Source of the DNA: Methanoregula sp.
GTDB taxonomy: Archaea; Halobacteriota; Methanomicrobia; Methanomicrobiales; Methanospirillaceae
Length of the DNA stretch: 48,983 nucleotides
Reading direction: 5' to 3'
Assembly (NCBI GenBank): GCA_028679185.1
Contig: JAJRBZ010000029.1
Location: 1 to 48,983, forward strand
Below the pieces are notes generated by a model. That model had not been told where the DNA came from. It did not search any database and was given only the letters and a program-made list of their open reading frames with translations. The position numbers and the translations under genes were made by a program. Positions 1 through 48,983 of this stretch are shown piece by piece (position 1 is the first letter of the stretch; every line of letters begins with the position of its first letter).

Positions 1-1457
1 GGTCCTTTTTCCTTTTCTTTTTCCATTGTTTTTCCTGCCATAGTATCACCCATCGCCTTTATTGCACGGACAGGCCCAGCCTGCAGGGTGTAATCCTCTT
101 TAACAGAGATACCTTTCGATCTGCACAATTCCCTCATCTTGGGTGGCAGTGTTCGCCAGCGCCAGAGACCCCACGTACAAAAAGCAGATGGCAGCCCTTT
201 TTTATCTGCCCATTTTTCAAGAAAAACATCCCAGCGCCTTGCATACTCGGGATGAATAATCCGGAGTTCCTCGTACTCACTTTCAAGCATCGCCGGGCAA
301 AGGTAGCATCCGATCCGTTCCAGACCTTTATCGTAAAGCGGGTTAATTTCCAACTTCTGCCACCACAGATAGAGGAATACCTCGAGCGCCCGCCAGTTCC
401 TTATCGGGGAGATGTTCAGCTGGAGCGGATTTGCCGGGTTCTGGCTCGTCTCGTCCAGATCAGCCCTGTTCCATGATTCGTACCACCGGTTTCCCTGAAT
501 GGTAACGCATGGTCCAACTCCGGCAAGATAGAGCTTGAGCGGGTGTAATTTTAACAGTTTGCAACACCAGCGACTATCCTTTCCCGGTGGACCCGCCTTC
601 TCTACTGCCTGCCAGAAGTCTCCTGCCTTCCGGACGATCTCCACACCCAGTGACCGGACAAAATCCACTGTTTCAGGAAATTCAATACCGGTGTCTATGA
701 AGAACGCTTTTGTCACGCCGGCTTTTCGTGCGATATGGAGGACCGCGGTACTGTCCTTGCCACCAGAGAAGGAAACATTTACTGTCGGGCGGTCATGGAT
801 ATGGTGCTTAATCGTCCGGATCGCATTCCTTTCGAGATTTTTTAAGTGGTACCGGTTCTTCTCGATTGCCACATCCCAGCCGGGATTTGGCGGTGTGCTG
901 GGAACAACTGCCATAAGCTCTTTGACTTTGACAGTACCGTCTTTAACCATGCCGGTCCCGAACCGGTTTTTATATTTCACTATAATCGTACCTTCCGGTG
1001 CCGGTGTTTTCAGGAGAATCTTTTTACCACCAATCCGCCCCTGCTCTTTTCTGGCATCGGTCTGGACATCGAGATCTACGATCCCGTGCTTTACAAATGA
1101 CAGGATAAACGGGAGCGCTTCCGGAGCGAGATCGAAACTGAATTTTCTTGTTACCGGATCAAATGTAAGCCAGCCGAATCGTTCGCCATGTATGATCACC
1201 AGATCAGCACGGTCGACACCACCGGTTTTATTGAGAAGAATTATTTTTGGAAGGGGTACCGTGCCAAAACGCTCATACACAAGTGTTTTGATAAGAGCAG
1301 CGTCCGCTGTAAGTGCCGGGCGGATATCATATGGCTGGAGGAGCTCGATCTTTTTCCCCTCGCGGCCACATGCACAGCTCTTCGCAATCAAAGGGATATT
1401 GCAGTTCTCGCACCAGTAGAGGATCTTTTTTACCGGCGGTTCGCGTAACACACACAT
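1..1457 (-). CDS. PAPS reductase-like protein with N-terminal zinc ribbon, 3' end outside window
   Basis: A minus-strand frame is open from an ATG at 1457 to the window edge (about 485 codons, no stop seen). An upstream in-frame TGA at 1470-1472 fixes the start region. The N-terminus carries CENC and CACG pairs typical of a zinc ribbon. The middle has the PP-loop motif SFSGGKDSTAV of the PAPS reductase / adenine nucleotide alpha-hydrolase superfamily, followed by CC and GCYLCPAM cysteine motifs that may bind an Fe-S cluster or zinc. Archaeal members with this architecture are annotated as PAPS reductases, but their true substrate (sulfonucleotide or another thiolation substrate) is unsettled. 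The tail is rich in Lys and Glu. Confidence 0.8.
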   Translation of the reverse strand, partial: MCVLREPPVKKILYWCENCNIPLIAKSCACGREGKKIELLQPYDIRPALTADAALIKTLVYERFGTVPLPKIILLNKTGGVDRADLVIIHGERFGWLTFDPVTRKFSFDLAPEALPFILSFVKHGIVDLDVQTDARKEQGRIGGKKILLKTPAPEGTIIVKYKNRFGTGMVKDGTVKVKELMAVVPSTPPNPGWDVAIEKNRYHLKNLERNAIRTIKHHIHDRPTVNVSFSGGKDSTAVLHIARKAGVTKAFFIDTGIEFPETVDFVRSLGVEIVRKAGDFWQAVEKAGPPGKDSRWCCKLLKLHPLKLYLAGVGPCVTIQGNRWYESWNRADLDETSQNPANPLQLNISPIRNWRALEVFLYLWWQKLEINPLYDKGLERIGCYLCPAMLESEYEELRIIHPEYARRWDVFLEKWADKKGLPSAFCTWGLWRWRTLPPKMRELCRSKGISVKEDYTLQAGPVRAIKAMGDTMAGKTMEKEKEKG

Positions 1458-1618
1458 TGATTGCGTGCTTCAGGAGATAAGAGAAACGATCGGGGGATGT
1501 TGATGTGGTATTGTATCTCCGTATTTCAGGAACAGCAGATTGAACAATGACTGTTATGAAATTTTCAACGCTAAAGTATATACAAAAGGAATCCCGAATG
1601 AACATTGGTGAAGGTACC

Positions 1619-2023
1619 ATGGTGAAGTTAACTGAAGAGATGAAAGAGGCTTTTGCGAAAATGAAGGTTTTCCCGGTTGCCACTGCATCAAAAGACGGCA
1701 CTCCGAACGTAATCCCCCTCGGCATATCATGGCTGATGAGTGATGATACAGTCTGGTTTGTAGACAATTTTATGAACAAGACGCTCTCCAACCTGCGCGT
1801 AAATCCCAAGATCGCGTTCTTTATCTGGGGGCCGGAGATTAAGGGCTGCTACCAGGTCAAAGGTGTGGCTGCCATGAAGACAAGCGGCAAGGAATACGAT
1901 GAAATGAAGGCAAAGATCAACCTGAAGAACCCTGCCCTTCCGGCACGTTCGCTCGTCATCGTGAAGATTACCGAGATCTTCGAGTGCAAGCCCGGGCCAA
2001 CAGCTGGTGCAAAAATTCTTTAA
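1619..2023 (+). CDS. Pyridoxamine 5'-phosphate oxidase-like FMN-binding protein
   Basis: A 134-residue protein of the split-barrel, FMN-binding PNPOx-like superfamily. It has the usual opening helix, then the stretch FPVATASKDGTPNVIPLG that matches the family's first strands, and a core containing NPKIAFFIWG. The start at 1619 follows a GGTGAAGG ribosome-binding site by about 5 nt; ATGs at 1547 and 1599 lack one. Family members bind FMN, F420 or haem, and small archaeal ones are mostly of unknown substrate. Monocistronic: a T-run follows the stop directly and the next gene is on the other strand. Confidence 0.8.
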   Translation: MVKLTEEMKEAFAKMKVFPVATASKDGTPNVIPLGISWLMSDDTVWFVDNFMNKTLSNLRVNPKIAFFIWGPEIKGCYQVKGVAAMKTSGKEYDEMKAKINLKNPALPARSLVIVKITEIFECKPGPTAGAKIL

Positions 2024-2326
2024 AAACCTCTTTTTTTTTCTCAAAGTATGATTTTACGACAGAAGGAATTGAGGGTATTTTACCTGCATTGATCCAAAAC
2101 GCCATGATTCCCATCCGGGCCTGTTACGGGCTCCGACATATATACGGAATACTAAAAAGAGACCTGAAATATATCCGGATTATAAAAGTCCCCATAAATC
2201 AGTTATTTTGGTAAACGAACGATTTTATAGATCCCTACTAGTCGGGTGAGTCTCTGAAAACGCCAAAGGGTCGGCACAAAAGATACCGGAGCGAAAAAAT
2301 TAAAATATATTCAATGTTTGTGCACG
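2024..2326. other. Gene-free interval between convergent genes
   Basis: About 300 bases without a supportable gene. It begins with a T-run (2029-2041) that should terminate the plus-strand gene on its left. Near the right end an A-rich run around 2296-2308 reads as a T-run on the minus strand and could terminate the DUF169 gene. The middle is AT-rich with TATA-like strings but no ORF with a ribosome-binding site, and no repeat or tRNA fold was recognised. Confidence 0.5.
2029..2041 (+). terminator. Poly-T terminator
   Basis: An uninterrupted T-rich run starts 6 nt after the stop codon of the PNPOx-like gene. Archaeal RNA polymerase terminates at such runs without needing a hairpin. Confidence 0.6.
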
Positions 2327-3067
2327 TTATTTCGAACCAGGCTTTGATCCAGGAGCAGCTGCTACAACTTTGAGCGATTCGGTGATTTCGGGGAGTAATT
2401 CAGACGGTATCCCGATTACCATCTCACCATCCTCTATGCCGGAAAACTTCCGTGAGCCATCGCATCCCAGTGAGAAGTTCACCTGCCCGTTTAAGTAGGT
2501 CTGGGCGCATGCATCAGAACAGACAGACTGGATTCCGGCAAATTCCGCATTGATTCGCCCGCCAACCCGGAACAGCACGCTCTGGGCGAGTTTCAGCATC
2601 GCCCAAGGACTTGCAACAATAAGGACAACCTGCGGATCAAACGGTGTCTTTTCAAGGGGAGCATAGAGTGTTGCATACGTTTCAAGGGTCTGGAGGTGCG
2701 GGACATGGTCGATGGTCCGCTTACAGGCAGCGGAGCTTTCGAATTTTCCCAACCTGAAGTAAAAGTCACCTGTCTTCAGGCTGTCCGTGATCTCCCTGAG
2801 ACCCAGCGCCCATGCGCCACCGTTACATTCGTGCTTGCCTGCAGTTGAATAAAATATCCGTCCTTCTTTCCTTGCAAGACCGACCATGGCGCAGTGCCGT
2901 ATGGTCTTGTCAAGCTCCTGCATTTCCGCCGGAATGTCTTCTTTCTTTGTCGCAAACCTGAATGCAACGGGAGATCCGGCGAGTTTTAAGTATTTTTTCA
3001 GGGTCTCGGATGCCTCAGCATAATTGATCGGAATTTTCATATCTGGTGTCATATAGCCTATCCTCAT
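2327..3067 (-). CDS. DUF169 family protein
   Basis: About 246 residues, recognised as a DUF169-type protein. Visible traits are the opening NYAEASETLKKYLKL helix, a strand with SPVAFRFA, a CAMVGLARKEG segment, and a C-terminal CSDACAQTYL and SLGCDGSRK region. The function of the family is unknown; it is common in methanogens and anaerobes, and its conserved cysteines suggest metal or redox binding. The start could be the ATG at 3067 or the ATG at 3052; both lie shortly after a strong TATA box. Monocistronic. Confidence 0.75.
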   Translation of the reverse strand: MRIGYMTPDMKIPINYAEASETLKKYLKLAGSPVAFRFATKKEDIPAEMQELDKTIRHCAMVGLARKEGRIFYSTAGKHECNGGAWALGLREITDSLKTGDFYFRLGKFESSAACKRTIDHVPHLQTLETYATLYAPLEKTPFDPQVVLIVASPWAMLKLAQSVLFRVGGRINAEFAGIQSVCSDACAQTYLNGQVNFSLGCDGSRKFSGIEDGEMVIGIPSELLPEITESLKVVAAAPGSKPGSK

Positions 3068-3110
3068 GGTTCCGTACAACGGGGAACTGTATATCTACAG
3101 CATGTGAGAG

Positions 3111-3122
3111 AATTTATTTAAA
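3111..3122 (-). promoter_or_regulatory. TATA box for the DUF169 gene
   Basis: Read on the minus strand this is TTTAAATAAATT, a good archaeal box A. It predicts transcription start near 3089, about 20-37 nt ahead of the candidate start codons. Confidence 0.55.
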
Positions 3123-3201
3123 CTTAGTGACAGTGACACGCATGGTTTTTTTTTAAGATTGCCTCCAGCCTTTTTTTTGCAGGTCAGGAAATCTCAAGAG
3201 G

Positions 3202-3426
3202 TTACTCCTGGATACTGATGATTTGCACCGGGCAGAGATCTGATGCTTCCTGTGCACAGGCTGTAAGATCATCTGTGGGTGTCCCCTCGGCAATATTGCC
3301 ATTAATCCGGTATTTTTCGATGATCCGGCTGAATGAGTCATCCGGGTCCTGCTCAAACAATCCCGGGCAGATGTCCTGGCATGAACCACAGCTCACGCAG
3401 CTCGCACGTTCAATAATCACTTTCAC
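3202..3426 (-). CDS. Ferredoxin, single [4Fe-4S] type with probable disulfide
   Basis: A 74-residue ferredoxin. Cysteines C10, C13, C16 and C20 form CxxCxxCxxxCP, and the C-terminus has a Cys seven residues before a final CP. This is the Desulfovibrio africanus-like layout: three early Cys plus the last Cys bind one [4Fe-4S] cluster and the other two form a disulfide. The start is a GTG at 3426 preceded by AGGAG, with a TATA-like TCTATATTG near 3470. It is clearly related to the ferredoxin at 15468-15695; the two flank the eha-fwd operon, suggesting, but not proving, a role as its electron carrier. Confidence 0.85.
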   Translation of the reverse strand: MKVIIERASCVSCGSCQDICPGLFEQDPDDSFSRIIEKYRINGNIAEGTPTDDLTACAQEASDLCPVQIISIQE

Positions 3427-3599
3427 GGATACACTCCTTGATAATCGGTGTATGATAAGGCCGATACAATATAGATAACTGTCATCCTGACAAGCTGTTT
3501 TTTTATGAAGCGGGTAGTATTACTGCACTGCGGACTCAAGCACCCGAACTGATGCAAATCATTACACCTCCACATCAATTGAGAATTTCTGGTGAATAT

Positions 3600-4331
3600 A
3601 TGGATTTTGGAACGGTACTGGATGATGCCCTTGCATATACAAAGCAGGGCGTTTTTGAAAATACGAACAGATGGGTGAAACTGATTATTGCGATCCTCTG
3701 TCTGGGAATTCCGATGAATGGATATATCATGCGGATTTACCGGGGTGAACGCCCTGCACCGGAGGTTGATCACTGGGGAACGCTGTTTATTGACGGCCTG
3801 AAGCTGATGATTGTCGGACTCATCTATACAATCCCTATTATTGTCATCTGGGCGATTGTGTACGGCAGCATATTCCTTGCGGTATCGTCAGGCAGTAATG
3901 GGCATATGAACTCAGCCATGGTGCCTGGATGGACGCCCAATATAGGATTTGTGCTGCTCATGTATCTGGTTGAGATCGTTGTCGGGCTGATTTTGCCGGT
4001 CGCCTCGATACGGTTCGCACGGACTAACAGCTTTTCAGAAGCATTCAACATCGGCACGATTCTCGAATACATAGGGAAGATCGGGTGGATTACCTATATC
4101 ATCGCACTTATCCTTGTCGCGTTAATCATCGGCATTCCGATCTGTATACTTCTCCTTGGCTTCATCCTGCTGGGAGGAATCATACTGTTCGTATTCAAGG
4201 TAAGCAATATCGTAATTCTCGGTTTCATTTTCGCACTTGTTCTCATAATCCTGATCCTTTCACCACTTTTTGCCGTTTTCCAGGTACGGTACATGACAAG
4301 GGTATATGACAGCGCTGTACCTGAGGAATAA
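3600..4331 (+). CDS. DUF4013 integral membrane protein
   Basis: 243 residues, start chosen at 3600 because GGTGA lies 4 nt before that ATG. The N-terminal soluble helix (DALAYTKQGVFENTNRWVKL) leads into a hydrophobic segment with LGIPMNGYIMRIYRGE. Two long paired membrane regions follow (residues about 60-85, 105-130) and then a Gly/Ile-rich stretch of three more (about 160-235). This matches DUF4013 proteins of methanogens, whose function is unknown. No partner gene is linked; the next gene is convergent. Confidence 0.75.
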   Translation: MDFGTVLDDALAYTKQGVFENTNRWVKLIIAILCLGIPMNGYIMRIYRGERPAPEVDHWGTLFIDGLKLMIVGLIYTIPIIVIWAIVYGSIFLAVSSGSNGHMNSAMVPGWTPNIGFVLLMYLVEIVVGLILPVASIRFARTNSFSEAFNIGTILEYIGKIGWITYIIALILVALIIGIPICILLLGFILLGGIILFVFKVSNIVILGFIFALVLIILILSPLFAVFQVRYMTRVYDSAVPEE

Positions 4332-4425
4332 TTTTTTTAAAGAATTGTTCAGGCATTGATGTCCTGAATCCGCATTTACCTGGAAAACAGGGGCTCCACC
4401 AGAGCATTGCCGTCTTATTCGGGTA

Positions 4426-5196
4426 TTATGCTGCACCGGGAATTTTTACCATCAGAGTACCTTTTCCACGGTTTGCCACATCACCTTTGTACACATCCGC
4501 GATGATCTTCCATTCCGGAAGCACCCGTCTGTCAATCTTTTCAAATGTGGGAATCATCTCGTGCACATTACCAAGAACTACGCATGTGCCATCCTTCATG
4601 TTCGCGCAGGGACGGGTGGCATCCCTTCCGATAGTCAGCCGTCCACCCCGCATCTCCACACCGGGGAAATCCCCGGTGCTGCCATGGACATGCACCTCGC
4701 CGCCTGCAAGATATTCAGCACAGAAATCCCCGGCATTGCCAAGCACCTCCACTTTACCGCCCTGCATCCCTTTCTTCTCACCGCGGTACCCGGTTGCACA
4801 ATAATGGCCGGCATTGCCCCGGCAGAGAATCATCCCGCCCCGCATCTCGCGCCCAAGCCAGGCATCCGCATTTCCGAGGATCTCAATCGTCCCCCCACTC
4901 ATGAAATTCCCGCAGTGCATGCCGATGTCCCCGGTTATCAGGATACTGCCGGTGTCCATGTATTCCCCTACCCGCTTGATCCGCGATGCGTCACCTTTTA
5001 AAACGACCTCGATGTTTTCTGGTGAGACGGCAGTACCTTCAACAAAGATCCAGAAGAGTTCGGAGAGGGTGCGCTCCTTGTTACCCTCATACACCATAAG
5101 ATCGGTGCCTTTTAAGAAATTGCGGGGAATGATCGATTCTGCCTCTATGGGGATGGTGGGCTTTTTGCGCACCTTGCTCTCTAAGATCACTCTCAT
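4426..5196 (-). CDS. fwdC: Formylmethanofuran dehydrogenase subunit C
   Basis: 256 residues with the repeated Gly-rich beta-helix blocks (GDIGMHCGNFMSGGTI, GREMRGGMILCRGNAGHYC, GSTGDFPGVEMRGG) shared by FwdC and the C-terminal domain of glutamate synthase. In the complex FwdC is a structural partner of FwdA. It is the last gene of the long operon and its ATG overlaps the fwdA stop by 4 nt. The enzyme reduces CO2 and condenses it with methanofuran, using low-potential ferredoxin electrons. Confidence 0.93.
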   Translation of the reverse strand: MRVILESKVRKKPTIPIEAESIIPRNFLKGTDLMVYEGNKERTLSELFWIFVEGTAVSPENIEVVLKGDASRIKRVGEYMDTGSILITGDIGMHCGNFMSGGTIEILGNADAWLGREMRGGMILCRGNAGHYCATGYRGEKKGMQGGKVEVLGNAGDFCAEYLAGGEVHVHGSTGDFPGVEMRGGRLTIGRDATRPCANMKDGTCVVLGNVHEMIPTFEKIDRRVLPEWKIIADVYKGDVANRGKGTLMVKIPGAA

Positions 5197-6893
5197 GTGA
5201 ATGCCTCCGTATCTACCCGCCGCCCGCGGGGGAGATATATCTCCTGTACCGGATAATTGCTCATTCTCACCGTATAGAACTCCTGGAACCTGCGGATAAA
5301 TTCAGGATCGTTATCCACCCTGATATCTTCAGGGATTTTAGCATTCGCCCAGAAAGTGGCGTTTGCACCATCAACAATGATCTCCCCGTCCTGCGATACC
5401 ACACGCCCCCGTTTGATTGTGTAACGGGTCTTCTGGAACCCTTCCACTACTTTGCGGTATTCCCGGGCAGGGTCTACGGAATCCGTCCGGATCGGGTAGA
5501 TGGCAATATCGGCTTCAGCACCTGTTCCCAGGTGTCCTTTGCCCTGGTTGATGATGCCCAGTGCCTTTGCCTGCCCTGCCCGTGTCATGACTGCAATATC
5601 GTGCCAGTCCATCTCCCGCTCAAGAGCGCACAGCGATGTATTCCCCTCAGTGTCGGGATGGAGCGTGGCACATTCCTCATCACGGTACCGTTTGCTCATC
5701 AGGAGCCCGATTACCTCGGGATACTTCACGAACGGAGCGCCATTGGGATTGTCCGTTTCGAGAAGGCACTGCCACGGGCTTTTTGTGAGAAGAGCCAGTT
5801 CAAGACCGATTGCCCACATTATACAGTTGACAGCACTTTTCTTGGAGTACGTTACCGGTATGATACCGGATCCCGTTTCCAGCTCCACGTCATGGTTGCT
5901 CCACTTGTTATGGTGGAGGCAGTGCAGATTAAACTCCATAGGGCCGTCAGCGGTCATGGTCATGGTCCGGCAGAACATGATCTGGCCCATGTCCATGACA
6001 ATCTGGGGTTTGCTGTTGACCGAACGCGTAATTTCTTCTGCCTTTGAACAGATGTTACGCCATGTCCTGCCACCGTATGCGTGGAACTGCACATGGGTGG
6101 CATACAGGGTCTGGCGGTCGGGATTGAGGTCAGGTACGAGCTCGAATGTGTCAAGCGTGGTCTGGTAATTCCCGGGCTTGCCGAGGTTATTGCAGTGCAG
6201 GTGAACCGAATGGGGGAGCTTGAGGAGTTCGTTTGCCTGGATCATTGCAGTAATAATCTCAGCAGGCGTCACTTCAAAATGCGGGACTTGATCATGAATA
6301 CTGGTCAGGTCCTCCCCCCAACCCCATGCCTCTGTCCCACCAGGGTTGGTGAGTTTGATCGCGTATCCTTTAATCGCGTTCAGTGTCCAGCCGACAATAG
6401 CAGCTGTCTTCTTGATATTTTTCTCCCGTACGGCATCCATGACTGCCCAGTTGCCATCAAAAAGAGTGTTTGCCAGCATGTCCTGGTGGGGGGTTGCCGT
6501 GAATTCTTCATGGGTGTGCCGGGCTTCAAGCGGTGCCATCGCACCTTCGAGCAGTGTCGTATAGCCCATGGCGCTGTACCGGTAGCTGTTCCCGAAAGTC
6601 GTGGGGACGTAATAGCCGCTCGTTACATGCATCCTTCCGCGCCGCTGCGTCCTTCCCGCCCGCATATCCTCGGGACTCATATACCGCCCGAAGTTCACCT
6701 TGGTTCCACATACATGGGTGTGTGAATCAATACCACCAGGCAGAGTGAGGCATCGTTGGGCATCAATCACCTCTGCCCGATCAGAAACTGATTCCACTAT
6801 CCGACCGTCACGGATCGCGATGTCCATGATTTCACCATTGATGCCCTGGATCGGGTCAATAACGCAGGCATTTTTCACCAATAGCTCAGTCAT
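5193..6893 (-). CDS. fwdA: Formylmethanofuran dehydrogenase subunit A (amidohydrolase)
   Basis: 566 residues, close to the family length. It has the amidohydrolase metal motif GGIDSHTHVCG (H58, H60) near the N-terminus and further conserved His segments (HLHCN, HVQFHAYG, HCLHHNKWSNHD). FwdA hosts the binuclear zinc site that condenses formate, made by FwdB, with methanofuran. The start at 6893 was chosen over the upstream codon at 6917 because it gives an ATGA overlap with the fwdB stop and the typical MTELLVKNA opening. Confidence 0.95.
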   Translation of the reverse strand: MTELLVKNACVIDPIQGINGEIMDIAIRDGRIVESVSDRAEVIDAQRCLTLPGGIDSHTHVCGTKVNFGRYMSPEDMRAGRTQRRGRMHVTSGYYVPTTFGNSYRYSAMGYTTLLEGAMAPLEARHTHEEFTATPHQDMLANTLFDGNWAVMDAVREKNIKKTAAIVGWTLNAIKGYAIKLTNPGGTEAWGWGEDLTSIHDQVPHFEVTPAEIITAMIQANELLKLPHSVHLHCNNLGKPGNYQTTLDTFELVPDLNPDRQTLYATHVQFHAYGGRTWRNICSKAEEITRSVNSKPQIVMDMGQIMFCRTMTMTADGPMEFNLHCLHHNKWSNHDVELETGSGIIPVTYSKKSAVNCIMWAIGLELALLTKSPWQCLLETDNPNGAPFVKYPEVIGLLMSKRYRDEECATLHPDTEGNTSLCALEREMDWHDIAVMTRAGQAKALGIINQGKGHLGTGAEADIAIYPIRTDSVDPAREYRKVVEGFQKTRYTIKRGRVVSQDGEIIVDGANATFWANAKIPEDIRVDNDPEFIRRFQEFYTVRMSNYPVQEIYLPRGRRVDTEAFT

Positions 6894-8179
6894 GGTATCA
6901 TCCACCCGTTTAAGCAATCATAGATCTTTTTTAAGATTTCTGCGTCATCGGGATATCCGCGTTCGATGACTTTTTTCAACCGTATGGGCACGCCATCCAT
7001 CCGGTATGCGGTTCCCGCGGCGTCGATACCGGCTGCAGTGCAGGGAATATGGATGCGGGAGAGAGAGGTTGTGGCATTCACGTGCGGGTCAATAAGCACG
7101 GTCGGAATTTTTGCCAGGTGGGCAGCAGCGACTCTGGGGAAGTTTGCTCCCGGGTCACTTGCCACAATAAGTGCAGCATCGCATTCACCCCTCCTCAGGA
7201 TATCGACAGCGGTCGTTTCGCCCGGGTTGTAGAATGCGATACCCCGGGCAAAATCGACAGCGAAGGGATAACCGGTCATCCACGTGAATACTTCATTGGA
7301 ACCGTAGACATTCCCGTGTCCCCTCATCGGAGAGATAACAAATTTCGTATGCCGGTTGAGTTCATCGGTGAGTTCAATAGCGTTCCTGACATTCTTGTAT
7401 TTCCCCCTGCTCATGGTGAGACCAAGACCAAAAAAGATAGCACCGAACTTTGCGTTTTTGCATATCCCGGCAATCCTTATCAGCTGTTCCTTCGAGATGC
7501 CGGCAACTTTTTTGGGAATGACCGACTCTTTCCCCCTCACAAGTGCTCTCAGGGCGGAAAGGACTGCATAATCGCCCCCGGGTTCGATCTGCACAAATTC
7601 ATCTGCAATACCACCGGAATCATTCCTGCGGGTGTCAACAACGATTATCGTGCGTTCCCGCTGGGCATCAGGTACAAAGAAGCCCGTTGCAAACGTTGTA
7701 TACCTGCTCATGTGGCGGGGGTGCGCCTCGATCGGGTTGCATCCCCAGTATATAATCACATCTGCACGGTTTTTTACCTGCCCGAGAGTGCAGCCGGGAT
7801 GACCGACTTCCTGGATCGCAAGGATGGACGGACCATGGCAGACGGTACTTGTATTATCGATGACCGCACCGATCAGTTCGGCAATATGCACACCGACGCT
7901 CTGGGTATCGCCGTGAGTACTGCTCCAGCCGTACAGGAGGGGGCGGTCTGCATCTTTAAGGATGTCTGCAGTCTCTTTTATGGCCTCATCGTACGAGATT
8001 TTTTCCCAGGCGGTTGAGGTACGCCGGATAGGGGCTGGCAGACGGGTATCATTCATAAATGTTGCTTCAGCAAGGGAGCAGCCATTCAGCACCCGCACGA
8101 CCCTGTCTGCCTCAACCTCAAGCTCGAGGTCATCACAGAGACAGCCACAGAACGGGCAGACCACGTCATTGACTAACAT
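6890..8179 (-). CDS. fwdB: Formylmethanofuran dehydrogenase subunit B (W/Mo catalytic)
   Basis: 429 residues, molybdopterin oxidoreductase family. The N-terminal CPFCGCLC with C8, C11, C15 and C34 fits one [4Fe-4S] cluster. The stretch VCHGPS carries C114 at the place held by Sec or Cys in formate dehydrogenases, so this is a cysteine form. Downstream are KNRADVIIYWGCNP and other pterin-contacting segments. FwdB reduces CO2 to formate, which tunnels to FwdA. I favour the MLVNDVV start at 8179; it overlaps fwdD by 14 nt. Whether it uses W or Mo cannot be read from the sequence. Confidence 0.94.
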   Translation of the reverse strand: MLVNDVVCPFCGCLCDDLELEVEADRVVRVLNGCSLAEATFMNDTRLPAPIRRTSTAWEKISYDEAIKETADILKDADRPLLYGWSSTHGDTQSVGVHIAELIGAVIDNTSTVCHGPSILAIQEVGHPGCTLGQVKNRADVIIYWGCNPIEAHPRHMSRYTTFATGFFVPDAQRERTIIVVDTRRNDSGGIADEFVQIEPGGDYAVLSALRALVRGKESVIPKKVAGISKEQLIRIAGICKNAKFGAIFFGLGLTMSRGKYKNVRNAIELTDELNRHTKFVISPMRGHGNVYGSNEVFTWMTGYPFAVDFARGIAFYNPGETTAVDILRRGECDAALIVASDPGANFPRVAAAHLAKIPTVLIDPHVNATTSLSRIHIPCTAAGIDAAGTAYRMDGVPIRLKKVIERGYPDDAEILKKIYDCLNGWMIP

Positions 8180-8558
8180 ACCGCAACCCCCCGATCTCTT
8201 CCATAAGCTCCCCGACACTCATCACCCGCTCTTCCGTCACGTGAACGTCAACATACTGGCTTTTAAAGTCAGGCATACCGGTGGCATGGGTTTCTGATGA
8301 GATGATATGGTTGGCATAGGGACCAGTCGTCACGAAGATCTCCCCCTGTTTTACCCCTTCAGCAGAACGGGCGGTAAGAACGACATCACCAGCGGGGGAT
8401 GATACACGGATCCGTTCCCCGTTTTCGATTCCCAGTAGCATCATGTCAACGGCATTGAGAAAGCAGACCGAAGCTGCGGTCCGGTACTCTTCCGATCCCT
8501 TATGTTCGACAGAAACCCCCTGGGGCACGGAACGCCCGGTGTTCAGGATGCACTTCAC
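8166..8558 (-). CDS. fwdD: Formylmethanofuran dehydrogenase subunit D
   Basis: 130 residues, the molydopterin dinucleotide-binding beta-barrel subunit that in other oxidoreductases is the C-terminal domain of the catalytic chain. Visible family features are the opening LNTGRSVPQG, the strand GERIRVSSPAGDVVLTAR and the loop GEIFVTTGPYANHI that caps the pterin. The start ATG overlaps the stop of the upstream polyferredoxin by 4 nt, and the end overlaps fwdB, so the four fwd genes are translationally chained. Confidence 0.93.
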   Translation of the reverse strand: MKCILNTGRSVPQGVSVEHKGSEEYRTAASVCFLNAVDMMLLGIENGERIRVSSPAGDVVLTARSAEGVKQGEIFVTTGPYANHIISSETHATGMPDFKSQYVDVHVTEERVMSVGELMEEIGGLRYVSQ

Positions 8559-9172
8559 TGCGACCCCTCCTGTACGGGTTGCTGGAATCCTTCAAGGATA
8601 CGCGCAATCCGGATGGCACCTGTCGGGCAGCTGACTTCGCAGGTCTTGCAGCCGGTACATTTATCTTCGTGGATTACGACAATATCTCCTGCCTGCACCC
8701 GCATGATAACTTCATCGTTCGAGGAATGCCCCCCGGCGCCCATCTGAGCGTCGGCCACCTTGTTTACCGGGCAGGCTGTACAGCAGTTTCCGCAGCCTGT
8801 GCAGAGTTCAAGATCGATGGCGATTCGGAACGAGAAAAGCAATGATGTCCTTTCGCGTTCCATCGTCTCAAGGATCCTCCCGCTTTTCAGCACACCGTTC
8901 GGGCATGCTTCCACACAGAGCCCGCAACGGATACAGTGCCCTTTGCTGATCCGTGGCATCCAGCCGTCTTCGGCATGCACAACCTCAATCGCTCCTGGAG
9001 CCGGGCAGGACATCATACAGAACAGGGCATGCTGGCAGGTCTTTCCGGTCGGTTCAGGAAATCCACGGAAGTGTGAAGGGGTTACTAACGGGGCGGTCTT
9101 TGCAAACAGGAACTTTTTAATCCATTCGATCCGGGCGAACTCTCTAAGGTACCAAATCATGGACTGCCCCAT
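8555..9172 (-). CDS. NuoI/EchF-like polyferredoxin linking Eha and Fwd
   Basis: About 205 residues. The N-terminus (YLREFARIEWIKKFLFAKTAP) resembles the membrane-docking helix of NuoI/EchF subunits. Four Cys groups follow: an atypical CxxxxxCxxxCP, then CIRCGLCVEACP, CTGCGNCCTACP and CTGCKTCEVSCP, enough for three or four [4Fe-4S] clusters. It sits between ehaO (1-nt gap) and fwdD (4-nt overlap), the right place for a wire from the hydrogenase to formylmethanofuran dehydrogenase. It could be the equivalent of EhaP/EhaQ or of a FwdF/FwdG-like subunit; exact orthology is not settled. Start chosen at 9172. Confidence 0.85.
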   Translation of the reverse strand: MGQSMIWYLREFARIEWIKKFLFAKTAPLVTPSHFRGFPEPTGKTCQHALFCMMSCPAPGAIEVVHAEDGWMPRISKGHCIRCGLCVEACPNGVLKSGRILETMERERTSLLFSFRIAIDLELCTGCGNCCTACPVNKVADAQMGAGGHSSNDEVIMRVQAGDIVVIHEDKCTGCKTCEVSCPTGAIRIARILEGFQQPVQEGSQ

Positions 9173-9173
9173 G

Positions 9174-10259
9174 TTACCGCTCCGTGCATGCAATGCAGGG
9201 ATCTGCCGATACAAACGTTGCCGTGACATCAGCTATCGAATCAGCCCCTATGATCATTTCGTGGCAGCAGGCCTCAATGTTCATGATGGACGGTGTCTGT
9301 ATCTGGATATCGACAATCCGCCCATATTCATCGCTTTTGATAAAGTACGTCAGCTCCCCGCGGGGTGCCTCTCCGCTGTATCTCGTCTCTCCTCCTTTGC
9401 AGACACCCCCACCCCGTATGACACCTTTGGGAAGATCCTGCAGGCATTTCCGGATAAGACTGATGCTCTGGATGATCTCATCGAACCGGACCATTACCCG
9501 TGCATAGTTATCGCAATCTGTACGGCTGAGCGGCACAAACCCGAGTTGCCGGTAGGTTGGATGGATAAGTCGGCCGTCAGTAGTAATCCCGCTTGCCCGA
9601 GCGGTCGGGCCGACAGCATGTGCCCGTTGTGCCGCTTCCTTTGTCAGGATCCCGACACCCCGGCTCCGCAGGGCGATCATCGGACCATCGGCAAACATCC
9701 CTGAATATCTGCGCAGATCCCTTTCGATACGATCCAGCGATCCCGATAATATTTCTGCATTATGACGGGGCATATCACACCGGACCCCGCCGGGAATCAT
9801 ATAGGCGCAGGTGACGCGGGCACCGGTCAGGCGTTCAAGCTCATCCATCACCTGCTCCCGAAGGTCGAGCAGGTACATTCCCAGGGTCTCATGCTCGATG
9901 GTATAGCAGTACGAGAAGTTGGCAAGAAGATGGCTCTGCATGCGGTCGAGTTCGTTTGCTATCACGCGGAGATACGCGGCACGGGGAGGGACCGGAATGC
10001 TGCTGATCTGTTCCATTGCCTCGATAAAGACCATATTATGAATAACCGAACAGATCCCGCAGACACGTTCTGCAAGGAACATGACCTCCTGCCACGGACG
10101 CCCCTTCATGATCCGCTCGATCCCCTTCTTCATGTAACCGAGCTCGACTTCAGCACCGACAATACGCTCCCCTTTGGCCTCGCATTTGAGCCGGGCAGGT
10201 TCCTTGAAGCAGGGATGGATTGGCCCCAGAGGAATGTTGACATCCACCGTCCGTTTCAC
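9174..10259 (-). CDS. ehaO: Eha-type [NiFe] hydrogenase large subunit
   Basis: 361 residues, group 4 [NiFe] hydrogenase large-subunit family. The N-terminal nickel motif is RVCGIC (C67, C70) and the C-terminal one is DPCIAC (C355, C358), both complete, so the site should be catalytic. The chain stops three residues after the second motif (CTER), so there is no C-terminal tail to be cleaved during maturation. Two central regions (GPTARASGI and RGELTYF) match quinone-binding-like subunit NuoD, its homologue. Its start overlaps the ehaN stop by 4 nt. Confidence 0.92.
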   Translation of the reverse strand: MKRTVDVNIPLGPIHPCFKEPARLKCEAKGERIVGAEVELGYMKKGIERIMKGRPWQEVMFLAERVCGICSVIHNMVFIEAMEQISSIPVPPRAAYLRVIANELDRMQSHLLANFSYCYTIEHETLGMYLLDLREQVMDELERLTGARVTCAYMIPGGVRCDMPRHNAEILSGSLDRIERDLRRYSGMFADGPMIALRSRGVGILTKEAAQRAHAVGPTARASGITTDGRLIHPTYRQLGFVPLSRTDCDNYARVMVRFDEIIQSISLIRKCLQDLPKGVIRGGGVCKGGETRYSGEAPRGELTYFIKSDEYGRIVDIQIQTPSIMNIEACCHEMIIGADSIADVTATFVSADPCIACTER

Positions 10260-10711
10260 GGGTGCTCTCCCTCCCAGTTGGCAAAGACTGCATCACGCAC
10301 CAAGAGGATCGCCTGCAGGATCTCGGTGGGACGGGGTGGGCACCCCGGCACCTCGGCTGCGATCGGGATGTGCTTTTTTACCGGGGGATCAACGAAGGAT
10401 TCCCTGCGGTTGAACAGGCACCCGGATATTGGGCAGTTACCTATGGCAACTGCTGCTTTGGGTGGGGGGATCTTCTCCCAGACCATGGCAAGTTTCTCCT
10501 CCCATCCCGGGGTGTAGGCGCCGATGACAAGGAGTACGTCAGCCTCCCGGGGGTTGTTATGGACAAAGATACCGTACTGTTCTATATCATACCGGGGTGC
10601 GAGGCAGGCAAGCACTTCAATATCACAACCGTTACACGAACCCACATCGACATATGCCACATGGATAGAGCGTGCCCTGACCTTGTTTTTTATCTGCTGG
10701 AGAATGGTCAT
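10256..10711 (-). CDS. ehaN: Eha-type [NiFe] hydrogenase small subunit
   Basis: 151 residues, NuoB-like small subunit. C26 and C29 (GSCNGCDIE), C93 (GNCPISG) and C124 (PGCPPRP) give the four ligands of the proximal [4Fe-4S] cluster. The subunit passes electrons from the NiFe site to the polyferredoxin. It has the short group 4 size and lacks extra cluster domains. ATGA overlaps join it to ehaM and ehaO. Confidence 0.92.
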   Translation of the reverse strand: MTILQQIKNKVRARSIHVAYVDVGSCNGCDIEVLACLAPRYDIEQYGIFVHNNPREADVLLVIGAYTPGWEEKLAMVWEKIPPPKAAVAIGNCPISGCLFNRRESFVDPPVKKHIPIAAEVPGCPPRPTEILQAILLVRDAVFANWEGEHP

Positions 10712-11097
10712 CGCCTGAGAGCCTCCCGGATCTGTGCCCTGCCGTAGGCAACCGCCTCCGCAACAGGTATTCCTGTACGCACGCGTTCGTTCACATCACG
10801 GAAAATGGAATCCATTGCTGCAACGGGAAGAATCGGAATAAATAGGGTATATTTCTCTTTCCCAAGAGCAGTTGCGACCTCCCCGTTGTCCGATAGCTTC
10901 GTTCCTGCTGCCTCGGCACGTGCCGGTAGGTTCTCGAGCAGGATCATGTCAAGATGCTCGATCAGGTACCTGCGCAGTTCCTGGACGGGCATTTCAAGTT
11001 CCGATGCGATCTCCCGAACGAGCTTGTCATGCCGTACAGATACAAGGATCCGGTATTTTTGGGGGACCAGATCTTTTTCGTACAGGTAACCGCTCAT
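10708..11097 (-). CDS. ehaM: EhaM, DUF1959 subunit
   Basis: About 129 residues, soluble and charged, matching the DUF1959 family that is only found with Eha hydrogenases. It shows the helical pattern PQKYRILVSVRHDKLVREIASEL and a C-terminal RDVNERVRTGIPVAEAVAYG. Its biochemical role is unknown. The start at 11097 (MSGYLYEKD) gives an ATGA overlap with the ehaL stop; the longer reading to 11154 would run through ehaL. Confidence 0.82.
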   Translation of the reverse strand: MSGYLYEKDLVPQKYRILVSVRHDKLVREIASELEMPVQELRRYLIEHLDMILLENLPARAEAAGTKLSDNGEVATALGKEKYTLFIPILPVAAMDSIFRDVNERVRTGIPVAEAVAYGRAQIREALRR

Positions 11098-11336
11098 AAT
11101 ACTCCCCCATATTTCAGGCAACCGTAGACAACAAACAGCAGGACTGCAGCCCACAGCGAGATAATCTCCGATGTATGCAGATTGTGTTCGTCCTGCACGA
11201 GGTAATAGGTGGTTGCAGCAGCAAGCGCAACCGAAACGACTACGCCTTCAATCCAGATCATTGGCCGGTCGAGTACCTGCGCGATGGTGATGAGGATATA
11301 CAGGACACCGCCAAAGAGAATTGCTTCGCGGATCAT
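11094..11336 (-). CDS. ehaL: EhaL-like small membrane subunit
   Basis: 80 residues with three predicted membrane segments (about 5-20, 27-48, 60-76). It is assigned to EhaL by position between the NuoH-like subunit and EhaM and by its size; the letter is less certain than the operon membership. ATGA overlaps on both sides. It probably packs against EhaJ in the membrane arm. Confidence 0.7.
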   Translation of the reverse strand: MIREAILFGGVLYILITIAQVLDRPMIWIEGVVVSVALAAATTYYLVQDEHNLHTSEIISLWAAVLLFVVYGCLKYGGVL

Positions 11337-12181
11337 GGGCGTACCACCAGCAGGACGATTGCAGCGTAGATCAGCATCAGCCCCGTTACCATGGTCTGGA
11401 TGGTAACAGAGTCGAAGGGGGACATCATCGGCGTGATCGCGCAGGAAAAAGCGAGAAGCACGATGAGAAGGATCATACCTGTCAGGAGCCAGGGCAGGGT
11501 CAGCGGTCCGAAAAACACGGTAAGGAAGACCGCGAGCAGGACATATGTTTTCAGACCATTGCTGACCTCAAGCCCGGCGCGCCAGATACCGAAATGTTCG
11601 GTCTTATACCCGCTCACCAGTTCCTTTGCTTCGACTATGGAGAACGGCCCGAACGGCATCTTGGAAAGGATTACCAGAAACATTGCGCAAGCCGCGGGAA
11701 ATGCGGCAACGATCAGTGGTCCGGAGACCTGTTGGTATTCAATGATGGCATAAAGATCCAGCGAGTGCGTATAGATGGCAATCACAGCAACACTGACAAA
11801 AAGGGGAATCTCCGATGCAGCTGAGATGACCGAACGGACACCGCCATACTTGCCATAGGGCGAACCCGATGAGAGCCCAAAACCGTGCTCTACGATTTTG
11901 TGGAGCATATATATCCCAAGGATTACCAGCAGGCTCCCGCCGCTGACCAGCACATAAAATGCTGCAGTCCAGATACCAATGGCAATCAGCACGACAGCGA
12001 CAAAAAGGGTCGAACTCGCGGTTACGGGAACCCATGTGGTCTTGAAGGAGAATTTGAGCATATGCAGGATCTCCTGCCAGACCGGCGGACCGGGCCGGCG
12101 CTGGATCCGGGCGATCAGCTTCCGGTGGATCCCCAGCAGCAGCAGGCCAAAGAGCGTGGCAAGGACAAGTTCTGCGATCAT
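11333..12181 (-). CDS. ehaJ: EhaJ, NuoH-like membrane subunit
   Basis: About 282 residues with eight hydrophobic segments, homologous to NuoH/EchB, the subunit that anchors the hydrogenase module and forms the junction to the ion pathway. Characteristic charged loops are ARIQRRPGPPVWQEILHMLK after the first helix and the internal GPFSIVEAKELVSGYKTEH. The start at 12181 lies one nucleotide after the ehaI stop; the ORF reaches 12208 but has no better start there. Confidence 0.9.
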   Translation of the reverse strand: MIAELVLATLFGLLLLGIHRKLIARIQRRPGPPVWQEILHMLKFSFKTTWVPVTASSTLFVAVVLIAIGIWTAAFYVLVSGGSLLVILGIYMLHKIVEHGFGLSSGSPYGKYGGVRSVISAASEIPLFVSVAVIAIYTHSLDLYAIIEYQQVSGPLIVAAFPAACAMFLVILSKMPFGPFSIVEAKELVSGYKTEHFGIWRAGLEVSNGLKTYVLLAVFLTVFFGPLTLPWLLTGMILLIVLLAFSCAITPMMSPFDSVTIQTMVTGLMLIYAAIVLLVVRP

Positions 12182-12182
12182 G

Positions 12183-12392
12183 TCAGTACCCGATAAACGG
12201 GATGTCACCTCCGGACTGTCCTGCCATCCACCAGAAAAAGAGGGCTAAGACCGTTACGGGGAATACCAGTACATGTACAGCAGCACAGACAGAGAGGGGT
12301 ATCAATCCTGTGAAGAACAGACCTGATGAGATCAGGCAGACACCTGCACCCGCCCAGAAAATCCGTGCTACCATCGTTTTCTTCATCCTCAT
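12183..12392 (-). CDS. ehaI: EhaI-like small membrane subunit
   Basis: About 69 residues, two or three membrane segments starting after a basic MRMKKTMVAR N-terminus. Its ATG at 12392 shares bases with the ehaH stop (TGATG); a second ATG at 12386 is also possible. Assigned to EhaI by order and size, with moderate certainty. It ends one base before ehaJ. Confidence 0.65.
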   Translation of the reverse strand: MRMKKTMVARIFWAGAGVCLISSGLFFTGLIPLSVCAAVHVLVFPVTVLALFFWWMAGQSGGDIPFIGY

Positions 12393-13051
12393 CACCCCAG
12401 CATTACTACTTCTACAACCCGCAGAAAAATCAGCAGGGAAGAGAGCGAGCACATGATCACGTACGGGGCTCCCGGCGCGCGGAACATCTCTGCCTTTGCT
12501 GCGTAAAACGGCGCCATCCCTTCCCCTACAACACCGATCACGAGCAGGGCTTTTGCGATCAGCGGGACTGCAGGCAGCGTACCTTTCATCAGCTCGATCA
12601 TGGAAAGGGAACCGGTTGATGCCGCATACACGGCTGCTCCCCCGAAGAGGGGGACCGTTGCACAGAGTGCAACCAGCCCATACTGGAATGCTGCATCCTG
12701 TACATGGTGGCTTTTAACAGCAGCGACAATCCCGACATTGGTAATTCCGACCATCGCAGTAAAGAGCGTGAAGTTGAAAATATCCCCCGTCACCATCGCG
12801 CCCATGGAGGCAAGCCCGCAGGCAATAGCCATGAAGCGGCGGAACTGCAATTCTGTCAGGGATATTTCCTTTGTCCCGTACGCATCCCCACCAAAAGCGA
12901 TATCCATCTGACGTTCAGGACGGCTGATGATGACAAGGACGGTAAACGTGAGCGCGAGCAGGAAAAGAGTGATTGTATAGGGAGTGAAGTAGACGAGCTC
13001 GTCACCGAATTCGAGAATATAGTATGGAACCCCTCCTATGGGATCACTCAC
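12392..13051 (-). CDS. ehaH: EhaH-like membrane subunit, antiporter-related
   Basis: 219 residues, about six membrane segments. The stretch ACGLASMGAMVTGDIFNFTLF and the later ALLVIGVVGEGMAPFYAAKAEMFRAPGAP recall ion-translocating NuoN/Mrp-type antiporter chains in shortened form. This would be part of the cation pathway that couples ion influx to ferredoxin reduction. It overlaps ehaG by 8 nt. Confidence 0.78.
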   Translation of the reverse strand: MSDPIGGVPYYILEFGDELVYFTPYTITLFLLALTFTVLVIISRPERQMDIAFGGDAYGTKEISLTELQFRRFMAIACGLASMGAMVTGDIFNFTLFTAMVGITNVGIVAAVKSHHVQDAAFQYGLVALCATVPLFGGAAVYAASTGSLSMIELMKGTLPAVPLIAKALLVIGVVGEGMAPFYAAKAEMFRAPGAPYVIMCSLSSLLIFLRVVEVVMLG

Positions 13052-13655
13052 GATTCTCCCCCCACATTGTCCCTACAAGGGACATCTTGACGGTCACTTT
13101 GAGTACAATACCTACTGCGGCGCACATAAGGGCAATAAACCAATAATCCGGCAGGAACATGAAACAGAAGAATGCGAAGATCCACAGTGCCCATGAAATC
13201 CCGCTCGCCATCTCCAGCATGTTGAGATTCTCTTTGTATCCCCGGGATGCAAAGAAGTAAACCAGCCCGAGTCCGGCTACACCGCCTCCGGTAAAGCCGG
13301 AGAGCAGGATTCCGTACACAACAAGAAATATGGAGATTATTAGCGGTGCGTCCCCTATTGCCACAACCTCGATGTTTAACCGGGAGACCGGTCTCTCCTT
13401 GATCCCCTGTTTGACGCAGTAGATCTGCGATAGTGCCAGCTGTTCAGCAATACCAACAGTCAGCCCCGGCAGGACAAGAGCCTCGGCAAGATCGGTACCG
13501 AGGAGGGCGATCACACCAAGGGACGGGATCTCGATAAGATCGAGGAGGAGGAACTTGTGAAAGTCATCATATTCCCGAGCCAGAGCAAAGAATGCGATGA
13601 TCGCTGCGACCATCACTACAAGAAGTCCGTAACTGTACTGTCCCCACATGGTCAT
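13044..13655 (-). CDS. ehaG: EhaG membrane subunit
   Basis: 203 residues, about six membrane segments, with the acidic pair LLDLIEIPSLGVIALLGTDLAEALVLPG and a second polar stretch (YCVKQGIKERPVSRLN) between helices. It matches EhaG by sequence impression and by order. Start ATG at 13655 overlaps the ehaF stop; an ATG two codons in (13649) is equally well placed. Confidence 0.78.
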   Translation of the reverse strand: MTMWGQYSYGLLVVMVAAIIAFFALAREYDDFHKFLLLDLIEIPSLGVIALLGTDLAEALVLPGLTVGIAEQLALSQIYCVKQGIKERPVSRLNIEVVAIGDAPLIISIFLVVYGILLSGFTGGGVAGLGLVYFFASRGYKENLNMLEMASGISWALWIFAFFCFMFLPDYWFIALMCAAVGIVLKVTVKMSLVGTMWGENRE

Positions 13656-14095
13656 CCCTTCCGGTAGAGGTATGAGGCGATCGCAAATGCAATGAACAGG
13701 ATCGTCGGTTCAACCACCGTATCCAGTCCACGGGTATTATACAGGATCTCGTCAAGAATGCCCCCGGGATGTGCCACGATGGTTGTGCCAAGGTGAAGGG
13801 TCGTCTTTGAAAGGAAGAGCGAAAAGGGGGTGAGATAGGTCGTGACAAGCCCGGCGCTGGGAGAATTCTCAGGGTATTGCGATCCGATTGTTACCTGAAC
13901 AAACGGTGGACCCCCACGGTCGTAGGGATCCAGCGTGCTGTTCCTGTCGATATACTTCGGGTAGAGCTGGTGTTCAGCATACGGAATCGGGAGAAGCAGG
14001 ATCCCTGCGAGAAAGAGCAGGGCGCATGCTCCGGCAAAGAGCGGCATGATGTTGCGGTATTCGCACAGGACATGCGAGATTTTCCTTATGATCAT
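13652..14095 (-). CDS. ehaF: EhaF membrane subunit
   Basis: 147 residues: a membrane segment at the N-terminus, an extra-membrane middle with YIDRNSTLDPYDRGGPPF, then a long segment ending in two membrane helices and YLYRKG. The ATG at 14095 has GGAGG seven nucleotides upstream and an ATGA overlap with ehaE, so it is preferred to the ATG at 14101. Confidence 0.77.
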   Translation of the reverse strand: MIIRKISHVLCEYRNIMPLFAGACALLFLAGILLLPIPYAEHQLYPKYIDRNSTLDPYDRGGPPFVQVTIGSQYPENSPSAGLVTTYLTPFSLFLSKTTLHLGTTIVAHPGGILDEILYNTRGLDTVVEPTILFIAFAIASYLYRKG

Positions 14096-14343
14096 GCACA
14101 TACCTCCATCTTCTGCATAACCCTTACATAGATAAACGTCGAGAGCACCGATACCGCACCGAAGGTAAAGAGGGCCAGCGCTTCGTCATAGGAGAGCATG
14201 ACGAGGAGGAGACCCCAGCCAGGAATTTCAAGATTGATCAGCTGGGTCAGGTACGTCTTTGGCCGGGGGAATGCAGCCGCAACGGTGCCCACAAGCAGGA
14301 TGAGAAGGCCGATGATAAACTCCGGGGGATATCCCGCGATCAT
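14092..14343 (-). CDS. ehaE: EhaE small membrane subunit
   Basis: 83 residues with three hydrophobic segments and the conserved-looking FPRPKTYLTQLINLEIPGWG between the first two. Similar small chains (DUF2107 type) are known only from Eha operons. ATGA overlaps join it to ehaD and ehaF. Confidence 0.77.
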   Translation of the reverse strand: MIAGYPPEFIIGLLILLVGTVAAAFPRPKTYLTQLINLEIPGWGLLLVMLSYDEALALFTFGAVSVLSTFIYVRVMQKMEVCA

Positions 14344-14570
14344 GCGGTCTCCCTCCTACAGACCATAAGGATGAAGATCGTGGAAAGCGGTGCGATCAGC
14401 GCGGTGGCAGCAGCAACATCAAGATATCCCCGGTCAACAATGAACGGGAATATACCGGCGATCAGGATCGAGAGTGAGATGAGTTTGTCAAAGGGATCCC
14501 GGTGAAGGATTGCGGCAGTCATACCAATCAGGACGAGCCCACTACAGGCGATCATGATAAACTCATCCAT
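14340..14570 (-). CDS. ehaD: EhaD small membrane subunit
   Basis: 76 residues, start MDEFIMIACSG at 14570, three membrane segments, matching the DUF2108-type Eha subunit. The frame is open back to 14804, but that part only shadows ehaC. Its start overlaps ehaC by 8 nt and its end overlaps ehaE by 4 nt. Confidence 0.77.
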   Translation of the reverse strand: MDEFIMIACSGLVLIGMTAAILHRDPFDKLISLSILIAGIFPFIVDRGYLDVAAATALIAPLSTIFILMVCRRETA

Positions 14571-14808
14571 CTTTTTTGATCCCCCCTGACCATGTACTTG
14601 CGATCGCGTTTGATTCGAGTGTTGAACCAACAAAGTATGCGGCAGCGGCAGCAATCGTGATCGGGTGCGGCATAAGGAGCGCGATGATACCGGTAACTGC
14701 GAACGATACGACATTAAGAAACGGCAGCTTGCGCATCGTATTGTGTTCAGCGATGATCCGGATTGCAGCATACACTGCGATCCCGGCGCAGATATAAATT
14801 GCAATCAT
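14563..14808 (-). CDS. ehaC: EhaC small membrane subunit
   Basis: 81 residues, three hydrophobic segments; the LPFLNVVSFAVTGIIALLMPHPITI stretch recalls MrpF/NuoJ-like small chains, and Eha operons carry such a DUF2109-type subunit at this place. ATGA overlap with ehaB. Confidence 0.77.
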   Translation of the reverse strand: MIAIYICAGIAVYAAIRIIAEHNTMRKLPFLNVVSFAVTGIIALLMPHPITIAAAAAYFVGSTLESNAIASTWSGGIKKDG

Positions 14809-15314
14809 GGTTTATCCTCGGGAATAAACCGGCACCGCACCTTCCAGAGCCGGGCTACAAGCCTGCTGGCATGCACATACGAAATTCCCTGGATTGTCAG
14901 GATTGCAATCACCATGCCGGCAATGAAATCGGAGGCAACAAAGCCGATCTGGGTCGCACCGTACACGATAAAGGTGGCGGTGATACAGCCGGTTGTTCCC
15001 GCATAGCCGGGATCGTAACAGATCCGGTTACCTATATAGACGAGCAGTGCAGCAAAAAGGCCACCTGGCAGACCTGCGCAGTAAACTCCACAGCTTGCAA
15101 GAAGGGTTCCAGCCGATGCATCGGGAGAAGAGACGATATTGCCCATCATGAAGCCCCCGTTCAGCTTCCCGCCGCCTTTCTCAACTTCCTGTGCGATCGC
15201 AGTTGCCCCGGAAACGCCCCCGCTGTGGGGTAGTCTGAAGATCAGATCTATGGTCATGAAGTTGAGCCAGCATATGATAGCGGCAATTAAAATCCGCAGG
15301 GGTTCATCAAGCAT
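14805..15314 (-). CDS. ehaB: EhaB membrane subunit, first gene of the operon
   Basis: 169 residues with about five membrane segments, including SSPDASAGTLLASCGVYCAGLPGG and a long C-terminal pair. It is the first recognisable gene; no ehaA lies upstream, where a divergent ferredoxin gene begins at 15468. A GGTG precedes the start by 5 nt. A TATA-like string at 15325-15337 is too close to the ATG to be called safely, so the operon promoter is undefined. Confidence 0.8.
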   Translation of the reverse strand: MLDEPLRILIAAIICWLNFMTIDLIFRLPHSGGVSGATAIAQEVEKGGGKLNGGFMMGNIVSSPDASAGTLLASCGVYCAGLPGGLFAALLVYIGNRICYDPGYAGTTGCITATFIVYGATQIGFVASDFIAGMVIAILTIQGISYVHASRLVARLWKVRCRFIPEDKP

Positions 15315-15432
15315 GGATGCACCGGTTATATTCTAAACCTGACTAACACTGTAGATCAGAGCGATAATGGATAAAGGTTCTGATATTGACGAGTTCTGCT
15401 GCCGTTCTCATTAGGGAGATGGTAATCGGGAA

Positions 15433-15472
15433 CAATGTTTTTCGTTTGGCGCGACATTGTTTTTCGTATGGC
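15433..15472 (+). repeat. Imperfect tandem repeat spanning the ferredoxin start
   Basis: Two copies of TGTTTTTCGTNTGGC, 22 nt apart, the second of which contains the ATG at 15468. Since 22 is not a multiple of three the copies are read in different frames. Confidence 0.6.
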
Positions 15473-15695
15473 AACTGTCACGATCAAACGCGAGGACTGC
15501 ACCAGCTGTACGACATGCTGGTCAACATGTCCTGAAATATTTGAAGAAGACCCTGTGGATGGGATGAGTTGCATAAAAGAGGCGTTCCGGATGAGTGGAG
15601 ACCCGGGAAAAGGGGAAGTGCCTGACGAGCACTATAATTGCGTTCAGGAAGCGGCATCAACATGTCCGGTCGAGATCATTGACGTGGAAGAGTGA
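15468..15695 (+). CDS. Ferredoxin, single [4Fe-4S] type
   Basis: 75 residues if translated from the ATG at 15468 (MATVTIKRED). CTSCTTCWSTCP plus a later Cys and a final CP give the same D. africanus-like cluster-and-disulfide layout as the ferredoxin at 3202-3426. The frame is also open from an ATG at 15435. The region just before the start is an imperfect 22-nt tandem repeat and has no clear ribosome-binding site. It is divergent from ehaB and probably serves ferredoxin-linked enzymes such as Eha, Fwd or CODH. Confidence 0.85.
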   Translation: MATVTIKREDCTSCTTCWSTCPEIFEEDPVDGMSCIKEAFRMSGDPGKGEVPDEHYNCVQEAASTCPVEIIDVEE

Positions 15696-15708
15696 GGTTC
15701 CCGCCTCT

Positions 15709-16107
15709 TTACTTCGCCATGTGTTCGGCGCATTTCAACGCTTTCCGTCCACGATCCGTTATATTATAGATAATCCAGTTGCCCTGTTGTTCTCCGGAAA
15801 TAAAATCCTGCTCTTTGAGGATGTTGAGATGGTACGAAAGTTTTGAATCCGCAATCTGGACAACACCTTTGATAACACAAACGCAAAGTGGCTGGGAGAT
15901 GAGGGCATACATGACAGTAAGCCGGATAGGATCAGCGAGCGCCTGGTAGAGCCGGCTGCCCGCATGAAGTGATGACGGATCCGGTATCCGTGAGAGAAGT
16001 CCTTCCATACCGCCCTTTTTGTCGAGGTCCTTTTGTATGGGATCCGGAAGACCTCTGGAATAATCGCAGCATATTTTTTTTGGCGGCGATGTCTGTCGTG
16101 GTGTCAT
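15709..16107 (-). CDS. ArsR-family metalloregulator
   Basis: 132 residues. The winged helix-turn-helix spans about residues 50-125 (LYQALADPIRLTVMYALI, then CVCVIKGVVQIADSKLSYHLNIL). The Cys pair before the recognition helix is the classical ArsR metal/metalloid site, and N-terminal CC adds further thiols. It is divergent from the metal(loid) gene set that follows, and two matching palindromes sit in the shared promoter. It should repress both directions and release on binding a thiophilic ion such as arsenite. Confidence 0.9.
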   Translation of the reverse strand: MTPRQTSPPKKICCDYSRGLPDPIQKDLDKKGGMEGLLSRIPDPSSLHAGSRLYQALADPIRLTVMYALISQPLCVCVIKGVVQIADSKLSYHLNILKEQDFISGEQQGNWIIYNITDRGRKALKCAEHMAK

Positions 16108-16113
16108 GAGTAA

Positions 16114-16129
16114 TTCAAATTAATATGAA
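16114..16129. promoter_or_regulatory. Putative ArsR operator 1
   Basis: TTCAAATTAATATGAA, a palindrome with 7 of 8 pairs matched. It covers the transcription start expected for the arsR-like gene. Confidence 0.65.
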
Positions 16130-16137
16130 ATAGTAAG

Positions 16138-16146
16138 GTATATAAC
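16138..16146. promoter_or_regulatory. Central TATA box between arsR and the efflux operon
   Basis: GTATATAAC, nearly symmetric, lying midway between the two operator palindromes. It could serve both directions, placing start sites near 16115 (minus) and 16168 (plus), that is, inside each operator. Confidence 0.5.
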
Positions 16147-16165
16147 CCTGCCCTGCCAAAAGAGA

Positions 16166-16181
16166 TTCAATAAAATTTGAA
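16166..16181. promoter_or_regulatory. Putative ArsR operator 2
   Basis: TTCAATAAAATTTGAA, sharing the ATTCAA...TGAAAT outline with operator 1, and covering the expected start of the plus-strand transcript. Confidence 0.55.
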
Positions 16182-16227
16182 ATTCCTTTAACGCAGAGAA
16201 GAATTTTAAAAAAATCAGGGACGAAAT

Positions 16228-16491
16228 ATGGGGAGCGACAACAAACCCTGCTGTGCTGCTGATGCACTCTGTCGCATACGGCAGGTGACAATCAATGGAC
16301 TTTCAACCGGTATCACTATGCTCGATGAATGCATCGCAGAAGTAAAAAAGCCGGAACTAAAAAGCGAACCGGATATCCAGACTGCACTCCTCAAACGGGT
16401 AAAGGTGTACAACTACATTCCCCGGAATGTCGAGCATGAATATGCTCGGGCACTTTTTGAAGAATATAAGAAATCATGTCTCAAAACATGA
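16228..16491 (+). CDS. Small Cys-containing protein of unknown function
   Basis: 87 residues, first gene of the metal(loid) operon. It opens with CCAADALC and has one more Cys near the middle (LDECIAEV) and one close to the end. The C-terminal half (KVYNYIPRNVEHEYARALFEEYKK) looks helical. I do not recognise a named family; similar small proteins occur next to thioredoxin-like and permease genes in methanogens. The N-terminal thiols would suit a metal chaperone, but that is inference from context. Confidence 0.7.
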   Translation: MGSDNKPCCAADALCRIRQVTINGLSTGITMLDECIAEVKKPELKSEPDIQTALLKRVKVYNYIPRNVEHEYARALFEEYKKSCLKT

Positions 16492-16521
16492 ACAGAAAAA
16501 TGCCCATCCTTGTGTGACACC

Positions 16522-16758
16522 ATGACAAAAATCGAAATTGTCGGAACCGGCTGCGCAAAGTGCAAAAGGCTCCTTGCTAATGCCGAACAGGCAGTTAAGG
16601 ACCTGAAGATTACAGCGGATGTGATCAAGGTCGATGATATCGACGAAATTGTGAACCGGGGTATCATGCTGACACCGGCACTCTTCATAAACGGAAAAGT
16701 AAGGGCTGAAGGCAGGATACCTGACGTGAATGAGATTAAAGCAATGCTTACTGAGTGA
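16522..16758 (+). CDS. Thioredoxin-fold redox protein (CAKC)
   Basis: 78 residues from the ATG at 16522, a single glutaredoxin/thioredoxin-like domain of the 'redox-active disulfide protein 2' type. The active site is GCAKC close to the N-terminus and the cis-proline segment is MLTPALFINGK. Such proteins reduce partner disulfides; here the likely partners are the thiol-rich products next to it. The stop nearly meets the next gene. Confidence 0.85.
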   Translation: MTKIEIVGTGCAKCKRLLANAEQAVKDLKITADVIKVDDIDEIVNRGIMLTPALFINGKVRAEGRIPDVNEIKAMLTE

Positions 16759-16763
16759 AAACA

Positions 16764-17228
16764 ATGACTGAAATTCCACCATGTTCATGTGGACAAAACG
16801 AACCCAAAAGGATCATCTTTCCCTGCGCCGGTCAGGCCAATGTCGGCCAGCTCACCAATCTTGCAGCTCTCCAGCTGACCGAAGAAGGTTATGGCAACAT
16901 TGCCTGTGTGGCGCTGTTTGCGATCGGTTCTGAAAACCTTGTCGCCAACGCGATGAACGCAGATGAAGTTGTCATCCTCGATGGCTGCCCGATGCTCTGT
17001 GCAAAGAAGATTGCAGGTGCCCAGGGTGTCTTGGCGGGACAACACCTTGTCATGACTGAGCTCGGGATTGTCAAAGGCCCTTCAACGTCTTACACCAATG
17101 ACGATGTTGAGAAGATTGTCGCCGCATGCTGGAAGGGTGAAGGCAGGAAGAAGAATGACACAACACCAGGAAAAAAGGCCGGTGGAAAAGACAGCGGGTG
17201 CGGCTGCGGGTGTGGTGGCACCTGCTGA
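16764..17228 (+). CDS. DGC-domain putative zinc-binding protein 1
   Basis: 154 residues. It has the family's two blocks: FPCAGQANVGQLTNLAA near residue 20 and VVILDGCPMLCAKK near residue 70, the latter giving the DGC name. The C-terminus is a glycine-cysteine tail (GCGCGCGGTC) that looks like a metal-binding or metallochaperone appendage and is absent from the two paralogues downstream. A GTG at 16755 overlapping the previous stop is an alternative start. The activity of DGC proteins is not established. Confidence 0.85.
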   Translation: MTEIPPCSCGQNEPKRIIFPCAGQANVGQLTNLAALQLTEEGYGNIACVALFAIGSENLVANAMNADEVVILDGCPMLCAKKIAGAQGVLAGQHLVMTELGIVKGPSTSYTNDDVEKIVAACWKGEGRKKNDTTPGKKAGGKDSGCGCGCGGTC

Positions 17229-17249
17229 TGTAAAACAGGGCTTTGAGAA

Positions 17250-17612
17250 ATGACCTTCGCGCTTGTCACCTGCTCCGGTATCTCGAACACCGGTAAACTC
17301 ACGACTCAGGCAGCCCTCACGATTCTCCAGCGTAAACCAGGGCAGTACATCTGGATGCATGCCAGGCAATCCGCCGCGATGCTGGAAACAGAGGTCTGTG
17401 ATGCGGATCGCGTGATCGTCCTTGACGGATGTACTGACTGCTGCGCGAACAGGAAGCTTGCTGCTGCGGGTCTCGCCCCCCATGTCCATATCATTACTAC
17501 GGGACTTGGTATCGAAAAGAACGGAATGGCAGACGTGCAGTTCGATGAGATCGAGAAAGTGGTCTGTGCAGTCATGAATAACGAAGGAAAGAAAGAATGT
17601 ACGAAGAACTGA
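17250..17612 (+). CDS. DGC-domain putative zinc-binding protein 2
   Basis: 120 residues, paralogue of the genes at 16764 and 18736. It keeps the first block as VTCSGISNTGKLTTQAA and the second as VLDGCTDCCANRK, with three Cys in a row region and a terminal ECTKN. Its end overlaps the permease start by 16 nt, implying coupled translation and a close functional tie to the transporter. Confidence 0.85.
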   Translation: MTFALVTCSGISNTGKLTTQAALTILQRKPGQYIWMHARQSAAMLETEVCDADRVIVLDGCTDCCANRKLAAAGLAPHVHIITTGLGIEKNGMADVQFDEIEKVVCAVMNNEGKKECTKN

Positions 17613-18682
17613 TCCTGAAAGGGCTGCTGGGGGGTGTAACAGCACTTGCTGACTACCTTACAGCGCACGTGCTCACCTGTCTTGTCCCCGCGTTCTTCAT
17701 CGCGGGTGCGATGAATGCCCTGCTCAATAAAGAATCAATTACCAAGTACCTCGGTGCGAAGAGCCCGCTCTACAAGGCGTACCCGATCGCAGTTGTCTCC
17801 GGGCTCCTCCTCGCCGTCTGCTCCTGCACGATCCTTCCCCTCTTTGCGGGGATAAAGAAGAAGGGCGCAGGGCTCGGACCGGCTATTGCCTTCCTGTACA
17901 CAGCACCGGGCACGAATATTCTTGCCATCGCCCTCACCTGGAGCGTGATCGGGGCGGACTTCGCGGTCGCCCGTATCGTACTTTCGATCACCTTCGCGGT
18001 CATCATCGGGCTCGTCATCTCGACGCTTTTCAAGGAAGAAGTCCCCCACGCGCCGCCCACCCCCATCGGGTGCACATGCGATCCCGGAACGGCGGGGCAA
18101 GGTGGGCAGAAGTACGTCATCCTCTTCATCGGGACGCTGGTGGCACTCCTCTTCGTCGGCACCTGGAACCTCTTCATGGAAAATAAACCGGCGGGGATTC
18201 CGCTCCGGTTTGTCATCCTCCCCTTCCTCATCCTCCTGGTCATCATCGAGGCGCGGAGATGGTTCACTCAAGACGAGCAGAAGAACTGGTTGGAGGAGAC
18301 ATGGTCATTCATGCGGACTATCTTTCCCCTCCTGTTTATCGGGATCTTTATCGCCGGAGTGCTCAGCGCACTCCTCCCGGAAGGTATTCTTGGAATGTAC
18401 CTCGGGTCGAATACGGTGTCCGCAAACCTCATCGCCGTCCTCTTCGGAACGTTCATGTATTTCCCTACTCTGGTCGAGGTACCGATGGCGAAGATGTTCC
18501 TGGACCTAGGCATGGCCAGGGGTCCGCTACTTGCATATGTCCTCGCGGATCCTGTTATCTCTCTCCCCAGCATCCTTGTCGTCCGGAAATACATGGGAAC
18601 GAAGCAGACAATTGTCTATGTGCTCCTGATCGTGTTCTTCTGCACACTCGCCGGATTGATCTATGGTTCCTTTGTAGGATGA
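17597..18682 (+). CDS. Permease of the ArsP / SO_0444 type
   Basis: 361 residues with eight to ten membrane segments in two homologous halves. The first half contains the family motif SGLLLAVCSCTILPLFAGIKKKGAG with its CSC, followed by FLYTAPGTNILAI; the second half has the matching FMYFPTLVEVPMAK. A cytosolic loop near residue 150 has GCTCDPG, a further thiol site. Relatives export trivalent methylarsenicals (ArsP) or are proposed Cu/Zn exporters. The substrate here cannot be read off, but the ArsR and ACR3 neighbours favour a metalloid. Confidence 0.85.
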   Translation: MYEELILKGLLGGVTALADYLTAHVLTCLVPAFFIAGAMNALLNKESITKYLGAKSPLYKAYPIAVVSGLLLAVCSCTILPLFAGIKKKGAGLGPAIAFLYTAPGTNILAIALTWSVIGADFAVARIVLSITFAVIIGLVISTLFKEEVPHAPPTPIGCTCDPGTAGQGGQKYVILFIGTLVALLFVGTWNLFMENKPAGIPLRFVILPFLILLVIIEARRWFTQDEQKNWLEETWSFMRTIFPLLFIGIFIAGVLSALLPEGILGMYLGSNTVSANLIAVLFGTFMYFPTLVEVPMAKMFLDLGMARGPLLAYVLADPVISLPSILVVRKYMGTKQTIVYVLLIVFFCTLAGLIYGSFVG

Positions 18683-18735
18683 GAGAAATGAGATCGGAGG
18701 TAACTTGTATATGATTTTCAAAAGAGGGGAAATGT

Positions 18736-19113
18736 ATGACTGGTGAATCACATCCGGCACACGAACGCCTTATCTTCTGCTGTTCGGGTGCATCAAATGT
18801 TGGTGTCCTTTCATTTCAGGCTGCAATCAGGTTGGCACAGGAAGGGTTTGGTGCATTCTCATGCATTGCCGGCATCGGAAGTAAGAATCTGCCGATGATC
18901 CGAGCCGCAAAATCGGCCGGGGAGCGGGTGCTCATCGATGGCTGCCCAATTGGCTGTGCACGGAAGATCATAGACGCAAACCTGATCCCCGTCGAGCGTT
19001 ATGTTATTGTAACTGAATTGGGGATTGACAAGACTCACTGGCTTGATATTGAGGATAGTGACGTTGAGACCGTTGTAAAAGAAGTTAAACGCCCTCAGCC
19101 GCTGCAAGGGTGA
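18736..19113 (+). CDS. DGC-domain putative zinc-binding protein 3
   Basis: 125 residues, third copy in the module. Blocks are FCCSGASNVGVLSFQAA and VLIDGCPIGCARK. It is preceded by GAGGGGAAA eight bases ahead of the ATG. It lacks the cysteine tail of copy 1. The presence of copies before and after the permease suggests division of labour, for example different delivery partners, but this is speculative. Confidence 0.85.
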   Translation: MTGESHPAHERLIFCCSGASNVGVLSFQAAIRLAQEGFGAFSCIAGIGSKNLPMIRAAKSAGERVLIDGCPIGCARKIIDANLIPVERYVIVTELGIDKTHWLDIEDSDVETVVKEVKRPQPLQG

Positions 19114-19195
19114 AATCGTGAATTGTGTGTGAACAGATGGAGGATCCAATTCAAAGGCTAATTTACAACAAAACACAATATTAAGGATGGTATTC

Positions 19196-19630
19196 ATGAC
19201 AAAATTAGATTACGCTCTTGCCTCCTTCAGGAACGGATTCACCTGCTCGGCAGCAGTGTTCTCTGCATTTTCTGAGGATCTGGGGCTTGATCAGGAGACT
19301 GCAAAGAGATGCTCCTGCGGTTTTGGTGCCGGAATCTCAAAAACCGGGAACATCTGTGGGGCAGTATCCGGAGCAATTCTCGCAATCGGTCTGAAATACG
19401 GGAAGACGAAACAAGGCGATGATGCAGCAACTGAGAAAACCCGGGCGCTCGTCTGGGAATTCATGCAGGAATTTACAAAACGTCATGGATCGGTCAACTG
19501 CACGGAACTGCTCGGCTATAACCTTAGCAACCCGGATGAGTATGAGAAGGCACGTAACAACAAACTGTTCGTCACGAAATGTCCGGAACTGGTAGGTGAT
19601 GCAACTGCAATCCTTGAAAAAATTCTCTGA
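19196..19630 (+). CDS. C_GCAxxG_C_C family protein
   Basis: 144 residues. It shows the family outline: an early Cys (FTCSAAV), CSCGFGAGI, then CGAVSGAILAIGL, and a late Cys pair (VNCTELLG, TKCPELV). The family is probably redox-active or metal-binding and often lies near transporters and selenium or arsenic genes, but has no proven function. Start at 19196 follows GGATGG. Confidence 0.85.
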   Translation: MTKLDYALASFRNGFTCSAAVFSAFSEDLGLDQETAKRCSCGFGAGISKTGNICGAVSGAILAIGLKYGKTKQGDDAATEKTRALVWEFMQEFTKRHGSVNCTELLGYNLSNPDEYEKARNNKLFVTKCPELVGDATAILEKIL

Positions 19631-19802
19631 TGGTGCAGACAGGTGAACTCCATGGAACAACCAAAAAACAACTCTCATTTTCAGACCGCTGCCTGAGGGT
19701 CGGATATGACATTTCTGTATTATACCGCATCAATCAGGAAAAAGATCATATAACATACCAATAAGAAAATAAAAAAAGGAATTATTGTCAGATGGAGGCA
19801 GA

Positions 19803-20987
19803 ATGACACTTGAATCGTGCGTAACAAAAGAGCCCAAAGGGCTGGGATTTTTCGAGAAATACCTGACCGTGTGGGTATTCCTGTGCATCGGTCTTGGCAT
19901 CCTGCTCGGGCGGTTTGCTCCGGAGGCTGCAAAGTACCTCGACAGCCTGTCGATCTACATCGGTGAAGCACCGGTTGTCTCGATCCCCATTGCCGTGTGC
20001 CTTTTTTTCATGATGTACCCCATCATGGTGAAGATCGATTTTACCGAGGTCCTGAAAGCAGGCAAAAACATCAAGCCTGTCAGCCTCACCCTCTTTGTCA
20101 ACTGGGCAATCAAGCCATTCACCATGTATGCAATCGCCCTTTTTTTTCTGGGGACGCTGTTTCTCGCGTTCATCGGTCCGGATGCAATTGACCTTGTAAA
20201 GATGCCGTTCGGACTCGACCTGCCCGTCGGCGCAACGTACGGGGTCGGAACCGTTGTCCTTGAAGGGGGCGTTAAGATGCTCGAGGTCCCTCTCTGGCGG
20301 AGCTATCTTGCGGGGTGTATCCTCCTCGGCATTGCACCCTGTACCGCCATGGTGCTTGTCTGGGGGTACCTGGCAAAGGGAAACGACGGCCATACTCTGG
20401 TCATGGTGGCAATCAACTCACTCTCAATGCTCTTCCTCTACGGTCTGCTGGGCGGCTTCCTGCTCGGTGTGGGCCAGCTCCCCGTCCCGTGGGAGGCACT
20501 CGCACTCTCGATAGCGATCTATGTCGCCCTCCCTCTGGTGGCTGGTTATATCTCGCGAAAGCTGATCATCAGGGCGAAAGGTGAGGAATGGTTCAACGAA
20601 AAATTCGTCCACTACCTCACGCCTGTCACCATCACGGCACTTCTGATCACCCTTATCCTCCTCTTCAGCTTCAAGGGAGAAGTAATCCTCACGCAACCGC
20701 TCATCATCCTCTGGATCGCAATCCCGCTCTTTATCCAGACCATGCTCATCTTCACCATCGGATATGTTCTTGCGAAGAGAATTCACCTCAGCTACGAGGA
20801 TGCGGCACCATCGGCAATGATCGGGGCATCGAACCACTTTGAGGTTGCAATCGCGACTGCTACCATCCTGTTCGGGCTTTCATCAGGGGCTGCCCTTGCG
20901 ACTGTGGTAGGTGTACTGATTGAAGTACCAACGATGCTTCTGTTGGTTAAGATATGCCTGAGAACGAGAGGCTGGTTCATGCCATGA
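19803..20987 (+). CDS. arsB: ACR3-type arsenite efflux carrier
   Basis: 394 residues, ten membrane segments, bile acid/ACR3 transporter superfamily. Key marks are the [21 protein letters not shown] segment with the essential Cys in helix 4, and helix-9 [17 protein letters not shown] with the conserved Glu. ACR3 proteins extrude As(III), and some Sb(III), using the proton gradient. GGAGG lies 4 nt before the ATG. The 170-nt gap upstream has TATA-like strings (for example 19717-19726), so it may have its own promoter. No arsC, arsA or arsD is nearby. 'acr3' is an equally used symbol. Confidence 0.93.
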
Positions 20988-21090
20988 ATGCCGGAGTGTC
21001 GAAGAACATGAGCCCGGATCTTTGGAATAGGAACGTTCGGTCAGAGCATGCACTTTCATATGACAGGGAAATCCTCCTTTGTATCCGCGG

Positions 21091-21099
21091 AGATATATG
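21091..21099 (+). promoter_or_regulatory. TATA box predicting a leaderless transcript
   Basis: AGATATATG, centred about 21 nt before the ATG at 21116. With the normal 23-27 nt spacing, transcription would begin at or just after the start codon, and no ribosome-binding site is visible. Confidence 0.5.
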
Positions 21100-21115
21100 A
21101 CGATATAATAACCTT

Positions 21116-22045
21116 ATGACATCGGTAATTCAAGCATTAAATCTTACAAAAGTTTTTGGCAGCAGCACTGCTGTAGACCATGTCTCGTTCGATGTCCAGA
21201 AGGGTGAAATCTTCGGCTTTCTCGGTCCGAACGGTGCGGGCAAGACTACCACGACCCGGATGCTGACCGGGGTTATTCCTCCGGATGCCGGGACTGCCAC
21301 GATACTCGGCCATGACATCCGGTCCGAACCGGTGCTGGCAAAACAGGGATTCGGGGTTGTGCCGGAAACCTCGAATGCCTACACCGATCTCACCGCATGG
21401 CAGAATCTGATGCTGATGGGCGAGCTGTACGGGTTGGAGCATGCCCGGGCAGAGCGGCGTTCAAACGATCTGCTCGGTATGGTGGGCCTCCTTGAGCGTA
21501 AAGATCAGAAGGTGCAGGCATATTCCAAAGGGATGAAACAGCGGCTCATTCTTTCAATGGCGCTCATCCATGAACCGGAACTCCTCTTTCTCGATGAACC
21601 CACAAGCGGTCTCGATGTGCAGAGCACCCAGATGATCCTCTCTCTGCTTCGTGACCTCAACGAGCAGGGAACTACCATCTTTCTCACTACCCACAACATG
21701 GAAGAGGCAAACCGGCTCTGCCACCGGGTCGGCATTATCAGGAGCGGGATGCTCGTCGCAATCGATGCACCGGAAAAACTCAAGACGGCAATCGACCGGG
21801 TACACAGGATCGAAGTGAGTTTTGACCGTGAGGTATCAGGCGACCTCTTGGCTGGAATTGCCGGTGTGAGCGGAGTAAACCGGACTGGCGACAAATGGCA
21901 GATTATCGCAGAAAACCAGGATACCGCCATCCGGTCCCTTGTGGCCTTTGGGAAGCAAAACGGTGCGGTGATCGTTTCCCTGAACACGCTGGTGCCCTCG
22001 CTCGATGAGGCATTCCTCCGGCTGACGCAGGAGGAAAAGCCATGA
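21116..22045 (+). CDS. ABC exporter ATP-binding protein
   Basis: 309 residues. Walker A is GPNGAGKTT (about residue 36), the signature is YSKGMKQRL rather than LSGGQ, and Walker B is LLFLDEPTSGLD followed by the H-loop TTHNME. The C-terminal extension resembles DrrA/CcmA-type subunits of drug or lipid exporters. It forms an operon with the permease gene, overlapping it by 4 nt. The substrate is unknown. Confidence 0.9.
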   Translation: MTSVIQALNLTKVFGSSTAVDHVSFDVQKGEIFGFLGPNGAGKTTTTRMLTGVIPPDAGTATILGHDIRSEPVLAKQGFGVVPETSNAYTDLTAWQNLMLMGELYGLEHARAERRSNDLLGMVGLLERKDQKVQAYSKGMKQRLILSMALIHEPELLFLDEPTSGLDVQSTQMILSLLRDLNEQGTTIFLTTHNMEEANRLCHRVGIIRSGMLVAIDAPEKLKTAIDRVHRIEVSFDREVSGDLLAGIAGVSGVNRTGDKWQIIAENQDTAIRSLVAFGKQNGAVIVSLNTLVPSLDEAFLRLTQEEKP

Positions 22046-22797
22046 ACCCGGCTGGATACCCTGAACAGGTGAGGCGGGCATGGGCGATTGCAAAGAAGGA
22101 TATCCGTATCTATTACTTCAAAGGTCCCGTGCTTATCTTTGGGGTCTTCATGCCGGTCTTCCTGTTCCTTGCCTTCTTCATGGGGAGCAGGCAGCTTCCC
22201 CTGTCATTTCTCATTTCAGGGTTGATCGGGATGACACTCTTTTTCACTGCCACAGCGGTGTCTCCCGCCATCTTCCCGTGGGAGGGGTCGGCAAAGACAC
22301 TTGAGCGACTTGCTTCATGCCCGATTACAGTAGAGGCAATTGTCATGGGCGACATGATCGCCTCCATCCTCTTCGGCATCGGGATCACTGTTATTACGGT
22401 CATTATCGGGCTGGCACTAGGGCTCTCACTCCTCCACGGGAGTACGTTGCTTTCTGCAATCATCCTTGCTGCATGCTGCTTCTCAGCAATCGGGATGCTG
22501 CTGGCGGTACCACCCACGAACGTGCCGTCAAACATCATGATGCTCTCATCGTTGATCAAGTTCCCGCTGATTTTCATCTCCGGCATATTCATCCCGCTTG
22601 AGCAGATGCCCGCATGGGGACTGGTACTTTCCATATGCTCCCCGCTCACCTACTTCACCGATCTTGTACGATACGCGTTTACCGACGTCCACTATTTCCC
22701 GGTGATGATTGATATCGCAGCACTTGCTGTATTCGCGGTGGTCTTTACGGCCGGAACGATGTGTTTGCACAAGATGACCATGCCACAAAGAATGTAA
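22042..22797 (+). CDS. ABC-2 type exporter permease
   Basis: 251 residues, six membrane segments in the ABC-2 layout. After an amphipathic N-terminus (AWAIAKKDIRIYYFKGP) come two helices, the FPWEGSAKTLERLASCPI coupling loop, and the conserved ISGIFIPLEQMPAWG segment near residue 180. It partners the ATPase upstream. A T-run near 22829 may end the transcript. Confidence 0.88.
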   Translation: MNPAGYPEQVRRAWAIAKKDIRIYYFKGPVLIFGVFMPVFLFLAFFMGSRQLPLSFLISGLIGMTLFFTATAVSPAIFPWEGSAKTLERLASCPITVEAIVMGDMIASILFGIGITVITVIIGLALGLSLLHGSTLLSAIILAACCFSAIGMLLAVPPTNVPSNIMMLSSLIKFPLIFISGIFIPLEQMPAWGLVLSICSPLTYFTDLVRYAFTDVHYFPVMIDIAALAVFAVVFTAGTMCLHKMTMPQRM

Positions 22798-22861
22798 AAA
22801 TAAAGTTTTCAACCCGGTAAAAGAAAATTTTTTTCTGCACGCAGACTCCGCATTTCACATC

Positions 22862-22874
22862 AAAATATAAAAGG
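22862..22874 (+). promoter_or_regulatory. TATA box for the cooS operon
   Basis: AAAATATAAAAGG, a strong archaeal box, giving a predicted start near 22893, ten bases before the leader ORF. Confidence 0.6.
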
Positions 22875-22902
22875 TTCAGCTGAAAACAGGGCAAAAAGTA
22901 CT

Positions 22903-22974
22903 ATGAACAAATGGAATATATACCGCTTTGACGGATTACCAACTATCAGATGCCAATGGATTGATACGTTATGA
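22903..22974 (+). CDS. Possible 23-codon leader ORF upstream of cooS
   Basis: An ATG-initiated frame of 23 codons (opening MNKWNIYRFDG) whose TGA overlaps the cooS ATG as ATGA. It starts just after the predicted transcription start and cooS itself has no clear ribosome-binding site. Translation of this frame could therefore couple to cooS. There is no known homologue and it may be chance. Confidence 0.35.
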   Translation: MNKWNIYRFDGLPTIRCQWIDTL

Positions 22975-24929
22975 ACGAAGAACCAAAACCCCAGCTGATC
23001 CGGGAGCGGGTCGAGGTATGCGAGCTCGACCGGGCAAGAATGTCGCTCCTGAACCCGGCATTGATTGATCAGAAAAAAGAAGAGCGGACGATTGATGAAA
23101 ACGCCAAACCTGTCCTCGAAATGACGATGCAGGAGGGTATCGAGACAGTCTGGGACCGGTATGAGATGCAACAACCTTCATGCAAGTACTGTGATGCCGG
23201 CACGTCCTGTTCACGCTGTGCCATGGGGCCATGCCGCATCATTCCGCCCAACCGTATCCGTGGTGTTTGTGGTGCAGATGCTGACCTTATCGTTTCCAGA
23301 AACCTGCTTGACATGATTGCGACGGGAGCAGCAGCCCACTCAGACCATGGCAGGGATATCGCTGAAACGCTCTATCTCGTGGGTGCAGGTAAAACAAAGG
23401 ATTACACCATTTCTGATAAGGCAAAACTCAAACGAATTTCAGAGGAGTACGGGATTATAACCGATGGGAAAAAACCTGAACAGCTCGCTGCCGAGCTTGG
23501 CGCAGCTATGCTTGAAGAGTATGGTATGCGAAAGAATATGCTCCAGTTCCTGAACCGTGCCCCGAAAGCGACCCGGGAAATCTGGACCCGGCTGGGCATT
23601 ACACCCCGGGGCATTGACCGGGAAGTAGTGGATTCGATGCACCGCGTCCAGATGGGGGTCGGTGCTGATTATGTTAATATTCTGCTCCAGGGGCTGCGGA
23701 ACTCCCTTTCTGATGGCTGGGGAGGTTCGATGATCGGCACTGAGGTATCAGATATCCTGTTCGGCACGCCGACAATAAAAAGCTCAACAATGAATCTTGC
23801 AGTCATGAAAGCAGACCATGTGAACATATCGGTGCATGGCCATAATCCGGTACTCTCTGAAGTGATCGTGAAGGCGGTAGCTGATCCGGAGTTAAAAGCA
23901 CTCGCGCAAAAATATGGTGCAAAAGGGATCAATCTGGTCGGGATGTGTTGTACTGGCAGCGAACTGCTGATGAGAAAAGGCATCCCGATGACCGGTAACC
24001 ACCTCAACCAAGAACTGATCATTGCAACCGGCGCCCTTGAGGCGATGGTGGTGGACTACCAGTGCATCTTCCCGTCGCTTCCCAGGACTGCAAGCTGTTT
24101 CCATACCCTGATTATATCAACGAGTTCGAAAGCTAAGATACCAGGCTCATACTTCTTCGACTTCCATGCCGAGGAAGCCTATCTCACCGCAAAGGCGATC
24201 GTGCGGATGGCAGTGGAAAATTACAGGAACAGGAATCCGGAGCGTGTCCTGATCCCGGGAGAACCCGTGCCGGTTATGTCGGGATTCTCCAATGAAGCGA
24301 TCAAGAACGCACTCGGTGGTTCGTTTAAACCGCTGATCGACCTGATCGCTGCCGGCAAGATCCGGGGAGCGGTGGGGATCGTCGGGTGCAATAACCCCCA
24401 CGTAAAGCATGATTTCGGGCACATTACGCTGGCAAAAGAATTGATCAAGAAAAATATTCTGTGCGTCGAGACGGGTTGTGCTGCAATCGCTTCAGGAAAA
24501 GCCGGGCTTCTCCGCCCTGAAGCTGCATCGCTCGCAGGAGATGATCTCCGGGCGGTATGCGAGTCTCTCAAGATCCCCCCGGTGCTTCACATGGGCTCCT
24601 GCGTTGATAACTGCCGTATTCTTGTGCTCGCTGCGGAACTCGGAAATGCACTCAACGTCCCGATTCACAAGTTACCCATCGCAGGAGCTGCTCCGGAATG
24701 GTATTCGCAGAAGGCGGTCTCCATCGGGGCATACTTCGTTGCCTCTGGTGTCTATACAGTTCTCGGCGTGATGCCGCATATCTCCGGCAGCCCACCGGTA
24801 GTATCACTTCTCACTGAAGGACTGAAAGGTGCTGTTAACGCAAGTTTCTCTGTTGAACCGGATCCGGTCAAAGCATCTGTACTTATATCAGACCATATCG
24901 AACGCAAACGGACTGAACTCGGAATATGA
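22971..24929 (+). CDS. cooS: Anaerobic (Ni,Fe) carbon monoxide dehydrogenase, CooS
   Basis: 652 residues, the size of monofunctional CooS. N-terminal cluster region: CKYCDAGTSCSRCAMGPC. C-cluster segments: HGHNPVLSE, MCCTGSELL, GIVGCNNPHVKHD, VETGCAAIASGK and HMGSCVDNC, all with their Cys or His present. It interconverts CO and CO2, passing electrons to ferredoxin. It is not the Cdh alpha subunit of acetyl-CoA decarbonylase/synthase, which is longer and has extra ferredoxin domains. No cooF or dedicated hydrogenase is adjacent. Confidence 0.95.
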   Translation: MNEEPKPQLIRERVEVCELDRARMSLLNPALIDQKKEERTIDENAKPVLEMTMQEGIETVWDRYEMQQPSCKYCDAGTSCSRCAMGPCRIIPPNRIRGVCGADADLIVSRNLLDMIATGAAAHSDHGRDIAETLYLVGAGKTKDYTISDKAKLKRISEEYGIITDGKKPEQLAAELGAAMLEEYGMRKNMLQFLNRAPKATREIWTRLGITPRGIDREVVDSMHRVQMGVGADYVNILLQGLRNSLSDGWGGSMIGTEVSDILFGTPTIKSSTMNLAVMKADHVNISVHGHNPVLSEVIVKAVADPELKALAQKYGAKGINLVGMCCTGSELLMRKGIPMTGNHLNQELIIATGALEAMVVDYQCIFPSLPRTASCFHTLIISTSSKAKIPGSYFFDFHAEEAYLTAKAIVRMAVENYRNRNPERVLIPGEPVPVMSGFSNEAIKNALGGSFKPLIDLIAAGKIRGAVGIVGCNNPHVKHDFGHITLAKELIKKNILCVETGCAAIASGKAGLLRPEAASLAGDDLRAVCESLKIPPVLHMGSCVDNCRILVLAAELGNALNVPIHKLPIAGAAPEWYSQKAVSIGAYFVASGVYTVLGVMPHISGSPPVVSLLTEGLKGAVNASFSVEPDPVKASVLISDHIERKRTELGI

Positions 24930-25798
24930 GAATCCCTTCCGGGGCATATCCTGCACCATTGAAAGAAAAAAGCCATATGCCACGGAAGCGGGGAAATGGT
25001 ATCCGGGTTGTTATTACCGGTAAGGGCGGAGTGGGTAAGACCACGATTACCGCACTCCTTGCCCACCTGTTTGCGCAGGAAGGATACAGGGTTCTTGCTG
25101 TTGATGGTGACCCCCAACAGAACCTTGCGGTCACCATGGGAATTCTGCCGCAGGATGCAGAGAAGATCGTACCGGTGTCGCAGAGTATTGAATACCTTCG
25201 GGAAAAAACCGGCGCCGGCAGGGATATATCCCCGGGTGGGCTCATCACCCTCAATCCCGATGTCAGCGATGTCATCGACAGGTTCTCTGTCACGGTTGCA
25301 AAAAACCTCAGGCTTCTCGTGATGGGTGGCGTCAGCCAGGCTGGCTGCGGTTGTCTCTGCCCCGAGTATACGCTCCTTGCCGCTATCTTCCGTCATATGC
25401 GACTTCTTCCTGATGAGGTGGTCCTGCTTGACACCCCGGCGGGAATGGAGCATTTCGGCAGGGCTGTCGCTGACGGTTTTTCCTGTGCAATGGTTGTAGC
25501 TGACCCTTCGTATAATTCGCTTTCTGTTGCCAAGGAATCTGCAGGGCTTGCACAGCAGCTTGGGATCGAAAATAGCATCCTGGTAGTGAACAGGGTATGC
25601 AATCAGGCAGATGTTGACAAAATACGTGAGAAGATGGGTGGATTTGCAGGATTTTCCCGAATTATGTTTTTACCGTGTGACCCTGAAATTATTCATCTCG
25701 AACCTGCAGTCAACCGGCTGCTATTATGTGAGTCAGCGTTTATGAATGAAATCCGTACACTTACTGCAACCGTTACAGATCCGGGAGAAGTACAGTAA
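24926..25798 (+). CDS. cooC: CODH nickel-insertion ATPase, CooC
   Basis: 290 residues, MinD/NifH-like P-loop ATPase. Deviant Walker A is GKGGVGKTT, switch I region has VDGDPQQNLAV, and GCGCLCPEY near residue 135 provides the metal-binding cysteines of CooC. The family uses ATP to load nickel into the CODH C-cluster. The start at 24926 overlaps the cooS stop as ATGA; an ATG at 24977 is closer to the conserved domain and is possible. Confidence 0.93.
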   Translation: MRIPSGAYPAPLKEKSHMPRKRGNGIRVVITGKGGVGKTTITALLAHLFAQEGYRVLAVDGDPQQNLAVTMGILPQDAEKIVPVSQSIEYLREKTGAGRDISPGGLITLNPDVSDVIDRFSVTVAKNLRLLVMGGVSQAGCGCLCPEYTLLAAIFRHMRLLPDEVVLLDTPAGMEHFGRAVADGFSCAMVVADPSYNSLSVAKESAGLAQQLGIENSILVVNRVCNQADVDKIREKMGGFAGFSRIMFLPCDPEIIHLEPAVNRLLLCESAFMNEIRTLTATVTDPGEVQ

Positions 25799-25883
25799 CC
25801 GGGGATTTTTTACCACCTACTTTGAGGACTTGGAGATCAACCCTGCCTGGTATTCAAATTACCTTTGCAATGACAATACCCAT

Positions 25884-26306
25884 TTATGATGTTTTTGGCC
25901 TTCCGTGCCCGTGCTCGCCCGGCACCCACCGTCCCCCGTTCTTCGTCAGCTCTTTCTTCCAGATCGGGACACCGGCTTTGATCGCCTCAATTATGTATCT
26001 CGATCCAGCATACGCCTCCTCACGGTGTCCGGCAGCCACTACGATTACCAGGATATTCTCTCCCACAGCCAGACGCCCAATACGGTGAATGATATCAACA
26101 TGCAGGAGCCTGAACTGCTCTGTCGCATCTTTGGCAATATTTTGCAGTTCCTGTTTTGCGATATCCTCGTAAGCTTCGAGTTCCATCTCGGTGATATCAT
26201 CATCTCTGACGACACCATCAAAGACAATCACGGCACCCGTCCCATGCTTCTTTGCTGCCCTGATGAGGTCCCCTATATCAACATCTGCCAACTGGATCGC
26301 AATCAT
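25884..26306 (-). CDS. moaE: Molybdopterin synthase catalytic subunit MoaE
   Basis: 140 residues. MoaE marks are GAVIVFDGVVRDD, the helix YEDIAKQELQNIA, HRIGRLAVGE and the active-site region EAIKAGVPIWKKE with its lysines. It converts precursor Z to molybdopterin with sulfur from MoaD. The W- or Mo-pterin is needed by FwdB in this window. It lies 12 nt after moaD and is convergent with cooC. Confidence 0.93.
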   Translation of the reverse strand: MIAIQLADVDIGDLIRAAKKHGTGAVIVFDGVVRDDDITEMELEAYEDIAKQELQNIAKDATEQFRLLHVDIIHRIGRLAVGENILVIVVAAGHREEAYAGSRYIIEAIKAGVPIWKKELTKNGGRWVPGEHGHGRPKTS

Positions 26307-26318
26307 GGTTCACCATAT

Positions 26319-26597
26319 TTATCCACCCGCGACCGGCGGGAAGACCGCAATCTCATCGCCGTCCTCAACCGGGGTCTTTGCCGCATCTGCGATATCGATC
26401 CGTTTGCCGTTCTTCATCAGGATCACGAACTCGCGGAAAGTACCTTTCTCATCAAAGATGGCATCGTATCCCTCGGGATTTTTCTTTGCGATGGTGGTGA
26501 TCAACGAAGAAAACATCATCCCTGCCACCACGTCAGTCATAATGTCGGTTCCGAGCAGTTCACGGAACCGCGCAAAAAACCGGATTTTAACGGTCAT
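26319..26597 (-). CDS. moaD: Molybdopterin synthase sulfur carrier MoaD
   Basis: 92 residues with the beta-grasp fold pattern and the required C-terminal GG (FPPVAGG). It carries sulfur as a thiocarboxylate for MoaE. The start MTVKIRFFARF at 26597 overlaps the stop of the E1-like gene upstream by 4 nt; the same frame is open further but only shadows that gene. Confidence 0.92.
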   Translation of the reverse strand: MTVKIRFFARFRELLGTDIMTDVVAGMMFSSLITTIAKKNPEGYDAIFDEKGTFREFVILMKNGKRIDIADAAKTPVEDGDEIAVFPPVAGG

Positions 26598-27352
26598 TTC
26601 CTCTTCCCCGCTGTTGTCTTCTTCTTTACTACACTCCCGCACGCTACACAGGCAGGATTCCGTTCGACGCAGATCTCGTCGGCATGGGCCTGCATCCCGT
26701 CCCAGATGAAGAGCCTTCCCATAAGGAGGAGACCGCTGCCCAGCAGATACTTGATCACTTCGTTGGCCTGCAAAATGCCAATGATCCCTGGTGTAACTCC
26801 TACCACCGGAAACACTTCCTTTGGCGGTGCTTTGGGGAAGATGCATTTCAGGCAGGGGGTTTTTCCGGGAATGATCGTTGTTACCTGTCCGTAAAATCCC
26901 CGTATCCCTCCATGGAAGAGCGGGATCTTCTTTGCGATTGCGACATCATTGAGAATGTAACGGGTCGGATAGTTATCCAGGGCATCCACAATACCATCCG
27001 CTTTCCCCACCAGATTTGCAGCGTTGGTCTCCTCTATTTTCATATCGACTGCATTTACTGTGATGTCCGGGTTTATTTCCTTTAATTTTTCTTCGGCTGA
27101 GGCAGTCTTCTTCCTGCCGATATCACGGTCGAAGTGGAGGATCTGGCGGTTCAGGTTGGACCGGTCCACCTCATCCATATCTGCTATCGTGATCGTCCCT
27201 ATACCGGCTACAGCAAGGTAGAGGGAGACAGGTGATCCAAGACCACCAGCACCGGCTATGAAAATATGTGCCTTTTTAAGCCTCTCCTGCCCCTCGTCAC
27301 CAAATAGCATCATTTGCCGTTTATATCGTTCGCATTCCCGTTCTGATAACAT
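26594..27352 (-). CDS. moeB: MoeB/ThiF-type adenylyltransferase
   Basis: 252 residues, E1-like fold. ATP-binding GAGGLGSP near residue 34, the R/D motif DRSNLNRQILH, DALDNYPTRY, and zinc-binding CLKC with a second pair NPACVACG at the C-terminus. It adenylates the MoaD C-terminus to allow thiocarboxylation. The C-terminal tail ends in a KKKTTAGKRK basic stretch. A GGTGA lies 4 nt before the ATG. It may also serve the second MoaD-like carrier at 31065. Confidence 0.92.
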   Translation of the reverse strand: MLSERECERYKRQMMLFGDEGQERLKKAHIFIAGAGGLGSPVSLYLAVAGIGTITIADMDEVDRSNLNRQILHFDRDIGRKKTASAEEKLKEINPDITVNAVDMKIEETNAANLVGKADGIVDALDNYPTRYILNDVAIAKKIPLFHGGIRGFYGQVTTIIPGKTPCLKCIFPKAPPKEVFPVVGVTPGIIGILQANEVIKYLLGSGLLLMGRLFIWDGMQAHADEICVERNPACVACGSVVKKKTTAGKRK

Positions 27353-27392
27353 TGTTCACCAAAACCCATGTGGTGGTATACCCAATTTCGGA

Positions 27393-27689
27393 CTAATGTT
27401 CACACTTCAGATTTTCACTGTGATCGCGTAAGTGGGGATTTTTCCCGATCCAGGGTTCCAGCCCCTTTTTCTTCCGGTAATCATTGATCGCATTATGGAA
27501 ACCTTCCTCGGTCAGAACTGAACTTGTCAAAGGAAAGACCCTGAAAGATGCGTGGGAGGTTTCAAATAAGGCGGTTTTCATGATGTCTCCGCATAACGGA
27601 TTCCCGACTTCCCCCACACCATCTGCGTTCTCAATTTCATCGACATTGCGCGGGTTCTTGAAATGATCCATTACGTTGTCGCTATACAT
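27393..27689 (-). pseudogene. nifU/iscU remnant with internal inverted segment
   Basis: The frame starts as a normal NifU/IscU scaffold (MYSDNVMDHFKNPRNVDEIE, then GNPLCGDIM) and ends as one (SVLTEEGFHNAINDYRKKKG). Between them about 30 expected residues before, and about a dozen after, the central helix are missing. The central helix itself (TELVKGKTLKDAWEVSNKAV) is encoded on the opposite strand at 27517-27576. The second and third cluster-ligand cysteines are gone; only the CGD Cys remains. The frame stays open, so a chimeric 98-residue product is possible, but it cannot be a normal scaffold. GGAGG precedes the start. Confidence 0.85.
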
Positions 27690-27737
27690 TGCAGCCTCCT
27701 TCTCTTTACCTCTTTTGATAAAGCGGGGACATTTCCC

Positions 27738-27899
27738 TCAGTCCCAATCGATAGCCTTCATCGAATCCCGGGCGATCCCGTATACAGAAAAGGGATTGCC
27801 AAAATGTTTCGTGAAACAGGGTATCATGACTACGACCACCTCAGGCTTTGCAAAGGTGGTTGCTGAGTGATCCATGTAGATTGTGCGCTTTGCTCCCAT
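27738..27899 (-). pseudogene. nifS/iscS remnant, 53 codons
   Basis: A 5' stub of a cysteine desulfurase. It has the usual start TIYMDHSATTFAKPEVV and continues with the matching KHFGNPFSVYGIARDSMKAI, then stops at a TGA. Everything beyond, including the PLP lysine and catalytic Cys (over 300 residues), is missing. The nifU remnant begins about 50 nt further, with its own GGAGG. This indicates a former nifS-nifU pair reduced by a large internal deletion. The N-terminal VVVVMIPCF also differs from the family consensus. Confidence 0.85.
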
Positions 27900-28050
27900 C
27901 TGTTCCCCTGTACCTGAATATGTGCGCTGATCTGGCGATTATTCTTTTCCACCCTGTTTATCCCAGAGACCATACCGGGCAGTTCCCTCAAGACGGGATG
28001 CAGTGTTTTTCTGGCAGGATATAAAAATTTTAATGTCCCCACCGATATAA

Positions 28051-28064
28051 TTCACAATTGTGAA
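28051..28064. promoter_or_regulatory. Palindromic operator A
   Basis: TTCACAATTGTGAA, a perfect 14-bp palindrome in the divergent promoter between the nifS remnant and the HTH regulator. Confidence 0.7.
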
Positions 28065-28067
28065 TGC

Positions 28068-28076
28068 AATATATTA
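28068..28076. promoter_or_regulatory. TATA box between operators A and B
   Basis: AATATATTA, centred 27 nt before a predicted start near 28098 that precedes the regulator's ATG at 28112. It is almost symmetric and might also be used leftwards. Confidence 0.5.
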
Positions 28077-28078
28077 TG

Positions 28079-28090
28079 TGACAATTGTGA
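28079..28090. promoter_or_regulatory. Palindromic operator B
   Basis: TGACAATTGTGA, sharing the core ACAATTGT with operator A; centres are 27 bp apart. It lies between TATA box and start codon of the regulator, a repressor-like position. Confidence 0.65.
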
Positions 28091-28111
28091 TAATTAAAAC
28101 GTTGTGATAGT

Positions 28112-28444
28112 ATGGAAGCACCCTGTCAGAAGATTGTCTGGAATGTTCTGCCGGCGATCCGTGCAGCAATAGCGGTGGAGCTCGTCAGAGGCGGGGTCTC
28201 GCAGGTAGAAGCGGCACGGATGCTGGAAATTGCACCGTCAGCGGTCTCGCAATACATTTCCGGTAAACGAGGATACAGGATAGGGTTTGAAAACGAGGTG
28301 AAAGAATCCATAGCACTGCTGGCACAGGATCTGATCGACAGGAAACAGATCAGTCTAATTGCCCGGATCTGCGGGATATGCAGACAGCTCCGCGAGGGCG
28401 AAGGCGGGTGCGCCGGCCTGGATTCCGAACGCTGCGGCTCGTAA
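28112..28444 (+). CDS. HTH regulator with Cys-rich C-terminus
   Basis: 110 residues. The helix-turn-helix is at about 28-56 (GGVSQVEAARMLEIAPSAVSQYISG). The C-terminus carries CGICRQLREGEGGC plus a further Cys near the end, four thiols that could hold an Fe-S cluster or metal. It matches archaeal XRE-like predicted regulators (COG2522-like). Its position, divergent from a nifS-nifU remnant across two identical-core palindromes, suggests it sensed Fe-S status and controlled that operon and itself. This is inference. Confidence 0.8.
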   Translation: MEAPCQKIVWNVLPAIRAAIAVELVRGGVSQVEAARMLEIAPSAVSQYISGKRGYRIGFENEVKESIALLAQDLIDRKQISLIARICGICRQLREGEGGCAGLDSERCGS

Positions 28445-28496
28445 TTTTTACATTTTCTGCACCCCTTACGGTCTGGTTCAACGTTCTGGTGTCCCG

Positions 28497-29294
28497 ATGA
28501 ATATCGAAGAAAAAACTCAGGTGCTGAAAGAAACAATTGCATCGCGGGGGTCAATGCTTGTGGCATTTTCGGGAGGTGTGGATAGCAGTCTGCTTGCCCT
28601 GCTCGCAAAGGATGTGCTGGGCAACAACACATGGTGCGTCTTTCTTGACAGCCCGGTTGTATCACGAGCTGCTATTGAACAGGCACGCAAAATCGCAGGT
28701 GAACTCGGACTAAAACTGGATATTATATACGTTCCCCATATGAACAGTAAGGAATTCCGGAAAAATCCGGTCAACCGGTGCTATTACTGCAAAAAGATAT
28801 CTGCAGCATATCTTAAACAGCGGGCAGAAGAACTGGGTCTTGCATGTATTGCTGACGGAATTAATATCTCGGATATGGCGGAGCATCGTCCGGGACTTGC
28901 GGCATCTACAGAAGAGGGGATCATCCATCCGTTCATTGAATCCGAAATAACCAAACAGGATATCAGGGAAATTGCCCGTGAGTGCGGACTTTCTGTCTGG
29001 CAGAAACCATCGGCAGCCTGCCTTTGCTCACGGATTCCCTACAGGGAAGAAATTACCGGAAAAAAACTACGCATGATTGAAGAGGCGGAAGCATTTCTCG
29101 CAGATCAGGGATTCGGTCAGCTGAGAGTGCGTTTGCACGGAACTATAGCCCGGATAGAAGTACACGGAGAAGATATGGGGAAATTACTGGATATCCAGAC
29201 AAAAGTCGTAAAAAAACTTAAGTTGATCGGCTTTTCCTATATCACCCTTGATCTTGAGGGATACCGTAGCGGGAGTCTTGATGAAGTTCTGTAA
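28497..29294 (+). CDS. larE: LarE-like ATP-dependent sulfurtransferase
   Basis: 265 residues, PP-loop family. ATP-binding motif is AFSGGVDSS near residue 24. Conserved cysteines are C95 and C98 (RCYYCKK) and C175, C177 (AACLCSRIPY). LarE inserts sulfur into the nickel-pincer nucleotide precursor in lactate racemase bacteria; methanogen versions often lack larB/larC beside them, as here, so the target may be something else. Multiple Cys around the site suggest a cluster-bearing catalytic version rather than one that sacrifices its own sulfur. Confidence 0.85.
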   Translation: MNIEEKTQVLKETIASRGSMLVAFSGGVDSSLLALLAKDVLGNNTWCVFLDSPVVSRAAIEQARKIAGELGLKLDIIYVPHMNSKEFRKNPVNRCYYCKKISAAYLKQRAEELGLACIADGINISDMAEHRPGLAASTEEGIIHPFIESEITKQDIREIARECGLSVWQKPSAACLCSRIPYREEITGKKLRMIEEAEAFLADQGFGQLRVRLHGTIARIEVHGEDMGKLLDIQTKVVKKLKLIGFSYITLDLEGYRSGSLDEVL

Positions 29295-29339
29295 TATAAA
29301 TTATATTTCTGGCATGCAATTACCGATAATGATGTAACT

Positions 29340-30140
29340 ATGAATCCAAAAGAATCCATGTACCGGAAAATGCCCTGTATAAAGGGTGACGGCGATAGGT
29401 TTGAACGGGTATTTCACGAAGTTGTCGAAGAAGTGCCTGTTGCCCTGTTTGTCAATGGCAGACATGTTATGACGGCGATGATGAGCCCGGTGCAGCTTGA
29501 AGATTTTGTCACCGGCTACCTCTTCACCGAACAGATCATCAGGGATTTCGATGAGATCGAATCAATCAAGATTGAGAAGAACCGGATCAGCGTTATCACC
29601 AGGAACCTGTTCAAAGTGCTCGGCCCAAAAAAGACAATTTTATCAGGTTGCGGGGGGAGCACGTCATACATTGATGCAGAAAAACTCCCCAAAATCACGT
29701 CAGATTTTGTGATAAGCACAGAGAAAATTAACGCATCAATGAGGGATGTGCTCTCATCGGATCTTCACCGTACGACCGGCGGTATCCATGTCGTTGCCTT
29801 ACTCGATACAGATAAAGTCATCTCGGTTTCTGAAGATATCGGCAGGCATAACGCGGTTGACCGGGTGATTGGCTTCGGGCTTCGCACGGGTATCGATTTT
29901 TCACGGACCTTTATTGTATCATCGGGAAGGATTTCTTCTGAAATGGTGCGTAAATGCCTCACTGCAAATATTCCTGTGATCATATCGCGCAGTGCGACAA
30001 CGACATTATCAGTTGAGATTGCAGAAAAGACCGGACTTACTATAATCGGCTTTGTACGTGCAGGAAAAATGAATATCTATACCCAGCCTCAGCGGGTTGC
30101 CGGGACAAAGGCGGTATCAGGTATGTCCCCTGCGCAGTGA
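29340..30140 (+). CDS. fdhD: FdhD-type sulfurtransferase for formate dehydrogenase
   Basis: 266 residues. Family segments are EDFVTGYLFTEQII, LSGCGGSTS with the active Cys, HRTTGGIHVVAL, SEDIGRHNAVDRVIG and SSGRISSEMV. FdhD passes sulfur from a cysteine desulfurase to the Mo/W-pterin of formate dehydrogenase; in methanogens FwdB, a formate-dehydrogenase relative, is another conceivable client. The last 24 nt overlap the end of the convergent tRNA thiolase gene. Confidence 0.9.
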   Translation: MNPKESMYRKMPCIKGDGDRFERVFHEVVEEVPVALFVNGRHVMTAMMSPVQLEDFVTGYLFTEQIIRDFDEIESIKIEKNRISVITRNLFKVLGPKKTILSGCGGSTSYIDAEKLPKITSDFVISTEKINASMRDVLSSDLHRTTGGIHVVALLDTDKVISVSEDIGRHNAVDRVIGFGLRTGIDFSRTFIVSSGRISSEMVRKCLTANIPVIISRSATTTLSVEIAEKTGLTIIGFVRAGKMNIYTQPQRVAGTKAVSGMSPAQ

Positions 30141-31061
30141 TTGCATCAGCATGCATAACTGGCAGAGTTCCCCGCTGCTGGGATCGCCACATTCACGGCA
30201 GGATTTTATGGGTTCAGAAATTACTGACCCTGCATAAAAATGTTCGATCTTTTTTTTGCTCTCCATAAGGTGGAGCATAGTACCAGGATGCCTGTATTCA
30301 AAACCCGAGAGCATCGACCGGACCTCCCGCCGCAATGCATAGCGGGTGTACGGGCAGTCGGGAAGATGGCGCCATGCATCCTTAAGTACAAGATACGTGG
30401 CGATCTCTTTTTCTGAAATCAGGGAAAGCGGTTTAATCCTCGGGATAAACCTGCCTGATGAATCAGCACCCGAATTCCGGACAAGACGCGGCAGATCACC
30501 CCTGAACACATTCATCAGAACCGATTGCGCCTCATCATCAAGGTTATGACCTGTGGCCAGCTTTGTTGCCCCGGCCTGATTGGCACCCCTGACCAGCGCC
30601 TTTTTCCGGAGGATACCGCAGATACTGCAGGCCTGTGTTTCCCTGAATTTGAGGAAAGCATCGAGTGTATCCCCAAACAGATCAGAAAAAGAAATGCAGT
30701 GGTGTTCAATTCCGAACTGACCGGTAAGTTGTTCTGCTGACTGGATTGTTTCTTCACGGTAGCCGGCAATACCTTCATCTATTGTTAAGGCAATGAGCTG
30801 GAAATTCTGCCATTTTTGGAGAAGACGGTTCAGGATAAGAAGGAGCGCTGTGCTATCCTTTCCCCCGCTAAGGGCAACAGCCACACGATCCCGGGGGACG
30901 ATCATCTGCTGCGTTTTTATGATATCGGCAACACGTAATTCCACATCAGCAGTAAAATGAGTCCCGCAGAGGTGACGATCCACATGACGCTGGTATATAA
31001 CTGCCGGTTCTGTGCACAGAGAACATACCGGAAGATCGGATTTCTGTCCCTCCTTACTCAA
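30117..31061 (-). CDS. Ncs6/TtuA/TtcA-type tRNA thiolase
   Basis: 314 residues. The N-terminal zinc finger is CSLC with a later CGTHF, the PP-loop is VALSGGKDST, the central Cys motif is CSICGILRK with TGHNLDD following, and a C-terminal zinc finger is CRECGDPSSGELCQLC. This order is that of archaeal Ncs6/TtuA enzymes that thiolate a tRNA uridine using a ubiquitin-like sulfur carrier. That carrier is probably the gene just upstream. The only plausible start is a TTG at 31061, two bases past the carrier's stop region. Confidence 0.88.
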   Translation of the reverse strand: MSKEGQKSDLPVCSLCTEPAVIYQRHVDRHLCGTHFTADVELRVADIIKTQQMIVPRDRVAVALSGGKDSTALLLILNRLLQKWQNFQLIALTIDEGIAGYREETIQSAEQLTGQFGIEHHCISFSDLFGDTLDAFLKFRETQACSICGILRKKALVRGANQAGATKLATGHNLDDEAQSVLMNVFRGDLPRLVRNSGADSSGRFIPRIKPLSLISEKEIATYLVLKDAWRHLPDCPYTRYALRREVRSMLSGFEYRHPGTMLHLMESKKKIEHFYAGSVISEPIKSCRECGDPSSGELCQLCMLMQSLRRGHT

Positions 31062-31064
31062 GCA

Positions 31065-31259
31065 TCATCCCCCGTGTGCTATCCTGATAACCCGGATCTC
31101 ATCGCCCGTTTCAATAACCGTATCCTCGGAAACCAGCTTCCCGTTCCGGGATATGATTACTTCAAGGGGATTTATTCCCTGTTCAAGCAGTATCTGTTCA
31201 ACAGGAGCGGGGCTATGCTCAAGAATCCGTACATCTTTGTCCGAAAGGATAAGTTTCAT
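31065..31259 (-). CDS. MoaD/ThiS-like sulfur carrier
   Basis: 64 residues, beta-grasp fold, ending in the C-terminal GG (RIAHGG) needed for thiocarboxylate formation. It is separated by only three bases from the thiolase start, so it probably supplies the sulfur for tRNA thiolation (the TtuB/Urm1 role). It is distinct from the MoaD at 26319 and shorter. Activation could come from the MoeB-like enzyme at 26594. Confidence 0.85.
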   Translation of the reverse strand: MKLILSDKDVRILEHSPAPVEQILLEQGINPLEVIISRNGKLVSEDTVIETGDEIRVIRIAHGG

Positions 31260-31419
31260 GCGTTACCTGTAGTTTTGTGAGCAGGTTTCATAAACATCCC
31301 GCTGGGAGACCAGTATCATTGACACGTAGCATCCTTTTTTTTAATCGACAACGAACCCACTACATCATCCATGTATTTGATACGCAGGATCAATACATAC
31401 CATTACGGGAGTGTGCAGG

Positions 31420-32328
31420 GTGCAGGATACAGCGATAATTCATAATGAAATTCTCCGGCTGAAAGAGGATCGGCACGCGATTATTCTCGCGCATAATTAC
31501 CAGACCGCTGATGTGCAGGATATCGCTGACCTCACGGGCGACTCGCTCGAACTGGCCCGTGCAGCCGCCACCATGGAAGGTGACGTTATCGTATTCTGCG
31601 GCGTGGACTTCATGGCTGAGACTGCTGCGATTATCTCCCCGGAAAAAACGGTCCTGTTACCGTCTCAGGATGCCTGCTGCCCGATGGCCGATATGATTAC
31701 AGCAGACGAGCTGAAACTTGTGAAATCCCGGCACCCGGATGCAGCAGTTGTCTGTTATGTTAACACAACCGCAGAGGTTAAAGCTGAGAGCGATATCTGC
31801 TGCACGTCTTCAAACGCGGTGAAGGTGGTCAACTCATTAAAAGAAGACCAGATAATTTTTGTCCCGGACCGTAATCTTGCGCTCTATACCCAGCGGTTTA
31901 CCAAAAAAGAGATCCTGCCATGGGAAGGATTCTGTTCTGTCCATGACCGGATCACACCGGCTCATGTGCGCCAGGCGCACGATCTTCATCCCGATGCGGT
32001 CATCCTGGTGCATCCTGAGTGCCGCCCGGAAGTAATCGATCTGGCAGACCATGTGGCGAGCACATCAGGCATCATCAGGCATGTGTGCAATTCCTCAGAA
32101 AAAGAGTTCATCATCGGTACTGAAATAGGAATCCTGCACCGGCTCACCAGGGAATGTCCGACAAAGAAATGCTATCCATTATCCATTGCAGCAATCTGCA
32201 TGAATATGAAAAAGACGGACCTTTCAAAAGTCCGTCATGCTCTCCTTGAACTGCAGCCCCGCATCACCGTACCGGATGAGATTGCTCATCGTGCACGCAG
32301 GGCAATCGAGAGAATGTTAGCGGTCTGA
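31420..32328 (+). CDS. nadA: Quinolinate synthase
   Basis: 302 residues. NadA motifs: LAHNYQTADVQDIADLTGDSLELA, FCGVDFMAETA, PDAAVVCYVNTTAEVKA, the substrate-binding VHPECRPEV and the [4Fe-4S] Cys regions (CYVN, ECRPE, CPTKKCYP). It makes quinolinate from iminoaspartate and dihydroxyacetone phosphate for NAD synthesis. The start is a GTG: 31420 follows GGAG by 8 nt; a GTG at 31411 is also in frame. No nadB or nadC is adjacent. Confidence 0.93.
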   Translation: MQDTAIIHNEILRLKEDRHAIILAHNYQTADVQDIADLTGDSLELARAAATMEGDVIVFCGVDFMAETAAIISPEKTVLLPSQDACCPMADMITADELKLVKSRHPDAAVVCYVNTTAEVKAESDICCTSSNAVKVVNSLKEDQIIFVPDRNLALYTQRFTKKEILPWEGFCSVHDRITPAHVRQAHDLHPDAVILVHPECRPEVIDLADHVASTSGIIRHVCNSSEKEFIIGTEIGILHRLTRECPTKKCYPLSIAAICMNMKKTDLSKVRHALLELQPRITVPDEIAHRARRAIERMLAV

Positions 32329-32333
32329 CAAGA

Positions 32334-32357
32334 GGATTTTCGTTTCCTCCTTTTTTT
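32334..32357 (+). terminator. Hairpin plus T-run after nadA
   Basis: GAGGA and TCCTC can pair around a short loop, followed at once by a run of Ts, right after the nadA stop. Confidence 0.6.
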
Positions 32358-32488
32358 GCGGGGAGGGACTTTTTTAGGCTCATAAGTTTTCTGAACTTTT
32401 TCTCACCAGCAGAATCTTTTTTTATACCTGCACCACGGTATGCATGATTCGATTAAATTTCAGACCACAAAACCGAAGGTGCTGCTTT

Positions 32489-32611
32489 TCAGGCGATATC
32501 ATTGGAGAATAGTTCCACTTCCTCACTGCATCGCGGGCATTTTTTATAGTGAGTGCAGGAGTTCTCAGGATTGCCGCACCCCATGCAATGGTCAAGAATC
32601 ATTATCCTCAT
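32489..32611 (-). CDS. 40-residue zinc-ribbon protein coupled to SRAP gene
   Basis: A 40-codon minus-strand frame. Its ATG (32611) overlaps the TGA of the SRAP gene as ATGA. The product has CMGC (C9, C12), C19, and CPRC (C26, C29), then SEEVELFSNDIA, a compact treble-clef or zinc-ribbon pattern. Spacing of the two CxxC pairs is 13 residues. I know of no function. The junction and Cys pattern make a chance ORF unlikely. It could be a zinc-binding accessory to SRAP or an independent small archaeal protein. Confidence 0.65.
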   Translation of the reverse strand: MRIMILDHCMGCGNPENSCTHYKKCPRCSEEVELFSNDIA

Positions 32612-33297
32612 TCCAGAGTCAGCGCACTATTAAATGAGTTCATTGGCAGGATGACGCGCTCATCATTATTGCACGGGGTGTTCACAAGCGGTGAGACAGG
32701 ATACATCGACATCTCCTCCCTGGGAAACGGTGCAAGGATTTCTTTGAGATCTCCAGCGCTCAAGGGGGTTTTGGACAGCCAGCGATCTTCATACTCTGGT
32801 AAAAGAATCGACGGCATCCGGTTGTGGATTTTTGCGATCAGATCGTTGGATTCGGTGGTAACGATCGTGTACGTATAGAGAGGATTTCCTTCCGGATCAG
32901 TCCATCGATCATAGAGTCCGGCAAATGAAAAGAGCGGATTTTTTAGCAGGGTGATGTAGAACGGGATCTTCTTTCTGCCTTCTTTTTTCCATTCAAAAAA
33001 ACCGGATGCCGGAATAAGACAGCGCCGGTTTTTTAGCAGTTCTTTAAAAGAAGGTTTTTCTGATATTGTTTCTGCACGTGCATTGATCGGTCGTTTTGCC
33101 GTGTTTATGTCATGAGTCCAGTGAGGCACCAGCCCCCACTTCATAATGACAAGCTCATTTTTTTCTTCATGGACGATAACCGGCATTTCACTACCAGGTG
33201 TAATATTGAACCGTGAACGTGACCCGATCATCGGGTTGAATACCCTGAACCTGTTGCCAAGATCATCGATAAAGATTAACGAATATCTTCCACACAT
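32608..33297 (-). CDS. SRAP (HMCES/YedK) DNA-protein crosslink protein
   Basis: 229 residues from MCGRYSL, the invariant family start, in which Cys2 becomes the catalytic N-terminal Cys after Met removal. Further marks are FNITPGSEMPVI, MKWGLVPHW, NARAETISEKPSF, RRCLIPASGFFEWKK and HNRMPSIL. It covalently traps abasic sites in single-stranded DNA. The frame is open to 33372, but an N-terminal extension would block the catalytic Cys, so 33297 is the start. Confidence 0.93.
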   Translation of the reverse strand: MCGRYSLIFIDDLGNRFRVFNPMIGSRSRFNITPGSEMPVIVHEEKNELVIMKWGLVPHWTHDINTAKRPINARAETISEKPSFKELLKNRRCLIPASGFFEWKKEGRKKIPFYITLLKNPLFSFAGLYDRWTDPEGNPLYTYTIVTTESNDLIAKIHNRMPSILLPEYEDRWLSKTPLSAGDLKEILAPFPREEMSMYPVSPLVNTPCNNDERVILPMNSFNSALTLE

Positions 33298-33429
33298 AGG
33301 GCGTGATCGTTTCGGATGTTCGTTGAACCAGTATATCATCCTGCCGCAGGTATGATGAAAATATTCTGCCATGAGGTTAAAAAGTATACAAAGATGTAAT
33401 ATCGCTCATCACCAAGTACGTGGCAACCT

Positions 33430-34938
33430 ATGGGAGAAAAACAGCTAATCTCTACACTAAAATACATGTCCGCTATAAAGCCGGCATTTTTCCTGTCGGA
33501 GATTATACCATACCTTGATGACCCCATGCCGTTGTTTAAGGTATTCAGCATTATTACACCCCAACTTCCAGGCCTCGGTCTTATGGCAAAAAAAACGGGA
33601 GAGGATTTTGAGATAGTAAAAATCCTTCCTGCAAAGCCATATCTCCTTACGCCTGAGGAATATTCCCGACAGAAGGAATATTTTACTGAGAGGGCACTGC
33701 CGGCAGCCCTTGCGCATAGCATAGAAAAGTACATCACAAAAAAAGTAGGAAAGGACTGGAACGATCCGGTAATTATCGAACGGCTCCGCCGCGCGATTGT
33801 CGCTCAGAAAGACGATTACTGGAAGCCTGCGCATAAACGTTCGTTGAAATACATAAAAGGCTACAGTGTGCTCGGATATCTTGCTTACCACTTCCCGGTC
33901 TACTTTATGCAGACAGGGCACCTGCTTATGATGCTTGCACGCGATGGGCTGCTGAAAAAAAATATGACTATACTTGATGTCGGAACCGGGCCCGGTGTTG
34001 TCCCGCTTGCCATCGCTGATTTTTATTCACGGCTCGATGGTGCAGAAGCAACCATATATTCAATAGAACGGTCTGAAGAGCATATCGAGGCATTCACGTA
34101 TTTACGCGATGCCATTGTACCCGGGGTGGGCAGGGTATCCATAAAGTCACCTGTTAAATCAGATATCAGATCTATGGACTTTACCATACTACCGGATAAA
34201 ATTGATCTGGTAATCTTTTCCAATAGTTTAAATGAACTCCCGGAAACCACCCTGGATGTCAGGGCGGACATTGTTGCACGCATCTCAGAACGGCTTGCTC
34301 CTGATGGCACAATCCTGATTACCGAACCCGCAGACGAACAGAATGCGACCCGGATGCGATCCCTCACCATTGCACTGCAAAAAAAAGGTCTGTTTATCTA
34401 TAGTCCGTGTTCATTTATCTGGGGTTCAACCTGTACTGCTCCCCGCTGCTGGAGTTTTGAGATGGCACCCGCTATAAGACTCACGCAACTGATGGAGACT
34501 CTTGCCCACTGTAATGATTCATACCGGTACGTGAACACCGATATCAAATACAGTTATGCGATCCTGCGCAGGGATGGTATTCGAAAGGAGAAATTTCGCG
34601 TACCTGGCAGATCAAAATTCCTCCGCTTATCCAAACTACACCTGCATGTCGGAAAACGAATCAACGTTGCCGGTCTTAAAATGTCAGGAGAACTGGGGGA
34701 TGCACGATCTCATGTGTTCAAGCTCTGTGACGGGACTGCTAAAACACCAGTGTTTGCAGTACTGCCTTCCTATCATATCACCCAGAGAAATGACCTGATC
34801 TTATCAGCACCCTATGGATCAATCCTTGAACTGCGAAATGTGCTGGTGCGGTATAACATGGAGCATGACGCATATAATCTGCTGGTGAGCCGGAATACGA
34901 GGGTCAGTCCTGCCAATAAAGAGGGGAGAAATTCATAG
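33430..34938 (+). CDS. Rsm22/METTL17-like methyltransferase with probable Fe-S site
   Basis: 502 residues. An N-terminal helical domain is followed by the SAM-binding region ILDVGTGPGVVPLAIAD (181-197) and SNSLNELPE (264-272). Cysteines C327, C335, C340 and C433 fit the four-Cys [4Fe-4S] pattern described for the mitochondrial Rsm22/METTL17 family. The C-terminal part adds an OB-like domain. The family acts in small-ribosomal-subunit assembly or rRNA methylation; the archaeal target is not proven. A TATA-like string near 33378 and no ribosome-binding site suggest a short leader. Confidence 0.82.
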   Translation: MGEKQLISTLKYMSAIKPAFFLSEIIPYLDDPMPLFKVFSIITPQLPGLGLMAKKTGEDFEIVKILPAKPYLLTPEEYSRQKEYFTERALPAALAHSIEKYITKKVGKDWNDPVIIERLRRAIVAQKDDYWKPAHKRSLKYIKGYSVLGYLAYHFPVYFMQTGHLLMMLARDGLLKKNMTILDVGTGPGVVPLAIADFYSRLDGAEATIYSIERSEEHIEAFTYLRDAIVPGVGRVSIKSPVKSDIRSMDFTILPDKIDLVIFSNSLNELPETTLDVRADIVARISERLAPDGTILITEPADEQNATRMRSLTIALQKKGLFIYSPCSFIWGSTCTAPRCWSFEMAPAIRLTQLMETLAHCNDSYRYVNTDIKYSYAILRRDGIRKEKFRVPGRSKFLRLSKLHLHVGKRINVAGLKMSGELGDARSHVFKLCDGTAKTPVFAVLPSYHITQRNDLILSAPYGSILELRNVLVRYNMEHDAYNLLVSRNTRVSPANKEGRNS

Positions 34939-35058
34939 TCCTTTTCCTGAACCTCTGAAGTGATATACCACTGAAATTCTGAGCAGTCATCCTTATTTTG
35001 TGATTGTTTAAACGTGATTGCCAGCCACTCCCCTATATGTATCTCATACCTGGAGTAT

Positions 35059-35121
35059 ATGGCACGATTCATCCCCAAATATGAACGCAGGGAGATAAAG
35101 GTTCAGAAGAACATCAGGTAA
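35059..35121 (+). CDS. Possible 20-codon leader ORF before radical SAM gene
   Basis: ATG with GGAG four nucleotides upstream, 20 basic codons (opening MARFIPKYERREIK), then TAA. It is in the same frame as the following gene, whose first codon (TTG, 35122) comes immediately after the TAA. It could be a leader peptide, or the true N-terminus interrupted by a nonsense change. Confidence 0.4.
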   Translation: MARFIPKYERREIKVQKNIR

Positions 35122-36219
35122 TTGAACCCCGGGATTTGGTGCGATGTACAGAAGAATTTTGTGCTTTGCTCACTAAAAAATAAGAACAGGATCGCATATA
35201 GTCTGGTATCCAATCAAGGTGCTGAAGTGTCACTCTCAAAAGGCTGTGTTCTCTGCCACAAGGGAGCAAAAATGGTCCTTTTTGTTACGGGACGGTGCGA
35301 TCGATCCTGCTGGTACTGCCCTCTATCCAGCGAACGGAAAGGGACAGACATAGTATATGCAAATGAACACCCGGTTGATATCCCGGCTCAGATGATCGAA
35401 GAAGCAGAGAACATGAGCGCCCTTGGCACGGGGATTACCGGTGGGGAACCACTTCTGTGCCTTGACAGGGTTATCCTCTATTGCCGGCTACTTAAGGAAC
35501 ATTTCGGAACTGAACACCAGATACACCTGTACACTGCAAAAGCCCCTGGCGATGACGAACTGGGACAGATGAAGGGGCTCGTTGATGAAATCCGGCTTCA
35601 TCCCCCGTATGAGTGCTGGAATAAAATTCTCGATACTGACTACATCCTGTCGGCAAAGCGGGCAAAAGAGATGGGTTTCGATATCGGTATTGAAGTCCCG
35701 GCACTACCCGGTCTCGAACTGCTTATTCCTGCACTTCCCTATCTGGATTTTCTTAATATCAATGAACTTGAATGGGGTGAGACAAATGCGTACCAGATGC
35801 GGGAGCGGGGATATGAACTTGCAGATGAACTGCACAATGCAATTGAGGGGGCAAAAGGCTGGGCTGAAGAATTGTGCCGGCACGACAAGGTGCACTGGTG
35901 CTCTTCAGCATTCAAGGACTCTGTGCAGTTGCGGGAGCGACTGAAGCGTATCGCAAAAAATACTGCACGGCTGTTTGATGAGATTACACCGGACGGGACT
36001 GTTGTGTATGGTGTGCTTGAGCCTCCGCTCGTGCAAAAAAAGGTATGCACTCAATTTTGCGAGCAGGAATTTGAACCGGGAAGTTTTGAGGTTTGTGGTG
36101 ACCGTATTGAACTGGCATGGTGGCTGCTTGAAAAAAACGCTGATGATCTGCCGGGGAAAAAGTATGTTATTGAGCGTTACCCAAACGGTGGCATGGTCGT
36201 TGAGGTGACCCCGATATGA
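35122..36219 (+). CDS. Radical SAM protein (COG2108-like)
   Basis: 365 residues if begun at the TTG. CVLCHKGAK precedes the radical SAM motif CDRSCWYC, as in archaeal COG2108 proteins related to pyruvate-formate-lyase activating enzyme. GITGGEP binds SAM. Two C-terminal Cys (VCTQFCEQE) may add a cluster. The substrate is unknown. The first in-frame ATG (35272) would delete CVLC, so either a TTG start or the upstream leader frame must be used. It overlaps the next gene as ATGA. Confidence 0.8.
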   Translation: MNPGIWCDVQKNFVLCSLKNKNRIAYSLVSNQGAEVSLSKGCVLCHKGAKMVLFVTGRCDRSCWYCPLSSERKGTDIVYANEHPVDIPAQMIEEAENMSALGTGITGGEPLLCLDRVILYCRLLKEHFGTEHQIHLYTAKAPGDDELGQMKGLVDEIRLHPPYECWNKILDTDYILSAKRAKEMGFDIGIEVPALPGLELLIPALPYLDFLNINELEWGETNAYQMRERGYELADELHNAIEGAKGWAEELCRHDKVHWCSSAFKDSVQLRERLKRIAKNTARLFDEITPDGTVVYGVLEPPLVQKKVCTQFCEQEFEPGSFEVCGDRIELAWWLLEKNADDLPGKKYVIERYPNGGMVVEVTPI

Positions 36220-36983
36220 TACTGCGCCCGCTTATTGACCCGCTTTATGAGAGGTACGTTATGATGCAATGCCGGCATGTACCTAATCATGTTGCCATAA
36301 TTCAGGATGGAAACCGTCGCTATGCAAAGATGCTTGGTGTTGACACTCCGAAAGGGCACCGTGCAGGAGCTGACAAAACTGAGGAGATGCTGGACTGGGC
36401 CCATGAACTTGGAATCAGGCATATCACCCTGTACACATTCTCTACGGAAAATTTCTCCCGGCAGAAGGATGAGGTGGCGCATCTGTTCGCCCTCTTCAAA
36501 GAAAAATTTCTCGCTATACTCACCGATGAACGAGTGGAGAAGTATAAAATCCGGGTGCAGATGGTCGGCGACAAGTCAATGCTTCCTGATGACCTGAGGG
36601 ATGCAGTGAATAAGGCTGAGCAGGCAACACAGGATAATACCGGTTTTAACCTTAATATCGCCATTGCGTATGGCGGAAGAAATGAAATAGTGCTTGCTGC
36701 ACGTGAGATCCTGACTGCGGTTGCAAAAAACGAGGTGTCCCCAAATGCGATTGATGTTCAGATGGTAGAGCAGCACCTGTACGATAAAAAAGGGATCCCC
36801 CCGGTCGATCTGATCATCAGGACAGGTAATGAATACCGTACGTCAAACTTTCTTCCGTGGCTTGCAAACGGGCATGAATGTGCAGTATATTTCTGTGCCC
36901 CGTACTGGCCACTTTTCAGAAAAATTGATCTGTTGCGCGGCATCAGGATCTATGACCAGCGGGTTTCTGCAAAACGAACCTGA
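36216..36983 (+). CDS. uppS: Cis-prenyltransferase, canonical subunit
   Basis: 255 residues. Catalytic motif is IIQDGNRRYAK (Asp31), followed by HRAGADKTEEMLDW, LYTFSTENF, GGRNEI and the C-terminal DLIIRTGNEYRTSNFLPW. It makes long-chain cis-polyprenyl diphosphate, in archaea the precursor of dolichol-type glycosyl carriers. In the motif Tyr replaces the common Trp. GAGGTGA lies before the start. The related but catalytically altered gene at 37753 may be its partner. Confidence 0.9.
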   Translation: MILRPLIDPLYERYVMMQCRHVPNHVAIIQDGNRRYAKMLGVDTPKGHRAGADKTEEMLDWAHELGIRHITLYTFSTENFSRQKDEVAHLFALFKEKFLAILTDERVEKYKIRVQMVGDKSMLPDDLRDAVNKAEQATQDNTGFNLNIAIAYGGRNEIVLAAREILTAVAKNEVSPNAIDVQMVEQHLYDKKGIPPVDLIIRTGNEYRTSNFLPWLANGHECAVYFCAPYWPLFRKIDLLRGIRIYDQRVSAKRT

Positions 36984-37055
36984 ATGCTATTATTTTTTCC
37001 GGATAAGATCATATACTATATTTCTGTTCAATGCCAGATCACTAGTTGAGAATGT

Positions 37056-37748
37056 ATGTCGGGAAAAAAAGATCCACAAGGCCAGTGGAAGCAGACATCT
37101 GTCATACTCAGGGCAGATATTTTTATTAAAGCCAGTGAAATGGGCCTGGATATCAGCAATGAATGTAACCAGGCACTCGCTTATCTGGTTGGAATTGATT
37201 ACCAACAACAGAAGCTTACCGATCAGACATTTACAGATCCCGTCGTCATTAGTGCAGAAACCCGCTCCAAAGGAAGTGAACACACAACCCCAAAACCCCG
37301 GGCACCCGTTCTTCATCCTGTGATTAATGCAGATGATCCAACAGCAATTGCAACGGTGCTGAAAGCCAAACGGCAGCCGTCAGAAAAATCAGTTCCGGAA
37401 ACTCAGGTTCGCGTTGAACACCCTTCGGCCGAAACGAGTGTCCCGCCTCAAATTCCTTCATCCATACGCTCGCCTTTGGGAAAGGGAAAAGTTATTGCAT
37501 CTGAAAAGAAAAAGAAAGAGGATACTGTAAAAAAATTTGTCTCAACAAAAATTATCCGTACGGATGCTGCTGATGCTGTGATCACCAAAGATGATATGTA
37601 CCAGGCGTTTGTGCGATGGTGCAGGGACTATCGGCGTGCAGCAGTACCGGAACGAAAGGCATTTGCCACCTTACTTAAAAATAAGTTTGCCATAATAGAA
37701 AAAACCGTCAATGGCACCCCGTGCTGGGTGAATGTTCAACTCAAATAA
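37056..37748 (+). CDS. Unknown protein: CcdA-like N-terminus, linker, C-terminal globular domain
   Basis: 230 residues. Residues 15-50 (VILRADIFIKASEMGLDISNECNQAL) resemble the ribbon-helix-helix region of CcdA-type antitoxins. Residues 60-160 are low-complexity, rich in Pro, Ser and Lys, probably disordered. Residues 178-230 (DMYQAFVRWCRDY, then FATLLKNKFAIIEKTVNG) form a compact helical domain of winged-helix type, reminiscent of those in phage or plasmid primases. No toxin gene is adjacent. It could be a DNA-binding regulator of unknown target. Confidence 0.6.
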   Translation: MSGKKDPQGQWKQTSVILRADIFIKASEMGLDISNECNQALAYLVGIDYQQQKLTDQTFTDPVVISAETRSKGSEHTTPKPRAPVLHPVINADDPTAIATVLKAKRQPSEKSVPETQVRVEHPSAETSVPPQIPSSIRSPLGKGKVIASEKKKKEDTVKKFVSTKIIRTDAADAVITKDDMYQAFVRWCRDYRRAAVPERKAFATLLKNKFAIIEKTVNGTPCWVNVQLK

Positions 37749-37752
37749 TATA

Positions 37753-38382
37753 TTATTTTCCGAAACGCCTGGCACGGGACTGGTAATCCCGAAGCACACG
37801 CAGAAAATCCACTTTTCTTACATATTTCCAGTTAACATCGGAGAAGAATAGTTCGGAATAGACTGACTGCCAGATGAGAAAATCTGTGAGATGATCTCCC
37901 CCGGTCTTGATCACAATATCGGGTGTATACTGGAAGGTAAGGTAGGATTCGAGCGTTTTTTCATCAACATTTTCCGGGACTATATGATCCTGCGCCATCC
38001 TGCGGATACAGGCGGTAATTTCCTCTCTTCCGCTCTTCCCTATGGCAATAACAACATCCATCCCGTTCCCGGCAACCTCTTTTTTATCGCCGATGTGGAG
38101 AATTAAACGGGACACAGTACTAATTTTTCTCACCGACGGCAGGTATTGTTCCATATCTTTTGGATTCGTGGTACTTATATGAAACGTAAGACCATGGATG
38201 CCCGGATTTGCTGACGGATTACGTTTTATAACGAATTCTGATATTTCATTGCACCACGAAGTGATGAGCGCCAGATTGTCGGGCGCATCTGCCATATCCT
38301 GCCCGCTGATCATAAAGCATACATGTTTCGGTAACTCGGTTATCTGCCGCTTGAGCAGGTTTTCATAAAGCCAGTAAAGCAT
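37753..38382 (-). CDS. Divergent cis-prenyltransferase-like protein, probable non-catalytic partner
   Basis: 209 residues. The C-terminal half is clearly cis-prenyltransferase: TPDIVIKTGGDHLTDFLIWQ, YSELFFSDVNWKYVRKVDFLR, and an RARRFGK end. The N-terminal catalytic DGNRR motif is replaced by MISGQDMADAPDN, so the diphosphate-binding Asp/Arg site is missing. Non-catalytic subunits of this sort pair with an active one in heteromeric enzymes (NgBR with DHDDS in animals; I recall a report in Methanosarcina). Start ATG 38382 is preceded by GGGTAG; a GTG is one codon earlier. Confidence 0.78.
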   Translation of the reverse strand: MLYWLYENLLKRQITELPKHVCFMISGQDMADAPDNLALITSWCNEISEFVIKRNPSANPGIHGLTFHISTTNPKDMEQYLPSVRKISTVSRLILHIGDKKEVAGNGMDVVIAIGKSGREEITACIRRMAQDHIVPENVDEKTLESYLTFQYTPDIVIKTGGDHLTDFLIWQSVYSELFFSDVNWKYVRKVDFLRVLRDYQSRARRFGK

Positions 38383-38510
38383 CACTACCCCACATTCACC
38401 GGTTAAAATTATATTTAAGACTCTCTTTTAATTTGTTTGGCTCTTTTCTTATAGTATAGTATTCTGCGGATTTTTCCTGATGCGTGGCGCTAACCACAAT
38501 ACATTTTATT

Positions 38511-38524
38511 TTTGATTCATATCA
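38511..38524. promoter_or_regulatory. Putative DtxR operator 1
   Basis: TTTGATTCATATCA, matching operator 2 as TTTGA-N5-ATCA, an imperfect palindrome upstream of the iron regulator. Confidence 0.45.
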
Positions 38525-38554
38525 GTAATACCCCCTGAATTTCTTAGATGAATT

Positions 38555-38568
38555 TTTGACCCAAATCA
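38555..38568. promoter_or_regulatory. Putative DtxR operator 2
   Basis: TTTGACCCAAATCA, same outline, 44 bp from copy 1, and abutting a TATA-like string (38567-38576) that would start the transcript just before the ATG at 38609. Confidence 0.45.
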
Positions 38569-38608
38569 ATAAAGTTGTCCGGAGTCCAGATAATAAAAGA
38601 GAGATACT

Positions 38609-39283
38609 ATGCAGCCCTCCCTGCGGGAAGATTATCTCGAAGCTATTGAGCATTTCATGATCGTTAATGCTCTTCCCCCTCGTTACAACGACATAGCTGC
38701 AGGTTTAGGTAAAGCAGAGTCAGTAGTTCATTCTGATATGGATGATCTTGTTTTGAGCGGAGATGTTACCATTTTACCGGGCGGATTGATTATGCTGACC
38801 GGAAAAGGACAACAAACCGGGTTAAGTGTCATAAAAAAACATGAAACCCTCCAGTGCTTTTTATCGGAGATTCTCGGTATGGATTCCAGCTCTGCTTCAG
38901 ATGAAGCATGTACACTTGAACATACCATATCTGATGAAACTATTGACCGGTTAGGCCAGTTAATCGTGAAACAGGATCGACAGTGGCAACAGGGGCGGGG
39001 CAGACATCTGAGGCAGGAAAGTACCTTAAAATACAGAGTGGAGGAAAAGAACTGCCAATGCCCCAGCATCGCTGATTGTTCTGAGGGGGAAAATGTCACC
39101 ATCCATTGTATCCATGGCAGGGCATGTGCAAAACGTATCCTTGATCTCGGGATGGTTCCTGGGGAACATATCTCAATAAAACGAAAATTATCCAACGGTG
39201 CTCTTGTTGTGCAGGTCAAGGGATGTGATGTAGCGTTGAGTCCCGAGATCGCCTCCGCAATCGGTGTGGAGCGTTTACCGTGA
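38609..39283 (+). CDS. DtxR-type metal-dependent regulator fused to FeoA domain
   Basis: 224 residues. Residues 1-65 form the winged helix (SLREDYLEAIEHFM, YNDIAAGLGKAESVVHSDMDDL), 66-140 the dimerisation/metal domain (ETLQCFLSEILGMD, EHTISDETIDRLGQL), and 160-224 an SH3-like FeoA domain (GRACAKRILDLGMVPGEHISI). Between them is a thiol cluster, C149, C151, C157, C167 and C173. It precedes feoB with a 4-nt overlap, so it provides both the iron sensor and the FeoA function. Two similar palindromes upstream suggest autoregulation. Confidence 0.88.
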   Translation: MQPSLREDYLEAIEHFMIVNALPPRYNDIAAGLGKAESVVHSDMDDLVLSGDVTILPGGLIMLTGKGQQTGLSVIKKHETLQCFLSEILGMDSSSASDEACTLEHTISDETIDRLGQLIVKQDRQWQQGRGRHLRQESTLKYRVEEKNCQCPSIADCSEGENVTIHCIHGRACAKRILDLGMVPGEHISIKRKLSNGALVVQVKGCDVALSPEIASAIGVERLP

Positions 39284-41130
39284 AAATCGCGCTTCTTGGG
39301 AATCCCGGTGCAGGAAAATCCCTGATTTTCAACCAGCTCACAGGACTGGGCGTTGAGATCAACCGGTACCCGGGAACCTCAGTAACACTTGAGTGTGGAA
39401 ACGTCTGCTATAAAAAGGAAAAGACCGAGCTTGTTGACCTGCCTGGCATCTATTCCCTTGATGGTAGCTCTGAAGAAGAGACGCTTGTGCGAACATTCCT
39501 TGAGCGTGGCGGGGCGGATGTCATTGCAGCAGTTCTCGATGCCACCAAGCTCGAGAGAAATCTCTACCTTTTTGTGCAGGCTGCGGAATTCTCGCCGAAA
39601 ATGATTGTTGTCATCAACATGATCGATGAGGCTGAACGACAGGGCCTCCTGATCGATGCCACTCAACTCTCCTCATTCCTCGGTGTTCCTGTCATTCTTA
39701 CTGCCGCATCGGAAGGGAGAAATATTGACAGAATACTTCCTGTGGCTTTAAACGAGGCAAGACCTGCCCTTGTACGCGTCCCGTACGATCACCATATAGA
39801 AGCAGCATTAAAAAGTCTTGAAAAGACCATGGGGACACCCATCCATACAAACCTGCTCGCCCTGCAGGGAATTGGGGATGATCCGATACTCCTTGACGCA
39901 GCAGGTGCGATCGCAAAGGAGATCGAACTGCGTCACCATATGTCAGTCCGCCAGATCATCGCCACAAACCGGCACAATTTTGCCCGTGGGATTACAGCGT
40001 CAGCAGTCAAAAAAAGTGAACGGAAAAAATCCTACGACCTGGATAGTCTTCTCACAAGGGCATTTCCCGGCGTCCCGATTCTCATTACAGTGCTTTTCGT
40101 GTTGCTGCTCTCCGTTTTTGTGATAGGTTCATGGATGGAGGCAATCATTGTCGAGTCATTCACGACATCGGTCATCACCCCGTTTACCGCGCTGGCATTA
40201 CCGCCACTTTGGGATCAGATCGGCTTTTCGATGCTGATAGCACTTCAGGCGGGTTTTGGGATCGCATTCCCGTTTATCTTCACCTTTTACCTTGGGCTCT
40301 CGTTGCTTGAGGATACAGGATATATGACCCGTGCTGCATTCGTTGCAGACCGTGGAATGCACCGTCTCGGCCTGCACGGAGAGGCGATAATCCCTATGGT
40401 GATAGGGTTTGGATGCACTGTGCCCGCTGTGATGAGTCTGCGTATCCTGAAGACACGCCGTGAACAGACAATTGCAGCTTTTCTTATCAGCATGGTTCCA
40501 TGCTCTGCCCGGACCGTGGTTATTGCCGGCATTGTTGCTGCTTTTGTCGGGATACTCTGGGCATTTTCCATTTATATTATTGTGTTTATTCTCCTGATCC
40601 TGACTGCAGTCATGCTCAGCCGCATAACTCCTGGTGAACAATTTGGTATGATCGTTGAGATGTCTCCCCTGCGCAGACCAAAGGTACATCTGGTTCTGGC
40701 AAAATCCTGGCTTCGGATCAAAGAGTTCCTCTTTATAGCTATGCCGTTATTGATCATCACCAGTATAGGGCTTGGACTTCTCCAGTTTTTTGGGTTGACA
40801 GATGCATTTCAGCAGATGGTTGGACCAATAACCAGTTACCTGCTTGGGCTGCCGGGCTATGCACCCACTGCACTTTTATTTGGAATCTTCCGAAAAGAAC
40901 TCGCCTTTGAGACACTTGCAGTCCTTGCCGGTACCGCTGACCTCGGTTCCGTGATGACATCAGCACAGCTCTACACGTTTGCTATTGTAAATGTCCTTTT
41001 TATCCCCTGCACCTCCACTCTCGCGGTGCTGTATCGCCAGGTGGGCATACGAATCACTGCCATTATATCGATTTATACAGTCTTTCTGGGCATCATAATA
41101 GGAGCGGTTATAAACATTCTCATGAAATGA
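39280..41130 (+). CDS. feoB: Ferrous iron transporter FeoB
   Basis: 616 residues. G-domain: GNPGAGKSL (G1), RYPGTSV (G2), DLPGIYSL (G3), NMID (G4). After it come the helical GDI-like domain and about eight to ten membrane segments with Gate motifs (GFGCTVPAVMS, SMVPCSARTVV). It imports Fe2+. The start is GTG (39280) in a GTGA overlap with the regulator gene. There is no separate feoA, which is supplied by the fused domain upstream. Confidence 0.95.
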   Translation: MKIALLGNPGAGKSLIFNQLTGLGVEINRYPGTSVTLECGNVCYKKEKTELVDLPGIYSLDGSSEEETLVRTFLERGGADVIAAVLDATKLERNLYLFVQAAEFSPKMIVVINMIDEAERQGLLIDATQLSSFLGVPVILTAASEGRNIDRILPVALNEARPALVRVPYDHHIEAALKSLEKTMGTPIHTNLLALQGIGDDPILLDAAGAIAKEIELRHHMSVRQIIATNRHNFARGITASAVKKSERKKSYDLDSLLTRAFPGVPILITVLFVLLLSVFVIGSWMEAIIVESFTTSVITPFTALALPPLWDQIGFSMLIALQAGFGIAFPFIFTFYLGLSLLEDTGYMTRAAFVADRGMHRLGLHGEAIIPMVIGFGCTVPAVMSLRILKTRREQTIAAFLISMVPCSARTVVIAGIVAAFVGILWAFSIYIIVFILLILTAVMLSRITPGEQFGMIVEMSPLRRPKVHLVLAKSWLRIKEFLFIAMPLLIITSIGLGLLQFFGLTDAFQQMVGPITSYLLGLPGYAPTALLFGIFRKELAFETLAVLAGTADLGSVMTSAQLYTFAIVNVLFIPCTSTLAVLYRQVGIRITAIISIYTVFLGIIIGAVINILMK

Positions 41131-41147
41131 TCACCCGATACATGAAC

Positions 41148-41159
41148 AGGTATAAAACC
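41148..41159 (+). promoter_or_regulatory. TATA box for dphB
   Basis: AGGTATAAAACC, predicting a start near 41180 and a leader of about 100 nt. Confidence 0.45.
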
Positions 41160-41284
41160 GAAGCTCCGCAGATTGTGCCGGAATGCAGCGGTTATGATCG
41201 GCAAAAAATGATAATTATTCCTGGAAACATGTGCTGTGGAATGGACAGGAGAGCCAGGTCGATTTCCGTAAAGGAAGTGCGACG

Positions 41285-42034
41285 ATGCTGACATTTATTG
41301 GCCTCGGACTCTATGACAAGACAGATATTTCAGAAAAAGGGCTCTGTTACATCCGTAATGCTGACCATATTTTTCTTGAAAATTATACCTCCCGGCTTAT
41401 GGGCACGTCATTTGAAGAGCTCCAGAAATATTATGGAAAAACAGTCAGCCTGCTCGGCCGAAAGGATGTTGAACAGCATCCCGATGAACTTCTGAACAGA
41501 GCGGAAAGTGAAAATGTCGCATTTCTATGTGCGGGTGACCCGATGGTCTCTACCACCCATATAGATTTGCGGATGCGTGCCGCTGCGAGGGGAATAAAGA
41601 CTGCGATTATTCATGCTGCATCCATCTCAAGTGCAGTCTGTGGTCTTTCCGGTCTCCAGAATTACCGGTTTGGTAAGTCCTGTTCAATCCCTTTCCCGGA
41701 GAAAAACTGGTTTCCCACAACTCCTGTTGATGTTGTCGCACAGAACCTGTCGCTGCGGTTGCACACACTGGTATACCTTGACATCCAGGATGAAAAATAT
41801 ATGACTGTTCCTGAAGCTGTAGTTCTCCTTGAACGCATGGCAGCAGAAAAAAAGATCCACATACCTCTTTATATCGGAATTGCACGGGCAGGATCGGATG
41901 AGCCCATAGTCAGGGCTGGATCTGCAGAGACCCTGAAATCTGTCAATTTCGGTCTGCCACTTCATATCCTGATCGTCCCTGCAGACCTGCATGACATGGA
42001 GCGATCGTATCTGGAGATGTTTGCCGGCTTATGA
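41285..42034 (+). CDS. dphB: Diphthine synthase
   Basis: 249 residues from [16 protein letters not shown], the normal archaeal DphB opening. Tetrapyrrole-methylase fold marks are [29 protein letters not shown] and [21 protein letters not shown]. It methylates the modified histidine of elongation factor 2 on the way to diphthamide. GGAAG lies about 9 nt before the ATG. Its stop overlaps the DUF357 gene by 4 nt. Confidence 0.94.
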
Positions 42035-42606
42035 AGATTGCAGAATGCCAGGCCCTTTTAACTGAGGCGCTCAATGCGACACATATCTCTGTACCAGATG
42101 GTACTCATCTTGGTAAAATCGCTGCATCTGTCCTGGAAATGACCCGTGCTTACGAATCTGACGGCATAACATTTTTTAAATCGGGAGATTTTGTCAATAC
42201 ACTTGCCAGTTTTTATTACGGATTTGGCTGGCTGCATTTCGGGACGTCCTGCGGACTTCTTGCCATCACCTCCCCGTCAATCTGCCCGTTTAAGGGACCA
42301 CATGAGATACTCCCGGCACCATTCAGGACAAAACTTGAAGAGAAGACATCCCGGTATGCACGCCTGCTGGATACCGCTTTATCATCAGTTACCTGTGGCC
42401 CGGATCCAGCAACAATCAGCTATCGGTATGCCGGACGCATACTTTTTGTTGCCATGATTTATTACAAATGGGGAGACACTTACCAGAAGTCCGGAGCGCT
42501 TGAAGATGCCCTTGCCCGTTTCTGTTATGGTCACGGATGGCTCGATGCAGGGGTGACATCCGGCTTCTTCCGCATTGAGGCAGAGCGGCAGATCTTCACG
42601 GTGTAA
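42031..42606 (+). CDS. DUF357 protein with two related halves
   Basis: 191 residues. DUF357-like helices are visible. Two internal copies are evident: [21 protein letters not shown] (51-71) and [21 protein letters not shown] (154-174). The family's function is unknown; it is archaeal and frequently lies with translation or modification genes, as here behind dphB. The 4-nt overlap implies coupled expression. Confidence 0.78.
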
Positions 42607-42650
42607 GAGGAAATTTTTTACATATTAGTCGTATTCTTACGCACAGATTC

Positions 42651-42662
42651 AAGGTATAAAAG
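42651..42662 (+). promoter_or_regulatory. TATA box for the flippase-like gene
   Basis: AAGGTATAAAAG, predicting a start near 42683 and a leader of about 58 nt. Confidence 0.45.
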
Positions 42663-42741
42663 CGTTTATACTATGTTCAATAATTTGTTAAGATACTACG
42701 CACATACATAACGTGCTCGTTCGTTTGACGGGAGAACTCAA

Positions 42742-43761
42742 ATGGAGAAGTCACAGGTAAAATGGCTCTATATTTCAATCGGGTTCTCTCTTCTCGTTTT
42801 AATCATAATCCTGTTCCTCACCATCAATGAAAATACTGTCCAGTATCTCCAGAAGATCAATCCATTCTTCCTTCTTCTCGCATTCTTGACCCATATTCTT
42901 TCGATGTGCTTCTGGGCATTGCGCGTCCAGAAGATGTCTGGTTCGCTGGGTTACCGGATCGGTTTTTTCTACAGTCTGAACCTTGTTTTTGCCAACCTGC
43001 TTCTAGCTGCCATAACCCCCTCACAGGCCGGGGGCGAACCGGTGAGAATTCACGAACTCTACAGGGCTAAGGTGCCACTTGGGGATGCAACCGCAATTGT
43101 GATCGTCGAGAGAGTGCTGGATGGCATCGTTCTTGCCTTCCTCGCAGCTTTTGCGATGATTGTCCTTGCTGATCAGTGGAAAAGCTTGGGCGCAATCTCG
43201 AATGTCATGGTCTTTATAACGTGGATTTTTGTTATAGGATGTCTTCTTCTCTTTTACATTGCCATAAAGCGGCCGGACGCTGTAAAAAAGGTCGTACACC
43301 ATATTGCACGCTTCTTCACCAGTACATGGGAAATCGCCAGAGTAGAAGTATTTGTCACACGGGCTGACAAGGAGATTGATAATTTCAATGAGGCAGTGAT
43401 CACGTTTATGAAAAGTGCCAAAGGAGGTCTTTTGTGGGGATTGTTGTTTTCCCTGCTCTACTGGATCTCAGAGATTATAATCGCTTCCCTTATCCTCCTC
43501 GGACTTGGGCAGCCCCCGCTCATTCTTGAATCTTTTGTGATTCAGCTCGTCCTGACCATCCTGATGATGCTCCCGCTCACCCCGGGCAGCTCCGGTATAG
43601 CTGAAGTGGGAGCAATATCGCTGTATGCCCTGTTTATCCCGGCATCGATAATCGGTATATTCGTTGTCATCTGGCGGATCATTCTCTTTTACTTTAATAT
43701 TGCACTCGGAATTCTCTCAAGTATCATCATTGTGCATCGCGAAGTAAAATCCAAGAAATGA
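42742..43761 (+). CDS. Flippase-like integral membrane protein (UPF0104/LPG synthase TM type)
   Basis: 339 residues, eight or nine membrane segments, with the family marks ITPSQAGGEPVRIHELYRAKVPLGDATAIVIVERVLDGIVLAFL and the late LPLTPGSSGIAEVG. The set resembles AglD-like and MprF-type membrane domains that move or modify lipid-linked molecules. Substrate unknown. GGGAG precedes the ATG by 7 nt. Confidence 0.85.
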   Translation: MEKSQVKWLYISIGFSLLVLIIILFLTINENTVQYLQKINPFFLLLAFLTHILSMCFWALRVQKMSGSLGYRIGFFYSLNLVFANLLLAAITPSQAGGEPVRIHELYRAKVPLGDATAIVIVERVLDGIVLAFLAAFAMIVLADQWKSLGAISNVMVFITWIFVIGCLLLFYIAIKRPDAVKKVVHHIARFFTSTWEIARVEVFVTRADKEIDNFNEAVITFMKSAKGGLLWGLLFSLLYWISEIIIASLILLGLGQPPLILESFVIQLVLTILMMLPLTPGSSGIAEVGAISLYALFIPASIIGIFVVIWRIILFYFNIALGILSSIIIVHREVKSKK

Positions 43762-43819
43762 GTCGGTTTAAACCAACCTCAACTCTTATCACTGATGACA
43801 GCAATCATTGTGCACAAAC

Positions 43820-44272
43820 ATGGCTTCAGTCAGGTGCGGGGTAAAAGGAGTTTTTGTCGCAACGCATGACGCTACGACTGTTCCTCTGGTAGTGCTCACC
43901 GATAGTGGTGAGCGAAGCCTCCCAATCTTTATCGGGCTCTGGGAAGCCGTATCAATCAATAGCGCGAAAAACAAGGAAATCCTGTCAAGACCTTTCACAC
44001 ACGATCTTTTTTTGGATTTGGTTACGAAATTTTCCATTACCATACACCATCTCCGAATCGACAGCATTGAGGACGGGATATATTACGCCCAGCTTGTGCT
44101 TTCTACCAATCAACAAAAGGAGTATATTGACTGTCGTCCCAGTGACGGCATTGCCCTTGCACTTCGGGCAGATGTTCCAATATTTGTGGATGAAAACGTG
44201 CTTGCCATGGCCGGCCAGAAAACAGCTGATCTTCCAGCAATGGTTGACCTGTCCGCTTTTCTGCGTAAATAA
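43820..44272 (+). CDS. Bifunctional nuclease family protein (DUF151)
   Basis: 150 residues from the ATG at 43820; a TTG at 43808 is also open. DUF151 features are the strand LVVLTDSGERSLPIFIGLWEAVSI, HDLFLDLV and the signature IDCRPSDGIALALRADVPIFV. Plant and bacterial members are described as having RNase and DNase activity; the archaeal role is unknown. Convergent with hisE, 9 nt apart. Confidence 0.85.
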   Translation: MASVRCGVKGVFVATHDATTVPLVVLTDSGERSLPIFIGLWEAVSINSAKNKEILSRPFTHDLFLDLVTKFSITIHHLRIDSIEDGIYYAQLVLSTNQQKEYIDCRPSDGIALALRADVPIFVDENVLAMAGQKTADLPAMVDLSAFLRK

Positions 44273-44281
44273 ACTGTCCTG

Positions 44282-44584
44282 CTATTTCCGCCGCCTTTGT
44301 AATTCTTCCATCACATCTGACAGATCAATATCTGCTGCACGCAGCGCAACGAGAAGGTGAAATATGAGATCCGATGCTTCCTGGACCGTGCGCACCTTCA
44401 CACCGTTTTTCGCAGCGATAATAAATTCAGTTGACTCCTCACCCACCTTCTCAAGCACCTTGTCAATTCCCTTGTCATCTCCAAGCAGCCGGCTTGTATA
44501 GGATTCCTGCGATGGATTTTTTGCGCGTTCAGAAATAACAGTCCAAATCTCAGCGATAATCGCAGGATCCACGAGACCTTTCAT
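44282..44584 (-). CDS. hisE: Phosphoribosyl-ATP diphosphatase
   Basis: 100 residues, all-alpha NTP pyrophosphatase fold. Typical marks are SYTSRLLGDDKGIDKVLEKVGEESTEFIIAAKN with the metal-binding Glu residues and EASDLIFHLLVALRA with the second Asp. It performs the second step of histidine synthesis. It stands alone, without hisI or other his genes, and its ATG overlaps the stop of the NusA-like gene. Confidence 0.93.
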   Translation of the reverse strand: MKGLVDPAIIAEIWTVISERAKNPSQESYTSRLLGDDKGIDKVLEKVGEESTEFIIAAKNGVKVRTVQEASDLIFHLLVALRAADIDLSDVMEELQRRRK

Positions 44585-45024
44585 ACCTCCTCCTGATCGA
44601 GAAGAACCTCACCGACATCAAATCCGTAGAACCTCCGCGAAAGGATGCGCGCTTTTTCAATATTGCATCCCGCTTTCCCGATAGCTATGCCAAGGTCGCT
44701 TCTCTGCTTCACAAATACATTTAATGGCCCGTTTTCTGAACCTCTTTCAATCCTCACAACTTCGGCCGGTTTGAAGACGTTTGTGATAAATTCTTCCGGA
44801 CTATCCGAAAATTCCACCATCTCAATCCGCTTGCCAAGTACACTCTGGAGACGTTTTATATTGTCACCTTTTTTCCCGATGGCAAGTCCCATATCTCCCT
44901 GGCGAATCACATAGATTACCCGGTCAAACCGGTCATCGATCACGCAGTCCAGGGCAGTGGATTTTGTGAGAATTCGTAATTCCTCAATGTACCTTCGTTC
45001 TTTAAAGCCGATATTTCGTTCCAT
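44581..45024 (-). CDS. nusA: NusA-like KH-domain transcription protein
   Basis: 147 residues, the short archaeal NusA form consisting of two KH domains. The KH loops are GLAIGKKGDNIKRLQ (first) and GIAIGKAGCNIEKAR (second). There is no S1 or N-terminal domain, as usual in archaea, where it is thought to bind RNA in transcription termination or antitermination. It is normally near the rpo/ribosomal cluster; here it heads a two-gene unit with hisE. Confidence 0.88.
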   Translation of the reverse strand: MERNIGFKERRYIEELRILTKSTALDCVIDDRFDRVIYVIRQGDMGLAIGKKGDNIKRLQSVLGKRIEMVEFSDSPEEFITNVFKPAEVVRIERGSENGPLNVFVKQRSDLGIAIGKAGCNIEKARILSRRFYGFDVGEVLLDQEEV

Positions 45025-45184
45025 ATGAAAATCAATCCTATTGTATCCGCGATTTTTTTTGGATATTCGAAATTTTTTAATCTTGTTGATAGGATATCCG
45101 GTTGAGCCGGCTCTGCATGGCAGATTAAGGAATAATCATACACTGCTAATGTAAAAAAGTTATGAAGAGATCCTGACAGATAAT

Positions 45185-45916
45185 TCAAAATGCGTACGTA
45201 ACAGACACCTGCGCTGTAACGGTTATATCGCCTGGCTGGATGGGTGTTGGGGCCGCAGATTTTGTTATGACATCGCCAGCCTGGTAGTTTTCAAAGAGTA
45301 CCGGCGCGTAGCCCCTGCTGATGTCTGCACTCTTTACATCAACAATAGTAACACCAAGTGCACTGGCAACAGTGTCCGCATCTGCCCGGGCGAGAGCAAC
45401 AGCTTTTTTCAATGCTTCGGTCCGGAGTACCTGTGCCTGTGCATCGGAGAGCATAAACTGGATTGAACTGGCCTGGTTTATTCCATTTGCAACCGCGATG
45501 TCAATGACTTCGCCGGTCCTGTTAACGTCATGGAGCGTGACGGTGAGCGTGTTAGTTACCTGGTAGGTACGGATTTTCTGTTCAAAAGGACTCTTTGAGT
45601 AATCATCATACACCGGGTAAATGTTATAGCCGGTTGTCTTGAGAGCGTCTTTTGGCAGACCTGCAGCAACGAGTGCATCGATCACTTTTGTCATCTGTAC
45701 AGCATTGGCCAGCTGTGCGATTTTTACTTCAATATTCTCCGTCTGAACAGAAAATGTGACCTGTGCCCTGTCAGGAGTGCCAATAATACTCCCGCTGCCA
45801 TAAGCGTGGATCACGTTTTCGTCACATGTTGCCGGAGTGGCAGCTGAAACACTCCCGATAGCTGTCATCGCAATAATCACGATGACCAGCATGAGTAAAG
45901 AAATCTTCTGCATCAT
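45185..45916 (-). CDS. Secreted SIMPL-domain (DUF541) protein
   Basis: 243 residues. Residues 1-25 form a Sec-type signal (KISLLMLVIVIIAMTAIGSVSA) predicting export. The SIMPL pattern follows: VIHAYGSGSIIGTPDRAQVTFSVQT, LKTTGYNIYPVY, VTNTLTVTLHDVN, AVALARADADTVASALGV, and the last strand ITVTAQVSVTYAF. The family forms outer-surface oligomers in bacteria; the archaeal role is not known. Monocistronic. Confidence 0.85.
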   Translation of the reverse strand: MMQKISLLMLVIVIIAMTAIGSVSAATPATCDENVIHAYGSGSIIGTPDRAQVTFSVQTENIEVKIAQLANAVQMTKVIDALVAAGLPKDALKTTGYNIYPVYDDYSKSPFEQKIRTYQVTNTLTVTLHDVNRTGEVIDIAVANGINQASSIQFMLSDAQAQVLRTEALKKAVALARADADTVASALGVTIVDVKSADISRGYAPVLFENYQAGDVITKSAAPTPIQPGDITVTAQVSVTYAF

Positions 45917-46046
45917 AATTATCCCATAATCTTACAGGGAAAAAGGTTAAACTTTTCTTTAACTACCAAAATACCTGCAGTTATGATGTAAAACCTGTTC
46001 CCCAAACTACAATAATAATTGAGCACGTATAGTACCCCGATTGAGC

Positions 46047-47297
46047 ATGGGAGCAACAATCGTAGAGAAGATATTTTCCAAAAAGTGTGGCAGGGATATA
46101 CGGGCAGGCGAAGTGGTAATGGCTCCTGTTGACGGCGCGATGATCCATGATATTACCGGCCCCCTGGCTATCCAGAAGTTCTACGAGATGGGAGGGGAAC
46201 GGGTATTTGACCCAAAGCGCATCATCATGCTCTTTGACCACCAGATTCCGGCAGACTCCATTCCGGCAGCCGAGAACCATGTATACATGCGTAAATTTGC
46301 CACCGAACAGCAAATCCACAATTATGACATCAATGAAGGTGTCTGTCACCAGGTTGTGCTGGAGAAGGGAAGAGCAGCCCCGGGCGAGATTATTGTCGGG
46401 GCGGATTCCCATACCTGCATGTATGGTGCTGCTGGAGCGTTTGCGACCGGCATTGGTTCTACTGATATGGGTTTTGTCCTGAAGTTCGGCGCTTTATACT
46501 TCAAGGTGCCCGAAACCATCCGTGCAGAAGTGTCAGGGAAGTTCCCCAAACGTGTCGGGGCAAAAGACCTGATCCTTTCAATTGCCTCAGACATCGGTGC
46601 CGATGGAGCAACCTACCAGGCGATTGAATTTACAGGAAAGACGATCTCAAAACTCGATATGGCAGGGCGGATGACCTGCTGCAATATGGCCATTGAGATG
46701 GGCGCAAAAGCAGGTATTATCGCACCCGACAAGATTACATGGGAATACATGAAGGGGCGACGTAAGATGAAATCGTTCCCGCTGGAGAGCGATACCGATG
46801 CCAGCTACGTAACAAAACGTTCCTATACTGTTTCGGATATGGAGCCCCAGGTAGCCGTGCCGCACAATGTAGATACCGGTGTGCCGGTCAGTAAGGTTGC
46901 CGGTACGCATATTGACCAGGTATTCATCGGTTCATGCACGAACGGGCGGTTTGAGGATCTGGAGGAAGCAGCAGAGGTGCTGGGCAGGAAGAAGTTCAAC
47001 CCCAAAGTCCGGGTCATCATCATTCCGGCATCCCGGGATGAATACTTAAAGAGCTTAAAAACCGGACTTATCGGGAAATTTGTCAAAGCCGGCGCACTGG
47101 TGGAAGCGCCATGCTGCGGACCCTGTATGGGTGGAGCATTCGGGCTGCTGGCCCCAGGTGAGGTGTCACTGTCGACTTCGAACCGGAACTTCAAGGGACG
47201 GCAGGGGAGTACGGAAGGCAGGGTATACCTCTGCTCACCGGCAACTGCGGCAGCGAGTGCAATCACCGGTGTAATCACCGATCCGCGGGAGGTATGA
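46047..47297 (+). CDS. leuC: Isopropylmalate isomerase/homoaconitase large subunit
   Basis: 416 residues, archaeal LeuC/HACN type. Fe-S ligands lie in [10 protein letters not shown]..., IGSCTNGR and CCGPCMGG. The family removes and re-adds water in 2-isopropylmalate (leucine) or homocitrate-type acids (coenzyme B or lysine routes). The start at 46047 is 2 codons inside the open frame. A TATA-like AATAATAAT near 46006 gives a short leader. First gene of a leuC-leuD-leuB operon. Confidence 0.9.
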
Positions 47298-47299
47298 AC

Positions 47300-47797
47300 A
47301 TGCGAGTCTGGAAGTTCGGGGACAATATTGATACGGATGCAATTATTCCGGGCAGGTTCTTAACTATCTATGATCCAAAGGAACTCGCAAAGCATGCCTT
47401 TGAAGGAACCCGGGATGATTTTTCAAAGATGGCAAAAGTGGGGGATATCGTTGTGGCAGGGCGCAACTTCGGTTGCGGCTCTTCCCGCGAACATGCCCCG
47501 CTTGCACTTATCGGCGCCGGCGTGAAGGTTGTAGTGGCGCAGTCGTTTGCACGGATTTTCTTCCGGAATGCGATTAATGTGGGTGTGCTTCCTGTCGTAT
47601 GTCATAAAACCGACCAGATTGCTGATGGTGCTGAGATCATCCTGAATATCAGGAAGGGCATCATTGAAGCGGACGGGAAGAAGGTTAAGATAGAGCCGGT
47701 GCCGGAGTTCATGCAGGGTATCATTGATGCTGGTGGGCTTGTTGAATATGCAAAGAATATGAAGGAGGTTCCGGTATGTACAAAATCGCAGCAATAG
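47300..47797 (+). CDS. leuD: Isopropylmalate isomerase/homoaconitase small subunit
   Basis: 165 residues. Start ATG 47300 is 7 nt after GGAGG; an ATG two codons earlier overlaps the leuC stop but is too close to it. Motifs: [21 protein letters not shown] and [21 protein letters not shown]. The specificity loop reads FLTI here. Characterised archaeal enzymes have YLRT (homoaconitase) or YLVY-like (isopropylmalate) at this place, so substrate is ambiguous. It overlaps the next gene by 22 nt. Confidence 0.88.
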
Positions 47798-48894
47798 GTG
47801 GAGACGGGATCGGCCCGGAGATCGTGGCCGAAGGAAAGAAGGTGCTGGATGCGGCTGGCGAACGTTTCGGCTTTGATATAGAGTGGACGGACTTTGATAT
47901 CGGGGCTGACCGGTACCTCTCCACAGGAACACTGCTCACTGAAGACGATCTGGCAGGACTTGCGGATTTCCGGGCGATCTATTTCGGTGCAATCGGGGAT
48001 GAGCGGGTTAAACCGGGCATACTGGAAAAGGGCATCCTCCTGGCACTCCGGTTTTATTTTGACCAGTATGTCAACCTTCGACCAATCAAACTCCTTAAAG
48101 GTGTTAAAACACCACTTTCCGGCAAAACCCCGGCAGACATCGACTTTGTTGTAGTCAGGGAAAATACCGAAGACTTTTACGTTGGGATAGGTTCCCGGTT
48201 CAAAAAACACCAGAAGACCGAGCTTGCGATCACCCGTGAGCTCTATTATGCAAAGTTCGGTCTGGATATCGAGAGCGATGCCGAAGAGATCGCTTACCAG
48301 ATAGGTGTCGTCACCCGTGAAGGGTCACGCCGGGTCCAGGAATATGCATTTGACCTTGCCAGGAGCAGGAAAAAGAAGCTCACTTCCGTCGACAAGGCAA
48401 ATGTACTCTCGGATGTGTATGGGCTGTGGCGGGATGTTTTTACTGAAACCGCCAGGTCGTACCCGGATGTCGCAACCGAATTCAACTTTGTTGATGCTAT
48501 TACGATGTGGTTTGTAAAAAACCCGGAATGGTTCGATGTCGTTGTCACCCCCAATATGTTTGGTGATATCATCACGGATCTTGGTGCTATGATCCAGGGG
48601 GGACTGGGACTGGCCCCTGGAGGAAATATCAATCCCAGTGGTACATCGATGTTTGAGCCGATCCACGGATCTGCACCAAAATATAAAGGAATGGGTATCG
48701 CAAATCCTGTTGCCACGATATGGGCAGGTTCCCTGCTGCTCGATCATCTCGGTGAGCATGCGGCGGCTGCATCCGTTGTTTCTGCCATCGAAAAAAGTAT
48801 CAGGGATAATGTGGTGACAAAAGATATGGGAGGGGCAGCGGGTACTGCCACAGCTGGCTCATATATAGCTGAGTGTGTAAGAAAAAGTATGTAA
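47776..48894 (+). CDS. leuB: 3-isopropylmalate / homoisocitrate-type dehydrogenase
   Basis: 372 residues, beta-decarboxylating dehydrogenase. [14 protein letters not shown] begins the chain; substrate motif [14 protein letters not shown], catalytic Lys/Asp region [15 protein letters not shown], metal Asp in [14 protein letters not shown], and NAD-loop [20 protein letters not shown] follow. Together with leuCD it completes the chain from 2-alkylmalate to 2-oxo acid; whether for leucine or for coenzyme B chain elongation is not decidable here. GGAGG lies 7 nt before the ATG. Confidence 0.9.
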
Positions 48895-48923
48895 ATTTTT
48901 TGTGGGAAGAAAGAGCCTCCTTT

Positions 48924-48983
48924 TTATTTATCCCCTGCCCTGAATATCAGCCATTCATCTTTTCCTGCACGTTTGAACCTCAC
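48924..48983 (-). CDS. Possible 3' end of a minus-strand gene, cut by window edge
   Basis: Nineteen open minus-strand codons (ending DEWLIFRAGDK) run from the window edge to a TAA at 48924-48926. The frame is short, so this is only a hint. The direction, convergent with leuB, and the T-run between them fit. Confidence 0.3.
   Translation of the reverse strand: MRFKRAGKDEWLIFRAGDK

Follow-up and report, generated by a model that had tools for sequence, protein, structure and literature searches.

An 18-gene operon of Methanoregula and a proposed dedicated electron path from Eha hydrogenase to formylmethanofuran dehydrogenase

In a Methanoregula draft genome, the genes of an Eha hydrogenase, a polyferredoxin (pFd) and a formylmethanofuran dehydrogenase (Fwd) lie in one compact operon. 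On balance we favor the reading that this locus encodes a dedicated Eha–pFd–Fwd electron-transfer unit, most likely priming or replenishing the methanogenic cycle beside an Hdr-linked Fwd; the complex, the electron path and the role are what we infer from gene content, distribution and predicted structure. Members of the Eha family supply low-potential electrons from H2, driven by ion flux.

Gene content and layout of the operon

The window is the whole stretch of DNA analyzed, a single contig of 48,983 nucleotides (JAJRBZ010000029.1) from a 2.1 Mb draft assembly (GCA_028679185.1; 104 contigs, 97% complete). Open reading frame listing and junction analysis of the window place 18 intact reading frames on the minus strand from 15314 to 4426, in the 5'-to-3' order ehaB–K, ehaM–O, pFd, fwdD, fwdB, fwdA and fwdC, in agreement with the single-strand eha–fwd operon of the preliminary description. 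The spacing is tighter than the gaps of up to 12 nt and roughly ten ATGA junctions given there: 15 of the 17 junctions overlap, the other two are gaps of 1 nt, the maximum, and 4-nt overlaps occur at 12 junctions (nine ATGA and three GTGA). Because every junction either overlaps or leaves a 1-nt gap, this spacing makes a single 18-gene transcription unit very likely. On the 3' side of fwdC the nearest minus-strand gene is 1 kb away, with one plus-strand gene intervening, and on the 5' side of ehaB lies a ferredoxin gene in divergent orientation. A sigma-70 scan, for a promoter type that is wrong for archaea, returned 14 sites against 13.4 in shuffled sequence, which is no excess; terminator-like sites (18 versus 11 in shuffles) were mostly intragenic and were left unused. 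No plasmid match was obtained when 13 kb of the locus served as query.

The hydrogenase belongs to the group 4 Eha energy-converting [NiFe] hydrogenases, with NuoD- and NuoB-related subunits and the [NiFe] ligand cysteines. The NuoD-like large subunit EhaO (9174–10259; Pfam NiFeSe_Hases and Complex1_49kDa) contains both CxxC ligand pairs (C67/C70 and C355/C358), with ligand cysteines invariant in 21 sequences; it is 92%, 90% and 85% identical to EhaO of Methanoregula records, and its closest solved relative is Mbh 6cfw_L. EhaN (10256–10711; Oxidored_q6, E 4e-26) is the NuoB-like small subunit. The Eha-specific small membrane subunits EhaC–H are all present in order, comprising EhaC (14563–14808; DUF2109, E 7e-30), EhaD (14340–14570; DUF2108, E 1e-23), EhaE (14092–14343; DUF2107, E 1.5e-24), EhaF (13652–14095; DUF2106, E 1.5e-53), EhaG (13044–13655; DUF2105, E 3.5e-62) and EhaH, a truncated antiporter/NuoN-like ion channel subunit (12392–13051; NADHdeh_related, E 7e-86). 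Also present are the NuoH-like membrane subunit EhaJ (11333–12181; NADHdh, E 1.6e-32) and EhaM (10708–11097), which matches Pfam DUF1959 above cut-off (E 4e-8) and the solved MTH396 (1nxh, E 1e-5). The HMM library search gave no match for EhaB (14805–15314), EhaI (12183–12395) or EhaK (11094–11336); they were named from gene position and from homologues that are collinear in other Eha loci, those of ehaB (49–89% identity) standing, as ehaB does here, at the start of every intact Eha locus surveyed.

The Fwd/Fmd core is complete. The metallohydrolase subunit FwdA (5193–6893; TIGR03121, 778 bits), the molybdo/tungstopterin catalytic subunit FwdB (6890–8179; TIGR03129, 603 bits) and FwdC, encoded by the last gene of the operon (4426–5196; TIGR03122, 231 bits), all score above their NCBIfam cut-offs. 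FwdD (8166–8558; Pfam Molydop_binding) is matched by NF042908 over most of its length at E 6e-32 and 110 bits, below the narrow cut-off of 175 bits. FwdA aligns full-length to the solved FwdA chains 8rja_A and 5t5i_A.

Distribution of the linkage and an eha-type Fwd isoform

The fwd linkage of Eha loci, a survey of which the preliminary description had suggested, was followed through 34 loci from about 28 genera of Methanomicrobiales. The full pFd–fwdDBAC tail was present in 26, one of them with ~1.9 kb between pFd and fwdD, and occurs in named records of Methanoregula, Methanolinea, Methanofollis, Methanoculleus, Methanogenium and Methanocalculus. The other eight comprise two Methanocorpusculum-like loci with only fwdA and fwdC, four loci with pFd but without fwd, one contig that ends too early and one split operon, in whose other half pFd, fwdD, fwdB and fwdC were found and fwdA was not detected. 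Outside the order, none of the Eha loci of Methanobrevibacter, Methanothermococcus, Methanopyri and Ca. Mnemosynella carried fwd.

The FwdB proteins linked to eha form a single clade (support 100/100), apart from Hdr- and Fdh-linked FwdB. In a set of 31 genomes picked to include both carriers and non-carriers of Eha, this eha-type FwdB was found in all 14 Eha-positive genomes and in none of the 17 Eha-negative ones. A proxy species tree implies about six changes in Eha presence, three of them forced by supported branches, so that the co-occurrence does not reduce to one shared event, even if ten of the negative genomes, as relatives of Methanoregula, do not count as independent. In half of the Eha-positive genomes (7/14) the eha-type fwd cluster lies far from eha, and in the five such loci fetched it adjoins the other fwd set. 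Linkage is therefore not essential, given these seven genomes and the Methanocorpusculum-like genomes with only fwdA and fwdC beside eha. The joint presence and absence of eha-type FwdB and Eha ties Fwd of this type to the hydrogenase. The dedicated pairing claimed at the outset is thus supported by inference from the separate FwdB clade, its co-occurrence with Eha and the EhaP-type and FwdG-like halves of pFd, and Eha and this Fwd probably form a dedicated, hard-wired pair.

The linking polyferredoxin and the role of the pair

The pFd gene, correctly placed at 8555–9172 in the preliminary description, encodes four [4Fe-4S] Cys motifs that are conserved in 23 relatives. The NuoI-like front half of pFd aligns with the N-terminal part of the EhaP-type polyferredoxins placed after ehaO in class I methanogens. 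For the back half, the best group among 193 Fe-S ORFs, ranked with the pFd family itself and one pFd-like Ca. Mnemosynella protein set aside, consisted of five FwdG proteins of Hdr/Fdh-type clusters (40–54 bits over the full domain); two eha-linked 2[4Fe-4S] proteins of Methanothermococcus reached ~40 bits, equal to the weaker FwdGs. An AlphaFold2 model of pFd has a mean pLDDT of 76, mostly 84–94 in the back half and lower, at low confidence, in the front half. Searched against 350,542 PDB chains, the back-half model retrieved FwdG chains at the top, with 5t5i_G first (target TM 0.83, 40% identity), then 8rja_F and 7bkb_L.

Neither a separate fwdG nor a separate fwdF is found in the 18-gene operon; the FwdG-like domain sits in pFd. 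Hdr/Fdh-type Fwd clusters have a separate fwdG, which immediately precedes fwdD in four of five clusters examined, and in the eha-linked operon this slot is filled by pFd. No Fe-S ORF was found near the relocated eha-type fwd clusters in the seven examined. In loci without adjacent fwd, pFd keeps its place next to ehaO, and this identifies it as a subunit of Eha. From its sequence and predicted fold, we read pFd as a putative adapter, with an EhaP-type half in front and a FwdG-like half behind. The weak point of this reading is that FwdG is small and ferredoxin-like and its matches are easily unspecific, which is why FwdG was deliberately left out of the search queries in PMC11493965.

By analogy with the family, H2 would be oxidized at EhaO/EhaN, and ion influx would lift the electrons to about -500 mV. 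They could then exit EhaN/EhaO via the NuoI-like half of pFd, the proposed Eha-to-Fwd wire, whose FwdG-like half would pass them to the FwdB/D pterin site of the Eha-specific Fwd; CO2 would be reduced there, and FwdA would make formylmethanofuran. In its strongest form, pFd may physically dock the Eha-specific Fwd isoform onto the membrane hydrogenase, forming an ion-driven H2:CO2 reductase that needs no free ferredoxin; we advance this proposal tentatively and place it a little short of even.

The constancy of pFd at ehaO in loci with distant fwd is also what would be seen if the pairing were functional without a physical complex, Eha reducing a diffusible ferredoxin used by the co-expressed Fwd isoform and pFd being simply an EhaP subunit. 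Candidate carriers lie close by, as one-cluster ferredoxin genes are encoded at 15435–15695, in divergent orientation, and at 3202–3426. However, of 120 loci searched, only the two closest Methanoregula loci had these flanking genes, and we rejected them as a conserved electron carrier; moreover, direct docking accounts better for the FwdG-like half of pFd and for the lack of a separate fwdG. We regard the diffusible route as rather unlikely, though a serious competitor to docking.

Whether the unit replenishes the cycle or carries its main flux bears on the second Fwd. One FwdA and one FwdB were detected in this draft genome, both in the eha-type operon; a weak second FwdB match, on contig C98, turned out to be formate dehydrogenase alpha. 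HdrB and McrA were also not found in the 104 contigs. In Methanoregula relatives, mcr-(fwd)-mvhD-hdrABC-fwdF adjoin ftr, with a second fwd there in one relative, and the ftr contig here ends 61 bases past the matched stretch, on the side where the mcr-hdr cluster is expected. As HdrB and McrA are missing as well and the ftr contig ends at the expected cluster site, we provisionally attribute the lack of a second Fwd, together with that of HdrB and McrA, to a gap in the assembly. In a set of 80 Eha-positive genomes, Fwd of the Hdr/Fdh type was present in 29/29 with no more than 10 contigs and in 40/51 that are more fragmented, and the 11 apparent absences all fall in assemblies with at least 40 contigs.

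A main catabolic route, in which Eha-Fwd would be the sole CO2 entry here and methanogenesis would rely on CO2 reduction driven by ion flux in place of electron bifurcation, fits the single FwdA and FwdB and the undetected HdrB, and ion-coupled formylmethanofuran formation was proposed for the order by Anderson et al. (PMC2686161). It is nevertheless improbable: the argument that this is the genome's only Fwd and hence catabolic was rejected on the missing McrA and HdrB, the end of the ftr contig near the expected mcr-hdr site and the other Fwd type in all 29 well-assembled genomes. The initial claim that the complex serves to fix CO2, and does more than replace lost electrons, finds no support, every one of those 29 genomes having a second Fwd. 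The contrast is itself partly false, since electron replenishment through Eha already makes formylmethanofuran, the compound through which anaplerosis runs. Lie et al. are said to have assigned Eha an anaplerotic role in 2012. Lastly, clusters of methanogenesis genes come in many arrangements, and further Fwd copies adjoin hdr or fdh, but a linkage that arose by regulatory or historical accident, with no coupling of function, is disfavored as very improbable, because genomes have either both the eha-type clade and Eha or neither, also where the genes lie apart.

Comparison with known Eha and Fwd systems

Anderson et al. 2009 (PMC2686161) reported the genes of Eha and formylmethanofuran dehydrogenase as neighbors in Methanocorpusculum, Methanoculleus and Methanospirillum and also proposed that Eha feeds this enzyme in a step coupled to ion gradients. 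Since arrangement and proposal were both published then, the adjacency reported here is a rediscovery: the published eha-fmd/fwd locus of Methanomicrobiales has the same genes in the same order with the same electron-supply proposal. PMC5563889 describes two Fwd sets in Methanocorpusculum, one by Eha and one by Hdr, and PMC11346949 and PMC11201294 the same adjacency, with an anaplerotic or flexible role suggested. Subunit M is absent according to Anderson et al. 2009 (PMC2686161), whereas EhaM is present here. Within their accessible text, the published accounts deal with adjacency alone, without isoform monophyly, Eha co-occurrence or a FwdG-like half of pFd. Our additions are the survey of linkage, the eha-type FwdB clade with its co-occurrence, and the two-part pFd. 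Neither the co-occurrence rule nor the adapter reading was found in the literature searched, which covered few subscription papers.

The Eha loci of class I methanogens (Methanothermobacter, Methanococcus) share the ehaB–O order and the start of an EhaP-type polyferredoxin directly after ehaO. There, ehaP and further polyferredoxins follow, without fwd in the fetched loci, whereas here the polyferredoxin closes with a FwdG-like module, after which comes fwdDBAC. In the Fdh/Mvh/Elp-Hdr-Fwd megacomplexes (7bkb; PMC12350162), a Fwd/Fmd core is likewise fed directly through a polyferredoxin (FwdF/FmdF), an arrangement that is proposed here; electrons there come from HdrA bifurcation via FwdF, whereas here they would come from an ion-driven membrane hydrogenase, and the operon contains no fwdF.

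The F420-reducing Fwd of Ca. Ethanoperedens (8rja; PMC11493965), the closest solved relative of FwdA and FwdB here, sets a precedent for a swap of the electron module in which the FwdABCD+G core is retained. In that enzyme a soluble F420 reductase (FwdI) takes the place of FwdF, whereas the partner here would be a membrane hydrogenase. The co-occurrence of Eha and eha-type FwdB provides a simple genomic marker of the proposed ion-driven CO2 reduction route. If true, the combination of a dedicated Eha-Fwd isoform and an adapter ferredoxin would offer a concrete, testable answer, with CO2 reduced in an ion-driven manner by one membrane unit, and the adapter would represent a third way to feed Fwd, in addition to bifurcation by Hdr and to modules of F420 reductase.

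Incomplete assemblies and apparent gene absence

McrA, HdrB and a second formylmethanofuran dehydrogenase (Fwd) were not found in the window's own genome, a draft assembly. In relatives, mcr and hdr genes adjoin ftr (loci L110 and L111), accompanied in one of them by a second fwd, and the ftr-bearing contig of the window's genome (C94, locus L120) has just 61 more bases after the region of similarity, on the side where mcr/hdr would be expected. The absence of McrA, HdrB and the second Fwd is best treated as an assembly gap, which could mislead metabolic reconstructions. The Hdr/Fdh-type Fwd, the version clustered with hdr or fdh genes, was counted across 80 Eha-positive genomes split at 10 contigs. 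It was seemingly absent from 11 of the 51 genomes with >10 contigs and from none of the 29 with ≤10. Since its apparent absence is confined to fragmented assemblies, this region seems prone to loss from MAGs.

Variant, duplicated and relocated eha-type Fwd

Most Methanoregula genomes are entirely without Eha (missing in 10 of the 12 sampled), the window's genome being an exception. Arrangements of the eha-type fwd genes vary among the surveyed loci. Methanocorpusculum-like genomes (L099, L100, L242, L243) carry the polyferredoxin followed by fwdA and fwdC only; at L243, the contig also holds fwdB and fwdD from this clade, at a separate site and in opposite orientation. At L237, L238, L240 and L246, the Hdr-linked fwd cluster and a relocated eha-type fwdDBAC are arranged tail to tail, a configuration recurring within one family. 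Two genomes, G043 and G066, each encode two FwdB copies highly identical to the eha type (63–64% and 60%); this isoform seems duplicated in them. The eha operon of G077 is split into two pieces (L244, L245) ~40 kb apart, fwdA was not detected between fwdB and fwdC, and its FwdB branch is very long; the system may be decaying.

Other redox genes in the window and EhaM

A monofunctional CO dehydrogenase of the CooS type (TIGR01702, 673 bits) and a MinD/CooC-like ATPase are encoded at 22971–25798 by genes overlapping by 4 nt; the former might supply additional low-potential electrons. The operon is flanked by two one-cluster ferredoxin genes related to each other (15435–15695 and 3202–3426), with homologues, among 120 loci searched, beside the nearest Methanoregula loci only (L127, L197). 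Within the operon, the minus strand encodes an EhaM homologue at 10708–11097 (DUF1959, MTH396/1nxh), whereas Anderson et al. 2009 (PMC2686161) describe Methanomicrobiales as lacking subunit M.
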